Assembly (NCBI RefSeq): GCF_014762765.1
Contig: NZ_JABURH010000131.1
Coordinates: forward strand, 1 to 64,000
Source: Alcanivorax sp.
Lineage (GTDB): Bacteria; Pseudomonadota; Gammaproteobacteria; Pseudomonadales; Alcanivoracaceae
DNA length: 64,000 nucleotides
Reading direction: 5' to 3'
Below the pieces are notes generated by a model, which saw nothing but the letters and a program-made list of their open reading frames with translations, ran no database searches and was not told the origin of the DNA. The translations under genes and the position numbers were made by a program. Positions within the stretch are counted from its first letter, which is position 1, and the number at the start of each line of letters is the position of its first letter. Below are positions 1-64,000 of the stretch, in pieces.

Positions 1-2
1 GT

Positions 3-1208
3 GGCGGTGTCTCCCTGCGTCCGGGCGACGGCATCATCCACTCCTGGCTGAACCGTATGCTGCTGCCTGACACCGTGGGTACCGGTGGTGACTCCCACAC
101 CCGTTTCCCCATGGGCATTTCCTTCCCGGCCGGTTCCGGTCTGGTTGCCTTTGCTGCTGCCACCGGTGTGATGCCGCTGGATATGCCGGAATCCGTACTG
201 GTTCGCTTCAAGGGCAAGCGTCAGCCGGGCATCACCCTGCGTGACCTGGTACACGCGATTCCGCTGCAGGCAATCAAAGACGGCCACCTGACCGTTGCCA
301 AAGCCGGCAAGGTCAACGTTTTCTCCGGTCGCGTACTGGAAATTGAAGGTCTGGACGATCTGACTGTCGAGCAGGCATTCGAACTGTCTGATGCTTCCGC
401 CGAGCGTTCTGCTGCCGGCTGTACCATCACCCTGTCCGAAGACAGCGTGACCGAGTACCTGAAGTCCAACATCACCATGCTCAAGTGGATGATTGCCAAC
501 GGTTACGGCGATGCCCGTACCATTGAGCGTCGCATCAACGGCATGGAAGAATGGCTGGCCAATCCGAGCCTGATGCGTGCCGACGCCGATGCCGAGTACC
601 ACACCGTCATCGAAATCGACATGGACCAGATCAAGGAGCCGGTACTGTGCTGCCCGAACGATCCGGATGATGCCAAGACCCTGTCCGACGTGGCTGGCGC
701 CAAGATCGACGAAGTGTTCATCGGTTCCTGCATGACCAACATCGGTCACTTCCGCGCGGCCGGCAAGCTGCTGCAGAAAGTGGAAAGCGGTACCATGCCG
801 ACCCGTCTGTGGATTGCTCCGCCGACCAAGATGGATCAGCACCAGCTCACCGAAGAAGGCTACTACAACATCTTCGGCAGCGCCGGTGCGCGTACCGAGA
901 TGCCGGGCTGCTCCCTGTGCATGGGTAACCAGGCCCGCATCGCGCCCAAGTCCACTGCGGTATCCACCTCTACCCGTAACTTCCCGAACCGTCTGGGTCA
1001 GGGTGCGGATGTTTACCTGGCATCAGCTGAGCTGGCGTCTGTGGCCTCCATCCTCGGCAAGCTGCCGACCACCGAAGAGTATATGGAATACGCGAACACC
1101 ATCGATTCCATGTCCTCCGAGATCTACCGCTACCTGAATTTCGACCAGATGGCCGAATACCAGGACGTGGCTGATACCGTGAAGATTCCGGTTGCTCAAT
1201 CTGTCTAA
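3..1208 (+). CDS. acnB: Aconitate hydratase B, C-terminal part (5' truncated by window edge)
   Basis: Frame open from base 3 ([51 protein letters not shown]...), with AcnB-type [17 protein letters not shown] and [11 protein letters not shown] motifs. Confidence 0.97.
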
Positions 1209-1230
1209 GATTGACTGATCGCTTCGCGAA

Positions 1231-1264
1231 CCAAAAACGCCCGGCACTTGCCGGGCGTTTTTGG
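1231..1264 (+). terminator. Rho-independent terminator after acnB
   Basis: AAAAACGCCCGGCACTTGCCGGGCGTTTTT perfect hairpin with A/T flanks, 23 bp after the acnB stop. Confidence 0.9.
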
Positions 1265-1454
1265 TTTTGCAGGAAGCAAAAGGTTCAGCGCAGATTTTCG
1301 GAAATCCTTCACTACTTCAGCCATGACCTTCAAGAAAGCAGCGGCTTACATCGTTATAATAACTTCACTGCCAGCGTCTTCGCGATGCAAGCATCGCTTC
1401 CCACAACTATCCGGACAGGCAGCAGCAAAGCCGAACGGTCTTGTCAGGTCTCTG

Positions 1455-3899
1455 CTAACCGCCATTCAGTCGGCGCTTGGTCAGCACGGTAGCCTGTGCC
1501 GCCAGTGGATCTTCCGGCCAGGGGTGCTTGGGATAGCGGCCTCTCAAGTCCTTGCGCACCGCCTGGTAGTTTTCCCGCCAGAATCGCTCCAGATTATCGG
1601 TAATGGCCGCCGGCCGCCCTGCCGGTGTCAGAAGATGGGCACTGATGGTCAATTTTCCCCCGGCAATGACTGGCAGACGAGTGAGGCCAAACAATTCCTG
1701 CAGCTTGACGGCCAGCACCACCGTGTCTCCGGTGTAATCCAGTCGAACCCGCCGCCCGGTGGGAATAGTGATGGTTTCCGGCATATCCCGTTGCAGACAT
1801 GTGCGCTGTTCAGGTGTTAACAACAGGTTGAGCGCATCACTTAGTGGCACCCGTTTCAGATCCTGAAGAGTACGCATACCGGCAAGAAACGGTGCCAACC
1901 AGCTGTCCAGATTTCCCAGCAAGCCCTCATTACTCACATCCGGCCAGTCGCTTTCATCCAGCGCCGCCAGGGTTGTCACCCTGGCCTGCCATTGCCGACA
2001 ATCCTCAGACCAGGGCAATAAGCCCAACCCATCCGCACGTAATCCTTCCAGCAGCCCCCAGGTTTGTTGCTCTGCGGTCAGCGATGCCATGGGCTGACTC
2101 TGCAGGACAATGGCGCCCAAGCGGCGCTGGCGCCAGCCAGTCACCCGCTGACGCTCACGATCCCAGCCGATCCGTTCGTGCCACTGCGCCTGCTGTGCCA
2201 CGACCGATTGCAGATCCGCTTCTTCCAGCGGCATGGCTAATCGGATGCGGGCATCGCGGGGCTGACCGTCCGTGTCCAGAATCAGCAGCCATTGTGTACC
2301 GGACAGGCTATCCCCCGGTGGCAGTTGTACTCCGGGGCCGTCCATCATCTGGTAGCGGTTGCCCTGCGCCTGGCGCAGGCAAGCCAACTGGCGTGGGTAG
2401 ACCCGGGCCAGCAACTCACCCAGGTTCTGACGCCAATCGCTGCTATCGCCGGGCTTGCCTGCCAGGAGTCGTTGAGCTTCAGCCAATAGCGGCCTGTGAC
2501 GCTCCGGGTTGGCTTCCAGCGCCTGCAGGCGGCTGCGCAAATCCACCCCCTGACCATTGAGGATATCCCGTTCGGACAACAAGGCAGCGACCCGGGCTGC
2601 AGCCACAGGCAGCCCCTGCTCTCTGCCTGCCAATATCAACATCGCCAGGGCCGGCTCAACACCCAGCTGTGCGATCGCCGCGCCATGCTCCGTTAGCCCG
2701 CCTTGCGCATCAAGGGCGCCGCCATCACGGAGTCGAGCCACCGCGCTCTGCCAAGCCGGCGCTGGAGGTGCATCCAGCCAGTGCATTTGCCCGGGCTCCC
2801 GGCAGCCCCAACGGGCCAGATCCAGCACCAGTTGATCCAGAGCGACTCTGGCTATTTCCGGCTTCTGATGGCTGGCCATCACCTCGGATTCAGACCATAG
2901 GCGCAGGCAGCAACCGGGCCCCAGCCGCCCTGCCCGCCCGCTGCGCTGACGAGCGCTGGCCTCACTGATCCTTCGTGTGACCAAGCGGCTGCGGTGACGA
3001 GCCGGATCATAGGCCGGCTCCCTGGCCAGACCACTATCAATGACATGGGTCACCCCTTCTATGGTCAGGCTGGTTTCCGCCACGTTGGTAGTCAGCACGA
3101 TCAAAGAACCGCCGTTTTTGGCCGCCTCCAGCACTTGCTGTTGCTGCGCCAGCGGCAGGCCACCATGCAATTCACTAACCGGCAGGCTGAGTCCGGATTC
3201 AGACAGGCCTCGGGCCACGCGGCGGATATCCGCCCGGCCAGGAAGAAACACCAGTATTACCTGCGCCTCCTCCGCGACAGAACACACCTGCTGGACACAG
3301 TGATCCCGCCAGTCCTGACGAGGGGCTGGCGGGCGATAAATAACGTTGACTGGAAAGCTGCGCCCTTCGCTGCGCATCACCGGAGCATCCAGCATGGCAA
3401 CCAGGGGCCCGCAGTCCAGGGTGGCAGACATCACCAGCAGCCCCAGATCGGGACGGAATGCCTCACGGATTTCCCTGACCAGGGCCAGCCCCAGATCCGC
3501 ATTCAGGGAGCGTTCATGGAACTCGTCAAAGATCACCAGACTGATGCCCTGCAACTCCGGGTCACTCAACGCCATACGGGTCAAAACCCCTTCGGTGACC
3601 ACTTCCAGACGGGTGGCGGTACTGACCCGGGTATCGGTTCGAGTCCGGTAACCAACGGTTTGCCCCACCGGCTCGCCAAGCTGGGCTGCCATGAAGGTGG
3701 CCACGGAACGGGCCGCCACCCGTCGTGGCTCCAGCATCAGAATGCGACCCTGGCCGGTTCCGGAACGATTCAGCAGACACAGCGGCACACGGGTGGATTT
3801 CCCTGCTCCTGGCGGGGCTTCCAGAATGGCACAGCCGGCTTGTTGCAAGGCATCAAGGAGAGGTTCCACCACCTCATCGACGGGAAATTCGTTCTGCAT
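1455..3899 (-). CDS. hrpB: ATP-dependent RNA helicase HrpB
   Basis: 814 aa; EAPPGAGKST Walker A, DEFHERS (DExH), SATLD, QRSGRAGR motifs, long C-terminal extension of HrpB type. Confidence 0.95.
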   Translation of the reverse strand: MQNEFPVDEVVEPLLDALQQAGCAILEAPPGAGKSTRVPLCLLNRSGTGQGRILMLEPRRVAARSVATFMAAQLGEPVGQTVGYRTRTDTRVSTATRLEVVTEGVLTRMALSDPELQGISLVIFDEFHERSLNADLGLALVREIREAFRPDLGLLVMSATLDCGPLVAMLDAPVMRSEGRSFPVNVIYRPPAPRQDWRDHCVQQVCSVAEEAQVILVFLPGRADIRRVARGLSESGLSLPVSELHGGLPLAQQQQVLEAAKNGGSLIVLTTNVAETSLTIEGVTHVIDSGLAREPAYDPARHRSRLVTRRISEASARQRSGRAGRLGPGCCLRLWSESEVMASHQKPEIARVALDQLVLDLARWGCREPGQMHWLDAPPAPAWQSAVARLRDGGALDAQGGLTEHGAAIAQLGVEPALAMLILAGREQGLPVAAARVAALLSERDILNGQGVDLRSRLQALEANPERHRPLLAEAQRLLAGKPGDSSDWRQNLGELLARVYPRQLACLRQAQGNRYQMMDGPGVQLPPGDSLSGTQWLLILDTDGQPRDARIRLAMPLEEADLQSVVAQQAQWHERIGWDRERQRVTGWRQRRLGAIVLQSQPMASLTAEQQTWGLLEGLRADGLGLLPWSEDCRQWQARVTTLAALDESDWPDVSNEGLLGNLDSWLAPFLAGMRTLQDLKRVPLSDALNLLLTPEQRTCLQRDMPETITIPTGRRVRLDYTGDTVVLAVKLQELFGLTRLPVIAGGKLTISAHLLTPAGRPAAITDNLERFWRENYQAVRKDLRGRYPKHPWPEDPLAAQATVLTKRRLNGG

Positions 3900-4042
3900 T
3901 TTTTACGTCCATTGCTCAGGCGCCGTGACGACGGTCACTTCTGGTCATGTTGATCGGCCAATACCGCTGGTGGGGAGGGGTGCCTATGCTATATTCTGCC
4001 CATTATCGACTAATAATTAATAACTACTCTATATAGTGATAT

Positions 4043-4609
4043 ATGCTGAACGACTTGGGGATTCCTGAGCACCTCATCTGGAAACTGAATGATTTTGACA
4101 ACCACCAACGAGCCGTCAATTTCATCAAGCAGTTTCAGGAAACGCTGTGCGTATACAGTGCGCCGGTGGAGCAGCTCTATACCAACTACGATATTTCCAT
4201 ACCGCCGGATGATGAGCGCTCGCTGGTCATTCTGCCCAACCCCTATGCCTACCACGATACGTTTAACAATATCGGGAACCATAGCGTACACCCTACCGGC
4301 ATGCATATTTTGCCCGGCGAGTTTTTCAACAAAGAAGGACTCTTTCTGACTCTGCGGCTACTCAAGAATAACGAAAAGGTTATTAAGCCGGTGCCCCTGA
4401 AAGTGGGCCTCTGGGCACTGATGAAAAAGGAAACTGAGGAAGTGCCCTTCCTTCCTGTGATCACCAAGGGGGACCTTCGGGCCTTTCGCAAAGACTCACC
4501 CTCGCTTCACTTGCACCGGATCCAGCCATCCAAGCTGTCTGACCGCTCGCCCATGGAGGTCAAGGCAATCCAGCGGGTCATCCGCGAAAAGCTGAAGGTG
4601 TATATGTAA
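4043..4609 (+). CDS. Hypothetical protein (188 aa)
   Basis: Complete ORF on its own between two minus-strand genes; no recognised domain. Confidence 0.7.
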   Translation: MLNDLGIPEHLIWKLNDFDNHQRAVNFIKQFQETLCVYSAPVEQLYTNYDISIPPDDERSLVILPNPYAYHDTFNNIGNHSVHPTGMHILPGEFFNKEGLFLTLRLLKNNEKVIKPVPLKVGLWALMKKETEEVPFLPVITKGDLRAFRKDSPSLHLHRIQPSKLSDRSPMEVKAIQRVIREKLKVYM

Positions 4610-4714
4610 AGGCAGTGAACAGTTAATAGTTAACAGCGAAAACAACCCGGGGCGGGAAGAACCACCAAACACGATAGAAGGCTTTCCCGGATGTGCAGAC
4701 GTAATCAGGTCTAT

Positions 4715-5449
4715 TCAGTCCGACTGAGCGTAGCAGTGGTCCAGTGCCAGGACATAGTATTCCAGCCCTTTGACTGCTGCGGCGAAGGCTCTTGTCCGGC
4801 TTTCCTGATTGACACAGGTAAGCTTGATGAGCTCCATGGCTTCGTGGGGGTGGGCGTCGTCGTAGGAGGCGTGGGCCCGTAGCCAGGCCATGGAATGACG
4901 ATTAATGGTGGCCACCCCGTTTTCCTGATAGGCCTGCATACCCTTGACCACACTCTGGCTCCATTCGCCAGTAGCCCATTCAATGGCCAGATTGGTGGCG
5001 GCAAGGCCCTCCTCCAGGCTGGCCTGGCGCCCCATGTGCCAGAGGTAATGGTTCACCGCATCCATGGCTGGCGGCGGCGTAACAAACTCCAGTTCTTCCA
5101 GGGTAATTCCAAAGCCCATGGCCCAGTCCTGGTACCAGTAGGCATGGCGCTGTTCGACCTTGATGTTGCTGATCAGCCAGTTCTTGCTCTCTTCGTGACC
5201 GGGATAGCGGCCCGGCTGGGTCTTGGCCAGGTTCAACCCCATATACTTGGGAAAGTTTTCCACCAGGGGATAGAAATTCAACAGGGCACTGCGAAAACGC
5301 GGCAAGCTGAGGGTTCCGGCTCCCATTTCCACAAACACCGGATGCTCCACCACCCGGTTTTTCAACGGTACCAGATCGTCCCAGAAGGCCTGGGCCCAGG
5401 GGCTGTGGTCGGTGAGTTCGAGACCTTTCTTGTAATTTGCGGCGCGCAT
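4715..5449 (-). CDS. UndA-like / TenA-like iron-containing redox enzyme (heme-oxygenase-like diiron oxidase)
   Basis: 244 aa; NIKVEQRHAYW (E-x2-H), AATNLAIEWATGEWS, LRAHASYDDAHPHEAMEL (H-x3-D-x2-H). Confidence 0.85.
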   Translation of the reverse strand: MRAANYKKGLELTDHSPWAQAFWDDLVPLKNRVVEHPVFVEMGAGTLSLPRFRSALLNFYPLVENFPKYMGLNLAKTQPGRYPGHEESKNWLISNIKVEQRHAYWYQDWAMGFGITLEELEFVTPPPAMDAVNHYLWHMGRQASLEEGLAATNLAIEWATGEWSQSVVKGMQAYQENGVATINRHSMAWLRAHASYDDAHPHEAMELIKLTCVNQESRTRAFAAAVKGLEYYVLALDHCYAQSD

Positions 5450-5517
5450 TTGTCGTTCTCCATAACAACCGGTTGTTGCAGCTCATGGCTTGGCGACCAT
5501 GACCTACAGATAGCACA

Positions 5518-7560
5518 CTAGTCCAATAATTTGTATAAGCGATTTCTCAGGCTTCGTAAATGACGCCTTTGTCGCTTGTCCGGCGCTGAAACAGGATCAT
5601 AGTGGAGCTTCTGATAGTATTTTGCCCAATTCTCCGCAGCAACCGCCGCCTGAGGCCACTGCTCGCTGATTGCGTCACTCAACTGCATGGGGGTCAGTCC
5701 CACCGCCAGTGGCCGCCCCCGTTCACTGGCACGCTGATGCAATCGCCAGTATTCACGCTCCATCAGCGTCAGCCTCGCATTGCCGGTCCTCCAAAGTAGA
5801 AACAGGGCATAGAGCCCCATCAACATGGCGACAGCAACGATCAGCGCAATGGCAATGCGGACTGGTGAAACAACGCCGAGCAGATCTTCCAGAAATGCGG
5901 ACTGAAAGGCGCTATCGTACCCCAGCACCCAGGTTTGCCAGCGGAAATCCACGTAATCCACCCACTGACTGACTTTCGCAAATAGCCCCCCATCCGAGAA
6001 ACGGCGGAGCCCCAGATCATCCAGCACATCTCTGCCGTCTTCACTGTTCTCAAGGGCCTCCCTTAGCCCAAGCTCGATGCGCTCAGGCGCTACCGCGCCG
6101 GTAGGGTCCACACGGGTCCATCCCTGCCCTTCAAGCCAGATCTCGCTCCAGGCATGGGCATCGTACTGTCGCACCAGCAAATGGGTACCCAGTTGATTCT
6201 GCTCGCCTCCTTGGTAGCCCACCACGACCCTGGCCGGCACCCCGGCCGCGCGCATCAGGAAGGTAAAGCTGGAGGCATAGTGCTCACAGAATCCACGCCG
6301 GGTCCGAAAAAGGAAATCATCCACTGGATCCGCGGTGAGCCTGGGTGGCCTCAGGGTGTAATGAAAAGGTTGCTCACGGAAATGACGCAACGCTCGCTGG
6401 GCAATTTCACGTGCTGAATGGCTTTCCAGCTGCCATTGCTGCGCGAGCCCTCTGGCTTTCCTTCCTGACTCCTGCGGTAACGACAGCATCAGTTGTCGCT
6501 CCTGCCCGTCAAGGCTGATAGCGTCAGTGGCTGCAGGCACGCTTTCCACACGATAGGCAAACCGCTGCGACACCGGCTGGTCAGCCACCAGCCGCATATC
6601 CTTGGCCAGCGCCATGCCTTCATCCAGTGGGAAAGGAACGGCCAGGCTGAACAGCCAACGGCGCTGGGTCGGTTCGGCAATGATCTGGTAGCGATACCGT
6701 TGTTGCTCCGCGGCTCGACGGCTCTCGAGCTGCTGGTACCAAACCGGTTTTTGATTCCCTCTCCGGTACAGGTATTCTGACTCCGCCTGTCCCTGGGGCA
6801 CTGCCTGCTGCCAGGTGCGTCCGTCGTAGTGGCTCAACGTCAGCCCCCGCCAGTAACGCTGTGGCCGAGGCGGAATGTCTCCCTGAAAGTCTACCCGGAA
6901 GGCCAGCTCCGCAGATTCCGACAGTTCACTGATCTGGCCCGGTGACATACTGTCGCTCATACCAGTGCGGGCCTTGTCTTCCCCCACTTGCATATTCCAC
7001 AGTGGTGCCACCCGTGGCACCAAAAGGAACAACACCACCATCAGGGGAATAGCCTGCAAAGTCATGACCATCGCCCGCTTGCCATGCAGCAAGCCGCTGG
7101 CCCGGGTGTCACTGTGATTGATCCCCACCAGACAGGTAGTCAGGACCGTCATGCACAGGACCACATAGAGGAACATGCCCGGTGTCTGGGAAAACAACAG
7201 TGCCGTGGCGCATACGAAATACCCCAGCACAATTACCACATAGGCATCACGCTGCTGCACCACTTCCAGATACTTGAGAGCAAACAGGCTGACCAGCAAG
7301 GCAACGCCCGCTTCCGGCCCGTACAATCTGCCAAAGCTGTAAAAGGTCAGCCCCACAGCGCCAATCAATAGCAGCGTACGCACTATGCGGCCGGGCAGAG
7401 TAAGGCGCTGCTGATCCACCAGCCAGCGGATCAGGATCACCAGCACCAGCAACCCGGCCTGCCAGAGAGGCCCTTTGACCAGTTGGGGGATGGAACACAG
7501 CACCACTGCCAGGGCTAGCCAGAGTCTGGTATGAGACGGGACCTGATAAATGCGCGCCAT
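5518..7560 (-). CDS. TgpA-type transglutaminase-like membrane protein (DUF3488 + transglutaminase core)
   Basis: Multiple N-terminal TM segments, RRGFCEHYASSFTFLMRAAGVPARVVVGYQGGE and YDAHAWSEIWLEGQGWTRVDPT transglutaminase motifs; start taken at MARIYQVPSHT (7560). Confidence 0.93.
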   Translation of the reverse strand: MARIYQVPSHTRLWLALAVVLCSIPQLVKGPLWQAGLLVLVILIRWLVDQQRLTLPGRIVRTLLLIGAVGLTFYSFGRLYGPEAGVALLVSLFALKYLEVVQQRDAYVVIVLGYFVCATALLFSQTPGMFLYVVLCMTVLTTCLVGINHSDTRASGLLHGKRAMVMTLQAIPLMVVLFLLVPRVAPLWNMQVGEDKARTGMSDSMSPGQISELSESAELAFRVDFQGDIPPRPQRYWRGLTLSHYDGRTWQQAVPQGQAESEYLYRRGNQKPVWYQQLESRRAAEQQRYRYQIIAEPTQRRWLFSLAVPFPLDEGMALAKDMRLVADQPVSQRFAYRVESVPAATDAISLDGQERQLMLSLPQESGRKARGLAQQWQLESHSAREIAQRALRHFREQPFHYTLRPPRLTADPVDDFLFRTRRGFCEHYASSFTFLMRAAGVPARVVVGYQGGEQNQLGTHLLVRQYDAHAWSEIWLEGQGWTRVDPTGAVAPERIELGLREALENSEDGRDVLDDLGLRRFSDGGLFAKVSQWVDYVDFRWQTWVLGYDSAFQSAFLEDLLGVVSPVRIAIALIVAVAMLMGLYALFLLWRTGNARLTLMEREYWRLHQRASERGRPLAVGLTPMQLSDAISEQWPQAAVAAENWAKYYQKLHYDPVSAPDKRQRRHLRSLRNRLYKLLD

Positions 7561-7568
7561 GGAAAACC

Positions 7569-8525
7569 TCAGTAATCCGGATAGCTGGCCAGAGCATCCA
7601 GCAGCCGCCACCGATGCACATCACCGGTATCCGGCGCCAACGTCAGGCCCGGCAACTCCAGACCATAGGGCTGGCGCTGCTGGTCCAGTTGCAAAACCCA
7701 GTAGCACAGTATGGAAAGTCGCTGCTCCTCGCCAAGGCCCTGCAAACGATCCCAGCGCAACCATAAACGGCCGCCCACCGGTTCCTCGAACTGCTTGATA
7801 TTCAAGCCGCGACCCCGTGCGTAACCTTTCCAGTCTACCCGGCGCAGGGAGTCCCCAGGAGTGTAGCTGCGCAGCCCCTGGAATTCGTCATTGCCTGGCT
7901 GGCCACTGCTGAACGCCTGCTGATTTTCCTTGCCGCCATCTGCCGGGCAATCCAGACTTTCCTCCGGCCGTGGCCAGGCCAGACAATAGTGGTCCAGCGA
8001 TACATAGGACCAGGTGCGTAACAACCCCAGCGGAAAGCGGCTTTCCACCTTGAGGCGAGGTGCCGCCACCCTCCCTCGTTCTGTCAGTGGCAGATTCAGC
8101 CACAGGCTTTCTTCTTCACCTCTGCGGATACTGATCTGCTGGCCGTCCTGACCACGCCAGCGGAACCAGACGCAATGGTGATCTCGTCGCTGGGCAAACA
8201 ATACGAGTTCCAACGCGCCTTCCTCTCCCGCAAAACCGGATTCGCTATCGCCGTTACGCATGCCCAGGGCAAACAGATTCCGGAAGGTATGCAGAATCGC
8301 CACCATGAACAAGCTGGCGAGCAGGAAGGACAAGGCCAGAATCAGATTGTTTTCGTAATTGATACCGCCGATGAAAAGCAGTGCGGCCACCAACAGATAA
8401 AAGAAACCGTAACCGGTGGGCAAAATAAATATGCGCCGCCGATCCAGCACGATCTGCCTGGCCGGAGGCAAGCGCCGGGCCAGCCAGCGTTCATAAAGGT
8501 CCCGTATCGGCGCCGGCAGCTGCAT
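7569..8525 (-). CDS. DUF58 domain-containing protein
   Basis: Two N-terminal TM helices, F/L-RSYTPGDSLRRVDWKGYARG motif typical of DUF58; located between TgpA and MoxR genes. Confidence 0.92.
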   Translation of the reverse strand: MQLPAPIRDLYERWLARRLPPARQIVLDRRRIFILPTGYGFFYLLVAALLFIGGINYENNLILALSFLLASLFMVAILHTFRNLFALGMRNGDSESGFAGEEGALELVLFAQRRDHHCVWFRWRGQDGQQISIRRGEEESLWLNLPLTERGRVAAPRLKVESRFPLGLLRTWSYVSLDHYCLAWPRPEESLDCPADGGKENQQAFSSGQPGNDEFQGLRSYTPGDSLRRVDWKGYARGRGLNIKQFEEPVGGRLWLRWDRLQGLGEEQRLSILCYWVLQLDQQRQPYGLELPGLTLAPDTGDVHRWRLLDALASYPDY

Positions 8526-8528
8526 GGA

Positions 8529-9440
8529 TTAGCGACGTATGACTGGCACGGACTGCAGCAGGGACTGGGTAATGGCCGCCACACTCCCCCCCTGACGGGC
8601 ACTCAGACGGTGCTCCGCCACGGATGGCCATACCGCCTGCACATCTTCCGGCAATACATAATCCCTGCCACTGACCAGGGCCCAGGCCCGGGCTGCCTTG
8701 AGCAAGCCCAGGCCGGCTCGGGGAGACAGCCCAGCGACGAAACGGTCATCGGAACGGGTGGTATCCAGCAAACGCTGAACATAGTCCAGCAACTCATGGC
8801 TGGCGCGGACTTTACCCACCACCCGTGACAACTTGATCAACCCTTCACTATTAATCACTGACTGCAGCTCACGAACCTGCTCACGCAGGTCGCCACCAGC
8901 CAATAGCTGCAGCTCAACTTCAGGGGCCGGGTAGCCCAGGGAAATCCGCATCAGAAAACGATCAAGCTGCGATTCAGGCAATACGAAGGTTCCCGCCTGA
9001 TCCACCGGGTTCTGGGTGGCAACAACAAAGAAGGGTTGCGGCAAGGGACGGGTCACGCCGTCCAGGGTCACCTGTCGCTCTTCCATGGCTTCAAGCAGCG
9101 CACTCTGCGTTTTCGGTGTGGCCCGATTGATTTCATCGGCCAGCAGTAACTGGGTGAAAACCGGCCCTTCACGAAGGGAAAACTGCTGTGTGTTGGGATC
9201 GAATACGGAGACGCCGAGAATATCCGCCGGCAACATATCACTGGTGAACTGCACCCGCCGGTACTCAAGCTTGAACACCCGGGCCAAAGCATGAGCAAGC
9301 GTGGTTTTCCCCATGCCAGGCAGGTCTTCGATAAGCAGATGGCCATTGGCCAGCATGCAGGTAAGCGCGAGCTTCAATTGTTCTTCTTTGCCCAGTACCA
9401 CGCGGCCCACCTGGGCCAGGGCTTTATCCAGTGCCTGCAT
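8529..9440 (-). CDS. MoxR-family AAA+ ATPase
   Basis: EDLPGMGKTTLAHALA Walker A, LLADEINRATPKTQSALLEAMEERQVTLDG, VVATQNPVDQAGTFVLPESQLDRF. Confidence 0.95.
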   Translation of the reverse strand: MQALDKALAQVGRVVLGKEEQLKLALTCMLANGHLLIEDLPGMGKTTLAHALARVFKLEYRRVQFTSDMLPADILGVSVFDPNTQQFSLREGPVFTQLLLADEINRATPKTQSALLEAMEERQVTLDGVTRPLPQPFFVVATQNPVDQAGTFVLPESQLDRFLMRISLGYPAPEVELQLLAGGDLREQVRELQSVINSEGLIKLSRVVGKVRASHELLDYVQRLLDTTRSDDRFVAGLSPRAGLGLLKAARAWALVSGRDYVLPEDVQAVWPSVAEHRLSARQGGSVAAITQSLLQSVPVIRR

Positions 9441-9532
9441 GATTCCCCTTGATTCTGTATTGACCGGGCGCTATCGGTGAGATGCCGCCTTCTTTTGCGA
9501 GGGGTCAGCCAGCAAGCGCCAGGCGCTTATTG

Positions 9533-10744
9533 TTATGCGCTGGCGATCGCCTGCAATCCCCGGCTCAAATCCGTCTTGAGGTCATTGACCGATTCCAGGC
9601 CAATAGCAAGACGAATCAGATTTTCGGTGACTCCGGCCCGCTGTTTTTCTTCCTCTTTCACACGCCCATGAGTTGTTGAGGCCGGGTGCGTGATCGTCGT
9701 TTTAACATCTCCCAGATTAGCGGTAATGGAAATCAGCCGGGTGGCATCAATAAAGCGCCAGGCTGCCTGCCGATCCCTGCAGCCTGCGGCATCTTCCACT
9801 TCAATGGACATGACAGCACCATAACCGGACTGCTGTTTACCGGCCAATGCATGTTGGGGGTGATTCTTCAGACCGGCATAGTGCACCCGTACAATGCCTG
9901 GCTGGCTTTCCAGCCACTCGGCCAGCTCCTGGGTGCGGGCACTCTGGGCTTCCATACGCAGCTTCAGTGTCTCCAGGCCCTTCAGGAAGACCCAGGCGTT
10001 AAAAGGGCTCATGCAGGCGCCGGCGGAGCGGACAAAGCCCAGCACTTCTTCCATTTCCGCCTTCGGCCCGACTACCGCACCACCAAGACAACGCCCCTGC
10101 CCGTCCAGATATTTGGTGGCGCTGTGAATAATGATATCTGCTCCCAGCTCCAGGGGTTTCTGCAGGGCCGGGGTGCAGAAGCAATTGTCCACCACCAGCA
10201 AGGCGCCATTGTCGTGGGCCAGTTTGGCCAGGGCACGGATATCGCCGATTTCCGATAGCGGATTGGAGGGCGTTTCCAGATACAGGATCCGGGTTTCCGG
10301 TCGGATTGCCGCTTCCCAGTCCTTCAGGTCGCTCAGATCCACCAGCGAGGTCTCGATACCGAACTTGGCCAGGTATTTGTCAAACACCACATTGGTGGTG
10401 CCGAACACGCTGCGGGAACTGACTATGTGATCGCCCGGTGCCAGCAGGGAAAAGAAGGTGCCACTGATGGCGGCCATGCCGGAGGCAAAAGCCACACAGG
10501 CCTCGCCCCCTTCCAGGGCGGCAAGGCGTTGCTCAAAAGCGCGCACGGTGGGGTTGGTGAAACGGGAATAAATATTACCCGGCTCCTGCCCCCCGAAACG
10601 AGCCGCAGCCTGGGCCGCACTTTCATAGACAAAACTGGACGTCAGGAAAATCGGATCCGAGTGAGCCATCTCGTCCGTACGCAACTGTGCAGTGCGGATA
10701 GCCAGGGTTTCCACATCAAGTTGTGTCGGATCCAGATCGTTCAT
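9533..10744 (-). CDS. metZ: O-succinylhomoserine sulfhydrylase
   Basis: Cys/Met metabolism PLP enzyme: SRFTNPTVRAFEQRLAALEGGE, HSATKYLDGQGRCLGG; adjacent to purF as in pseudomonads. Start taken at MNDLDPTQ. Confidence 0.92.
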   Translation of the reverse strand: MNDLDPTQLDVETLAIRTAQLRTDEMAHSDPIFLTSSFVYESAAQAAARFGGQEPGNIYSRFTNPTVRAFEQRLAALEGGEACVAFASGMAAISGTFFSLLAPGDHIVSSRSVFGTTNVVFDKYLAKFGIETSLVDLSDLKDWEAAIRPETRILYLETPSNPLSEIGDIRALAKLAHDNGALLVVDNCFCTPALQKPLELGADIIIHSATKYLDGQGRCLGGAVVGPKAEMEEVLGFVRSAGACMSPFNAWVFLKGLETLKLRMEAQSARTQELAEWLESQPGIVRVHYAGLKNHPQHALAGKQQSGYGAVMSIEVEDAAGCRDRQAAWRFIDATRLISITANLGDVKTTITHPASTTHGRVKEEEKQRAGVTENLIRLAIGLESVNDLKTDLSRGLQAIASA

Positions 10745-10774
10745 TAATAGCCTCAATTTTCCTTTGGGTCGTGC

Positions 10775-12298
10775 TCAGTTGGTGTTGTGCAAATCGATAA
10801 TCTCGTTATCTGCCAATGCCTGGGTTTTTTCATTGCTGCCCTTGGCCATGTCATTGCGACGTGCTTCGAGACTTGCCAGATACTCTGGTGTGATATTGCC
10901 CGCCAGATACGTTCCATTGAACACGGAACAGTCAAAGGACTCCACCCCGGGATTACCTTCCTTGCAAGTCTCCACCAGATCTTCCAGGTCTTGGTAAATC
11001 AACTTGTCAGCACCGATCAGTTTGCCAATTTCTTCGGTAGTACGCCCATGGGCAATCAGCTCCTGCGCTGCCGGCATATCGATGCCATAGACATTGGGAT
11101 ATTGCACCGCTGGAGCCGCAGAAGCGAAATACACTTTACTGGCACCTGCTTCACGCGCCATCTGGATAATCTCGTTGCATGTCGTTCCACGCACAATGGA
11201 GTCATCCACCAGCAGGACATTCTTCCCCTTGAACTCCAGCTCAATAGCATTGAGTTTCTGGCGAACGGATTTCTTGCGCTGCTGCTGGCCCGGCATGATG
11301 AAGGTACGGCCGATATAGCGATTCTTGATGAAGCCTTCGCGATATTTGACGCCCAGATGGTTGGCCATCTGCAGAGCCGAGGTACGGCTGGTATCAGGAA
11401 TAGGAATCACCACGTCGATATCGTGATCCGGCCATTCACGTTCCACTTTTTCTGCCAGTTTCTCGCCCATGCGCAACCGCGCCTTGTACACCGAAATACC
11501 GTCGATGATTGAATCCGGACGTGCCAGGTATACCTGTTCGAAAATGCACGGGTGCAGGCTGGGATTTTCGGCACATTGGCGGGTGTGCATCTCCCCTTCG
11601 GCGGTGATATAGATGGCTTCGCCCGGTTCCAGATCACGTTCAATATGAAAGCCCAGAGAAGACAATGCCACGGATTCGGAAGCCACCATGTACTCGGGCC
11701 CGTCCGGGGTGTCCTTGCGACCGAAACAGACCGGGCGAATACCGTGGGGGTCACGGAACGCCAGGATGCCATAACCGGTAATCATGGCCACCACCGCATA
11801 AGCCCCTTCCACCCGCTTGTGCACCGCAGCAACGGCATCAAAGATATCGTCCGGTTCCGGCTGCAACTTGCCAAGGCTCTGCAGTTCGTGGGCGAACACA
11901 TTCAACAGCACCTCGGAATCAGAGGTAGTATTGATATGGCGCAGGTCTGCCCGGAAAATATGCTCGGCCAGTTCCTCGGCATTAGTGAGGTTACCGTTGT
12001 GGGCCAGGGTGATGCCGTAGGGGGAATTTACATAAAACGGCTGGGCTTCCGCCGAGCTGGAGCTGCCCGCGGTGGGATAACGTACATGGCCAATCCCCAT
12101 GTTGCCCACCAAGCGGCGCATATGGCGGGTGCGAAACACATCGCGCACCATGCCATTGTCCTTGCGAAGGTAGAGACGGTCTCCATCACAGGTAACGATA
12201 CCGGCTGCATCCTGCCCCCGATGCTGAAGGACTGTCAGCGCATCATAGATACCCTGGTTCACATAGCTATGGCCGACAATGCCCACAATGCCGCACAT
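10775..12298 (-). CDS. purF: Amidophosphoribosyltransferase
   Basis: [35 protein letters not shown]-terminal nucleophile glutaminase, [17 protein letters not shown] loop. Confidence 0.98.
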
Positions 12299-12364
12299 GG
12301 TACTTTCCTCTCGTTAGGGCCTGTTAACACCTTCAATATGAAGATGCTTACAGTCCCTCGTTGC

Positions 12365-12850
12365 TTATACGTTCATGACCAGGGCGAGTAGCTTCTCACC
12401 CATGTCCCGGGTCCACGCTTCCATCATGACCAGATGCGGAACCAGAGTGGATTCTTGCCACCATGGGTCGGCACCAAACAGATGCCGCCCCAGGGCTACC
12501 AGCACGACCATCAGCAGCACCCCGCGCAGAGCGCCGAAGACCATGCCCAGCAATCGATCGGTACTGCTCAGCCCGGTGACACGGATCAGCTCACCAAGCA
12601 GATGGTTAATGAGGGCGCCGACCACCAGCGTCAAAACAAACAGCAGGCCGAAAGCAACGGCGGCACGGAGACTGGGAGTAGCGATCTGATCCTGAAGAAG
12701 AAGATCCAGGGCCGGACTGAACAGGCGCGCGATAATAAAGGCCGCCACCCAGGTGAGCAACGAAAAGGCTTCGCGAGTGAAGCCTCGGCGCACGCTCAGC
12801 AAAGCAGAAATTGCGATGACGATCAGAATGATGGCGTCTGCCAGATTCAT
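12365..12850 (-). CDS. cvpA: Colicin V production protein family (CvpA)
   Basis: NLADAIILIVIAISALLSVRRGFTREAFSLLTWVAAFIIA, directly upstream of purF. Confidence 0.95.
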   Translation of the reverse strand: MNLADAIILIVIAISALLSVRRGFTREAFSLLTWVAAFIIARLFSPALDLLLQDQIATPSLRAAVAFGLLFVLTLVVGALINHLLGELIRVTGLSSTDRLLGMVFGALRGVLLMVVLVALGRHLFGADPWWQESTLVPHLVMMEAWTRDMGEKLLALVMNV

Positions 12851-12998
12851 GTAAAGCGTGCTCTCGCCGGCGGATAAACGCTTGTCCCGAGGTGATTTGC
12901 AGCCCTTGTCAGCCGCAAGCCACCCGGGAAATTCAGGGTGCGAAGTTTAACAGAGGCCGAACCACTTGCCCATGGATACAGCCAGTGGATGGTGGCAA

Positions 12999-13643
12999 TC
13001 AGGGCGCGTAGATCCGCACCAGCCCCTTGAAGCCGAAACGGCTGTCATCCGCCAGCTGCTGGCGGGTTCGCTCGGCATCCTTCTTGTGGATTTCCGGCCC
13101 CACCATGACACGATGAACGACCTTGCCCTGGTGACTATCGGTTTCACTATAGGCCCGATATCCGGCGGCTTTCAGCTTGTCCACAACGCCGGCCGCATTA
13201 TCAGCGCTGGAATAACTGCCCACCTGGACCACAAAACCGGCCAGAACAGGCCCGTCATCCGGAGCCACCGGGGGCGGTACCGGGGCATCGTCGACCAGCG
13301 GCTCGCTCTCGCTGTCTTCACGGGCAACCCCCGCAGACTTCTCGGTACTGCCCGCCTCGGTTTGCAGCTGCTCTTCTGCGGTCTCCTGGACCTCCTGGCG
13401 CTCAGACTGGATACGTTCCGCCGCCGCGTTTTCCATCTTTTCAGATACTACCGGTTCCACATTCACCGCCGTCATCTCCGGCTGATCCGGTATTTGCATA
13501 TCCAGCGCATTGCGAATCTGTTCCGGTGACCGGAACACAAAGGGCGCCAGCACGGCGGCCAGAACCAACAACAAGACAATGCCGATAATGCGCTGGCGGG
13601 TTCGTTTATCCACCTTGCTCTCCACTGACTCTTGCTTCTGCAA
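12999..13643 (-). CDS. SPOR domain protein (DedD-like)
   Basis: Single N-terminal TM, low-complexity linker, C-terminal GFVVQVGSYSSADNAAGVVDKLKAAGYRAYSE...VMVGPE SPOR domain; between folC and cvpA. Confidence 0.92.
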   Translation of the reverse strand: MQKQESVESKVDKRTRQRIIGIVLLLVLAAVLAPFVFRSPEQIRNALDMQIPDQPEMTAVNVEPVVSEKMENAAAERIQSERQEVQETAEEQLQTEAGSTEKSAGVAREDSESEPLVDDAPVPPPVAPDDGPVLAGFVVQVGSYSSADNAAGVVDKLKAAGYRAYSETDSHQGKVVHRVMVGPEIHKKDAERTRQQLADDSRFGFKGLVRIYAP

Positions 13644-14850
13644 CGGTATAGAAAGACCCGAAGATTAGCACCTGATCGTCACGCTGTGCAGCATCAAGGG
13701 CGCCCTGCAGTGCCTCGGCGACACTGCCATACTGGCGACAGGATGCCTGCGACGGCAAAGCAGCCGCCAGCCTGGCGGGCGATGCCGCCCGTGCCATGGC
13801 CGGCGCAGCCAGATGCCAGTTCACTGGCTGACCGGCAAATAACGCCACCACCTCATCAATGGGCTTGTCCGCCATCATCCCGAACACCAGGTGCCGCTGA
13901 CCCTCACAGGAGGGCAACAGCTGCAGAAAGCGGGTCACCGCCGGCAGGTTGTGGCCCACGTCAAACCAGCAGGCACGCCCCTGCAACTGTAGGAACTCGC
14001 AACGCCCGAACAGGGTTACATCCGCCACTGCCGCACAGTCCTGGGCATCAACCCGAACTCCGGCCAGGATGAGCGCCTGACAGGCGGTCGCCAAGTTATC
14101 CCGGCCCAAGGTTACCTTGCCGGGAAAGGCCAGCTCCCGCCCATCAGCGAGCGTTAAGCCCTGCTGATCGAGGCAGAAATCACGGCCGGCAAAGACTGGC
14201 TCCGCCGCATACTGTTTTGCCAGGGCCGGCAGGTTTTCCGGCCAGTCCGCCTCACCGAAGACCAGCGGCCTGCCGGGGCGGGCAATGCCGCACTTTTCGC
14301 CGGCAATGGCCTCGCGGGTCTCGCCCAGCCAGTCCTGATGATCAAGCCCCACCGAGGTGACAACAGCCACATCCGGGTCGACGATATTCACCGCATCAAG
14401 CCGGCCCCCAAGCCCCACTTCCAGCAGCACCAAGTCCGCCCCGCTTTGTCGGAACAACCACAGGGCCGCCAGGGTACTGAACTCGAAGTAGGTCAGGGAA
14501 ATGTCCAGGCGAGCCTGCTCCACCTGTGCAAACGCATCACAGAGCTGCTGGTCCGAAGCCAGCCCATCGGGCAGGCGGACACGCTCATTGAAGCGATGCA
14601 GATGAGGAGAGGTGTAAAGACAGACTCGACGGCCATGGCGCTCAGCCAGGGCCTGCATAAGGCGCAGGGTGGAACCTTTGCCATTAGTGCCGGCCACGGT
14701 GATTACCGGTACCGGCATTGTATCCACCCCAAGGCGGTGGGCTACCTGGCGAATACGCTCCAGGCCCAGTTCGATTTCGGTGGGGTGCATGGCCTCGATC
14801 CGCTCCAGCCAGGCGGCCAGAGCGGAAGCGGCAGAGTCTTCAGTCATCAA
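13606..14850 (-). CDS. folC: Bifunctional folylpolyglutamate/dihydrofolate synthase
   Basis: [56 protein letters not shown]. Confidence 0.96.
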
Positions 14851-15721
14851 CAGTCTGTAGGGGCCAGCCCATCATGTTCGCCAGCAGGCGATGCAGGGTA
14901 TCGCGCATATCATGGCGGGCTACGATCATGTCGATGGCACCGTGATCCAGCAGGAATTCGCTGCGCTGGAACCCTTCCGGCAATTTCTGCCGCACGGTCT
15001 GTTCGATCACCCGGGGCCCGGCAAAGCCGATCAGCGCGTTGGGTTCGGCCACATTCACATCTCCGAGCATGGCGAGGGATGCGGAAACGCCGCCGTAAAC
15101 CGGATCGGTAAGTACGGAGATAAACGGCAGGCCCGCCTGACGCATCTTTTCAAGCGCCGCGCTGGTCTTGGCCATCTGCATCAGGGAAAACAGGGCTTCC
15201 TGCATGCGCGCCCCACCACTGGCGGAAAAACACACCAGCGGCAACTTTTGCTCAAGACACACATCCACGGCACGAACAAAACGCTCGCCGACCACGGAGC
15301 CCATGGAGCCGCCCATGAAGTTAAATTCGAAGGCACAGGCCACCAGAGGCTCTCCGTGCAATGTGCCTTTCAGGGCAATCAGCGCGTCGTTTTCTTCAGT
15401 GGCTTTCTGGGCAGCAACCAGACGGTCCTTGTATTTCTTGGAGTCCTTGAACTTGAGACGGTCTACCGGTGCCAGTTCCGTACCGATTTCCGTCTGTGCC
15501 CCTTCGTCCAGAAACAACTTGAGCCGCCGCCGGGCATTGATACGCAAGTGATGTTCACACTTCGGGCAAACATCCATGTTGCGGTCCAGTTCGGGCCGGT
15601 ACACCACCCCGTCGCAGCGTGGGCACTTACGCCACAGCCCCTCAGGAATATTGTTACGCCGGTTTTCCTGGGGGCGACGTACTGCAGGCAGGATTTTCTC
15701 CAGCCAGTTGCTGTTGCTCAT
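14840..15721 (-). CDS. accD: Acetyl-CoA carboxylase carboxyltransferase subunit beta
   Basis: Zn ribbon [51 protein letters not shown]. Confidence 0.98.
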
Positions 15722-15733
15722 GCAAAGGTCCCG

Positions 15734-16537
15734 TTAGTGATCCATAGCCTTGCGCATGGCGGCCAGTATGTCGCTGATGGCCGTGTTGATGGCCTCCGGG
15801 TTATCCGGATTGGCAGCGATCTGGTTCACCAGGGCACTGCCGACGACCACACCATCGGACACCCGGCTCACCGCCTGCGCAGATTCAGCGTCTTTGATAC
15901 CAAAGCCTACACCAATGGGCAATTGGGCAAGGTTGCGAATTGTTTCAACCCGGCCGGCCACCTCATCCACATTCAGTGATGCGGAGCCGGTCACCCCTTT
16001 CAGGGAGACGTAATACAGGTAGCCGGAACCGGCCTTACCAATCAGCTTGATACGGGCATCCGAAGTGGTCGGCGCCACCAGGAAAATCATGTCCAGCTCG
16101 TGGGTATCCATCACCGGTTTGATTTCCAGCGCTTCTTCCGGCGGCAGGTCCACCAGCAGAATGCCATCCACGCCGGCCTGTGAGGCAGCCTTCGCAAAGC
16201 TTTCGTAGCCAAGCGCTTCCACCGGGTTCAGATAGCCCATCAGTACCACCGGGGTCCGGGTATCGCGCTCGCGGAACTCCTTGACCATGGCCAGTACATC
16301 ATGGGTGGAGGTGCCATGGGCCAGGGCCCGTTCACAGGCCTTCTGAATCACCGGACCATCGGCCATGGGATCCGAGAAAGGTACGCCCAGCTCAATGATG
16401 TCGGCACCGGCTTCTACCATGGCGTGCATCAGTGGCACCGTCACTTTCTTGCTAGGATCGCCGGCGGTGACAAAGGGTATCAGGGCCTTGCGTTTCTGCT
16501 CGGCCAGCCGCTGAAAACAGCTTTCTATACGACGCAT
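15734..16537 (-). CDS. trpA: Tryptophan synthase alpha subunit
   Basis: [37 protein letters not shown]. Confidence 0.98.
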
Positions 16538-16546
16538 TACTGCTCC

Positions 16547-17758
16547 TTAAAATTCAATGCCATCGATGGCGGCGACAGTCAGAATGTCCTTATCCCCACG
16601 ACCGGACAGATTCACAACAATATTCTGATCCGGTGACATGGTCGGAGCCAGTTTGCGCGCGTAGGCCAGCGCATGGGCCGACTCCAGAGCCGGCATGATT
16701 CCCTCTACCCGGGTCAGCTCACGGAACGCCGAGAGGGCCTCTTTGTCATCCGCGGACACATAGTTAACCCGACCCAGATCTTTCAACCAGGCGTGTTCCG
16801 GGCCGACGCCTGGATAATCCAGGCCGGCGGACACGGAATGGGTTTCGATGATCTGGCCGTTATCGTCTTCCATCAGGTAAGTACGGTTACCGTGCAGCAC
16901 ACCCGGGCGCCCGGCGCTCAGCGGTGCCGCATGACGTCCAGTTGCAATGCCGTCACCGGCGGCTTCCACACCGTACATGGCCACGTCATCGTCATTGAGG
17001 AAGGGATGGAAAAGGCCAATGGCGTTGGAGCCCCCCCCCACACACGCGACCAGTGCATCCGGCAGTTTGCCGGCCTGCTTCAGGCTCTGCTCACGGGCTT
17101 CACGACCGATCACGCACTGGAAATCGCGCACCAGTAGCGGATACGGATGCGGACCTGCCACGGTGCCGATGATGTAGAAAGTGTCATCCACATTGGTGAC
17201 CCAGTCACGCATGGCCTCATTCATGGCATCTTTCAGGGTTTTCGAGCCGGACGTGACCGGAATCACCTCGGCGCCCAGCAGCTTCATGCGGTAAACGTTG
17301 AGCTTTTGCCGCTCCACATCCTCGGCCCCCATGTAGACCTGGCACTTGAGCCCCAGCCGGGCTGCCACGGTGGCAGTTGCCACACCGTGCTGCCCTGCCC
17401 CGGTTTCAGCAATCACCCGCGGCTTGCCCATATGCTTGGCAAGCAGAGCCTGACCGATGGTGTTGTTCACCTTGTGGGCACCCGTGTGATTCAGGTCCTC
17501 ACGCTTGAGCCAGATCTGTGCCCCGCCAAGCTGCTTCGACCATCGCTCCGCCAGATACAGCGGAGACGGGCGGCCAACATAGTGGGCCAGATCGTAGTCG
17601 AAATCCGCACGGAATTGCGGATCATCCTTAAGACGCTCATACATGGCGGCCAGATCATCCAGAGCCCCCATCAGGGTCTCGGAAACAAAACAGCCGCCGA
17701 ACTGGCCAAAATGGCCTCGGGCGTCAGGAAAAGCAGAAAAATCAGGGCGTTCAGACAC
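16547..17758 (-). CDS. trpB: Tryptophan synthase beta subunit
   Basis: [42 protein letters not shown]. Confidence 0.98.
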
Positions 17759-18407
17759 CAGCTACTCCTCGTATTTTCGCACTTTTGATAAAGGCGCGGA
17801 TGGCGGAGTGATCCTTGATCCCACCGCTGCGGCCGCCCTGAACAGTCTTCTGCTCAACACCGCCGCTGACATCCACCGCCCATGGCCGCACCTGTGCCAC
17901 GGCATCGGCCACATTACCCGGGTGCAGGCCACCGGCCAGTACCACGGGAAGAGGCAGATCTTTTGGCAATCTGCCCCAGTTAAACGTTTCCCCGGTGCCA
18001 CCTGGCACACCAGGTACATAGCTATCTACCAGCAACCCTGCCGCCTCCCGGTATTGCTCCGAGCAGCGATACAGATCCACATCGTCTTTCATTCGCACCG
18101 CCTTGATCCAAGGGCGCGAAAAGCGGGTACAGAACTGTGCGGATTCATCACCATGAAACTGCAGCAGATCCAGCGGCACCTGGGCCAGCACATGGTCGAT
18201 GGCAGCTTGTGACGCATTCACGAACAAACCGACAGTAGTCACGAACGGGGGGAGGCTGGCACAGATTGCCGCCGCCCGGGCGACCGTAACGTAACGGGGG
18301 CTGGGCTCGTAAAACACCAGACCAATGGCATCAGCACCGGCGCTTGCTGCCGCCAGTCCATCCTCGATGCGGGTGATGCCACAGATTTTGACCCGGGGTA
18401 TGGCCAT
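17751..18407 (-). CDS. trpF: Phosphoribosylanthranilate isomerase
   Basis: [54 protein letters not shown]. Confidence 0.97.
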
Positions 18408-18492
18408 GGGTTCTCCAGTGTATCAAAAGCCCGGCGAATTAGGGATGTTTCGGGGCATTAGCAATAAACCATTCACCACTGCCCGATGTTCA

Positions 18493-19296
18493 TTATGCCT
18501 CAAGGGAATGCGGCAACCACAGGGGGCCAAGCGGCTCTCTGGGTAGATCGAAATGATCCGGGTATTCGATATCCACGAGATAGAGGCCAAATGGTGGTGC
18601 TGTTGCTGCCCCCTTGCGGCGATCCTTCGATTCAAGCACCTCTCTAGCCCAGCGTGCTGGCCGCTTCCCAGCCCCGATAGTCATCAGCACACCCGCTATA
18701 TTACGCACCATATGCATCAAGAAGGCGTTAGCATGGGCTTCCAGAACGATCACCTTGCCATATTCGTACAGTTTCAGGCTGTGTAGCGTCTTGTGCGGTG
18801 ACTTCGCCTGACAATGCACACTACGATAAGCGGTGAAATCATGACTGCCGACCAGACAGGAAGCTGCTTCACGCATAGCATCCAGATTCAGCGGCCGGTA
18901 ATTCCAGGTCACCTGATTTCGGAACAGGGCCGGCGGGCGCGAGTGATTGTAGATCACGTAACGATAACGACGACTGACCGCAGAAAAACGGGCATGGAAT
19001 TCCTCACTCACTGGAGTGGCCCAGCGCACGGTCACATCCCGCGGCAGATTGGTATTGCCTCCCATGATCCAGCTTTTCATCTCCCGGGGTGAATCAGAGT
19101 CAAAATGCACCACCTGACCAGTGCCGTGCACGCCCGCATCGGTGCGACCGGCACAGACCACCGCCACCGGGTGATCAGCCACTTTCGACAACGCCTTTTC
19201 AAGACATTCCTGCACGGTTCTGACACCGGCCTGCTGGGTCTGCCAGCCGCGAAAGTCGGTACCGTCGTATTCAATTCCCAGGGCGATGCGGGCCAT
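18493..19296 (-). CDS. truA: tRNA pseudouridine38-40 synthase
   Basis: IALGIEYDGTDFRGWQTQ, CAGRTDAGVHGTGQVVHF. Confidence 0.97.
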   Translation of the reverse strand: MARIALGIEYDGTDFRGWQTQQAGVRTVQECLEKALSKVADHPVAVVCAGRTDAGVHGTGQVVHFDSDSPREMKSWIMGGNTNLPRDVTVRWATPVSEEFHARFSAVSRRYRYVIYNHSRPPALFRNQVTWNYRPLNLDAMREAASCLVGSHDFTAYRSVHCQAKSPHKTLHSLKLYEYGKVIVLEAHANAFLMHMVRNIAGVLMTIGAGKRPARWAREVLESKDRRKGAATAPPFGLYLVDIEYPDHFDLPREPLGPLWLPHSLEA

Positions 19297-19306
19297 GGTT
19301 CCACCA

Positions 19307-19349
19307 AAACAAAAAGGGGGCGATACCTTAAGGCATCGCCCCCTTTTTT
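19307..19349 (-). terminator. Rho-independent terminator after fimV
   Basis: AAAAAGGGGGCGATACCTTAAGGCATCGCCCCCTTTTTT hairpin with U-run on the minus strand, just downstream of the fimV stop. Confidence 0.85.
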
Positions 19350-19364
19350 CCTAGCGCAGGACGA

Positions 19365-22300
19365 TCAGCCAACCTGCCCCATCAGCTCACGAGCTTCCGC
19401 CTGCTGTTGGTCGCTACCTTCGGAAATCACCTCGTTGAGGATATCGCGGGCACCTTCCGTGTCCCCCATGTCGATATAGGCCTTGGCCAGATCCAGCTTG
19501 GTGGCGTTTTCGTCGGTCTCTCCGAGGAAGTCGAAATCATCCTCGTCTCCCAACACGTCGCTGTCTGTCTGGGGTGCAGGAGACGGCTCAATATCGTCTA
19601 CCGGCTCAGCGGCAGCAGCCGGGGCTTCCGGTTCAGGCTCAGGAATCGGCGCTTCGGACGGTGACGCTTCCTGAACCGGCTCTTCATCCAGAGACAAACT
19701 GTCGTCCTGATCGTCCAGCTGCAGGTCATCGTCACCCAGCAGATCTTCCAGAGAAGTGGCCTGCTCGGACGCCGGGGTCGGCTCATCAGCGGGCATCTCC
19801 AGATCCAGATCGGCAAGATCATCCTTGTCGTCAGTGTCCGCAGAACCGGCCAGGGATTTCTCCGCCGCATCCAGTTCCAGGTCCAGGTCCGTCAGGGTGT
19901 CATCCGTACTGTTACCAGAGTCTCCGTCCAGGTCCAGATCATCCAGGGAAAGATCCAGTTCTTCCTTGCTGTCTTCGCTGTCGCCAGACTCATCGAACTC
20001 GAGACTCATATCATCCAGGTTCAGATCACCGTATTCGGTATCATCGCCGATGGACGAAGAGCTGACATCGTCAAATTCCAGCACCGGGCTGGCACCCAGA
20101 GACTTCTTGTCGGCGTCTGACAGAGGCGTTTCCTGCTCAGCTTGGGTCTTGCTGTCGTCCTCAAAATCCAGGCTGAAATCATCATCCAGCGAGGCCGTAT
20201 CCCCGGAAGGATCCAGCATCAGGGTGTGATCTTCACTGTCGCTATCCTCATCAGCATCCAGCTCGAAATCGAAATCGGCCAGCTGGTCGCCCTGCTCCTC
20301 TTTTTCCTGATCACTTGAGGCAATGGAGAATGCTTCTGCTTCCGGCTCATCCGCCTGCATGGTGGGCACATCGTCACCCAGATCGGAAGAGAGCCCCATT
20401 TCAAGATCATCCAGGGACAACGCATCATCATCGCGGTCTGAGGCCTGTGAAGGCACACTACCTCCCAGACGAGCGATGGCTTGATCCACCTCAGGGGAGG
20501 TACCGGCAAAAATGCTGGTCTGCTGCCGGAAAGCAGCATCGTCATTCATTTCCTTGAGCAGCTCCAGCAAACGGACTTTCAGATCGGCTCGCTGGGGATG
20601 CTTGTTGATCTCGTTGCGCAGGAAGTCAACCGCCTGCGGGTAGCGACCATAGGCCACATAGACTTCTACGTCCTCCAGCGGATCCTGGCTGCTGCCCTGC
20701 TCCGGCACTTCGGCTTCGTCATCCTGCTCACTCACTGCGCCTGCAGCGACATCATCATCATCGAGATTGAGCCCGAATTCATCCTGGCCTTCATCATTCA
20801 GGTCTTCAAACAGAGCACCACTAGCCTCTTCATCAGCATCATCTTTCTTCTTGCCGCGCAGCAGCAGGAAGAGCAACACCAGAATGGCAATCAGCGCCAG
20901 GCCGATATACATCAGGTTATCCAGCAAGAGATCGACAATGCCGCCCTGCTGTTGGGCAGGAGGCTGTGCAGGCGCAACCGGCTTGGGCTTGGCCACCTCC
21001 GGCGTTTTTTCAACCTCAGCTTCCCCATCAGCAGCCACGACATCGGCGCCTTCCAGCTGTTCAGAGGACTCAGTGCTCTCTACGCCCTCGGCAGCATCGC
21101 CGGCGACATCCGTATCCGTTGCTGTCTCAGACGCATTGGCATCGGCTGTGGCGTCAGAGTCGGCGCCCTGCTTGGGTTCAGTGGATTCCTGATCGGCAGC
21201 CGCCATATCAACGTCACCGCCAGCAGAGCCATCATCCAAGGCTGTCACTTCAGATTCGGTCGGCTCATCCATCAACGGGTCATCACCTTCCACGGCGACA
21301 CCCTGATCTTCGCGCAGCTTTCGGAGCTCTTCCTGCAACTGGGCAATCTGATCGTTACGCAGTTTCAGCAGTTGCTCGCTGGTGCGGGTCTGCGCCTCCA
21401 GATCATCAAGGCGGGATTTCAGCTCAGAGTTTTCGCGGTCAAGACGGTCCAGGTTTTCGTCACGAATCGCCAACTCATTCTCAAGCACGGCGGTATTAGC
21501 GCTGCCGTCACGAGCTGAGCCAGTGCTGTCACCATCATCCACACCGGCAGTAGATTCCGGAGAAACCAGTTTCACCTGGCCGGTGGTCGGCCCCGACTCA
21601 TTGTCGTCGCTGTCGGCGACCTGACGACTGCCATCCAGCTGTGCGCGTTGCTGAGGTGCCTGAATACCACGGGCCTCCAGCATCTCGCGCCATTTCCGAT
21701 TCTGGTCAGCCACTTCCACGATGGCACTGCGGGTGGAGATATTGCGCACTTCCTGTTCGTTAGGGATACGAAGCACCGTGCCTTCCCTAACCAGATTGAC
21801 GTTATTGTTGATAAAGGCATCAGAATTCATGGTCTGGATAGCGACCAGCATCTGCTGCACAGACACACTTTCTGCCGGGCGATTATCCAGGGCGATACGC
21901 CACATGGTGTCGGACGCCTTCACCGTATAAGTGTTGCGCTGGCCTGTGTCGGCCACCGGTTGGCCACTAACCGTAGCCGGGCTGCTGGATTCCGGTGACG
22001 TTGCTTGCGTCGGTGGTTGCGCGGCAGGACCACTCGGAGCGGATTGAGGTTCCTGCTCACTGCGACTAACCGGTTGCGGGACCCGGCTAATGGTTGGCGC
22101 AGTGGTAGCGGCGCTGTCAGCATAGCTGGGGGGATCCAGCAACACCGTGTACTCACGCATCAAGCGACCGGTGGGCCAGAGAAATTCCACCAGAAAATTC
22201 AGATAGGGTTCGCGAACCGGCTGATCCGTGGTGATATGCAACAACGCTTTATCACCGGCCTGGAGCTCAACCGCGAAATCCATGCGGTTGAGAAAATAGG

Positions 22301-22517
22301 AGCGATCCACCCCGGCTGCGTCAAATTCGGCCTGCGACGCCAGATTCACGAGGATTTCCTCTGCGGTCAGATCGCCGACCTCATGCAGAGAAATTTCCAT
22401 ATCCAGGGGTTGGTTAAGGTAGGAATTCAGCTCGTATTCCCCAACCCCTAAAGCCGCCGCAACGCCTGGTGACATGATGACCAGTGCGGTTAAGCCAAAC
22501 CCAAGTTTTCGAAGCAT
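19365..22517 (-). CDS. fimV: FimV/HubP-family polar landmark/pilus assembly protein
   Basis: 1050 aa; N-terminal FimV domain (GVGEYELNSYLNQPLDMEISL), LysM (YTVKASDTMWRIA...GTVLRIP), one TM, long acidic region, C-terminal DLAKAYIDMGDTEGARDILNEVI motif. Confidence 0.93.
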   Translation of the reverse strand: MLRKLGFGLTALVIMSPGVAAALGVGEYELNSYLNQPLDMEISLHEVGDLTAEEILVNLASQAEFDAAGVDRSYFLNRMDFAVELQAGDKALLHITTDQPVREPYLNFLVEFLWPTGRLMREYTVLLDPPSYADSAATTAPTISRVPQPVSRSEQEPQSAPSGPAAQPPTQATSPESSSPATVSGQPVADTGQRNTYTVKASDTMWRIALDNRPAESVSVQQMLVAIQTMNSDAFINNNVNLVREGTVLRIPNEQEVRNISTRSAIVEVADQNRKWREMLEARGIQAPQQRAQLDGSRQVADSDDNESGPTTGQVKLVSPESTAGVDDGDSTGSARDGSANTAVLENELAIRDENLDRLDRENSELKSRLDDLEAQTRTSEQLLKLRNDQIAQLQEELRKLREDQGVAVEGDDPLMDEPTESEVTALDDGSAGGDVDMAAADQESTEPKQGADSDATADANASETATDTDVAGDAAEGVESTESSEQLEGADVVAADGEAEVEKTPEVAKPKPVAPAQPPAQQQGGIVDLLLDNLMYIGLALIAILVLLFLLLRGKKKDDADEEASGALFEDLNDEGQDEFGLNLDDDDVAAGAVSEQDDEAEVPEQGSSQDPLEDVEVYVAYGRYPQAVDFLRNEINKHPQRADLKVRLLELLKEMNDDAAFRQQTSIFAGTSPEVDQAIARLGGSVPSQASDRDDDALSLDDLEMGLSSDLGDDVPTMQADEPEAEAFSIASSDQEKEEQGDQLADFDFELDADEDSDSEDHTLMLDPSGDTASLDDDFSLDFEDDSKTQAEQETPLSDADKKSLGASPVLEFDDVSSSSIGDDTEYGDLNLDDMSLEFDESGDSEDSKEELDLSLDDLDLDGDSGNSTDDTLTDLDLELDAAEKSLAGSADTDDKDDLADLDLEMPADEPTPASEQATSLEDLLGDDDLQLDDQDDSLSLDEEPVQEASPSEAPIPEPEPEAPAAAAEPVDDIEPSPAPQTDSDVLGDEDDFDFLGETDENATKLDLAKAYIDMGDTEGARDILNEVISEGSDQQQAEARELMGQVG

Positions 22518-22681
22518 GGTCGAACCCTTTATTTATTATGTTTCCCGCGCTCAGCCCGATCCCGCGGGCGCTACCGGACGAACCCGAGGCGGCAAGCAGT
22601 CCTATGACGCTGATCACACATTCTGCCCCAGGCAGGGGTCAAAACCTAGAAACCGCGTCACATAATGTCAGTAAGTATCCA

Positions 22682-23695
22682 TTACAGATAGTCTTTTAGC
22701 AACTTCTCGACCACCTTCACCGCATTCAAAGCGGCCCCCCAACGGACATTGTCAGCGACGCTAAAATAGCTCAAACCGCCGCTGCCTTCCATGTCTTCCC
22801 GAGTTCGGCAAATCCGCAGGCGGGGCTCCCCTTCCACCGAAGCCACCGGTGACATGGCCTGAGGGTCATCATTTTCCAGCACTTCCAGGTCGCTCTGCCC
22901 CTCCCAAACGCTCAGGGCCTGAGCCATTGCCAGGGGCTGAATGCTACGAACCGACACACTCTGCCCGTGGCCATAGAAGACCGGCACCCGCACCGTGGTG
23001 ACCTGTACCGACACAGGCTGGTCGGCCAGAACCCGACGGGTTTCCAGCATCAACTTGAGTTCTTCGCTAGTGAAGCCGTTTTCCTGGACCTGTCCGCTCA
23101 CCGGCAGCACATTAAAGGCAATCTGGGCCTGGGCAGCCTCGCTGGGGGACAAGCCGTTGAGCAAACGCACGCTCTGTTGGGCCAGTTGATCCACCCCGCT
23201 TCTTCCGGTGGCTGATACGGCCTGAAACTGGGTCACCAACACTTCCTGCAGAGGAGCCAGATCGGCCAGGGGCTTGAGTGCCCGCACCAGCTGCACGGTG
23301 GCAGCATCAGCACAGGCAACCAGGTTGTTTTCCCGGGCCTGGGCAAGCAGGTCATCATTGACGTCGGCGACCAGCAACGGCACATCGGATTCGTAACGAA
23401 ACGCCGGCGACAGGTCCACCGCCACTGCCCCGGCCTCCGCGGCAATGGGTGCAAGATGCTGGCTGACCGTGGCACCGGCAGCAAACAACGCCACCTCCAC
23501 CTGGGAGAAGTCGAAGTCTTCAGCTTTTTTGACGGTCAACGACTTGCCGGCAAAGGACACCTTGCCGCCGGCTCCATTCTCTGACGCCAGCACAAAGAGG
23601 TCGCCTACCGGAAACTGACGATCTGCAAGCAACTTGATAATAGCCTCACCGACCAGCCCGGTAGCACCGACAATGGCAAGATTGATAGCGCGCAT
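22682..23695 (-). CDS. usg: Aspartate-semialdehyde dehydrogenase-like protein (Usg family)
   Basis: N-terminal Rossmann INLAIVGATGLVGEAIIKLL, QAVSATGRSG; active-site Cys position is Ala (ADAATVQLV). Start taken at MRAINLAI (23695). Confidence 0.88.
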   Translation of the reverse strand: MRAINLAIVGATGLVGEAIIKLLADRQFPVGDLFVLASENGAGGKVSFAGKSLTVKKAEDFDFSQVEVALFAAGATVSQHLAPIAAEAGAVAVDLSPAFRYESDVPLLVADVNDDLLAQARENNLVACADAATVQLVRALKPLADLAPLQEVLVTQFQAVSATGRSGVDQLAQQSVRLLNGLSPSEAAQAQIAFNVLPVSGQVQENGFTSEELKLMLETRRVLADQPVSVQVTTVRVPVFYGHGQSVSVRSIQPLAMAQALSVWEGQSDLEVLENDDPQAMSPVASVEGEPRLRICRTREDMEGSGGLSYFSVADNVRWGAALNAVKVVEKLLKDYL

Positions 23696-23747
23696 AGAAA
23701 CCTCGCAAGAACGATGCTGCAGGGGCGACAATTATCCCCCACAAATA

Positions 23748-23791
23748 CAAACGCGGGCACGGCCTTGATATAACTTAGGCCCTGCCCGCGC
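23748..23791 (-). terminator. Terminator-like hairpin downstream of asd
   Basis: GCGGGCAcGGCC / GGCCcTGCCCGC 12-bp arms (one mismatch) followed on the minus strand by a T-rich stretch. Confidence 0.65.
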
Positions 23792-23820
23792 TTTTCCCAC
23801 TTTCAACTTTTAACTGCTTT

Positions 23821-24933
23821 TTAGCGCTCCATAAGGATGCGCAGCATGCGACGCAGCGGCTCCGCCGCGCCCCACAACAGCTGGTCGCCCACAGTAAAGG
23901 CATTCAGGTACTCGCCGCCCATGTTGAGCTTGCGCAGACGACCCACCGGGATGCTCAAGGTGCCGGTTACCGCTGTGGGGGTGAGATCCCGCAGAGTAGC
24001 CTCTTTCTCGTTGGGCACCACTTTTACCCAGTCATTGGCCTTGCCGATGATGTCGTAGATTTCATCCAGCGGCACATCGCGGGTGAGCTTCACTGTCAGA
24101 GCCTGGGCGTGACAACGCATGGCGCCGATACGCACACAGGTGCCATCCAGAGCAATGGGATCCGCGCCTCGACCCAGGATCTTGTTGGTTTCTGCCTGGG
24201 CCTTCCACTCTTCCTTGCTCTGACCGTTTTCCATTTCCTTGTCGATCCAGGGCAGCAGAGAGCCTGCCAGGGAATGACCGAAATGGTCCGTGGGCAGATC
24301 GCTGCTGCGCATCGTCGCGGCTACCTGGCTATCAATGTCCAGAATCGCACTGGCCGGGTCAGCCAGCTTGTCCGCTACATCGCCATGAATCTTGCCCATC
24401 TGGGCGATCAGCTCGCGCATGTTCTGGGCACCGGCACCGGATGCCGCCTGGTAAGTCTGGGCACTCGCCCATTCGACCAAACCCTCATTGAACAGGCCAC
24501 CCAGGGCCATCAGCATCAGGCTGACGGTGCAGTTGCCACCCACATAATCTTTCACACCCTTATCCAGGGCACTGTCGATCACATTGCGGTTGACCGGGTC
24601 CAGCACGATAACGCTGTTGTCCGCCATACGCAGCGCAGAAGCGGCATCAATCCAGTAACCGTCCCAGCCAGCTTCACGCAGTTTGGGATACACCTCATTG
24701 GTGTAATCGCCACCCTGACAGGTCACGATCACATCCAGGCTTTTCAGCTCATCAATGCTCTTGGCATCGCCCAGGGCAGGAATATCCTTGCCCACATCGG
24801 GGCCCGCCTGTCCGACCTGGGAGGTCGAGAAAAAGACCGGTTCGATATCTGCAAAATCATTTTCGGCAATCATGCGTTCCATAAGAACGGAACCCACCAT
24901 GCCACGCCAGCCGACAAAACCGACTTTCTTCAT
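23821..24933 (-). CDS. asd: Aspartate-semialdehyde dehydrogenase
   Basis: [36 protein letters not shown] with catalytic Cys, gammaproteobacterial long Asd type. Confidence 0.97.
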
Positions 24934-24995
24934 TGGAAAACAGTCTCCTGAAAGGATTGCCCTTTCTATCTGTGAATAAACGGGTGAACGCGCTA

Positions 24996-26072
24996 TTACG
25001 CCTGGGCCAGAGCTTCGGCCACGGCGTTACCCATCTCTTCAGTGCCCACTTTGCGAGTGCCCTCGGTGTAGATGTCCGCAGTACGCAACCCCTGATCCAG
25101 CACCCGCTCTACCGCAGCTTCAATGGCATCAGCCACATCGCCGCGCTCCAGGCTGTAACGCATCAGCATGGCCAGCGACATGATGGTCGCCAGCGGGTTG
25201 GCAATACCCTGGCCGGCAATATCCGGTGCCGAGCCGTGGCAGGGTTCGTACAAGCCCTTGCGGTGCTCGTCCAGGGACGCGGAGGGCAGCATTCCGATGG
25301 AGCCGGTGAGCATGGCGGCTTCATCGGAGAGAATGTCACCGAACAGGTTACCGGTGACAATCACATCAAACTGTTTCGGCGCACGCACCAGTTGCATGGC
25401 CGCATTGTCCACATACATGTGAGACAACTCGATCTCCGGGTAGGCCTTGGCCTCCTCGGTGACTACTTCTTTCCACAGTTCAGTGACTTCCAGAACATTG
25501 GCCTTGTCCACTGAACAAACGCGCTTGCCACGCTTCATGGCAAGCTCGAACGCCACCTTGGCGATACGGCGCATTTCCGATTCGGTGTACACGTAAGTAT
25601 TGAAACCCACGCGCTCGCCGTTCTCTTCCTTGATACCGCGGGGCTGACCGAAGTAGATGCCGCCGGTCAGCTCACGAACAATCAGGATATCAAGGCCGGA
25701 AACCACTTCGGGTTTCAGGCTTGAGGCATCCGCCAGCTGCGGAAACAGGATCGCCGGGCGCAGATTGGCAAACAGCCCCAGCGAGGAACGCAGGCGCAGC
25801 AGGCCGCGCTCCGGGCGCTTGTCCCGCTCGATGGTGTCCCACTTGGGGCCACCAATGGAGCCAAACAGGATCGCATCCGCAGCGCGGGCCTTCTCCAAAG
25901 TACCTTCCGGCAGCGGATCACCTTCCGCATCCACCGCCGCGCCGCCCACCAGGGCCTCATCCAGCTCTACATCGAGGCCAAACTTCTGTTTGGCGACATT
26001 CAGCACCTTCACCGCTTCATCCACGATTTCCGGGCCGATACCGTCACCGGGCAACACCAGTACCTTGCTCAT
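24996..26072 (-). CDS. leuB: 3-isopropylmalate dehydrogenase
   Basis: [58 protein letters not shown]. Confidence 0.98.
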
Positions 26073-26117
26073 TACCTGCTTCCTGTTACTACTTGATCCA
26101 AGTGCTTGATCGGTTGA

Positions 26118-26558
26118 TTAAAAGTTTTTGCTCACCAGCACATCGTCAGGTGCCGAGGCCTTGACCAGCTCCAGAGTGTAGTCACCCTTGTTGCCGGAAG
26201 ACGGCTTCACCCGCACCTGATAAATACCCTTTTCTTCAAAGGTATGGCGGAATTTACCGAACCGCAGGATGCCGCCCTGATCGGCAAACACTTCCACGGA
26301 ACGCTCACCGGCATCAATGAATACCGATTCCACACCGCCCTGCTCGGAAATCCGGTCACCGTCGACCTTGAAGATTTCAGCCTTGGCAGAGCTACTGGTG
26401 GGCATCTGCCAGCCACCACCGCCATCGCCTTTTTCGGCTACGGAAAGCTGGTTGTCCACGCTCAGTTTGGCCGCGTCATCCGCGTCCGGTTCGTTGTACA
26501 TGCCGGTCGCACAACCGGCCAGAGTCAGTACTGACAGCAAAGATAAAATTCGCAACAT
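26118..26558 (-). CDS. Hypothetical lipoprotein
   Basis: 146 aa; signal peptide with lipobox LTLAGC; between leuB and leuD. Confidence 0.85.
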   Translation of the reverse strand: MLRILSLLSVLTLAGCATGMYNEPDADDAAKLSVDNQLSVAEKGDGGGGWQMPTSSSAKAEIFKVDGDRISEQGGVESVFIDAGERSVEVFADQGGILRFGKFRHTFEEKGIYQVRVKPSSGNKGDYTLELVKASAPDDVLVSKNF

Positions 26559-26600
26559 GTGTCGCCTCCTTGTTTTTTCTTTTAATGGTCCCGGACTTTG

Positions 26601-27239
26601 TTACTGGAAAATCCAGGGTTCCCGCTCGGCGCGGCGTGCTTCATAGGCACGGATGGTGTCTGCCTCGTTGAGCGTGAGGCCGATTTCATCCAGACCGTTC
26701 AGCAGACAATGCTTGCGAAACTCATCAATCTCGAACGACAACGGCTCCCCGCTTTCCGGGATCACCTGCTGTTGCTCCAGATCGACTGTGATTCGGAAGC
26801 CTTCCTTCCCTTCCACCGCTCTGAACAGGGCTTCCACGTTATCCTCAGACAACACAATGGGCAACAACCCGTTTTTAAAGCAGTTGTTGTAGAAGATATC
26901 CGCAAAGCTGGGCGCGATGATGGCCTTGAAACCAAAATCCATCAGCGCCCAGGGGGCATGCTCACGGCTGGAGCCGCACCCGAAGTTGCGACGGGTAAGC
27001 AAAATGCTGGCACCCTGATAACGGGACTGATTCAGCACAAAATCTTCGTTTTTCGGGCGCTGACTGCTGTCCTGGCCGGGGAACCCTTCATCCAGATAGC
27101 GCCACTCATCAAACAGATTCGGCCCGAAACCGGTGCGTTTGATGGACTTGAGAAACTGCTTGGGAATGATCTGGTCGGTATCCACATTGGCACGATCCAA
27201 CGGCGCAACCAGCCCTTCCTGACGAATAAATTTTTCCAT
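26601..27239 (-). CDS. leuD: 3-isopropylmalate dehydratase small subunit
   Basis: [31 protein letters not shown]; start taken at MEKFIRQEG. Confidence 0.97.
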
Positions 27240-27249
27240 GATCTGCTCC

Positions 27250-28668
27250 TCAGGCCCGGTCGAGTTCGCGAATATCCACAAAATGGCCAGCGACTGCGGC
27301 AGCCGCTGCCATGGCCGGACTCACCAGATGTGTGCGACCACCATTGCCCTGACGGCCTTCGAAATTACGGTTGGATGTGGACGCACAGTGTTCTCCAGCT
27401 TCCAGGCGATCCGGGTTCATGGCCAGACACATGGAACAGCCCGGCTCCCGCCATTCGAAGCCCGCTTCGATAAAGACCTTGTCCAGCCCTTCCTTCTCCG
27501 CCTGCTGCTTGACCAGACCCGAACCCGGAACTACCAGCACCTGCTTGACGGAATCCGCTTTTTTTCGGCCCTTGGCCACCTCGGCGGCGGCTCGCAAGTC
27601 TTCAATACGTGAGTTGGTGCAGGAACCGATGAAGACCCGGTCAACCTGGATATCCGTGACCGGAACACCCGGTTTCAGCCCCATGTACTCATAGGCCCGC
27701 TGCATGCCGGAACGCTTCACCTCATCGCTTTCGGCCTGCGGGTCCGGCAACATGCCATCCACCGGCACCACCATCTCGGGACTGGTGCCCCAGGACACCT
27801 GCGGACGGATATCCGCCGCATCAATATTCACTTCCGCGTCGAACTCGGCATCCGCGTCGGATACCAGCGTGCGCCAGTAATCCACCGCCTTATCCCAGTC
27901 CTCACCTTTCGGCGCAAAGGGGCGGCCTTCCACGTAATCGATAGTGGTCTGATCCACCGCCACCATGCCGGCACGGGCGCCAGCCTCAATGGCCATGTTG
28001 CAGATGGTCATGCGCCCTTCCAGGGACAAACCGCGAATGGCGCTGCCAGCGAATTCAATGGCGTAGCCAGTACCGCCGGCGGTGCCGATGACACCGATAA
28101 TATGCAACACCACATCCTTGGCAGTGACACCAGGCCCCAGATCCCCTTCCACGGCCACGCGCATGTTCTTCATCTTCTTGGCCACCAGGGTCTGGGTGGC
28201 CAGCACATGCTCTACCTCACTGGTGCCGATACCATGGGCCAGACAGGCCAGCGCACCGTTGGTGGAAGTATGGGAATCACCACAAACCACAGTCATGCCA
28301 GGCAGCACAGCTCCCTGCTCCGGAGCCATCACGTGAACGATACCCTGGCGTACATCGCCAATGCCGAACTCGGTAATACCAAACTCTTTGGTATTGTCCT
28401 GCAGGGTCTGCACCTGGATCCGGGAGGTATCATCCACGATCTCAGCCGCCGATTTGAACGGCGTGGTGGGCACGTTGTGATCAATGGTGGCCACGCTGGC
28501 GCCGGTGCGCCAGGGTTTACGACCGGCCAGACGCAGCCCCTCAAACGCTTGGGGCGAGGTCACCTCATGGATGATCTGGCGATCTATATAGATCAGGGCG
28601 GAGCCATCCTCACGCTCGGTGACGAGATGAGCGTCCCACAATTTGTCATAGAGGGTCTTGCCGGCCAT
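27250..28668 (-). CDS. leuC: 3-isopropylmalate dehydratase large subunit
   Basis: [48 protein letters not shown]; start taken at [16 protein letters not shown]. Confidence 0.97.
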
Positions 28669-28780
28669 GCTTCTCTCCCTACGCCGCACTGCAGCAACTT
28701 CACCATTGCGACTGGTTTGTCAATAACGATTAATGTAGGGTTCACCCATCAATAAATCCAATTCATATTTTTCATTTTTA

Positions 28781-28799
28781 AGATAACCAATTATTATCT
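28781..28799. promoter_or_regulatory. Putative LysR-type regulator binding dyad between lysR and leuC
   Basis: AGATAA-N7-TTATCT perfect inverted repeat, 28 bp upstream of the divergent LysR start. Confidence 0.4.
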
Positions 28800-28827
28800 C
28801 GCAACCGAACAACTGGATGCCCCGGGA

Positions 28828-29703
28828 ATGATAGATACGCCGACCCTCAGCGCCTTCATGGCGGTGGCCGAAACCGGCTCGTTTTCTGCCGCCGCAGAGC
28901 GCCTCTACATCACCCAGCCTGCGATCAGCAAACGTATCGCCCTGCTAGAACAGCAGCTGGGCGCTCGCCTGTTTGATCGGGTGGGTCGTCAGATCCAGCT
29001 CACCGAAGCAGGTCGTTCCCTATTACCACGGGCCCGCCAGGTTCTGATGGATGTGGAAGACATGGCCCGGGCCATTCACGATCTGTCCGGTTCGGTCACC
29101 GGCAAACTGCGTATCGGCACCAGCCACCATATCGGCCTGCATCGCCTGCCGCCGGTACTGCGACAGTTCTCCCGGGACTATCCAAAGGTAGAGCTGGACA
29201 TTCATTTTATCGATTCGGAAGAAGCCTGGGAGGGGGTGCTGCACGGGGAACTGGAAATGGGTGTGGTTACCCTGCCCCCACAGCCAGATGATCGCCTGCA
29301 GAGTGATGTAATCTGGCGCGACCCTCTGGTGTTCATGTGCGCACCAGAGCATCCGCTGGCAAAGGTGGAAAATATCACCCTCGAAACCCTTACCGGCTAC
29401 AGTGCCATTCTGCCGTCACCGGTCACCTTTACCCGCGGCATTGTAGAGAGATTATTTGACGAGCATAACCTGAAGCTCAATATCGCCATGTCTACCAATT
29501 ACCTGGAAACCATCCACATGATGGTGTCCATCGGTCTGGGCTGGAGCGTACTGCCGGCCACCATGGTAGATGGCTCTGTGGTAGAACTGGCCGTGGATGT
29601 ACCGTTGCCGGAGCGGGAGCTGGGGGTGGTTATCCACCCGGCCCGCACCCGCTCCAATGCCGCCAAGGCATTTTTGCAGGCACTGGAAGCATCCGGGCTG
29701 TAA
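28828..29703 (+). CDS. LysR-family transcriptional regulator
   Basis: HTH LSAFMAVAETGSFSAAAERLYITQPAISKRIALLEQQLGARLFDRVGR; divergent from leuC. Confidence 0.96.
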   Translation: MIDTPTLSAFMAVAETGSFSAAAERLYITQPAISKRIALLEQQLGARLFDRVGRQIQLTEAGRSLLPRARQVLMDVEDMARAIHDLSGSVTGKLRIGTSHHIGLHRLPPVLRQFSRDYPKVELDIHFIDSEEAWEGVLHGELEMGVVTLPPQPDDRLQSDVIWRDPLVFMCAPEHPLAKVENITLETLTGYSAILPSPVTFTRGIVERLFDEHNLKLNIAMSTNYLETIHMMVSIGLGWSVLPATMVDGSVVELAVDVPLPERELGVVIHPARTRSNAAKAFLQALEASGL

Positions 29704-29707
29704 CGCC

Positions 29708-30859
29708 TCAATCCGCTCTGTTGGAGCTGGTCACACCGCCCACGATCAGCAACATGGCCGCCAATAGCGCGGCCAATGCCGCTCCGTAAAAGAGATTCAC
29801 CCCCCACTGCTGCCAGAAAAAGCCGGACAATCCGGCCCCCGCAGCCCAGCCAGCACCAAAACCCAGGCTTGAATACAGGGCTTGACCCTGGCCGCCCAGC
29901 GACGCCCCGAACTGCCTGTGCACCCAGGCGATACTGGCCGCGTGAAAGCTGCCAAAACTGGCGGCGTGGAGCAGCTGGGCAAACGCCAGCCATAACAACG
30001 AATCGGCCACCACCCCAATCAGCAGCCAACGCAGAGCTGCCAACAGCAGACTGGCGACCAGAATCCAGGGAATGGAGAAACGCCGCATCAACCGATGCAT
30101 GATCAGAAACAGCCCCACTTCTGCCAGTACCCCCAGCGCCCACAGGCCACCCACCACGAATTTGCTGAACCCCAGATCCTGCAGATAGATGCTATAGAAG
30201 GTGTAGTAAGGCCCATGAGAGAGTTGCATCAGAAAAGCCGATATCAGAAACAGGGAAACGGCCGGGCGGCGCAACACGCCCCACACAGATGGCCCACCCT
30301 CTTCCCGGTGACGCGCCTGCCCGTCGTCCGCCGGCAAGGTCAGCGTACCCAGCCAGAGCAACCACAACAGCGCGCTTAACACCCAGGGCAGCAGGTCAGT
30401 GCCAAGTCGGTCCAGCGCCTCGCCAAGCATCAGCACCGCCAGGATAAACCCCACCGATCCCCACAGGCGCACCAGACTGTAACGGTGAGATTGACGCCCC
30501 AGAGACTGCAGGGTGAGCACTTCAAACTGTGCCAGTACCGCGTTCCAGAAGAAACTGAACGACACCAGCAGTGCCGCCATGGACCAGAACTGATCGACCC
30601 AGAACACCGGCAAGAACACGATCGCCGCCAGCAGGTTGCCAGTACGGATGATACGCAGCCGCTGGCCGCTACGATCCGCCAGCCACCCCCACAGGTTAGG
30701 CGCACCAATCTTGGTCAGCTGCGGAATGGCCATCAGCAAGCCGATGGCAGCAGCACTGAAACCCAGGTCCTTCAGGTACAGGGACCAGTAAGGCACCAGG
30801 GTGCCCAGCAGTCCGAAATAGAGGAAATAGAAGCCTGACAGTCGCCAGTAATAGGGCAT
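29708..30859 (-). CDS. MFS transporter (phenylpropionate/HcaT-like subfamily)
   Basis: About 12 hydrophobic segments; PYYWRLSGFYFLYFGLLGTLVPYWSLYLKDLGFSAAAIGLLMAIPQLTKI. Confidence 0.88.
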   Translation of the reverse strand: MPYYWRLSGFYFLYFGLLGTLVPYWSLYLKDLGFSAAAIGLLMAIPQLTKIGAPNLWGWLADRSGQRLRIIRTGNLLAAIVFLPVFWVDQFWSMAALLVSFSFFWNAVLAQFEVLTLQSLGRQSHRYSLVRLWGSVGFILAVLMLGEALDRLGTDLLPWVLSALLWLLWLGTLTLPADDGQARHREEGGPSVWGVLRRPAVSLFLISAFLMQLSHGPYYTFYSIYLQDLGFSKFVVGGLWALGVLAEVGLFLIMHRLMRRFSIPWILVASLLLAALRWLLIGVVADSLLWLAFAQLLHAASFGSFHAASIAWVHRQFGASLGGQGQALYSSLGFGAGWAAGAGLSGFFWQQWGVNLFYGAALAALLAAMLLIVGGVTSSNRAD

Positions 30860-30968
30860 CAGAAAACACAGTCCTTTGCCAAAACCGGTACATGGAGAGC
30901 CAGAAAGATACCAACGGCAACCTGTAACCCGCACAGGCTGCCGCTGGAATCCCCCATTGTCTTCTTAC

Positions 30969-32060
30969 TTACCCTGGAATCGGCGGGAAAGGCGGTTTCA
31001 CATCACCATTCTGGCCCCTGTGGCGCAGGCAGTGATCCATCAGCACCAGCGCCAGCATGGCTTCGGCGATGGGGGTGGCGCGCACACCAACGCATGGATC
31101 ATGCCGCCCCTTGGTAACCACTTCCACCGGCTTGCCTTGCAGATCAATACTCTTGCCGGGAATCAGAATGCTTGAGGTGGGCTTGAGTGCCATGGCCACA
31201 CGGATGGTCTGACCGGAGCTGATACCCCCGAGCACGCCGCCGGCGTGGTTGCTGAGGAACCCTTCCGGAGTCATCTCGTCGCGGTGTTGTTCGCCGCGCT
31301 GGTTGACCACCGCAAAGCCGTCACCCACTTCCACACCCTTGACAGCGTTGATGGACATCATCGCTTTGGCCAGGTCCGCATCGATACGATCAAACACCGG
31401 CTCGCCCCAACCCGGCGGAACGCCATCGGCAAACACTTCCACCCGCGCACCAATGGAAGAGCCATCCTTGCGCAGGGCATTAATCAGTGCTTCCAGCTCC
31501 GGCACCTTGGCCGTGTCCGGGAAAAAGAAGGGGTTGCTGTTTACCGAGCCCCAGTCGAACTGCTCCGCTTTCACCTCACCGATCTGGGTACAACCACCGT
31601 AGATGCGAATGCCCAGCGTCTGTTCGAGGTACTTGCGGGCAATGGCCCCGGCCGCCACGCGCATGGCAGTTTCCCGAGCAGAGGAGCGACCGCCGCCCCG
31701 GTAATCGCGGAAGCCGTATTTCTGGGTATAGGTATAGTCCGCATGCCCGGGCCGGAAGGTGGTAGCGATATCGGAATAGTCCTTGGACTTCTGATCCGTG
31801 TTTTCGATCAGCAAGCCGATGGAGGTGCCGGTGGTCTTGCCCTCGAACACCCCGGAAAGGATCTTCACTTGATCCGGCTCGCGGCGCTGGGTGGTGTACT
31901 TACTGGTACCGGGCTTGCGCCGGTCCAGCTCCACCTGCAAGTCTTCCTCGCTGATTTCCAGCCCCGGCGGGCAGCCATCCACGATGGCCCCCAGTGCCAG
32001 GCCATGACTCTCACCAAAGGTGGTGATGCGAAAACGTTCACCGAAACTGTTGCCGGACAT
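30969..32060 (-). CDS. aroC: Chorismate synthase
   Basis: [55 protein letters not shown]. Confidence 0.98.
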
Positions 32061-32129
32061 GCGGATCCTCAAAAAGCATTGGGCCATTGTTTGCCCTCTC
32101 ACCCGCAAGGCGAGAGACGCGTCAGCGGC

Positions 32130-33056
32130 TCAGGAAGAAAACTGTTCGCGATATTCTAGCAGCTGTTGGCGGGTAAGCATGAATACCCCATGGCCGCCAC
32201 GCTCGAATTCGAACCAGAAGAAAGGCACCTGCGGCCACTGATTGATCATGGCTTCCCAGCTATTACCCACCTCCACAATCAATACCCCGTGCTCGGTAAG
32301 CTGATCAGGGGCATCGAGCAGCAGGCGGCGAGTAAAGTCCAGGCCATCGTCCCCTGAAGCCAGCGCCAGCTCCGGTTCGTGGCGGTATTCATCCGGCAGG
32401 CTGGCCATATCTTGCGCATCCACGTAAGGCGGATTGGAGACAATCAGGTCGTAGGGGCCACCCACCTGGGCCAGGCCATCGGAATGCAGAGCTCTCACCT
32501 GCCCTTCCAGGCCGTGCCGGCGGATGTTGTCCTCACAGACCGCCAGGGCATCGTCACTGATATCACTACCATCCACCCGGGCATGCTCGAAGGCATAGGC
32601 ACAGGCAATGGCAATACACCCGCTGCCGGTACACAGATCCAGCACCGCATGGACCTGATCCGGTTCTACCCAGGGAGTGAAGGATTGCTCGATCAGTTCC
32701 GCCAGCGGTGAGCGGGGAATCAGCACCCTCTCGTCCACGTAAAAGGGCAACCCGCAAAACCAGGCTTCATGGGTCAGGTAAGGGACCGGCACCCGCTCGT
32801 TCACACGCCGAGACAGGAGCTCCAGGTAGTCACTGACTTCAGAGGGCAACAAGCGGGCGTCAAGGATACGTGGGTCACTTTGCAGCGGCAGGGACAAGGT
32901 GTGCATCAGCAAGGCCAGCGCCTCGTCCCAGGGATCATCATTACCGTGACCAAAGAAGACCTCGCCGGCACGCAGGGCGCTCTCCCCGAAACGCAGGCAA
33001 TCCCTGACTGTCTGCAGGGTGGTAACGGCTTCTTTGTGTTGTTGCGGGCTAATCAC
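32130..33056 (-). CDS. prmB: Ribosomal protein uL3 glutamine methyltransferase
   Basis: ERVPVPYLTHEAWFCGLPFYVDERVLIPRSPLAELIE, VLDLCTGSGCIAIA, LIVSNPPYVD. GTG start at 33056 preferred because GAGGAGG lies just upstream; the ORF track extends to 33134. Confidence 0.93.
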   Translation of the reverse strand: MISPQQHKEAVTTLQTVRDCLRFGESALRAGEVFFGHGNDDPWDEALALLMHTLSLPLQSDPRILDARLLPSEVSDYLELLSRRVNERVPVPYLTHEAWFCGLPFYVDERVLIPRSPLAELIEQSFTPWVEPDQVHAVLDLCTGSGCIAIACAYAFEHARVDGSDISDDALAVCEDNIRRHGLEGQVRALHSDGLAQVGGPYDLIVSNPPYVDAQDMASLPDEYRHEPELALASGDDGLDFTRRLLLDAPDQLTEHGVLIVEVGNSWEAMINQWPQVPFFWFEFERGGHGVFMLTRQQLLEYREQFSS

Positions 33057-33272
33057 GGCATCCTCCTCGAGCAGGCGCCGAAGATTAGCACAGATTCCAT
33101 GGCGAAAGCCTGCCAGAGAATAACTTGTTGGCATGCAGACAGGTATGCTCGGTTTTTCGCTGAAAATTATGTGCGTTACCGCAATGTCAGCAAAGGGAAT
33201 CAGGTGCCATCATTTCCAGGAGCAACAGGATTGCGTATAAAATGCTGACACGTTGCCTATGAAAGGATAAGC

Positions 33273-33653
33273 ATGACTGCAGTTACCGTGTCACAAGACG
33301 GCCCCTTCACCTTGGTGGATCTGAAAAACGGCACCCTGGTGGACATGCGCGTGGAGCTGTCGATCTATCGGCAGCGGCTGACCCTGTTCAATATGAATCG
33401 TCAGCGCAAGCAGCTTGCCATCTACGTAGGGCGCATCCGCGGACTGGATTTTACCGCCGCCCGATACGCCTGTGGTGAAGATTTTGAACAGATTACCGAA
33501 GCCAAGGTACTGGTGCTGGAAAGCGTCCTCAACCGTACCTTTGCCAACATGATGCTGACCCTGAACAAACCGCAGTTTCCTGTCTACGTCTGTGGCAGCC
33601 TGGCACAGGCGAAGACCTGTCTTCAGGAAAACCATCTCCCGGGGGGACAGTGA
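33273..33653 (+). CDS. Hypothetical protein (126 aa)
   Basis: Complete ORF; stop overlaps the GTG start of the next gene. Confidence 0.75.
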   Translation: MTAVTVSQDGPFTLVDLKNGTLVDMRVELSIYRQRLTLFNMNRQRKQLAIYVGRIRGLDFTAARYACGEDFEQITEAKVLVLESVLNRTFANMMLTLNKPQFPVYVCGSLAQAKTCLQENHLPGGQ

Positions 33654-34129
33654 GCGCAATCTGGTTACTGAAAACCGAACCCGATACCTTTTCCATTGAT
33701 GACTTGCGGGCATGCCCTGACGGCACCAGCGGCTGGGACGGGGTGCGCAACTACCAGGCCCGCAATCGGCTGCGCGACGAAATGTGCAAAGGCGATACTG
33801 TGCTGATCTATCATTCCAGTTGCCCTCAGCCTGCCATTGTCGGCGAAGCGTGTGTGGTCAGTGATCCATACCCCGACCCCAGCCAGTTTGATGCCGACTC
33901 AGCCGGGTTTGACAGTCGCAGCAGCCACGACAACCCGCGCTGGTATCAGGTAGATATTCGTTACGTGTGTAGCTATGCACAGCCTCTACTGTTAAAAAAA
34001 CTGCGCCAGGACGAGGAATTTACCCACATGGAATTGGTGCTACGCCCTCGCCTGTCGGTACAGAAAGTTGCCGAACGCGAATTTCAGCGCATTCAGCAAC
34101 TTTGCCAACCTGAGGACACGAGCCCCTGA
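33650..34129 (+). CDS. EVE domain-containing protein
   Basis: IWLLKTEPDTFSIDDL...GTSGWDGVRNYQARNRLRDEMCKGDTVLIYHSSC...PAIVGEACVVSDPYPDPSQFD; GTG start. Confidence 0.95.
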   Translation: MSAIWLLKTEPDTFSIDDLRACPDGTSGWDGVRNYQARNRLRDEMCKGDTVLIYHSSCPQPAIVGEACVVSDPYPDPSQFDADSAGFDSRSSHDNPRWYQVDIRYVCSYAQPLLLKKLRQDEEFTHMELVLRPRLSVQKVAEREFQRIQQLCQPEDTSP

Positions 34130-34301
34130 CGGCAAGACGAACCAGCTCGGTGCACACTGCCGCACCACTGCAATGCCACGCCCCAAACCCGGGCACACAA
34201 ATACGAAGAAAGCACCACATCAACCGCCATTCTTCTTCCTGCCAGCTTGGCACAACCGTTGCACTCTCCCCTTCGTCACTATCACGAATGGGGTTCATAT
34301 C

Positions 34302-35597
34302 ATGTCACTGCGCCGCCTACCCTGGTTTCCCTTGCTGCTGCTTCCCGGCCTGGCCAGGGCGGATTCACTCAGCGCCATCGATACGGTCTGGATTGCCGTG
34401 GCCGCCGCGCTGGTGTTCTTCATGCAAGCCGGATTTGCCTTGCTGGAAAGCGGCCTGAGCCGCGCCAAGAACGCACTCAACGTGGTAATGAAAAACTACA
34501 TGGACCTGTGTGTGGGCACGCTGGTGTTCTGGGGCGTGGGTTTTGGTCTTATGTTCGGCACCAGCAGTACCGGATGGTTCGGCGAGGACCAGTTCATGCT
34601 CAGTCATGCCGACGGCAATACCTGGGCCATGCTGCTGTTCCAGATCATGTTTGCAGCCACCGCTGCCACGATCGCCTCCGGTGCCATGGCAGAGCGTACC
34701 CGTTACGTGGGCTACCTGTGCGGGGCTGTGATTATCACCGGGCTGATCTATCCGCTGTACGGCCACTGGGCCTGGAACAGTGACGGCTGGCTGGCAAAAC
34801 TGGGCTTCATTGATTTTGCCGGTTCCACGGTCGTGCATAGCATTGGCGGCTGGTGTGCCCTGGCCGGGGTGCTGGTGGTAGGGCCTCGGCTGGGTCGTTT
34901 CGACAGTCACGGCCAGCCACGCGCCATCCCCGGTCATAACCTGTCCTACGTAGCCTTGGGCGGTTTTATTCTCTGGTTCGGTTGGTTCGGCTTTAATGGT
35001 GGCTCCACCTTGGCGGCCAGTGTGGATATTGCCAAGGTCAACCTGAACACCCAGCTCGCCGCTGCAGCAGGTGCCGTGGGCAGTGTGGTCTACCGCATGG
35101 TCAGTCGCAGGCCGATTCTGTTGACGGAAACCGTCAACGGCAGCCTGGCCGGTCTGGTGGCGGTTACCGCCGGCTGCGCCGTAATGACACCGGGCTTTGC
35201 GGTCCTCACCGGCCTGGTTGCCGGCGCCCTGGCCGCCTTTGGAGCGAGAATGTTGCTGGCATTGCGTCTGGATGATGTGGTCGGCGCGGTGCCGGTACAT
35301 GCCTTTGCCGGTGCCTGGGGCACCCTGGCCGCTGGCCTGTTCTACGATGGTGACCTGTTCAACCCGGAACGAATTACCGTACAACTGCTGGGCATCGTGG
35401 TGGCCTTTGGCTGGGCCTTCTTCGCCGCCCTGGTGATGTACATGCTGGTGTCTCTGCTTGCCGGCCTGCGGGCACCGGCTCTGCATGAACAACGGGGCCT
35501 GGACCTGAGCGAACATGCGGAAAGCGGCTACCCGGAGTTCCCCCAGAACACCCTGTACAACAGTGAACTGACCCACCCGGCGGAGTCCCGTTCATGA
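34302..35597 (+). CDS. amt: Ammonium transporter (Amt family)
   Basis: IDTVWIAVAAALVFFMQAGFALLESGLSRAKNA; paired His in STVVHSIGG and GAVPVHAFAGAWG; start taken at MSLRRLPWF (34302). Confidence 0.96.
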   Translation: MSLRRLPWFPLLLLPGLARADSLSAIDTVWIAVAAALVFFMQAGFALLESGLSRAKNALNVVMKNYMDLCVGTLVFWGVGFGLMFGTSSTGWFGEDQFMLSHADGNTWAMLLFQIMFAATAATIASGAMAERTRYVGYLCGAVIITGLIYPLYGHWAWNSDGWLAKLGFIDFAGSTVVHSIGGWCALAGVLVVGPRLGRFDSHGQPRAIPGHNLSYVALGGFILWFGWFGFNGGSTLAASVDIAKVNLNTQLAAAAGAVGSVVYRMVSRRPILLTETVNGSLAGLVAVTAGCAVMTPGFAVLTGLVAGALAAFGARMLLALRLDDVVGAVPVHAFAGAWGTLAAGLFYDGDLFNPERITVQLLGIVVAFGWAFFAALVMYMLVSLLAGLRAPALHEQRGLDLSEHAESGYPEFPQNTLYNSELTHPAESRS

Positions 35598-36211
35598 GTC
35601 AGGAACTGCAGCGTCGACGGCGCGCCATTGTCACCGGGCTGACGCCCTACATGAACGAACCCCTGGTACTGGAGGCGGTCAGCCTCTGGCAACAGCACTA
35701 TGCCGAGCGGCCGCGTTTTTCCCTGCAGGGCTTTGTCAGCGAGCTGTGTCAGTTATTCGACCTGGGAGAGCGTCGGCATCAGATTCATATGAGCCTGGTG
35801 CAGGCCATGACCCTGTCTGAACGGGAACTGGCCGACGATCCACTGACCGACAGCGGCGAAAGCCACGCGCAGGAACACCCCTTTAGCCAGGCTTTCGAGC
35901 AGATGATGCGCTCACTGTGGGACGGCATCGGCGCCCGGGCCGCCAGCCAGCTGCGCCTGGACCTGGCCGCCCAGCTGCGCAGCAACCAGGTTGGCACGGA
36001 AATCAGGCTGACCATGGAATACTGGTTGCAATCCCCCGAACGCCCCCTGGCACCATTGGCACTGGGCGCCCTGCGTGATCAGCTGAACCGTACCTATGTG
36101 CTGCTGTGCGAACGACTTGGCCCAGTGGAAGCCGATCAACAACTGAAGGCTGCCTACCAGAAAACCCTGAGCACCCAGGTTGACCCGGCGGTACTGCGCC
36201 AGTTGCTGTGA
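35594..36211 (+). CDS. Hypothetical protein, translationally coupled to amt
   Basis: 205 aa; 4-bp overlap with the amt stop; no recognised domain. Confidence 0.8.
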   Translation: MSQELQRRRRAIVTGLTPYMNEPLVLEAVSLWQQHYAERPRFSLQGFVSELCQLFDLGERRHQIHMSLVQAMTLSERELADDPLTDSGESHAQEHPFSQAFEQMMRSLWDGIGARAASQLRLDLAAQLRSNQVGTEIRLTMEYWLQSPERPLAPLALGALRDQLNRTYVLLCERLGPVEADQQLKAAYQKTLSTQVDPAVLRQLL

Positions 36212-36320
36212 AACGCTGCACTTCCTGCCATTACCGCCATGTGACACCACCGAGGATCAGGTAGTCTTGTAATCCTGTTCGCGCGTTGAGCCATAACAAC
36301 AACAGCCGATAGGGAACACC

Positions 36321-37649
36321 ATGAAACTACATCACCAGATCTTTATTGCCATGCTTGCCGGTGCCCTGGTCGGCAGCCTGACCAACGAGACCTCGACCCT
36401 GTTCGGGGTGCCGGTACTGGCCGGTTACGATCTGGTGGGCAGCCTGTTCATCAATGCCCTGAAAATGGTGGTGGTACCGCTGATTGTCACCGCCATCATC
36501 AACGGCATGACCAGCGTCGGTGACGGCAACAATCTGGGTCGTATGGGGCTAAAGACGGTGGCCCTGTACATGACTACCACGGTGGTCGCGGTACTGATCG
36601 GGCTGGTTACCGTCAATCTGTTCAACCCCGGTATCATCGACGGCCAGCCGGCCAGGGAACTGCTTGGTCTGGCCAGCGATACCGAGGCTGTGCTGGCCGG
36701 CATCGAAGGGCGAGGCGCCGGGGATTTCACCCAGATCCTGATGCAGATGCTACCCCCCAACCTGATCGCCGCAGCCGCCGAGGGCCAGATGCTCGGTCTG
36801 ATCGTGTTCGCCCTGTTGTTCGGCTATTTTCTACGTACCGAGCGTAATGATGCCGGCCGCAGTCTACGTGATCTGATTGAGGGGATTTATCAGGTGGTGA
36901 TGAAAATCACCATGCTGGTTATTCGCTTCACACCGCTGGGCGTGTTCGCCCTGATTGCCGCCACGGTGACCCGCACCGGCCTTGATGCCATTGAGCCGCT
37001 GGCCTGGTTTTTCGTTTCAGTGGTGGTCGCGCTCACCCTGCATGCCTTTGTTTTCATGCCGGCATTGGTGTTTTTCCTGGCCCGACGCTCACCGTTTCGG
37101 CACATCCAGGCCATGACACCAGCCCTGCTCACCGCTTTTTCCTCGGCCAGCTCCGCCGCCACCCTGCCATTAACCATGGAATGCGTACAAAACCGGGCCG
37201 GGGTGTCACAGCGCAGTAGCAGCTTTGTGCTGCCGCTGGGGGCCACGGTCAACATGGATGGCACCGCCCTGTACGAATGCGTGGCCGCCATGTTTATCGC
37301 CCAGGCCTATGGCATGGACCTGTCGCTGGCGACACAATTCATGATCGTGATCACCGCGGTGCTCACGTCCATCGGCGTGGCCAGTATTCCGGCCGCCTCG
37401 CTGGTGGCAATCACCGTGATACTGGCCGCCATCGGGCTGCCGGCGGAAGCCATCGGCCTGATTCTGGTCACTGACCGGCTGCTGGACATGTTCCGCACCG
37501 CCGTCAACGTGTGGGGCGACAGTGTGGTCACGGTGCTGCTGGCACGCAGCGAAGGGGAAGAACAGGTGTTGCAGAGGCCAGTAGCCGACGCAGAGAGAAT
37601 GGCGCGGGCGGCAGGCGCCCACGCCGGGCAGGGTCAGACCGACAGGTGA
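36321..37649 (+). CDS. Dicarboxylate/amino acid:cation symporter (DAACS family)
   Basis: KLHHQIFIAMLAGALVG, AFSSASSAATLPLTME, LPLGATVNMDGTALYE. Confidence 0.95.
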   Translation: MKLHHQIFIAMLAGALVGSLTNETSTLFGVPVLAGYDLVGSLFINALKMVVVPLIVTAIINGMTSVGDGNNLGRMGLKTVALYMTTTVVAVLIGLVTVNLFNPGIIDGQPARELLGLASDTEAVLAGIEGRGAGDFTQILMQMLPPNLIAAAAEGQMLGLIVFALLFGYFLRTERNDAGRSLRDLIEGIYQVVMKITMLVIRFTPLGVFALIAATVTRTGLDAIEPLAWFFVSVVVALTLHAFVFMPALVFFLARRSPFRHIQAMTPALLTAFSSASSAATLPLTMECVQNRAGVSQRSSSFVLPLGATVNMDGTALYECVAAMFIAQAYGMDLSLATQFMIVITAVLTSIGVASIPAASLVAITVILAAIGLPAEAIGLILVTDRLLDMFRTAVNVWGDSVVTVLLARSEGEEQVLQRPVADAERMARAAGAHAGQGQTDR

Positions 37650-37843
37650 TGGTCGCGGTTGTCCCAGTCACGTTTGATGGCCACCGCCGCACTGCCAACT
37701 ACCGGGACCATGGCGGCAAACGCCAGTATGGCTGGAAACAGATTTTTCCCCTGATCGGCAAGACCGGCTACCATCAGCACGGTGAACAGAACAGCCACAA
37801 CCAGAGCGAAAACATCTTTGCAGAGACGAGAGATAATAGTCAT
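37634..37843 (-). CDS. Small hypothetical membrane protein (69 aa)
   Basis: Two hydrophobic segments (VFALVVAVLFTVLMVAGLA, LFPAILAFAAMVPVVGSAAVAI); 16-bp convergent overlap with the symporter gene. Confidence 0.6.
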   Translation of the reverse strand: MTIISRLCKDVFALVVAVLFTVLMVAGLADQGKNLFPAILAFAAMVPVVGSAAVAIKRDWDNRDHHLSV

Positions 37844-37870
37844 GGGAAATGCTCCTCTGAACTTGTTTTA

Positions 37871-37886
37871 GTGAACACATGTTAAC
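37871..37886. promoter_or_regulatory. Putative TetR/DesT-like operator, site 1
   Basis: GTGAACACATGTTAAC in the divergent intergenic region. Confidence 0.45.
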
Positions 37887-37901
37887 TCACAAAAAGACAA
37901 A

Positions 37902-37917
37902 GTCAACACCTGTTCAC
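37902..37917. promoter_or_regulatory. Putative TetR/DesT-like operator, site 2
   Basis: GTCAACACCTGTTCAC; 13/16 identical to site 1, 31 bp away. Confidence 0.45.
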
Positions 37918-37944
37918 ATTTAATCGATTTGCCGCGGAGACCCC

Positions 37945-38742
37945 TTGAAACATCAGCCTACCCTGCTTATCAGCAATGCCTGTTCCGAGCTTGGCCAGAC
38001 CCTGGTCAGTGACGCCGCAGAGCATTTTCGGGTGGCCCTGGCAGACGCCGACGGGCAGCTCGGAAACCAGCTTTGTGCCGACCTGCACGGTAACGGCCGG
38101 GAAGCCCTTTTCCTGGACTGCCTGCCCGGCAGCGCCCGGGACCGGCAACGGGGCGTGGAGCGGGTGCTACGTCGCTGGCAGCAACTGGATACCGTGATCA
38201 ACCTGCCCGCTCCGCTGACACTGGGGCCCTTTGAGGCCACCCAGGGATCCCACTGGCAGCGGGTGCTGGATGAGCAGCTGATGGATACGGTGAATCTGTG
38301 CCAGAGCGCGATCAGTGCAATGCATCGCCAGGAAGGCGGTCGCATCCTCAATGTAGTACCGGAATACGGCATTCTTGCGGGGCCTCTGGCCGCAGCCCAG
38401 AGTGCCGCCAGCGCCGCCATCGTGGCGCTGGGGGAAAGCCTGCATAGTGAATTGCACAGCAGCGGCATCCGGGTGACCACCGTGGTCATCCCACTCTATC
38501 AAGAGCAAGCCAGCAGCCTGAGTGCCACTGACCCGCTCAGCGACGCCCGCTTCCAGCGCAAGATCGCCCGCAGCCCGGTCACCCGCCAGGAACTCAGTCA
38601 GCAGATTCTGCAGGCACTCGACAATGACAGCGCCTTGCACATCGCCTCCGGCCACACCCAGGCCAAATGGCGTCGTAAACGCTGGTTCAGGAAACGCTGG
38701 GAGCGGACACTGCGGGAGTTAGGGGCGAAATATCGACGTTAG
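37945..38742 (+). CDS. SDR-family oxidoreductase
   Basis: Rossmann-type start (LLISNACSELGQTL), DTVINLPAP, GRILNVVPEYGILAGPLAAAQSAASAAIVALGESLHSEL. Confidence 0.85.
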   Translation: MKHQPTLLISNACSELGQTLVSDAAEHFRVALADADGQLGNQLCADLHGNGREALFLDCLPGSARDRQRGVERVLRRWQQLDTVINLPAPLTLGPFEATQGSHWQRVLDEQLMDTVNLCQSAISAMHRQEGGRILNVVPEYGILAGPLAAAQSAASAAIVALGESLHSELHSSGIRVTTVVIPLYQEQASSLSATDPLSDARFQRKIARSPVTRQELSQQILQALDNDSALHIASGHTQAKWRRKRWFRKRWERTLRELGAKYRR

Positions 38743-38770
38743 CCTGGCGCGCCAGGCATTATTTTTTTTG
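38742..38770 (+). terminator. Rho-independent terminator after the SDR gene
   Basis: GCCTGGCGCGCCAGGC hairpin followed by ATTATTTTTTTT. Confidence 0.85.
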
Positions 38771-38866
38771 TGGGAAGCGATGTCTGGAAGATGCTGGCAG
38801 TGCGGCCAGCATCGCTTCCACAAGGACTTTCTGTCTGCCGTCAAGCGTTTAGCGTCAGACATCCAT

Positions 38867-39376
38867 TCAGGCAAACTGCTCCACGTAACGCAGAGTATGT
38901 CGATAATCCCCTGCCAGCGCATCGTCGATTTTCGGCGCCACCAGATCCACCAGCTTTTTACCCACCAGTGGAACCGAGGAGGTGATTTCCACTTGGGTTT
39001 GCTGAATAGACTGGTCCTCACCGTCGGCGCTGAGCCGCATGTTGCCACTGATCTTCAACGGTACACTGCCAAGCTGAAAGCGATAGCGGGCTTGATAGCA
39101 GCCCGGCTGTTCAGTGGCTTGCCACAAAAATTCCGTCAGTAGGTCTGCCTGACTGGGCAGCAAACGTCGCGCGAATGACGGCACCTTGTCGGTGCGAATC
39201 TGGATCGGTTGGACGATCTGTATCAGCAGGCCTTCTGCGGTGTCCTGGAAGGCCTGGAACCGGTAGTCGTTCACCTTGCCCCATTCGAAACGTTGTTCGA
39301 AATAGGCCTTACTGGTGAGAATCTCATAAAGTCGGTCCACGCCGACGGGAAATTCCCGGTCAACCATTACCTTCAT
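38867..39376 (-). CDS. DUF2505 domain-containing protein
   Basis: 169 aa; START-like DUF2505 pattern (VDREFPVGVDRLYEILTSKAYFEQRFEWGKV...). Confidence 0.8.
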   Translation of the reverse strand: MKVMVDREFPVGVDRLYEILTSKAYFEQRFEWGKVNDYRFQAFQDTAEGLLIQIVQPIQIRTDKVPSFARRLLPSQADLLTEFLWQATEQPGCYQARYRFQLGSVPLKISGNMRLSADGEDQSIQQTQVEITSSVPLVGKKLVDLVAPKIDDALAGDYRHTLRYVEQFA

Positions 39377-40461
39377 GCTGTCTCCTGGCCTGCCGGCGTC
39401 TGCTCAATCAATTTCAACAGGGGCGCCAGCTGGCGTTTCAAGTCCGGCAATGCATTCACCACCACACGGGTCTTGCCTGCCCGCAACAGGGTGAGTGCCT
39501 GCTCTATGGTTATCGTAGGCGTTGTCTGGGTGGTGGCCAGAGGCTCATCGGGGCCATCTCTGACCACCGCGCCGGGCCCGGCCAAGCGTGCCTTGCTCAT
39601 CTGTTCATCCAATACCGTCTGTACCTGGCGGGGCATCAGCCCGGTATGCGCGGTGGGCGTATGAATGACCACCGACAGCGGCAATTGCTGTGCCCGGCCA
39701 CGAAATTGAAAAGCCAGCTTTTCGCTGACCTTCAACGCCCGCTCGACAAAACGCTGGGCACCATTGGCACCGGCACTGGGCAACAGAATCGTGAACTGGG
39801 CCACGCTGCTTCTTGCCAGCGAATCTTCCTTACGTACCACTCCCCGCATCAACTGCGCCATTTTCATCAGCACCATATCGGTTCTGCGTTTACCGAGCTG
39901 TACGAAAAGTTGATTGAATTGGTAAATCTCCAGTTGCACAACCGACAGCGGAATCTGCTGACGACTGGCTAGCGCCAGCTCCTGGCGCAGGCGATGCTGC
40001 AAATAGCGACGGTTACCCAATCGGGTGAGCGGATCGATCATGGCCTGGCGAGCCAGTTCCTTGCGCTCACGCTGGTAGTGGGCATGAGCACGGGCACGGG
40101 CCAGAAGATCCGTGGAATTAAACGGCTTGCTGATAAAGTCGGTGCCACCCAGACGCAGGGCTTCGCTGCGTGTTTCCTCATCATTCTCTGCACCGGTAAC
40201 GATGATCACCGGCAGGCCGGCAATGCCGTCATCCTCACTGGTGCGGATTTTTTTCAGTAACGTAAAGCCATCCATTTCCGGCATGGCCAGGTCGGAAAAG
40301 ACCACGCTGATGGTCGGGTTGTGGCAGATCATTTCCCAGGCTTCGACGCCGTTTTCCGCCACTTCCACACGAAATTCCCTACCCAGCATTTTGTCTGCGG
40401 CAAGACGCATTACCTTGGAGTCATCCACAAACAGTAATACCGGTTTGTTGTTCTTATCCAT
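39373..40461 (-). CDS. Response regulator with degenerate GGDEF domain
   Basis: REC domain (LLFVDDSKVMRLAADKML...VVFSDLAMPEMDG...ISKPF) then RLGNRRYLQHRLRQEL... GGDEF fold with SSVAQF in place of GGDEF. Start at MDKNNKP (40461). Confidence 0.9.
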   Translation of the reverse strand: MDKNNKPVLLFVDDSKVMRLAADKMLGREFRVEVAENGVEAWEMICHNPTISVVFSDLAMPEMDGFTLLKKIRTSEDDGIAGLPVIIVTGAENDEETRSEALRLGGTDFISKPFNSTDLLARARAHAHYQRERKELARQAMIDPLTRLGNRRYLQHRLRQELALASRQQIPLSVVQLEIYQFNQLFVQLGKRRTDMVLMKMAQLMRGVVRKEDSLARSSVAQFTILLPSAGANGAQRFVERALKVSEKLAFQFRGRAQQLPLSVVIHTPTAHTGLMPRQVQTVLDEQMSKARLAGPGAVVRDGPDEPLATTQTTPTITIEQALTLLRAGKTRVVVNALPDLKRQLAPLLKLIEQTPAGQETA

Positions 40462-41407
40462 GTGGGTCCATTTCCTTTTTGACCACTGACAAGGCCCCTT
40501 TCGGTCCCGGTTCCCGCCCCCGCACATAGCCATATAGCCGTGAGCGGCGCTGACAGAAATCCCCACGCGCAATGGCAGGCAGATAATGCTCGTTGAGCAA
40601 ATGGCCAGGCCGATCCGAAAGGCAATAGACGGTACCGGCTGTACTGTCCAGATGGGAAAGAATGCCGATCTGCGCCAGATAATCACGCCCGTTGGCAAAG
40701 TGTTCCACATAGGGCACCGGATGACCGGCCGCAAGCGTCAGTTGCGGATCGATTTCCAGGCTGTCAGCCACCCCACCGATGCAATAGATTTCCAGCTTTT
40801 TGACCAGCTGCCGGGCGCTCGGGTGACGTAGCAGCTTGCGCACGATATAGCTGGCCACAATGGTGCCCTGTGAGTGGCAGACCAGCACTACCTGATCATT
40901 ATTTTCCAGCGCCTCCACCAGGATATTCAACGCCGGGCGCGACAACTTGCCGTCCTTGCGCAGGGTGCGTGCGGTAATCGACTCGGCGACATCGCGGATC
41001 AGTCCCCAGGTAGGAGTATGGATCAGGTGAACCGGGCGGCGAAAAATCCTCGCGATCTCGCTGGCATTGAGCAGCGCCACCGGCCCGGCCGTTCCCATGC
41101 CATTGATGAAGAACCAGCGCGAAGAGCGCGCTTCATGGGTGGTCCGCGGAGGGTGGCAGGCCAGGGTGCCCTGGCTGATGGATTCTCGGGTGGCCGGCAC
41201 CAGCAACTGCAAGAGCGAGAACAGGGCCTCACCGCGACTGGCGTAGGAAGACCAGGCCAGTTCCGAGCGAATACCGGGCTCCCGGCCCAGCGGCAGGACC
41301 ATGCGGGGGATATCCGCAGCATGGGTCAGGCTGAGGCGCAGATCACGACGGATGGCAGAACGGTTATCTACCAGACGGCGAAGCCATTGTCGGGGACGGT
41401 GCAACAT
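40454..41407 (-). CDS. Alpha/beta hydrolase-like protein
   Basis: WFFINGMGTAG, VVLVCHSQGTIVASYIVRKLL nucleophile elbow. Confidence 0.75.
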   Translation of the reverse strand: MLHRPRQWLRRLVDNRSAIRRDLRLSLTHAADIPRMVLPLGREPGIRSELAWSSYASRGEALFSLLQLLVPATRESISQGTLACHPPRTTHEARSSRWFFINGMGTAGPVALLNASEIARIFRRPVHLIHTPTWGLIRDVAESITARTLRKDGKLSRPALNILVEALENNDQVVLVCHSQGTIVASYIVRKLLRHPSARQLVKKLEIYCIGGVADSLEIDPQLTLAAGHPVPYVEHFANGRDYLAQIGILSHLDSTAGTVYCLSDRPGHLLNEHYLPAIARGDFCQRRSRLYGYVRGREPGPKGALSVVKKEMDPHG

Positions 41408-41617
41408 TGGGAAGCCCTGATAAGGGGTGGCGACAAATTCGCCCTAGTACAAAAGTTCCCTCTTACAGTACGTCGAAATGCGGTACTTTGCCAGTAGCAA
41501 TAACGGCCAGCACCACAACTCAACTTCAGCCAAATCAGCAGCTTATTTGATCAACCTTGTGTAGAACCCGAACTTTCAAGGCTGACGGCGGTTATGTCTG
41601 ACGAGCAAAATGTGCCA

Positions 41618-41656
41618 CAAAAAAACAGGCCTGCCGTGCACAAAACGACAGACCTG
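41618..41656 (-). terminator. Terminator after the MaoC-family gene
   Basis: Minus strand CAGGTCTGTCG-loop-CGGCAGGCCTG followed by TTTTTTT. Confidence 0.75.
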
Positions 41657-41710
41657 ACCAGGAGACACTGTGATTCTTTTCAACCAGCTATTGATGGGAC
41701 TGCTTGGTCC

Positions 41711-42172
41711 TCAGACGAAATACATCAGCAACCACTCGGCCACCAGTGCCGGCTTGTCTTCCCCTTCAATTTCCACAGTAAAGGCAAATTTCAGCAACCA
41801 CTGTCCTTCGCGCTTTTCCGTAGCATCCAGCAAGGTAGCCACCGCACGAACCCGTTTACCCTGTTTCACCGGTGCCATGAAACGCAGCTTGTCGAAGCCG
41901 TAGTTCATGGCCATTTTCATGCCTTTGGGCATCAGGAAGCCGTCAATGGAGGCTTGCAGATATGGCAGCAGCGACAGGGTTAGATAACCGTGGGCGATGG
42001 TAGTGCCGAAAGGCGTGTTCTTCGCCTGGTCTGGGTCCACATGAATGAACTGATGATCCAGAGTCGCGTCAGCAAAAGCGTTAATCCTGTCCTGATCTAT
42101 CTGGAACCAATCAGACGCTCCCAGTTCCTTGCCTACGTAATCGTTCAGCGAGGCTACCTCAACCACTTTCAT
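41711..42172 (-). CDS. MaoC-family (R)-specific enoyl-CoA hydratase-like dehydratase
   Basis: SDWFQIDQDRINAFADATLDHQFIHVDPDQAKNTPFGTTIAHGYLTLSLLP hydratase-2 motif. Confidence 0.95.
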   Translation of the reverse strand: MKVVEVASLNDYVGKELGASDWFQIDQDRINAFADATLDHQFIHVDPDQAKNTPFGTTIAHGYLTLSLLPYLQASIDGFLMPKGMKMAMNYGFDKLRFMAPVKQGKRVRAVATLLDATEKREGQWLLKFAFTVEIEGEDKPALVAEWLLMYFV

Positions 42173-42280
42173 CGTAACGCGCTCCTTGAATGCACTTTTC
42201 TTTCAGCTTAGCGAGCCAGGACAAAGCAATACATGACCCTTTCAGGCAAGAGCTCGGACAGGTCTGGTGCTTTTGGTCAG

Positions 42281-43129
42281 TCAGCCGTTGTTGTCCTCAA
42301 GAAAGGCATTAATCGCCTCTGCCACGGCCTTCGGCGTTTCCATATGCAAATGATGCCGCCCCGGTAAGCGCACCACGGCGGCATCCGGCAACCAGTCCAG
42401 CCTGTGGTCAAACATGCCGTTGCCGCCCATGCCCTGCTCTCCCAGAATCAGGCAGACCGGGGCCTGAATGGCGCGGACAAATCCCTCCACCTGCTCTTCC
42501 GTAAGCCGCAACGAGGAAGTAAGCCGCAGGCGGCTATCCGCCCGCCAGGTCCAGCCATCGGTGACTGGCATCAACCCGCGTTCGCTCAACAATGCGGACG
42601 CCTCCCGGCTCAGGCCACCGAACCCACGGGTGCGTGCCTCCACGGCATCGGCGATGTCTGCATATACCGGCTTGCGCTTGTCTGCCAACGCCATCATGTC
42701 ATCCAGTGACTTGCGCAGGGTGCTGGCCACCTCTTCACCGGGCGTGCTGGGCGGGCCCAACCCTTCAATCAATACCAGCCGTGAGATCCGTTCCGGAAAC
42801 GCTGCGGCAAACAGGCAGGCAATGCCTGCCCCCATGGAGTGACCGACCAGAGTGAAGCGTTGCCAACCGAGCTGGTCCGCCACGGCCAGCACATCACGCA
42901 CGTGATCCACCAAGTGGGTCACCACCCCGTCCGGACGGTGGTCTGAGTGACCATGGCCGGAAAAATCCAGTGCCACCATGGGTCGCTGCCATTGCGATGC
43001 CAGCGGGATATAGGACGCGGCGTTATCCAACCAGCCATGCAGGGCCAGCACCGGCTCACCCTCCCCGTCCCAGCTCAGGGCTGCCAGGGTCTGTCCGAAA
43101 ACCTGAAATTTCTCCTCTTTTGCAGCCAT
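42281..43129 (-). CDS. Alpha/beta hydrolase
   Basis: LALHGWLDNAASY, LVGHSMGAGIACLFAAAFPERI. Confidence 0.92.
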   Translation of the reverse strand: MAAKEEKFQVFGQTLAALSWDGEGEPVLALHGWLDNAASYIPLASQWQRPMVALDFSGHGHSDHRPDGVVTHLVDHVRDVLAVADQLGWQRFTLVGHSMGAGIACLFAAAFPERISRLVLIEGLGPPSTPGEEVASTLRKSLDDMMALADKRKPVYADIADAVEARTRGFGGLSREASALLSERGLMPVTDGWTWRADSRLRLTSSLRLTEEQVEGFVRAIQAPVCLILGEQGMGGNGMFDHRLDWLPDAAVVRLPGRHHLHMETPKAVAEAINAFLEDNNG

Positions 43130-43941
43130 TAACCCGCCTCCCCTTGTTGTACCATTTGCAGGGTCTCGCGAAACAAGGCCAGGGTCTGCTCGGGCTTCTC
43201 CAACGGGTACATATGCGACCCTTCAGCAATACGATGAAGCATGCCGTGACGGCGCACATGACGGCGGGCGCTGTCGAGAAACGGCGATGGCGACCCCTTG
43301 CCGGTGATGATCGCCCCCGGCACTTTCAGCCTGGGCATGCGTGTGGCGGACGTCGGGGTATGTCGAAAAATGGCCACTTCCACCTCAGGCCGAAAACGCA
43401 ATCGCCAGCCTCCCTGCCAAGGCTCCAGCCCGGCTCGCAGGTAATCTGCCAGACAACGTGGATCAAAGGCCCGGAACAGGCCACGGGAAGAAAAATAGCT
43501 CTCCACAGCCTCCCAATTCGGCCAGTAATCCAGCCGGCCCTTGCTCTTACCCGCCGGGGTCACCCGATCAATCATGCCGGTCAGTTTTGCCGCGTGCATC
43601 ATCACCCCGTGCCAACCATTCATCATTGGCGGGTCAAGCATGATCAGCGCGGAAAACCATTCCGGTCTACGCTGGGCCACCAGATACATGACCACTGAGC
43701 CCAGCGAGTGGCCAGCACCGACAATGGGCTTGGCCAGGGATTCAAGCCTGGCTTCCAGCTCCAGGCTGAGACTGTGCCAGTCCGCATCCACCGGATACGC
43801 CGGGTTATGACCAAGGCGATCGATGATGGTGACATCGAATTCGTCCACCAGCGGCGCCAGGAAGGTGTCATAACTGTGACCGGGAATACCATTGGCATGG
43901 GCGAAGACCAGCGTCTGGCGACCGGCTGAAACTGCTGACAT
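43129..43941 (-). CDS. Alpha/beta hydrolase
   Basis: LVFAHANGIPGHSYDTFL, GAGHSLGSVVMYLVAQRRPEW; start taken at MSAVSAGRQ. Confidence 0.9.
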   Translation of the reverse strand: MSAVSAGRQTLVFAHANGIPGHSYDTFLAPLVDEFDVTIIDRLGHNPAYPVDADWHSLSLELEARLESLAKPIVGAGHSLGSVVMYLVAQRRPEWFSALIMLDPPMMNGWHGVMMHAAKLTGMIDRVTPAGKSKGRLDYWPNWEAVESYFSSRGLFRAFDPRCLADYLRAGLEPWQGGWRLRFRPEVEVAIFRHTPTSATRMPRLKVPGAIITGKGSPSPFLDSARRHVRRHGMLHRIAEGSHMYPLEKPEQTLALFRETLQMVQQGEAG

Positions 43942-44083
43942 GGTGTCTCCCTGAGTTGGGCATGAAAACAAAAGAGACATCATAGCGGTATCTGTTCACC
44001 CCGGACCATGTCCGAAAACGCCATAGGGTTGCCTGCCTTCGTCATCTTTTGTTGGTGTACAATGCCGCCATTAAGGAGGCCTC

Positions 44084-44899
44084 ATGACCCTGATTTCATT
44101 CAACATCAATGGCATTCGCGCCCGTCTGCACCAGCTGCAGGCAGTCATCGATAAATATCAACCGGCCATGATCGGCCTGCAGGAAACCAAGGTTCACGAC
44201 CCGGAGTTTCCCGAACAGGCGGTCCGCGACATGGGCTATCACCCCTATTATTTCGGGCAGAAAGGACACTACGGGGTGGCGTTGATAACCCATGAGCCTC
44301 TGGAATCAGTGCAGTACGGCTTCCCTACCGACGCTGAAGACGCTCAGCGACGCATGATCATCGGTACCCTTCGCCATACCGATGGCTCTGCCATTACCGT
44401 GCTGAATGGTTATTTCCCCCAAGGGGAAAACCGGGAACACCCGATCAAGTTTCCCGCCAAGGAAAAGTTCTATCAGGATCTGCAGGACTATCTGACTAAC
44501 CATCATCAGCCCAACGATCAGGTGGCTGTGATGGGAGATTTCAACATTTCCTCCACCGATAGGGATATCGGAATCGGCGAGGCCAACCGAAAACGCTGGC
44601 TGCGCGAAGGCAAAACCAGCTTCTTGCCGGAAGAGCGTGAATGGTGGCAGCGTCTGATTGACTGGGGACTGACTGACACCTTCCGGCACCAGAATCCGGA
44701 AACCGATGACATCTTTTCCTGGTTCGATTATCGCTCCCGGGGATTTGAGCGAGAGCCCCGCCGGGGGCTGCGCATTGATACGGTGCTGGCCACCCCGCCG
44801 TTGCTGGATAAACTCGACTCTACCGGCGTGGACTACGAGCTGCGCGGCATGGAAAAGCCCTCTGATCATTGCCCGGTGTGGGCACGGTTTCGCGGCTGA
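44084..44899 (+). CDS. xthA: Exodeoxyribonuclease III
   Basis: [50 protein letters not shown]. Confidence 0.95.
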
Positions 44900-44902
44900 T
44901 CC

Positions 44903-45928
44903 ATGAAAATCAAACTGCATCCGGAAAAGCTCAAGCTCAACCTGGACACGGCCGGTTTTGTTATCGATCTGTTGATGATTGCCCTGGTGATCCTCAATCT
45001 GGGGCTTATCCTGTTTGACTGGCTCTTCCAGGTGCCGCCCGTGCAGGAGTTCCTGGCGGGAATAACGCCGGCGTTCCATGCGTTCTACCGCGACACCATC
45101 CACAGCAACTTCCTGTTCTATGACCTTTGTTTTGTCGCCGTTTACCTGACCGAATTCATGATCCGCTGGGTTGTCGCTATTGCCCGTGGCACCTACCACC
45201 GCTGGTTCTTTTACCCCTTTGCCCACTGGTATGACCTGCTCGGCTGTATCCCGGTGGGCAGTTTCCGCTGGTTGCGGATTCTGCGTGTGGTTGGCCTGGT
45301 CATGCGTCTGCAGCGCATGGGTATTATCGACCTGTCACAAACCTGGCTGGGCCAGACTATCCTCAAGTATTACGGCATCGTGGTAGAGGAAGTCTCCGAC
45401 CGGGTAGTGATCAATGTACTGAGCGGCGCTCAGCGGGAAATCGGCGGCGGTAGCCCGCTACTGCATCGCATCGAATCCCAGGTATTGGCTCCACGCCAGG
45501 ACAAGCTGGTTAGCTTTATCGCCACCCGAATCGCCGACGCCACCCAGAAGAGCCATGGTCAGTATCGTGACCAGCTGGCGGAATATTTCGCTCATCTTAC
45601 CGACGAGTCACTGACCCGCACCCAGGCGGGTAAACGGCTGGCGGCAATCCCGGTGGCCGGGCCACGGGCCATTGCCCTGCTCGGCGAGGCTGTCCGCGAA
45701 ACCGGTACCGCCTTCGTGGACCAACTGGTGGATGACCTGGCTTCACCGGCCAATCGGCCACAACTGGAGCAGCTTCTGCACGATCTGATTGGCGCTGCCA
45801 AAGGCGAAGGGGAGCAGCTGGATCAGTTGATCCGCGACACCTTGCTGGATGTGCTGGAACAGGTAAAAGCCCAGATGGCCGTGCAACAATGGAAGCTGGA
45901 AGAGCAAGACGGCCACGAAAAAAGTTGA
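44903..45928 (+). CDS. Voltage-sensor-like membrane protein without an evident pore, with helical C-terminal region
   Basis: TM segments with YLTEFMIRW, HWYDLLGCIPVG and S4-like RWLRILRVVGLVMRLQR; no selectivity filter. Confidence 0.8.
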   Translation: MKIKLHPEKLKLNLDTAGFVIDLLMIALVILNLGLILFDWLFQVPPVQEFLAGITPAFHAFYRDTIHSNFLFYDLCFVAVYLTEFMIRWVVAIARGTYHRWFFYPFAHWYDLLGCIPVGSFRWLRILRVVGLVMRLQRMGIIDLSQTWLGQTILKYYGIVVEEVSDRVVINVLSGAQREIGGGSPLLHRIESQVLAPRQDKLVSFIATRIADATQKSHGQYRDQLAEYFAHLTDESLTRTQAGKRLAAIPVAGPRAIALLGEAVRETGTAFVDQLVDDLASPANRPQLEQLLHDLIGAAKGEGEQLDQLIRDTLLDVLEQVKAQMAVQQWKLEEQDGHEKS

Positions 45929-45979
45929 TAACATCGACTAGGACTAAAGTCTCAGCACATACGCCAACCGGATCACATC

Positions 45980-46483
45980 ATGAGCGCCACCACCGATTCC
46001 AGTGACGACAATCTGCAGCTACCCCGCTCCCGCATTCTGCTGGTGGATGACACCCCGCAGAATCTGGTCGCCCTTGAGGTAGTGCTGGAAGATATGGACT
46101 GTGATCTGGACAGCGTCACCAGCGGCAATGCGGCGCTGGCCAAGCTGCTCAAGGAAGATTACGCCCTGGTGCTCCTGGATGTACAAATGCCGGAAATGGA
46201 TGGTTTCGAGGTAGCCGGCATCATGCGCTCGCACCAGCGCACTCAGAATGTGCCTATCATTTTTGTGACTGCGATCTCGAAAGAAACCCGCTTTGTGCAA
46301 CAAGGTTATCGCAGTGGTGCCGTAGACTATCTGTTCAAGCCCATTGATCCGCAACTTTTGCAGAGCAAGGTCAGTTTTTTCCTGAGCCTTGATCAACAGA
46401 AAAAGCGACTGGAAGCGAAACTGGCCCAGGCCCGTCGCTCCGAAGCGGAAATGAAAGCGCTTTACGGCGAACCACCCGAGTAA
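45980..46483 (+). CDS. Stand-alone response regulator receiver protein
   Basis: RILLVDDTPQNLVALEVVLED, LVLLDVQMPEMDGFEV, FVTAISKE, VDYLFKPID. Confidence 0.95.
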   Translation: MSATTDSSDDNLQLPRSRILLVDDTPQNLVALEVVLEDMDCDLDSVTSGNAALAKLLKEDYALVLLDVQMPEMDGFEVAGIMRSHQRTQNVPIIFVTAISKETRFVQQGYRSGAVDYLFKPIDPQLLQSKVSFFLSLDQQKKRLEAKLAQARRSEAEMKALYGEPPE

Positions 46484-46532
46484 ATCTCCGGGCCCGACAA
46501 CAACAAACGGTCAGGACGACCTGAATAACAGC

Positions 46533-47738
46533 ATGGCCATTAGACTCCCCGGATACCGCATTACCGAACGCCTTGGCAAAGGTGGCATGGCCCATGTCTT
46601 TCTCGCCACCCAGCACTCCTTCGAGCGTCAGGTTGCGATCAAGATTCTTACCCCTTCCCTTGCCCTGGATCCAAGTTTTGCCGAGCGCTTCATGCAAGAG
46701 GCCCGCACCGTAGCCAGCCTCAATCACCCCCATATCGTGCCGGTCTACGACGTGGGCGAGCATGAGGGCTATTACTATCTCAGCATGGAATATGTCACCG
46801 GCGGCAGCCTGAAGCAGCGCATCCGCAATGGCATGGAACCCAGAGAGGCAGAAACCGTTTTACGGCAACTGGCCGGTGCCCTGAACTACGCCGGCCAGCA
46901 CGGCTTCATTCACCGAGACGTTAAACCGGACAATGTGCTGTTCCGTGCCGACGGGTCGGCACTGTTGATGGATTTCGGCATCGCCGCCAACATGCTGCGC
47001 GATACCAGCGTCACCAGCACGAACAGCATCATGGGCACGCCCAAGTACATGAGCCCGGAACAGCATCGTTCCCAGCCGCTGACACCGCAGTCCGATCTCT
47101 ACTCCCTGGGCTGCGTGTTCTACGAAATGCTCACCGGACAACCGCCCTATCAGGGCGACGATGCCCAATCCATGGCACAAGCCCATTTGGACGATCCCAT
47201 CCCCCTGCTGCCATCAAAACTGCGTCATTACCAACCCTTGCTGCGCCAATTACTGGCCAAGGCACCGGCAGACCGACCGGAAAGCGGCGCCGCCATTACC
47301 GACGCCCTGGATAATCTGGAATCACCGGACCATTACACCCGGGAACGGGCCCGTTATCGCCCCCAGGAAACTGGCATCAACTCCCCTCTGGCCCCACGCC
47401 TGCGGCTGAAGGAAAGCAAGGCCGGAATGAGCTGGCGGGGCAACCTCTACCAGTATGACATCTACCTGGTAGCCGACGACTTCGAGCAATTTCAGTCTCA
47501 CTTCCCGGTACTGCGCTCCGCCCTCCAGGACTGGCACCGGCAACGAGGCTCACGCTGCAAGGGCGTCACCATCAAGGCGACCCTGCACCCCTGGATCAGT
47601 GGCCGGGTTAAGCAATATCTCAAGGAGCTCCGCCAGTCCGAAGGGCTGGAATTTCTAGGCCGGCTTCCGATTTTACTGAACCTGGTCGCCGCCGATGGCC
47701 AGCCCATTGAAAGGCTGGCTTGGGAGCCGGAATCCTGA
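46533..47738 (+). CDS. Serine/threonine protein kinase with extra C-terminal domain
   Basis: LGKGGMAHVFLA, VAIKIL, FIHRDVKPDNVLF, LMDFGIA, MGTPKYMSPEQ (complete Hanks motifs). Confidence 0.96.
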   Translation: MAIRLPGYRITERLGKGGMAHVFLATQHSFERQVAIKILTPSLALDPSFAERFMQEARTVASLNHPHIVPVYDVGEHEGYYYLSMEYVTGGSLKQRIRNGMEPREAETVLRQLAGALNYAGQHGFIHRDVKPDNVLFRADGSALLMDFGIAANMLRDTSVTSTNSIMGTPKYMSPEQHRSQPLTPQSDLYSLGCVFYEMLTGQPPYQGDDAQSMAQAHLDDPIPLLPSKLRHYQPLLRQLLAKAPADRPESGAAITDALDNLESPDHYTRERARYRPQETGINSPLAPRLRLKESKAGMSWRGNLYQYDIYLVADDFEQFQSHFPVLRSALQDWHRQRGSRCKGVTIKATLHPWISGRVKQYLKELRQSEGLEFLGRLPILLNLVAADGQPIERLAWEPES

Positions 47739-47861
47739 CCAGGATAAAATTCTGCAAGGGTCCATTTTCCACAAAATCACTGAGCTCACCCTTCTTTATC
47801 CTGGTGAACCCGGCAATAAAAACCGGATTGTGGTGGAATCAAAGCTGAGTATGACAGACAT

Positions 47862-47893
47862 AAAAAAAGCACCAACATAGGTTGGTGCCCGAG
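47862..47893 (-). terminator. Strong Rho-independent terminator (minus strand)
   Basis: Minus strand GCACCAAC-CTAT-GTTGGTGC followed by TTTTTTT. Confidence 0.85.
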
Positions 47894-48082
47894 GATCTGC
47901 CTAAGTTGATGCGATGCAAGGAGACATCGCATCCCCCCCTTAGGGTGGTTCCGATGACACCTTCAGGAGTCTGCCATGCGTTCAAGTGCCATCAGGGCCA
48001 GATTAGGGCAATCACAAATACCCTGACCAGCACTCAACGGCGAACGGTGCAGAAAGCGTTATCAGGGGTAGGATTCGTCGGA

Positions 48083-48559
48083 TCAGCGGCCGGCAACGGC
48101 CTCTCCCGGGCTGCGCAACCACAAAAGGCGGGCACCGCCTGCGGCAGCCACATCCACATCCAGGCAGGCAACTGTTCCCACATTGAAGCCAATGCGTTCT
48201 GCAGAACTGGTCCAGCTAGCTGTGAATTGGGCCACCAGCGGCATGTGACTGACCAGCACGGTATTCTCGGCGGGGGGATTAGCAAGCAGCCAGTCGAAGA
48301 GCTGCTCAGGGTGTGCGTCCGGCACCAACTGTTCGCAGGTCACACGAGGCAGACCACCATAGACCTGCTCGATGCAGTCTGCCGTCTGCTGGGCACGCAC
48401 ATAGGGGCTGGCGATAAGTGCAGAGACGGTAATGCCATTGCTGCGCATAAGCTGCCAGTGAGCCAACAGCGCTGCTCTGCCGGTTTCGGTCAGCGGGCGC
48501 AGCGCATCGGTAGGCGCCTGGGAGACCGCCTGCCCATGCCGGCTAAGATAAAGCCTCAC
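48083..48559 (-). CDS. sixA: Phosphohistidine phosphatase SixA family
   Basis: LYLSRHGQAV RHG motif, LIASPYVRAQQTADCI, LVSHMPLVAQF. Confidence 0.93.
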   Translation of the reverse strand: MRLYLSRHGQAVSQAPTDALRPLTETGRAALLAHWQLMRSNGITVSALIASPYVRAQQTADCIEQVYGGLPRVTCEQLVPDAHPEQLFDWLLANPPAENTVLVSHMPLVAQFTASWTSSAERIGFNVGTVACLDVDVAAAGGARLLWLRSPGEAVAGR

Positions 48560-49587
48560 AGCCCGGTTCCCGCCAGTTGAAACTCCACGTCGTGCTTGTA
48601 CTCCCCACTCATGAGTTGCTGGATAACCAGTTCCAGCGGCTGGCCATGGTAGACGATCTGGTACAACGCCGTGGCCAAGGGCATATAGACCCCCAGCTCG
48701 GCGGCCTTGTCGGCCACCAGCTTGATAGTGTTGATGCCTTCCGCGGTCTGCCCGAGGCTTTCCACCGCCTCTTCCAGGGTCTTGCCCTGGCCAAGCTGGA
48801 AACCGACCTGATAGTTACGAGACAGTGAAGAGCTACAGGTGGCGATCAAATCTCCTACTCCTGACAGGCCAAGGAACGTCATCGGATTAGCACCAAGCTC
48901 CACGGCAAAGCGGCTCATTTCTGCCAGAGCGCGGGTGATCATGAAGCTGCGGCTATTTTCGCCCACACCGATGGCCGCAGCCATACCGGACGCCACCGCA
49001 TAGATATTTTTCAGGGCACCGCCCAGCTCCACGCCGTAGATATCCGGGTTGTCATAGACGCGAAAATAATCGCAGCTAAGCGCCGTCTGTACTACCTGGC
49101 ACAGCTCCTCATCCGGGCTTGCCACCACGGTTCCACTGAACTTCTGCTCAACGATTTCCTTGGCCAGATTGGGGCCGCTGAGCGCGCCGATACGGGCATG
49201 GGGCCACTCCTGCTGCAGCACTTCGCTCATCAGCAGAAAACCCTCGGAATAGATACCCTTGGTACAACTGATTACCAGAGTATCCGCTGGCACCCATTCT
49301 CTGGCCTGCCGGAGAACCTCCACAAACGCCTTGCTTGGTATGGCCACAAACACCAGGGACGCCTGATCCAGTGCCTCCTCCAGGTTGTCTGTGGCGTTCA
49401 CTCCGGCGGGCAATTCTGCGCCGGGCAGATAGCGGCTGTTCTCGCGATCCAGATTAATCGCTGCAGCAGTTTCCGGGTCACGCACCCAGATATTTACCCG
49501 GTGACCATTGGCGGCCAGTATGCTGGCCATGGCGGTACCAAAACTGCCACCGCCCAGAATTGTTGCGTTATGTCTTTCCTGCTCCAT
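48556..49587 (-). CDS. gpsA: NAD(P)H-dependent glycerol-3-phosphate dehydrogenase
   Basis: ATILGGGSFGTAMASILAANGHRVNIWVRD, GVELGGALKNIYAVASGMAAAIGVGENSRSFMITRALAEM; start taken at MEQERHNA. Confidence 0.97.
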   Translation of the reverse strand: MEQERHNATILGGGSFGTAMASILAANGHRVNIWVRDPETAAAINLDRENSRYLPGAELPAGVNATDNLEEALDQASLVFVAIPSKAFVEVLRQAREWVPADTLVISCTKGIYSEGFLLMSEVLQQEWPHARIGALSGPNLAKEIVEQKFSGTVVASPDEELCQVVQTALSCDYFRVYDNPDIYGVELGGALKNIYAVASGMAAAIGVGENSRSFMITRALAEMSRFAVELGANPMTFLGLSGVGDLIATCSSSLSRNYQVGFQLGQGKTLEEAVESLGQTAEGINTIKLVADKAAELGVYMPLATALYQIVYHGQPLELVIQQLMSGEYKHDVEFQLAGTGL

Positions 49588-49715
49588 ACGGAACACCTTG
49601 TATAGCAGCTTTTGAGGCATCATAAGCGCCCCCCGTCAGGGATACAACGCGGCAGGGCAGTTAACCGTCAACAGTGAATCATTAACAGCTACGCTCAGAA
49701 TTATTGTCATATCAG

Positions 49716-49761
49716 AACCACAAGAGGCCGCGCCAAAATAGGGGCGCGGCCTCTTGTGGTT
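49716..49761. repeat. 19-bp perfect inverted repeat between htpG and gpsA
   Basis: AACCACAAGAGGCCGCGCC - AAAATAGG - GGCGCGGCCTCTTGTGGTT. Confidence 0.9.
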
Positions 49762-49803
49762 GAAAACACAGCACCCTTATCGCGCCGCGTTAACCAGCCA
49801 TTG

Positions 49804-51654
49804 TTAGCTGACTGCCTTTACCAGCATTCCCTGAAGGCGTCGTGCGGTGGCCGCCGGATCTTTAGGGAGCTGCCCTTCCGCCAACATGGCCTGATCAAGC
49901 AACAGCGCGGCCAGGTCGTCGAAACGTTCGCCCTCTTCCATCCCGGCCAACGCCTGCAACAGGGCGTGGCTCAGATTCACCTCCAGCACCGGCTTGTTTT
50001 CCGGCGCCGGTTGCCCTGCAGCTTCCAGCATGCGGCGCATCTGTGGCCCCAACTGGTCTTCGGCCAACACCAGGCAGGCCGGGGAATCCACCAGACGAGA
50101 GGTGGCCCGCACGGTTTCCACCCGTTCTGCCAGCGTGCTGCCAAGACGGCCGATCAGGGGATTATCGTTATCGGCCTTATCCTCCTCTTCGCCCAGATCC
50201 AGCTCGCCACGAGCCGCATTAACCAGCTTCACGTCCTTGTAGCTTTCCAGGTAGCTGACCATCCACTCATCCACAGGATCACTGAGCAACAGGACTTCGA
50301 TGCCCTTCTTGCGAAAGACTTCCAGATGAGGGCTGTTCTCTGCCGCTGACGGGCTGTCAGCCAACAGATAATAAATCTTGTCCTGGTCTGCCGACTTGTT
50401 CTCCAGGTAGTGATCCAGGGACGTGGTCACCTTGCCCGGCTGATTGCTACTGGCAAAGCGTAACAGGGCGGCAACCGCTTCCTGATTGTCCCGGTCTTCG
50501 CCGATACCTTCCTTGATCACCTGGCCAAACTGGGACCAGAAGGTGGCGTATTTTTCCTCATCATTGCCCAGTTTTTTGAGCATCTGCAGCACCCGTTTGG
50601 TCAGCGCTGCACGGATTTTCTGTACCGGGCCGTAGTCCTGCAACAGCTCCCGGCTCACGTTCAGTGGCAGATTTGGAGCATCAATCACACCCTTGATAAA
50701 ACGCAGGTACTGGGGCAGAAACTGCTCTGCGTCGTCCATGATAAAGACACGCTGCACATAGAGCTTAAGGCCACGATTGGCTTCCCGGTGATACAGATCA
50801 AAGGGCGCCCGGGCTGGAATATAAAGCAGGCTGGTATATTCCAGCTTGCCCTCAACCTTGTTGTGGCTCCAGCTCAGCGCATCCTGAAAATCATGGCTGA
50901 TGTGCTTGTAGAAATTCTGATACTCCTCGTCAGTGATCTCCTGACGGGGCCGCTGCCACAGGGCCGTGGCGGAATTGAGGGTTTCTGTTTTTTCCTCTTC
51001 GTCACCTTCTGCCGGGGTGACAAGCGTGATCGGAAACGCCACATGGTCCGAGTACTGGTGCACCACCTGACGGAGTTTGAAGTCATCCAGAAACTCCCTG
51101 GCATCCTTGCGCAGATGCAGAATCACCGCCGTGCCCTGCTCTGCCCGGTCAATGGTCTCAACGGTAAACTCACCCTGGCCATCGCTTTCCCAGCGAACAC
51201 CGGCAGACGCATCGGTACCCGCCTTGCGGCTTTCCACGGTTACCCGATCCGCGACAATGAACGCGGAATAGAAGCCCACGCCAAACTGACCGATAAGCTG
51301 GGCATCTTTCTTCTGATCACCACTGAGCGAAGCCAGGAATTTTTCGGTGCCAGAACGGGCGATGGTACCCAGGTTCTCGATCACCTCTTCCTCGTTCATG
51401 CCGATACCGTTATCGGCGATGGTGAGGGTGCCCGCGTCCTTGTCAATGCGCAGGCTGATAGCCGGGTCGCTCCCTGACTCAAGCAGCGACGGCTCGTCCA
51501 GTGCCTTGAAACGCAGTTTGTCACAGGCATCGGAGGCGTTGGAGATCAATTCACGAAGAAAAATTTCCCGGTTGCTATACAGGGAATGAATCATCAGGTG
51601 CAGCAGGCGGGATACTTCCGCCTGAAAACCATGGGTTTGTTTTTCTGCAGACAC
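49804..51654 (-). CDS. htpG: Molecular chaperone HtpG (Hsp90)
   Basis: [66 protein letters not shown]. Confidence 0.98.
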
Positions 51655-51729
51655 GGCCGACTCCTCTGGGTTTAATCACCGGGGAGTAATAGGGGCAGCC
51701 GTGTTTTTTTCAAGGGGGAGGAACAGGGA

Positions 51730-52632
51730 TCAGCGCTTGATCTGATGGGCCAGGGCCGACCTCAGATCCGGAAAGCGGAACACGAAGCCCTGCTGCTCCA
51801 GGCGCCGGGGGTAGACCCGCTGCCCGCCAAGCAGAATCTCTGACTGCTCACCCAGGCCGGCACGCAGGGCCACTGAGGGTACTCGCAGAAAAGCCGGCCG
51901 CTTGACCGCACTGGCCAAGGATCGATGGAACTCACGCTGGGTAACAGGTGCCGGTGCCGTGGCATTGAACACGCCATCAATCCCCGGGGTTTCCACCGCC
52001 CGCACCAGAATCGCCACCATGTCGTCGATGTGTATCCAGCTCAACCACTGGCTACCATCGCCCAGCATGGCACCAAACCCGAGTCGGTACAGCGGTAGCA
52101 ACTTGCCAAGCATGCCACCATCACGCCCCAACACAATGCCGGTACGCACCAGGCACAAGCGCACTCCCTGACGGGATACAGGCCGGGCCGATTGCTCCCA
52201 GGCATCGCAGAGCAGATAACCGAAATCACGCTTGCGGGCTGCGCTGTCCTCAGTCAGCTCCGCATTACCGGCATCCCCGTAAAAGCCCACCGCCGAGCCG
52301 GATACCATCACCGCCGGCTTGCGCTGCAACCTGGACACCAGCCCCACCAGCGCCTGAGTAACGCCTATACGAGAATCAAACAGCACTTTTTTGCGACGTT
52401 CCGTCCAGCGCCCGGAAAACAGACTTTCACCGGCCAGGTTGATGATGCCGTCGATGGGCTCGTCATCGGCAATATCGTCCAGGGATGAAACGATACGGGT
52501 TTCCTCCGGCAACAGCTTGACTGCCCGCCGCGGACGGCGGCTGAGCACAATCAGCTCATGCCCGTGAGCCGCCAGTCTCCGGCACAGGTGTTGCCCGATA
52601 AATCCACTGCCTCCGGTAATCAGTATCTTCAA
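51730..52632 (-). CDS. TIGR01777-type NAD-dependent epimerase/dehydratase
   Basis: KILITGGSGFIGQHLCRRLAAHGHEL, IINLAGESLFSGRWTERRKKVLFDSRI, SAVGFYGD. Confidence 0.95.
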   Translation of the reverse strand: MKILITGGSGFIGQHLCRRLAAHGHELIVLSRRPRRAVKLLPEETRIVSSLDDIADDEPIDGIINLAGESLFSGRWTERRKKVLFDSRIGVTQALVGLVSRLQRKPAVMVSGSAVGFYGDAGNAELTEDSAARKRDFGYLLCDAWEQSARPVSRQGVRLCLVRTGIVLGRDGGMLGKLLPLYRLGFGAMLGDGSQWLSWIHIDDMVAILVRAVETPGIDGVFNATAPAPVTQREFHRSLASAVKRPAFLRVPSVALRAGLGEQSEILLGGQRVYPRRLEQQGFVFRFPDLRSALAHQIKR

Positions 52633-54251
52633 CGCGCTGCCTCAACCTTTTGAATGCTGTTCATGTCATAGAAGTATTCGATGTTGCCTGCTCCCACCGC
52701 CACACTCAAGGTCAAATGATCGTCGCTGACCGCCTGCAGGATCCCTGTGCGGGTAACAACGTCACTGGCGGTGATGGTGACAGATTTGCCAACCAGGGCA
52801 CGAAGCTCCTTCAGTCTCGCAGAAATTTCCTCTACGGGCTCCTCAGCCCTGCCGGGTTGCTCCGACTGGGTAACAGGGGACTCACTCTCATACACAACCC
52901 CGGCCTCATTGTCTGCCTCACCCTCAGAGAGCAGGTCAATACGCTGTCCAGTAGACAACGTCAGTGATTTAAGCTCCTCTGCGGACACACTACGCTCCAC
53001 ATTGCCACTACCCACATTCATCACCAGCCAAAGGCGATCGCCACTGACGCGGCGCAATACCCCGTCAAGCTGACGGCCGCTCTGGGTTTCCAGCAGCACA
53101 TTCCTGTCCACATAGGCCACCAGCTCCGGGAAGGTCTTCTCCAACGGCGGCAACGTCTGTGCCTCTTCTGGCGTCGCTTTCTCGAACACCGGTGATCTCA
53201 GGGTTGCAGTGCCCTCTCGCGGCTCAGTGATAACCCGGGTTTCCATTGACCCCGGGACCACGGCCCAGCCCACTTCGCTTTTCTCCAGGCGCACATGCCG
53301 TTGCTCCACCGCACCGTTGGTCAGTACCACCCGGGACATTACCTGACCGCTGGCCTCTGCACGTCTCAGCTGAACATGCTCAGCCTGCACAGATTCAAGG
53401 ACCCCTTCCGGGAACTGGGTTGCCAGATAATCTTCGGCCACGTACGCCAGGGTATCATCGTGGTCGAAGTGCAAATCGACAATACCGTTACGATAGCGGA
53501 GATGATTGGAATACGCCGTGAAGTCACCTACCAGAAAGCTTTTGAAACTGTCTGGCATGACCAGCACCATTGAACCGGAAAGCTGATCGGTATCCAGTGG
53601 CGCCAGTGCCAGCTCCATGCGATAGCCGCCGGAAAAAATGCGGGTTTCCGGGTAGTCCTGCCCATCCGGTTTCCAGGATAAGTGCACAACAGGCGCACCT
53701 TCATCAGAAGGGTTCACCAGCATTGTACGTCGCTCGGTTATCTTTTTCGGATCCCAGCCCAACAGGATGCGTACTTCCAGCTCGGGAAGGAAACCTTCAC
53801 CCTGGCTGGCAGTCAGCACACCATCGATCAGTGCGACCCTGTCATATCGGAATTTTTTTCCGTGCAGGCGACCGGACAGGGCTTTCCCCTGCCCCTCCAC
53901 CACCAATAACGCTGCCTCTTCAGAGGTCACAAAGGCGGTACTGGACGCCATGTTATCGCCCCTCAACACCTGGCCGGCCTGGCCCGCCAGATTCTCACGG
54001 GGAGCCAGCTCCAGTGGGTTCTGACCGGTTGCCAGGAACAGGGCAATACCGACTGCCGCGGTCAGCAAGGAAGCAACGCGCCCCAGCGCCCACCAGCGAT
54101 ATTCTTCCCAGTGTTGCTGCACCTGACCCAGGCTTGCCAGTGGAACCAGAAAAAACAGGGCGCTGTGCCCCCGGCTGCCGGCCTCGTGCATCAGGCCGAG
54201 GGTACAGATGATAAGCCCACTTACCCCGATTATGATCAGCAGTTCTGCCAT
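52629..54251 (-). CDS. Uncharacterised membrane-anchored protein with two tandem C-terminal LSm/SH3-like repeats
   Basis: 540 aa; N-terminal TM segments; two similar segments (...SGDRLWLVMNVGSGNVERSVSAEELKSL... and ...SDDHLTLSVAVGAGNIEYFYDMNSIQKV...). Confidence 0.85.
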   Translation of the reverse strand: MAELLIIIGVSGLIICTLGLMHEAGSRGHSALFFLVPLASLGQVQQHWEEYRWWALGRVASLLTAAVGIALFLATGQNPLELAPRENLAGQAGQVLRGDNMASSTAFVTSEEAALLVVEGQGKALSGRLHGKKFRYDRVALIDGVLTASQGEGFLPELEVRILLGWDPKKITERRTMLVNPSDEGAPVVHLSWKPDGQDYPETRIFSGGYRMELALAPLDTDQLSGSMVLVMPDSFKSFLVGDFTAYSNHLRYRNGIVDLHFDHDDTLAYVAEDYLATQFPEGVLESVQAEHVQLRRAEASGQVMSRVVLTNGAVEQRHVRLEKSEVGWAVVPGSMETRVITEPREGTATLRSPVFEKATPEEAQTLPPLEKTFPELVAYVDRNVLLETQSGRQLDGVLRRVSGDRLWLVMNVGSGNVERSVSAEELKSLTLSTGQRIDLLSEGEADNEAGVVYESESPVTQSEQPGRAEEPVEEISARLKELRALVGKSVTITASDVVTRTGILQAVSDDHLTLSVAVGAGNIEYFYDMNSIQKVEAAR

Positions 54252-54690
54252 CTTCTTATTCTCTCAACAGATGAGTCTCTCAACGGAGCGTTGAATCAGC
54301 TTCAGTGAAGCGTGTGCCGGCACGTTCTCCCTCAGGTTGACCTCTCAATGCCAGCCATTGCCATACAATCCTGCACTAAGTGACTCGAAAGCGAGCGGTT
54401 CTTAGCGGCACAGCCCGTCGAGACGTTCCCCCAAAGAGGCTCTGCGGGCTCCGGACGAAAAGGTTTTCCCAATGACCCCACTTTACAAAGCCGGGCCCGG
54501 GCATTCCAGCACTTAAGTGACTGATTTTGCTATCCGGCAGCCAGGCATGACCTCCATCACACTCCGCGTTGCCACAACCGGCTACAGCGGCAGCCGGCGC
54601 CGCCGGACGCTCTCGTCACCACCACTTATCATCGGAAATAAAAAAAAACTTGTACGGGGGAAAATCAGGATATATACAGGCGCTGAGGAG

Positions 54691-54718
54691 GTCAGGAAAC
54701 CGGAGCCCCGGACCTGAC
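54691..54718 (+). promoter_or_regulatory. Hairpin in the 5' leader of the PA3496-like gene
   Basis: GTCAGG-AAA-CCGG-AGCC-CCGG-A-CCTGAC. Confidence 0.4.
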
Positions 54719-54765
54719 TAGCCGATTAACAGGTTGTTTGAGGAGGTCAGACACAGGAGGCCACC

Positions 54766-55002
54766 ATGAGTAACCATCGTAATGAGCAAGACCTTGATTC
54801 GGAAGATCTGCTGATGAACGAAGATTTCGATATCCTGGATGACGACACCGGTGATGAAGAGCAGGAAGAGCGCAGCGCACGTTCCCGCTCTTTCAATATG
54901 GACATGCGCCATCGCATCGAGGATCGTTTGGAGGAACGTCGCCTGAAAAAGGAACTCAATGAATACGAGTTCTTCAACCTGGACGACGACATTCTTCACT
55001 AA
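54766..55002 (+). CDS. Small acidic protein, PA3496-like putative envelope integrity family
   Basis: 78 aa; RHRIEDRLEERRLKKELNEYEF; RBS AGGAGG upstream. Confidence 0.75.
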   Translation: MSNHRNEQDLDSEDLLMNEDFDILDDDTGDEEQEERSARSRSFNMDMRHRIEDRLEERRLKKELNEYEFFNLDDDILH

Positions 55003-55003
55003 C

Positions 55004-55034
55004 AAAAAAGGCCGGCATTTTGCCGGCCTTTTTT
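55004..55034. terminator. Bidirectional terminator between the PA3496-like gene and sucD
   Basis: AAAAAAGGCCGGCATTTTGCCGGCCTTTTTT. Confidence 0.92.
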
Positions 55035-55053
55035 GTATCAGCGCTGGTTTTGA

Positions 55054-55929
55054 TTACCAGCCTGTCGCTTCTTTAACAGCCTTGCCAATTTCAGCAGGAT
55101 TACGCACGGTTTTCACACCCGCCGCTTCCAGGGCTGCAAACTTCTCGTCCGCCGTGCCCTTGCCGCCGGCAATGATAGCGCCGGCATGGCCCATACGCTT
55201 GCCTGGAGGCGCGGTTACCCCGGCGATATAGCTCACCACCGGCTTGGTCACGTGCTCTTTGATGTAGGCTGCTGCTTCATCTTCCGCGGTGCCACCGATC
55301 TCGCCGACCATGACAATGGCTTCGGTCTGGGGATCATTCTGGAACAATTCCAGGGCATCAATAAAGGTGGTACCCGGAATCGGGTCACCGCCAATGCCGA
55401 TACAGGTGGACTGACCAAAACCCAGTTTGGTGGTCTGGTTAACCGCTTCATAGGTGAGGGTACCGGAGCGGGATACGATACCCACCTTGCCTGGCTGGTG
55501 AATGTGACCGGGCATGATACCGATCTTGCACTCACCGGGGGTGATCACACCCGGGCAGTTGGGGCCGATCAGGCGCACACCGCCCTTGCGGGTGATGTAT
55601 TCCTTCACGTACAGCATATCCAGCGCCGGGATGCCTTCGGTGATGCAGACGATCAGCTCGATGCCCGCATCAGCGGCTTCCAGGATGGAGTCCTTGCAGA
55701 ACGGCGCCGGCACGTAGATAACACTGGCAGTGGCGCCTGTTTCGGCAACCGCCTCGGCCACAGTGTTGAACACCGGCAGACCCAAATGCGTCTGGCCGCC
55801 CTTTCCCGGGGTCACACCACCCACCATCTTGGTACCGTATTCGATAGCCTGCTCGGAATGGAAGGTGCCCTGGCTGCCGGTGAAACCCTGGCAGATCACT
55901 TTGGTGTTCTTGTCGATCAGTACGCTCAT
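55054..55929 (-). CDS. sucD: Succinyl-CoA ligase alpha subunit
   Basis: [52 protein letters not shown]. Confidence 0.98.
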
Positions 55930-57095
55930 GCGGCACCTCCCACTGCTTTCACTACCTGCTCGGCAGCATCATCAAAACTTTGCGCGGCGATAATGTTCAT
56001 GCCGCTTTCTGCCAGCTTCTGGGAGCCCAGCTCCGCGTTGTTACCTTCCAGACGAACGACCACCGGCACGGTGACACCCACCTCTTCCACGGCACCGATG
56101 ATGCCCTCGGCAATCAGGTCGCAACGGACAATACCGCCGAAGATGTTCACCAACACGCCTTTCACCTGATCATCAGAGAGAATGATCTTGAAGGCTTCGG
56201 TAACTCGCTCCTTGGTGGCACCGCCACCCACGTCCAGGAAGTTGGCCGGCGCACCGCCTTTCAGCTTCACCAGATCCATGGTGCCCATGGCCAGGCCGGC
56301 ACCATTAACCATGCAACCAATGTTGCCGTCCAGGGCCACATAGTTCAGGTCCCACTCGGCCGCACGGCGCTCGCGCTCGTCTTCCTGGCTGGGATCTTCC
56401 AGGGCCTTGATGTCCGGGTGGCGGTACAGCGCAGAGCCATCCACGTTGATCTTGGCGTCCAGGCAATGCAGATCGCCCTGATCAGTGATCACCAGGGGGT
56501 TCACTTCGATCAGTGCCAGATCCTTGTCTTCAAACAGCTTGGCCAGCCCCACAAAGATCTTGGCAAACTGGCCTACCTGCTTGCCTTCCAGGCCAAGCTT
56601 GAAGGCGATCTCACGGGCCTGATAGGGCTGTGCGCCAACCAGCGGATCCACTTCTGCCTTGAGGATTTTTTCCGGGGTTTCTTCCGCAACGGTTTCAATG
56701 TCCACGCCACCTTCGGTGGAGGCCATGAACACAACGCGCCGGGAGGCACGGTCAAACACGGCACTCAGGTACAGTTCCTTGGCGATGTCGGTGCAGGTTT
56801 CCACCAGGATCTTGGAGACCGGCTGGCCATGCTCATCGGTCTGGAACGTGACCAGGTTTTTACCCAGCCACTTTTTGGCAAACTCCGCCGCTTCTTCCGG
56901 GCTGTTCACCAGTTTCACGCCACCGGCCTTACCCCGGCCACCGGCGTGTACCTGGGCTTTTACCACCCACTTTTCACCACCAATTTCTTTGGTTTTGGCT
57001 GCGACCTCTTCCGGAGTATCGCAGGCGAAACCGGTAGAAACTGGCAGACCATAATCAGCAAAAAGCTGCTTTGACTGATATTCATGGAGATTCAT
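55926..57095 (-). CDS. sucC: Succinyl-CoA ligase beta subunit
   Basis: [37 protein letters not shown]. Confidence 0.98.
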
Positions 57096-57166
57096 GCCAA
57101 TACTTCCATATCAATGAATGAGTGGCGCCCGTCAGGACGCCGTCACTTCGCGACCGTTCTGCGGCG

Positions 57167-58609
<1,443 letters not shown>

Positions 58610-58699
58610 CTATTCCTTCAATCGCTGGCACGCTTCACGCAACACGCTGGCACGCCCTTAGCGTGGTTGCGTGCCAACGTGATGCGTGCAGGCATACAT

Positions 58700-59959
58700 T
58701 CAGATATCCAGCAGCAAACGCGCCGGATCTTCGATAAAGTTCTTCACTGCCACCAGGAACTGCACCGCTTCCTTGCCATCGATCAAACGGTGGTCGTAGG
58801 ACAACGCCAGATACATCATCGGCAGGATTTCCACCTTGCCGTCCACCGCCATCGGGCGTTCCTGGATTTTGTGCATGCCAAGAATGGCCGTTTGCGGCGG
58901 GTTGAGGATCGGCGTGGAAATCAGTGACCCGAACACCCCGCCATTGGAAATGGTGAAGGTGCCACCAGTCATTTCCTCGATGGACAGCTTGCCCTTCTGG
59001 GCTTTCTGGCCGTACTCGATGATCTGGGATTCCACTTCCGCCAGACCACGCTGGTCTGCATCACGAATCACCGGAACCACCAGCCCCCGTTCGGTAGACA
59101 CCGCCACACCCACGTCGTAGTAACCGTGGTAAACGATATCCTCGCCATCGATGGACGCATTCACTGCCGGGAAGCGTTTCAACGCTTCCACGCAGGCACG
59201 GGTGAAGAAACCCATGAAACCCAGGCGTACGTTATGGGCCTTTTCAAATTCCGGCTGGTAATGCTTACGCATATCCATGATCGGTTTCATGTTGACCTCG
59301 TTGAAGGTGGTCAACATGGCGGAGTTCTGCTGGGCAGACACCAGTCGTTCGGCGATACGCTTGCGCAGACGGGTCATGGGAACCCGACGCTCTTCACGTT
59401 CACCAGGCGTTGCCGGTACATCCAGGGTAGCCGGCTGCTGCGGTGCCGGCTGACTGGCCCGCTTCTCTTCCTTGTCGCTGATGGTTTTTTCCACATCCGC
59501 CTTGGTGATGCGGCCGCCCTTGCCAGTGCCCGTCACTTGGGCAGCTGCAACACCATGTTCGGTCATCAGCTTGCGCGCCGCCGGCCCTGCCTGGTCCGAT
59601 GCGCTGTCGTTGTCGCTGGCAGCTTCACTGGCCGGCGCCTTTTCTTCTGCCGAAGCCTCTTCTTTCTGCTCGGCCGGAGCCGAATCAGCCTTGTCACCGC
59701 CAGACGACGCCGAACCGCTGGCGCCCTCTTCGAAATGACCCAGCACCTGCTGGCTCTCAACGGTGTCGCCTTCTGCGGCGAGAATCTTGCTGACTACACC
59801 GTCAGCCGGTGCCACTACTTCCAGCACCACCTTGTCGGTTTCGATGTCCACCAGCAGCTCATCACGCTTGACCGCTTCGCCTTCCTGCTTGTGCCAGGTG
59901 GCTACGGTGCCGTCCGCTACTGATTCGGGAAACTGCGGAGCTTTGATATCAGTCGCCAT
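58700..59959 (-). CDS. sucB: 2-oxoglutarate dehydrogenase E2 (dihydrolipoamide succinyltransferase)
   Basis: Lipoyl domain [20 protein letters not shown], catalytic [15 protein letters not shown]. Confidence 0.97.
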
Positions 59960-59972
59960 GCCTAATCCTTAT

Positions 59973-62807
59973 TTACTTGATCTCGAAGGCGTCCTGGACC
60001 AGACGCTGCTGTTGTTCCACATGAAGGGCCATGGAGCCAGCTGCCGGCGCGGCAGCCATATCACGGCCAGCGTAATGCACCCGCAGGTCTCCGACCTCGC
60101 GGGCCACCCGGTACATATGGTGCTGCGAGCAATACCAGGCACCCTGGTTCATGGGCTCTTCCTGACACCACACCAGGTTCTCCAGATTGGGGTAACGCTC
60201 CAGTACTTCCTGCAAGCGCTGCTCCGGGAACGGATAGAGCTGCTCCACACGAATCAGCGCGGTGTCGATCAACTCATCGCTGTCGCGTTTCTCCAGCAGG
60301 TCGTAGTACACCTTGCCAGAGCACATCACTACCCGTTTCACCTTGTCACGATCCAGCTCTGCGGGATCATCCAGCACGGTACGGAAAATACCGTCGGCCA
60401 GCTCTTCCAGCGTGGAAATCGCTTTCTTGTGTCGTAACAGGCTCTTCGGACTCATTATCACCAGTGGTTTGCGCAACGGACGTACTGCCTGGCGGCGCAG
60501 CAGGTGATAAATCTGGGCCGGGGTGCTGGGCACGCAGACCTGCATATTGTGTTCTGCGCACAGTTGCAGGAAACGTTCCAGACGGGCCGAGGAGTGTTCC
60601 GGGCCCTGCCCTTCATAGCCATGGGGCAACAGCATGGTAAGACCACACAGGCGGCCCCACTTGGCTTCCCCGGAGGAGATAAACTGGTCGATCACCACCT
60701 GGGCGCCATTGGCGAAATCGCCGAATTGCGCTTCCCAAATCACCAGGGTCTTGGGCGTGGTGGTGGAATAACCGTACTCGTACCCCAGCACAGCTTCTTC
60801 GGACAGCAACGAATCGTAAATGTCGAAGCGTGGCTGCTCGTCATAGAGATGCTGCAGCGGCACATACTGCTCACCGTCTTTCTGGTTATGCAGAACCGCA
60901 TGGCGGTGGGAGAAAGTGCCACGGCCGGAATCCTGCCCGGTCAGGCGAACATGAAAGCCCTGATCAATCAGGGTGGCGTAGGCCAGGGTTTCCCCATAGC
61001 CCCAGTTCAGCGGCAACGCACCGGCAGTCATTTTGCGGCGGTCTTCAAGGATCTTTTTCACCTGTCGCTGTACCACAAAGCCTTCCGGCGGTGTTTCCAG
61101 ACGGGTGGCCAGATCCTGCAACTTCTTCAGCGGATAGCTGGTATCCCAGTCATCTTCCACCTGGTGGCCGATATAGGGTGACCAGTCCACAAAGAGGGAC
61201 TTGTTGGGCTCGCGTACCAGCGACTTCACCACGTGATCGCCCGCATCCAGCATGTTGCGGTAATCGTCGGCCGTCTTCTGGGCTGCCTGTTCACTGACCA
61301 CACCTTCACTGACCAGGCGTTCCGCATAAAGGGTACGAGTGGTCGGGTGGGACTTGATCTTCTTGTACATCAACGGCTGGGTGGACGACGGCTCATCCGC
61401 CTCATTGTGGCCAAGACGGCGATAGCAGATCAGGTCGATGACCACGTCTTTCTTGAACTGCATGCGGTAATCCACCGCCAGCTGGGTGACGAAGTACACC
61501 GCTTCCGGGTCGTCCGCATTCACATGGAAGATCGGTGCTTGCACCATCTTCGCCACGTCGGTGCAGTATTCGGTGGAACGGGCATCCTCACGTCGGCTGG
61601 TAGTGAAGCCCACCTGATTGTTGATGATTACATGCAAGGTGCCGCCAGTCTTGAAGCCACGGGTCTGCGACATCTGGAAGGTTTCCATGACCACACCCTG
61701 ACCTGCGAAAGCGGCATCGCCGTGCAGCAGAATCGGTACGACCTGTTCGCCTTCATGGTCTTCTCGGCGATCCTGGCGGGCTCGCACCGAGCCCTCCACC
61801 ACCGGAGACACGATTTCCAGGTGAGACGGGTTGAACGCCATGGCCAGATGGACTTCACCGCCGGAGGTCTGCACATTGGAGGAAAAGCCCTGGTGATACT
61901 TCACATCACCGGAACCGGTTTCGATAAAGCTCTTGCCATCGAATTCCTCGAACAGATCCTTGGGACTCTTGCCCAGGGTGTTGACCAGCACATTCAGACG
62001 ACCCCGGTGGGCCATGCCAATGACCAGTTCCTTGGCTCCATAGCTGCCCACCCGCTGAATGATTTCGTCCATCAACGGAATCAGTGATTCGCCACCTTCA
62101 AGACCAAAGCGCTTGGTACCGGGGTACTTGCTGCCCAGGTATTTTTCCAGGCCTTCAGCGGCGGAAAGACGCTCAAGAATATGTTTTTTGACGTCTTCGC
62201 CGTATTCCGGATGACTGCGCACGCCTTCCATGCGCTGTTGCAACCAGCGTTTTTCCGCGGTGTTAACGATGTGCATGTACTCGGCACCCACACTGGAGCA
62301 GTAGGTACCCTGAAGACAGTCAACGATTTCACGGAGGGTGGCTTCCGGCTTGCCGATAAACAGGTTACCGGTCTGGAATACGGTATCCAGGTCCGCGGGG
62401 CTTAACCCGTGGTGAGACAACTCCAGATCCGGTACCGCTTCGCGTTCCATGATCCCCAGTGGATCCAGCTTCGCCACCTGATGGCCCCGGTTGCGGTACG
62501 CCGCAATCAGATGCAGCACACGCACCTGGCGCCGTTCGTGCTCAGTGCTGACGGCACTGGCGCCAAACTTTTGCACCCGGGAGCGATTCTTGGCTTGTAG
62601 CAGGAAATATTCGCGAACAGCCGCATGGGGTACGTCGGACTCGACGGCGGCATCAACACTGGGGAGTTTTTCGAAGTAGACGCGCCAGTCTTCCGGCACA
62701 GAATTGGGGTCAGTCAGATAGGATTCGTACAGTTCGTCGACATAGGCGGCGTTGGCTCCTCCAATGTGGGAGGACTGCCATTGGCGCTGCATGGAACTGT
62801 CTTGCAT
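59973..62807 (-). CDS. sucA: 2-oxoglutarate dehydrogenase E1 component
   Basis: 944 aa; YVDELYESYLTDPNSVPEDWRVYF, GMAHRGRLNVLVNTLGKSPKDLFEEF. Confidence 0.98.
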   Translation of the reverse strand: MQDSSMQRQWQSSHIGGANAAYVDELYESYLTDPNSVPEDWRVYFEKLPSVDAAVESDVPHAAVREYFLLQAKNRSRVQKFGASAVSTEHERRQVRVLHLIAAYRNRGHQVAKLDPLGIMEREAVPDLELSHHGLSPADLDTVFQTGNLFIGKPEATLREIVDCLQGTYCSSVGAEYMHIVNTAEKRWLQQRMEGVRSHPEYGEDVKKHILERLSAAEGLEKYLGSKYPGTKRFGLEGGESLIPLMDEIIQRVGSYGAKELVIGMAHRGRLNVLVNTLGKSPKDLFEEFDGKSFIETGSGDVKYHQGFSSNVQTSGGEVHLAMAFNPSHLEIVSPVVEGSVRARQDRREDHEGEQVVPILLHGDAAFAGQGVVMETFQMSQTRGFKTGGTLHVIINNQVGFTTSRREDARSTEYCTDVAKMVQAPIFHVNADDPEAVYFVTQLAVDYRMQFKKDVVIDLICYRRLGHNEADEPSSTQPLMYKKIKSHPTTRTLYAERLVSEGVVSEQAAQKTADDYRNMLDAGDHVVKSLVREPNKSLFVDWSPYIGHQVEDDWDTSYPLKKLQDLATRLETPPEGFVVQRQVKKILEDRRKMTAGALPLNWGYGETLAYATLIDQGFHVRLTGQDSGRGTFSHRHAVLHNQKDGEQYVPLQHLYDEQPRFDIYDSLLSEEAVLGYEYGYSTTTPKTLVIWEAQFGDFANGAQVVIDQFISSGEAKWGRLCGLTMLLPHGYEGQGPEHSSARLERFLQLCAEHNMQVCVPSTPAQIYHLLRRQAVRPLRKPLVIMSPKSLLRHKKAISTLEELADGIFRTVLDDPAELDRDKVKRVVMCSGKVYYDLLEKRDSDELIDTALIRVEQLYPFPEQRLQEVLERYPNLENLVWCQEEPMNQGAWYCSQHHMYRVAREVGDLRVHYAGRDMAAAPAAGSMALHVEQQQRLVQDAFEIK

Positions 62808-63164
62808 GTCAGCTCGTTCCTTCAGCGGGAGGTGTCACACTCTGTGGTAACTGGTGTCACTGCGACCACAGGGGGGCGACCCTGTTCCCGTACGCTTTGT
62901 ATTGTCCGGGGCAGCGCCTTTTAAGCCCTGCCCCACCCATGAGATGAAACAAAACCACTCATCTTCACCGGGTGGGGTGACAGTGAGTGTTCTGTCGCGT
63001 CTCGACGAGGGATTACCTCGAATCGCCGTCTAGTGTAGCCCTTTTATTTCGGTTTTGTTAGACGCCGATTTGATAAAACAACTTAACACTTTTTTTATCC
63101 ATTACGGCACTGGCAAAACGTCGAATAGACACCATTCAACGACACTTTCTACGGTAACAGATAC

Positions 63165-63190
63165 AAAAAAGGCGGCCAGATGGCCGCCTT
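63165..63190 (-). terminator. Terminator after sdhB
   Basis: Minus strand AAGGCGGCCATCTGGCCGCCTTTTTTGTAT. Confidence 0.88.
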
Positions 63191-63201
63191 AGTCGTTCGG
63201 G

Positions 63202-63918
63202 TCAGATGCCCCGTTCCAGTAGCATGGAACGGATATGGCCAATGGCCCGGGTCGGGTTGAGCCCTTTCGGACACACGCTGACGCAGTTCATGATGCCGTG
63301 GCAACGGAACAGGCTGAACGGGTCGTCCAGTTTGCTCAGTCGCTCTTCGGTGGCATTATCGCGGCTGTCCGCCAGGAAGCGGTAGCTCTGCAACAGGGCC
63401 GCCGGGCCCAGGAACTTGTCCGGGTTCCACCAGAAGCTCGGGCAGCTGGTAGAGCAGCAGGCACACAGAATACACTCGTAAAGACCGTCCAGCTTGGCAC
63501 GATCTTCCGGGGTCTGCAGGCGCTCAATGGCCGGCGCCGGGGTGTTGTTCTGCAGGAACGGCTGCACTTTTTCGTACTGGTTGTAGAACATACCCATGTC
63601 CACCACCAGATCACGAATAACCGGCAGGCCCGGCAGCGGGCGCAGGATCAGGGGCTTCTTGCCTTCCAGTACACCCGGTGCAACCTGGGACAGCGGAGTG
63701 ATACAGGCCAGGCCGTTCTTGCCGTTCATGTTCATGCCGTCGGAACCACAGACGCCTTCACGGCAGGAGCGGCGGTAGGACATGGATTCGTCCTGCTCTT
63801 TCACCAGCGCCAGAATGTCCAGCACCATGAGGTCTTTACCCTGGGTATCGACCTCATACTCCTTCATGCTCGGCTCGCGGTCCGTTTCCGGATTGTAGCG
63901 ATAGATACTGACTTTCAT
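63202..63918 (-). CDS. sdhB: Succinate dehydrogenase iron-sulfur subunit
   Basis: SYRRSCREGVCGSDGMNMNGKNGLACITPL, CILCACCSTSCPSFWWN, CHGIMNCVSVCPKGLNPT. Confidence 0.98.
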   Translation of the reverse strand: MKVSIYRYNPETDREPSMKEYEVDTQGKDLMVLDILALVKEQDESMSYRRSCREGVCGSDGMNMNGKNGLACITPLSQVAPGVLEGKKPLILRPLPGLPVIRDLVVDMGMFYNQYEKVQPFLQNNTPAPAIERLQTPEDRAKLDGLYECILCACCSTSCPSFWWNPDKFLGPAALLQSYRFLADSRDNATEERLSKLDDPFSLFRCHGIMNCVSVCPKGLNPTRAIGHIRSMLLERGI

Positions 63919-63930
63919 CGTTAGCTCCCC

Positions 63931-64000
63931 TTAGTAGGTCCGCGCCTTGGGCTGGAAGGTGTCAACGGTCTTCGGCTTGAAGTTCACCTCACGCTTGCCC
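63931..64000 (-). CDS. sdhA: Succinate dehydrogenase flavoprotein subunit, C-terminal end only (truncated by window edge)
   Basis: Minus-strand translation GKREVNFKPKTVDTFQPKARTY*, followed by sdhB. Confidence 0.9.
   Translation of the reverse strand, partial: GKREVNFKPKTVDTFQPKARTY

Follow-up and report, generated by a model that had tools for sequence, protein, structure and literature searches.

An undA homologue in Alcanivorax likely to encode an UndA-type fatty-acid decarboxylase, and the c-di-GMP gene neighbours of its relatives

The undA locus

The window, by which the whole stretch of 64,000 nucleotides analysed here is meant, belongs to a 3.5 Mb genome. Among named organisms, the closest to it at the protein level are Alcanivorax sp. 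DSM 26293 (98% identity) and A. jadensis T9 (95%). Alcanivorax is an oil-degrading marine bacterium known for eating hydrocarbons, and the guess in the initial annotation that the host is a hydrocarbon specialist was right, its closest named relatives being Alcanivorax species. The features of the locus are collected in Table 1. The order of genes in Alcanivorax is purF-metZ-moxR-DUF58-tgpA-undA-orf4043-hrpB, which is retained from purF to undA in Alloalcanivorax. The short gap between tgpA and undA on the same strand suggests co-transcription, and undA probably closes a moxR-DUF58-tgpA-undA operon, with tgpA as its partner by position. This arrangement differs from that in Pseudomonas, where undA adjoins rbdA instead of following tgpA.

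Table 1. Features of the undA locus, with proteins from other loci that carry a shared N-terminal membrane domain (coordinates are those of the window unless a locus is named).
Feature	Coordinates	Strand	Remarks
Gene for conserved 188-aa protein	4043-4609	+	convergent with undA in Alcanivorax
undA homologue, 244 aa	4715..5449	-	ATG start; predicted 3-His/3-carboxylate diiron fatty-acid decarboxylase, from sequence, profile, fold and ligand evidence
Ligands H193, D197, H200 (HxxxDxxH), codons of residues 193-200	4850..4873	-	position from ORF; UndA-aligned columns
Ligand E157 codon	4979..4981	-	position from ORF; UndA-aligned column
Ligands E99 and H102 (ExxH), codons of residues 99-102	5144..5155	-	position from ORF; UndA-aligned columns
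GGAG ribosome-binding-site-like motif	5458..5461	-	8 nt upstream of undA ATG
14-bp perfect palindrome	about 5464-5477		just upstream of the ribosome-binding motif
tgpA (TgpA_N and transglutaminase core)	5518..7611	-	68 bp upstream of undA, same strand
DUF58-type gene	7569..8525	-	upstream of tgpA; by sequence resemblance and gene order, no family search
MoxR-type AAA ATPase gene	8529..9440	-	first of cluster; by sequence resemblance and gene order
Weak GGDEF-like match	39547-40068	-	E 1.4e-8 to diguanylate cyclase query; far from undA
Protein with shared N-terminal membrane domain, L115	5436-6665		GGDEF or GGDEF-EAL; undA-adjacent
Protein with shared N-terminal membrane domain, L137	8451-9680		GGDEF or GGDEF-EAL; undA-adjacent
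Protein with shared N-terminal membrane domain, L040	3426-5978		GGDEF or GGDEF-EAL; undA-adjacent
Protein with shared N-terminal membrane domain, L051	6786-8486		GGDEF or GGDEF-EAL; undA-adjacent

A single PF14518 gene is present in the host genome. Values of dN/dS for undA between Alcanivorax species were 0.025 and 0.029 for the two closest and 0.07-0.08 for more distant ones, values that indicate strong purifying selection. The stretch TTGTTATGGAGAAC at the GGAG motif is kept in most Alcanivorax. The palindrome listed in Table 1, AACAACCGGTTGTT, was considered as an operator and rejected, its exact form being lost in relatives, and a promoter scan returned nothing above chance. The 188-aa protein encoded on the other side of undA had no Pfam match; a relative of it adjoins the undA homologue of one further locus (L050), in which no other neighbours from the window were found.

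Assignment to the UndA family

When the window protein was compared with all PDB sequences using phmmer, the best matches were the UndA-type sequences 3OQL from P. syringae (E 9.9e-48), 4WWJ (3.1e-46) and 6P5Q (5.2e-46), with CADD the next at E 1.3e-4. A profile of 25 relatives reached these three entries at 4.7e-62 to 3.6e-59 and CADD at 1.4e-11, whereas BesC, the enzyme that fragments 4-chloro-lysine and resembles the window protein in fold class and type of C-C cleavage chemistry, was reached at 0.009 by profile and at about 3e-5 by structure. Pfam matches were to Haem_oxygenas_2 (E 4.8e-18) and TENA_THI-4 (E 1.9e-11). The AlphaFold2 model (alignment A1; mean pLDDT 91.1, pTM 0.88) is all helical, with the seven-helix heme-oxygenase fold. 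UndA structures took ranks 1-7 in a Foldseek search of the PDB (E 2e-14 to 2e-13, TM to query 0.81-0.84), above CADD at an E of about 1e-6 and a TM of 0.72. Additionally, the third ligand helix of the model is broken at residues 197-199, between H193 and H200, which fits the flexible helix known for the superfamily (PMC13108848).

The residues put forward at the outset as metal ligands, namely E99 and H102 (VEQRH), E157 (AIEWATGEWS) and H193, D197 and H200 (HASYDDAH), were found where claimed, and each column matches an iron ligand of UndA from P. protegens Pf-5. The set characteristic of heme-oxygenase-like diiron oxidases (E-x2-H, E and H-x3-D/E-x2-H on three core helices) is present in the window protein, and none of the six ligands varies among the rows compared from the window-type clade and from the Pseudomonas/Burkholderia UndA clade. 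Invariant in both clades also is W189, the counterpart of the radical-forming or radical-relay residue W190 of UndA (PMC13108848), and the motifs TNxAIExATGxW and WLxxHxxYDDxHPxEAxE are retained. The description of the protein as an UndA-like heme-oxygenase-fold diiron oxidase rather than CADD or a thiaminase is thus upheld by the sequence and profile matches, by the predicted structure and by the conserved ligands. The window undA is a further member of a known enzyme family, and the observation is real, the phmmer and Pfam matches and the low dN/dS lying far outside what chance would give. By comparison with the UndA structures from Pf-5 (4WWJ, 4WWZ, 4WX0 and 6P5Q) and P. syringae (3OQL), the protein has the same fold, six ligands, W190 equivalent, length and core motifs. 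However, identity is about 36-40%, the two fall in separate clades, and residues near the metals are altered in the window protein.

Phylogeny and residues near the ligands

In a tree computed without long-branch rows, the Pseudomonas/Burkholderia UndA clade (bootstrap/SH-aLRT support 100/100) and an Alcanivoracaceae-Moraxellaceae clade that includes an Omnitrophota row (100/98) were separated, at 35-40% identity between the window's clade and UndA, and a Myxococcota pair formed a third branch; the root among the three branches is not settled, and CADD was included in a separate quick tree. Placement outside the UndA clade, which the initial annotation had named as counting against its reading, is in the strict sense what the tree shows, the window protein lying in its own well-supported clade, although UndA is still its nearest relative among proteins with a solved structure. 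The uncharacterised UndA homologues that the literature notes in Acinetobacter and in other Moraxellaceae belong to the window's clade at 53-65% identity.

Differences near the ligands, near here meaning near in sequence, comprise Y60 (W in UndA), W105-Y106 (Y-W), L136 (C), L154 (Y), W158 (G), which adjoins ligand E157, A192 (M/L) and A235 (F), and are consistent within the window-type clade. Since several near-metal positions differ in this consistent manner from UndA, the chain length accepted, or even the reaction, could differ also.

Distribution and probable loss of undA

An undA homologue was found in 36 of 46 Alcanivoracaceae genomes and in 39 of the 149 genomes of a family (f37) that loci in common with named records identify as the Moraxellaceae, whose orthologues include one in A. 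baumannii. The order sample yielded 18 of 295 genomes, where the additional homologues were about 40% identical and came from a family (f21) that by inference is the Pseudomonadaceae, and the class sample five of 369, the window's own genome among the five. These counts indicate a distribution that is patchy and concentrated.

Within Alcanivorax, genome G001 (locus L146), which appears to be A. borkumensis SK2, has moxR, DUF58, tgpA, orf4043 and hrpB in unchanged order and undA missing. Between tgpA and orf4043, at about 4965-5320 of L146, lies a degraded remnant with stops, whose start reads ATGCGCACGGTAAGGTACAAGAAAACGTTGGAG, compared with MRAANYKKGLE in the window, and which further along reads FWDELAPLESRV, compared with FWDDLVPLKNRV. 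The remnant was read by eye and from short blastn matches, that inside the gene covering 36 bases at 81% (E 0.004), and it points to a probable loss of undA in this apparent A. borkumensis lineage.

Predicted reaction and alternatives

It seems likely that the window gene encodes an UndA-type oxidative decarboxylase making a terminal alkene from a fatty acid, a reading to which a probability of about 0.6 is assigned. UndA itself is a diiron fatty-acid decarboxylase (PMC13108848). By analogy, the window protein would be a soluble seven-helix enzyme in which E99, H102, E157, H193, D197 and H200 bind two irons; the carboxylate of a medium-chain free fatty acid would coordinate one iron, O2 would be converted to a peroxo-diferric intermediate, and the chain would be released as a terminal alkene together with CO2. 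Direct results of the analysis are the predicted fold, the set of metal ligands, the conserved W189, the purifying selection and the conserved gene order; binding of a diiron cluster and activation of O2 are predictions, and metal content, fatty-acid substrate, alkene product and operon expression of the window gene are inferred. The substrates are most likely C10-C14 fatty acids, the altered positions making the exact chain length uncertain; that lauric acid would be converted to 1-undecene is unproven.

Reports on Acinetobacter, a genus with orthologues of the window's clade, fit an UndA role weakly. Traces of 1-undecene, about 4.5 ug/l, were produced by an A. baylyi ADP1 control with an empty plasmid, that is, without plasmid-borne undA, in a study that also noted UndA homologues in Acinetobacter (PMC6410514), and the markers listed for the breath of patients with A. 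baumannii include 1-undecene (PMC7111428); neither report ties the alkene to the undA homologue. Against an UndA role, A. guillouiae MYb10, a strain that may or may not carry undA, gave off no volatiles above detection (PMC10791660).

The alternatives differ in how far they depart from UndA. A CADD-type self-sacrificing p-aminobenzoate synthase or a TenA thiaminase would have the fold in common with the window protein, which matches both weakly, and the Chlamydia CADD protein shares the heme-oxygenase-like dimetal fold. Against this, the window protein scored 38.2 bits on the CADD model (NCBIfam TIGR04305, cut-off 200) and 16.9 bits on that for TenA thiaminase II (TIGR04306, cut-off 130), identity to CADD in the structural alignment is about 20%, and the structural E-values trail those for UndA by some seven to eight orders of magnitude, which leaves such an identity with hardly any probability. 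On model scores and structure ranking, assignments to CADD, TenA and PqqC were dropped. It is improbable, though less extremely so, that the protein makes no alkene and serves as a protective factor against oxidative stress in the manner of Acinetobacter DtpC, a heme-oxygenase-like protein. Such a diiron domain can indeed protect dried cells from peroxide (PMC13232832), but dtpC is co-transcribed with katE and its product was recognised via structure, not sequence (PMC13232832), whereas the neighbours of the window undA are tgpA and the hrpB-side genes, and in the phmmer comparison with the PDB, DtpC being outside the alignment, the window protein is far closer to UndA.

A more serious competitor, although still the lesser prospect, is a diiron oxidase of the UndA family with a remodelled pocket, acting on another lipid or chain length or catalysing another reaction, for instance on an oxidised or branched fatty acid. 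The separate clade and the fixed substitutions near the ligands would be expected of such an enzyme, and heme-oxygenase-like diiron enzymes catalyse many different reactions (PMC13108848). However, retention of the ligands, W189 and both core motifs speaks for the decarboxylase, as does the c-di-GMP gene neighbourhood that related loci have in common with Pseudomonas undA.

c-di-GMP genes beside undA homologues

To our knowledge, a link between undA and c-di-GMP genes has so far been reported only for rbdA in Pseudomonas. That association goes back to Rui 2014, as cited in PMC10614000, a paper that itself found undA expression to be important for biofilm maturation. In the Moraxellaceae, a divergently transcribed membrane diguanylate cyclase gene, its product with a shared N-terminal domain, adjoins undA in 28 of 30 loci (L076-L105), the remaining two being L087, where a same-strand GGDEF-EAL gene lies upstream of undA, and L097, which is ended by the contig edge; none adjoins the window gene. 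The gene beside the A. baumannii homologue is annotated "diguanylate cyclase", and a cyclase of this type occurs also in one other Alcanivoracaceae genus (L048, L049). HTCC5015 (L040) has a different GGDEF-EAL gene directly upstream of undA, and L051 a GGDEF gene downstream. A GAF-PAS-GGDEF-EAL gene lies directly downstream in five Alloalcanivorax-type loci; in others of that type a membrane diguanylate cyclase gene converges on undA from about 0.9 kb downstream, and RbdA-like GGDEF-EAL genes lie upstream in Burkholderia and Caballeronia. The c-di-GMP partners of undA homologues are thus of several unrelated architectures and extend beyond the Pseudomonas rbdA link. Loci with such a neighbour were L076-L105, L115-L121, L123-L125 and L137 in the Moraxellaceae, and elsewhere L048, L049, L045, L040, L051, L033, L034, L039, L042 and L043.

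The Moraxellaceae cyclase shares a homologous N-terminal membrane domain with the HTCC5015 and L051 proteins (hhalign probability 97.3%, E 2e-11); in these domains, no Pfam domain scored above its cut-off. The shared domain is a candidate for an undescribed sensor domain.

No GGDEF gene was found within 1 kb of undA in the window and 15 other Alcanivorax loci (L001-L016), whereas most other groups of the window's clade do have an adjacent c-di-GMP enzyme gene. An orthologous cyclase is present in Alcanivorax unlinked to undA, about 1 Mb away in G004; in the window's genome it is a fragment located at the end of a contig. With 10 to 47 GGDEF domains per sampled genome, the chance that a random gene touches a GGDEF gene is roughly 0.5-2%, a rough estimate assuming about one gene per kb. 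Parsimony on the tree required 11 changes of neighbour state, with gains, losses and switches pooled and some rows having short flanks. This is only a rough sign of repeated pairing. The pattern was recognised post hoc, and an association of this kind does not establish function.

That many relatives of the window gene within its clade lie beside c-di-GMP genes, as Pseudomonas undA lies beside rbdA, suggests a shared biological role. A wider model can be drawn only tentatively, and we consider it unlikely in full: UndA-type enzymes could feasibly act as effectors or signal sources of c-di-GMP modules well beyond Pseudomonas, having been paired repeatedly with unrelated c-di-GMP enzymes, and the undescribed membrane sensor domain on several partners might respond to the fatty acid or the alkene, tying a volatile hydrocarbon to whether cells live on surfaces or free; Alcanivorax would have kept both genes unlinked, and A. 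borkumensis would have lost the enzyme.

1-Undecene is a volatile hydrocarbon made by Pseudomonas UndA from fatty acids, and no paper connecting UndA with Alcanivorax was found in the literature searched. An alkene-making enzyme in a hydrocarbon-eating bacterium would, if true, be an added biological source of marine 1-alkenes, and the window's clade would be a new UndA clade for biofuel enzymology. With the wider link to c-di-GMP genes, the question of what 1-undecene is for becomes testable in several genera.

Matches in the plasmid collection were mostly to chromosome-sized or megaplasmid records, and therefore make no case for a mobile gene in the window; the exception among them is a conjugative Burkholderia ambifaria plasmid (L140). 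On this plasmid a GGDEF-EAL gene is paired with an undA homologue near transposition genes, and the pair is a possible route of spread.
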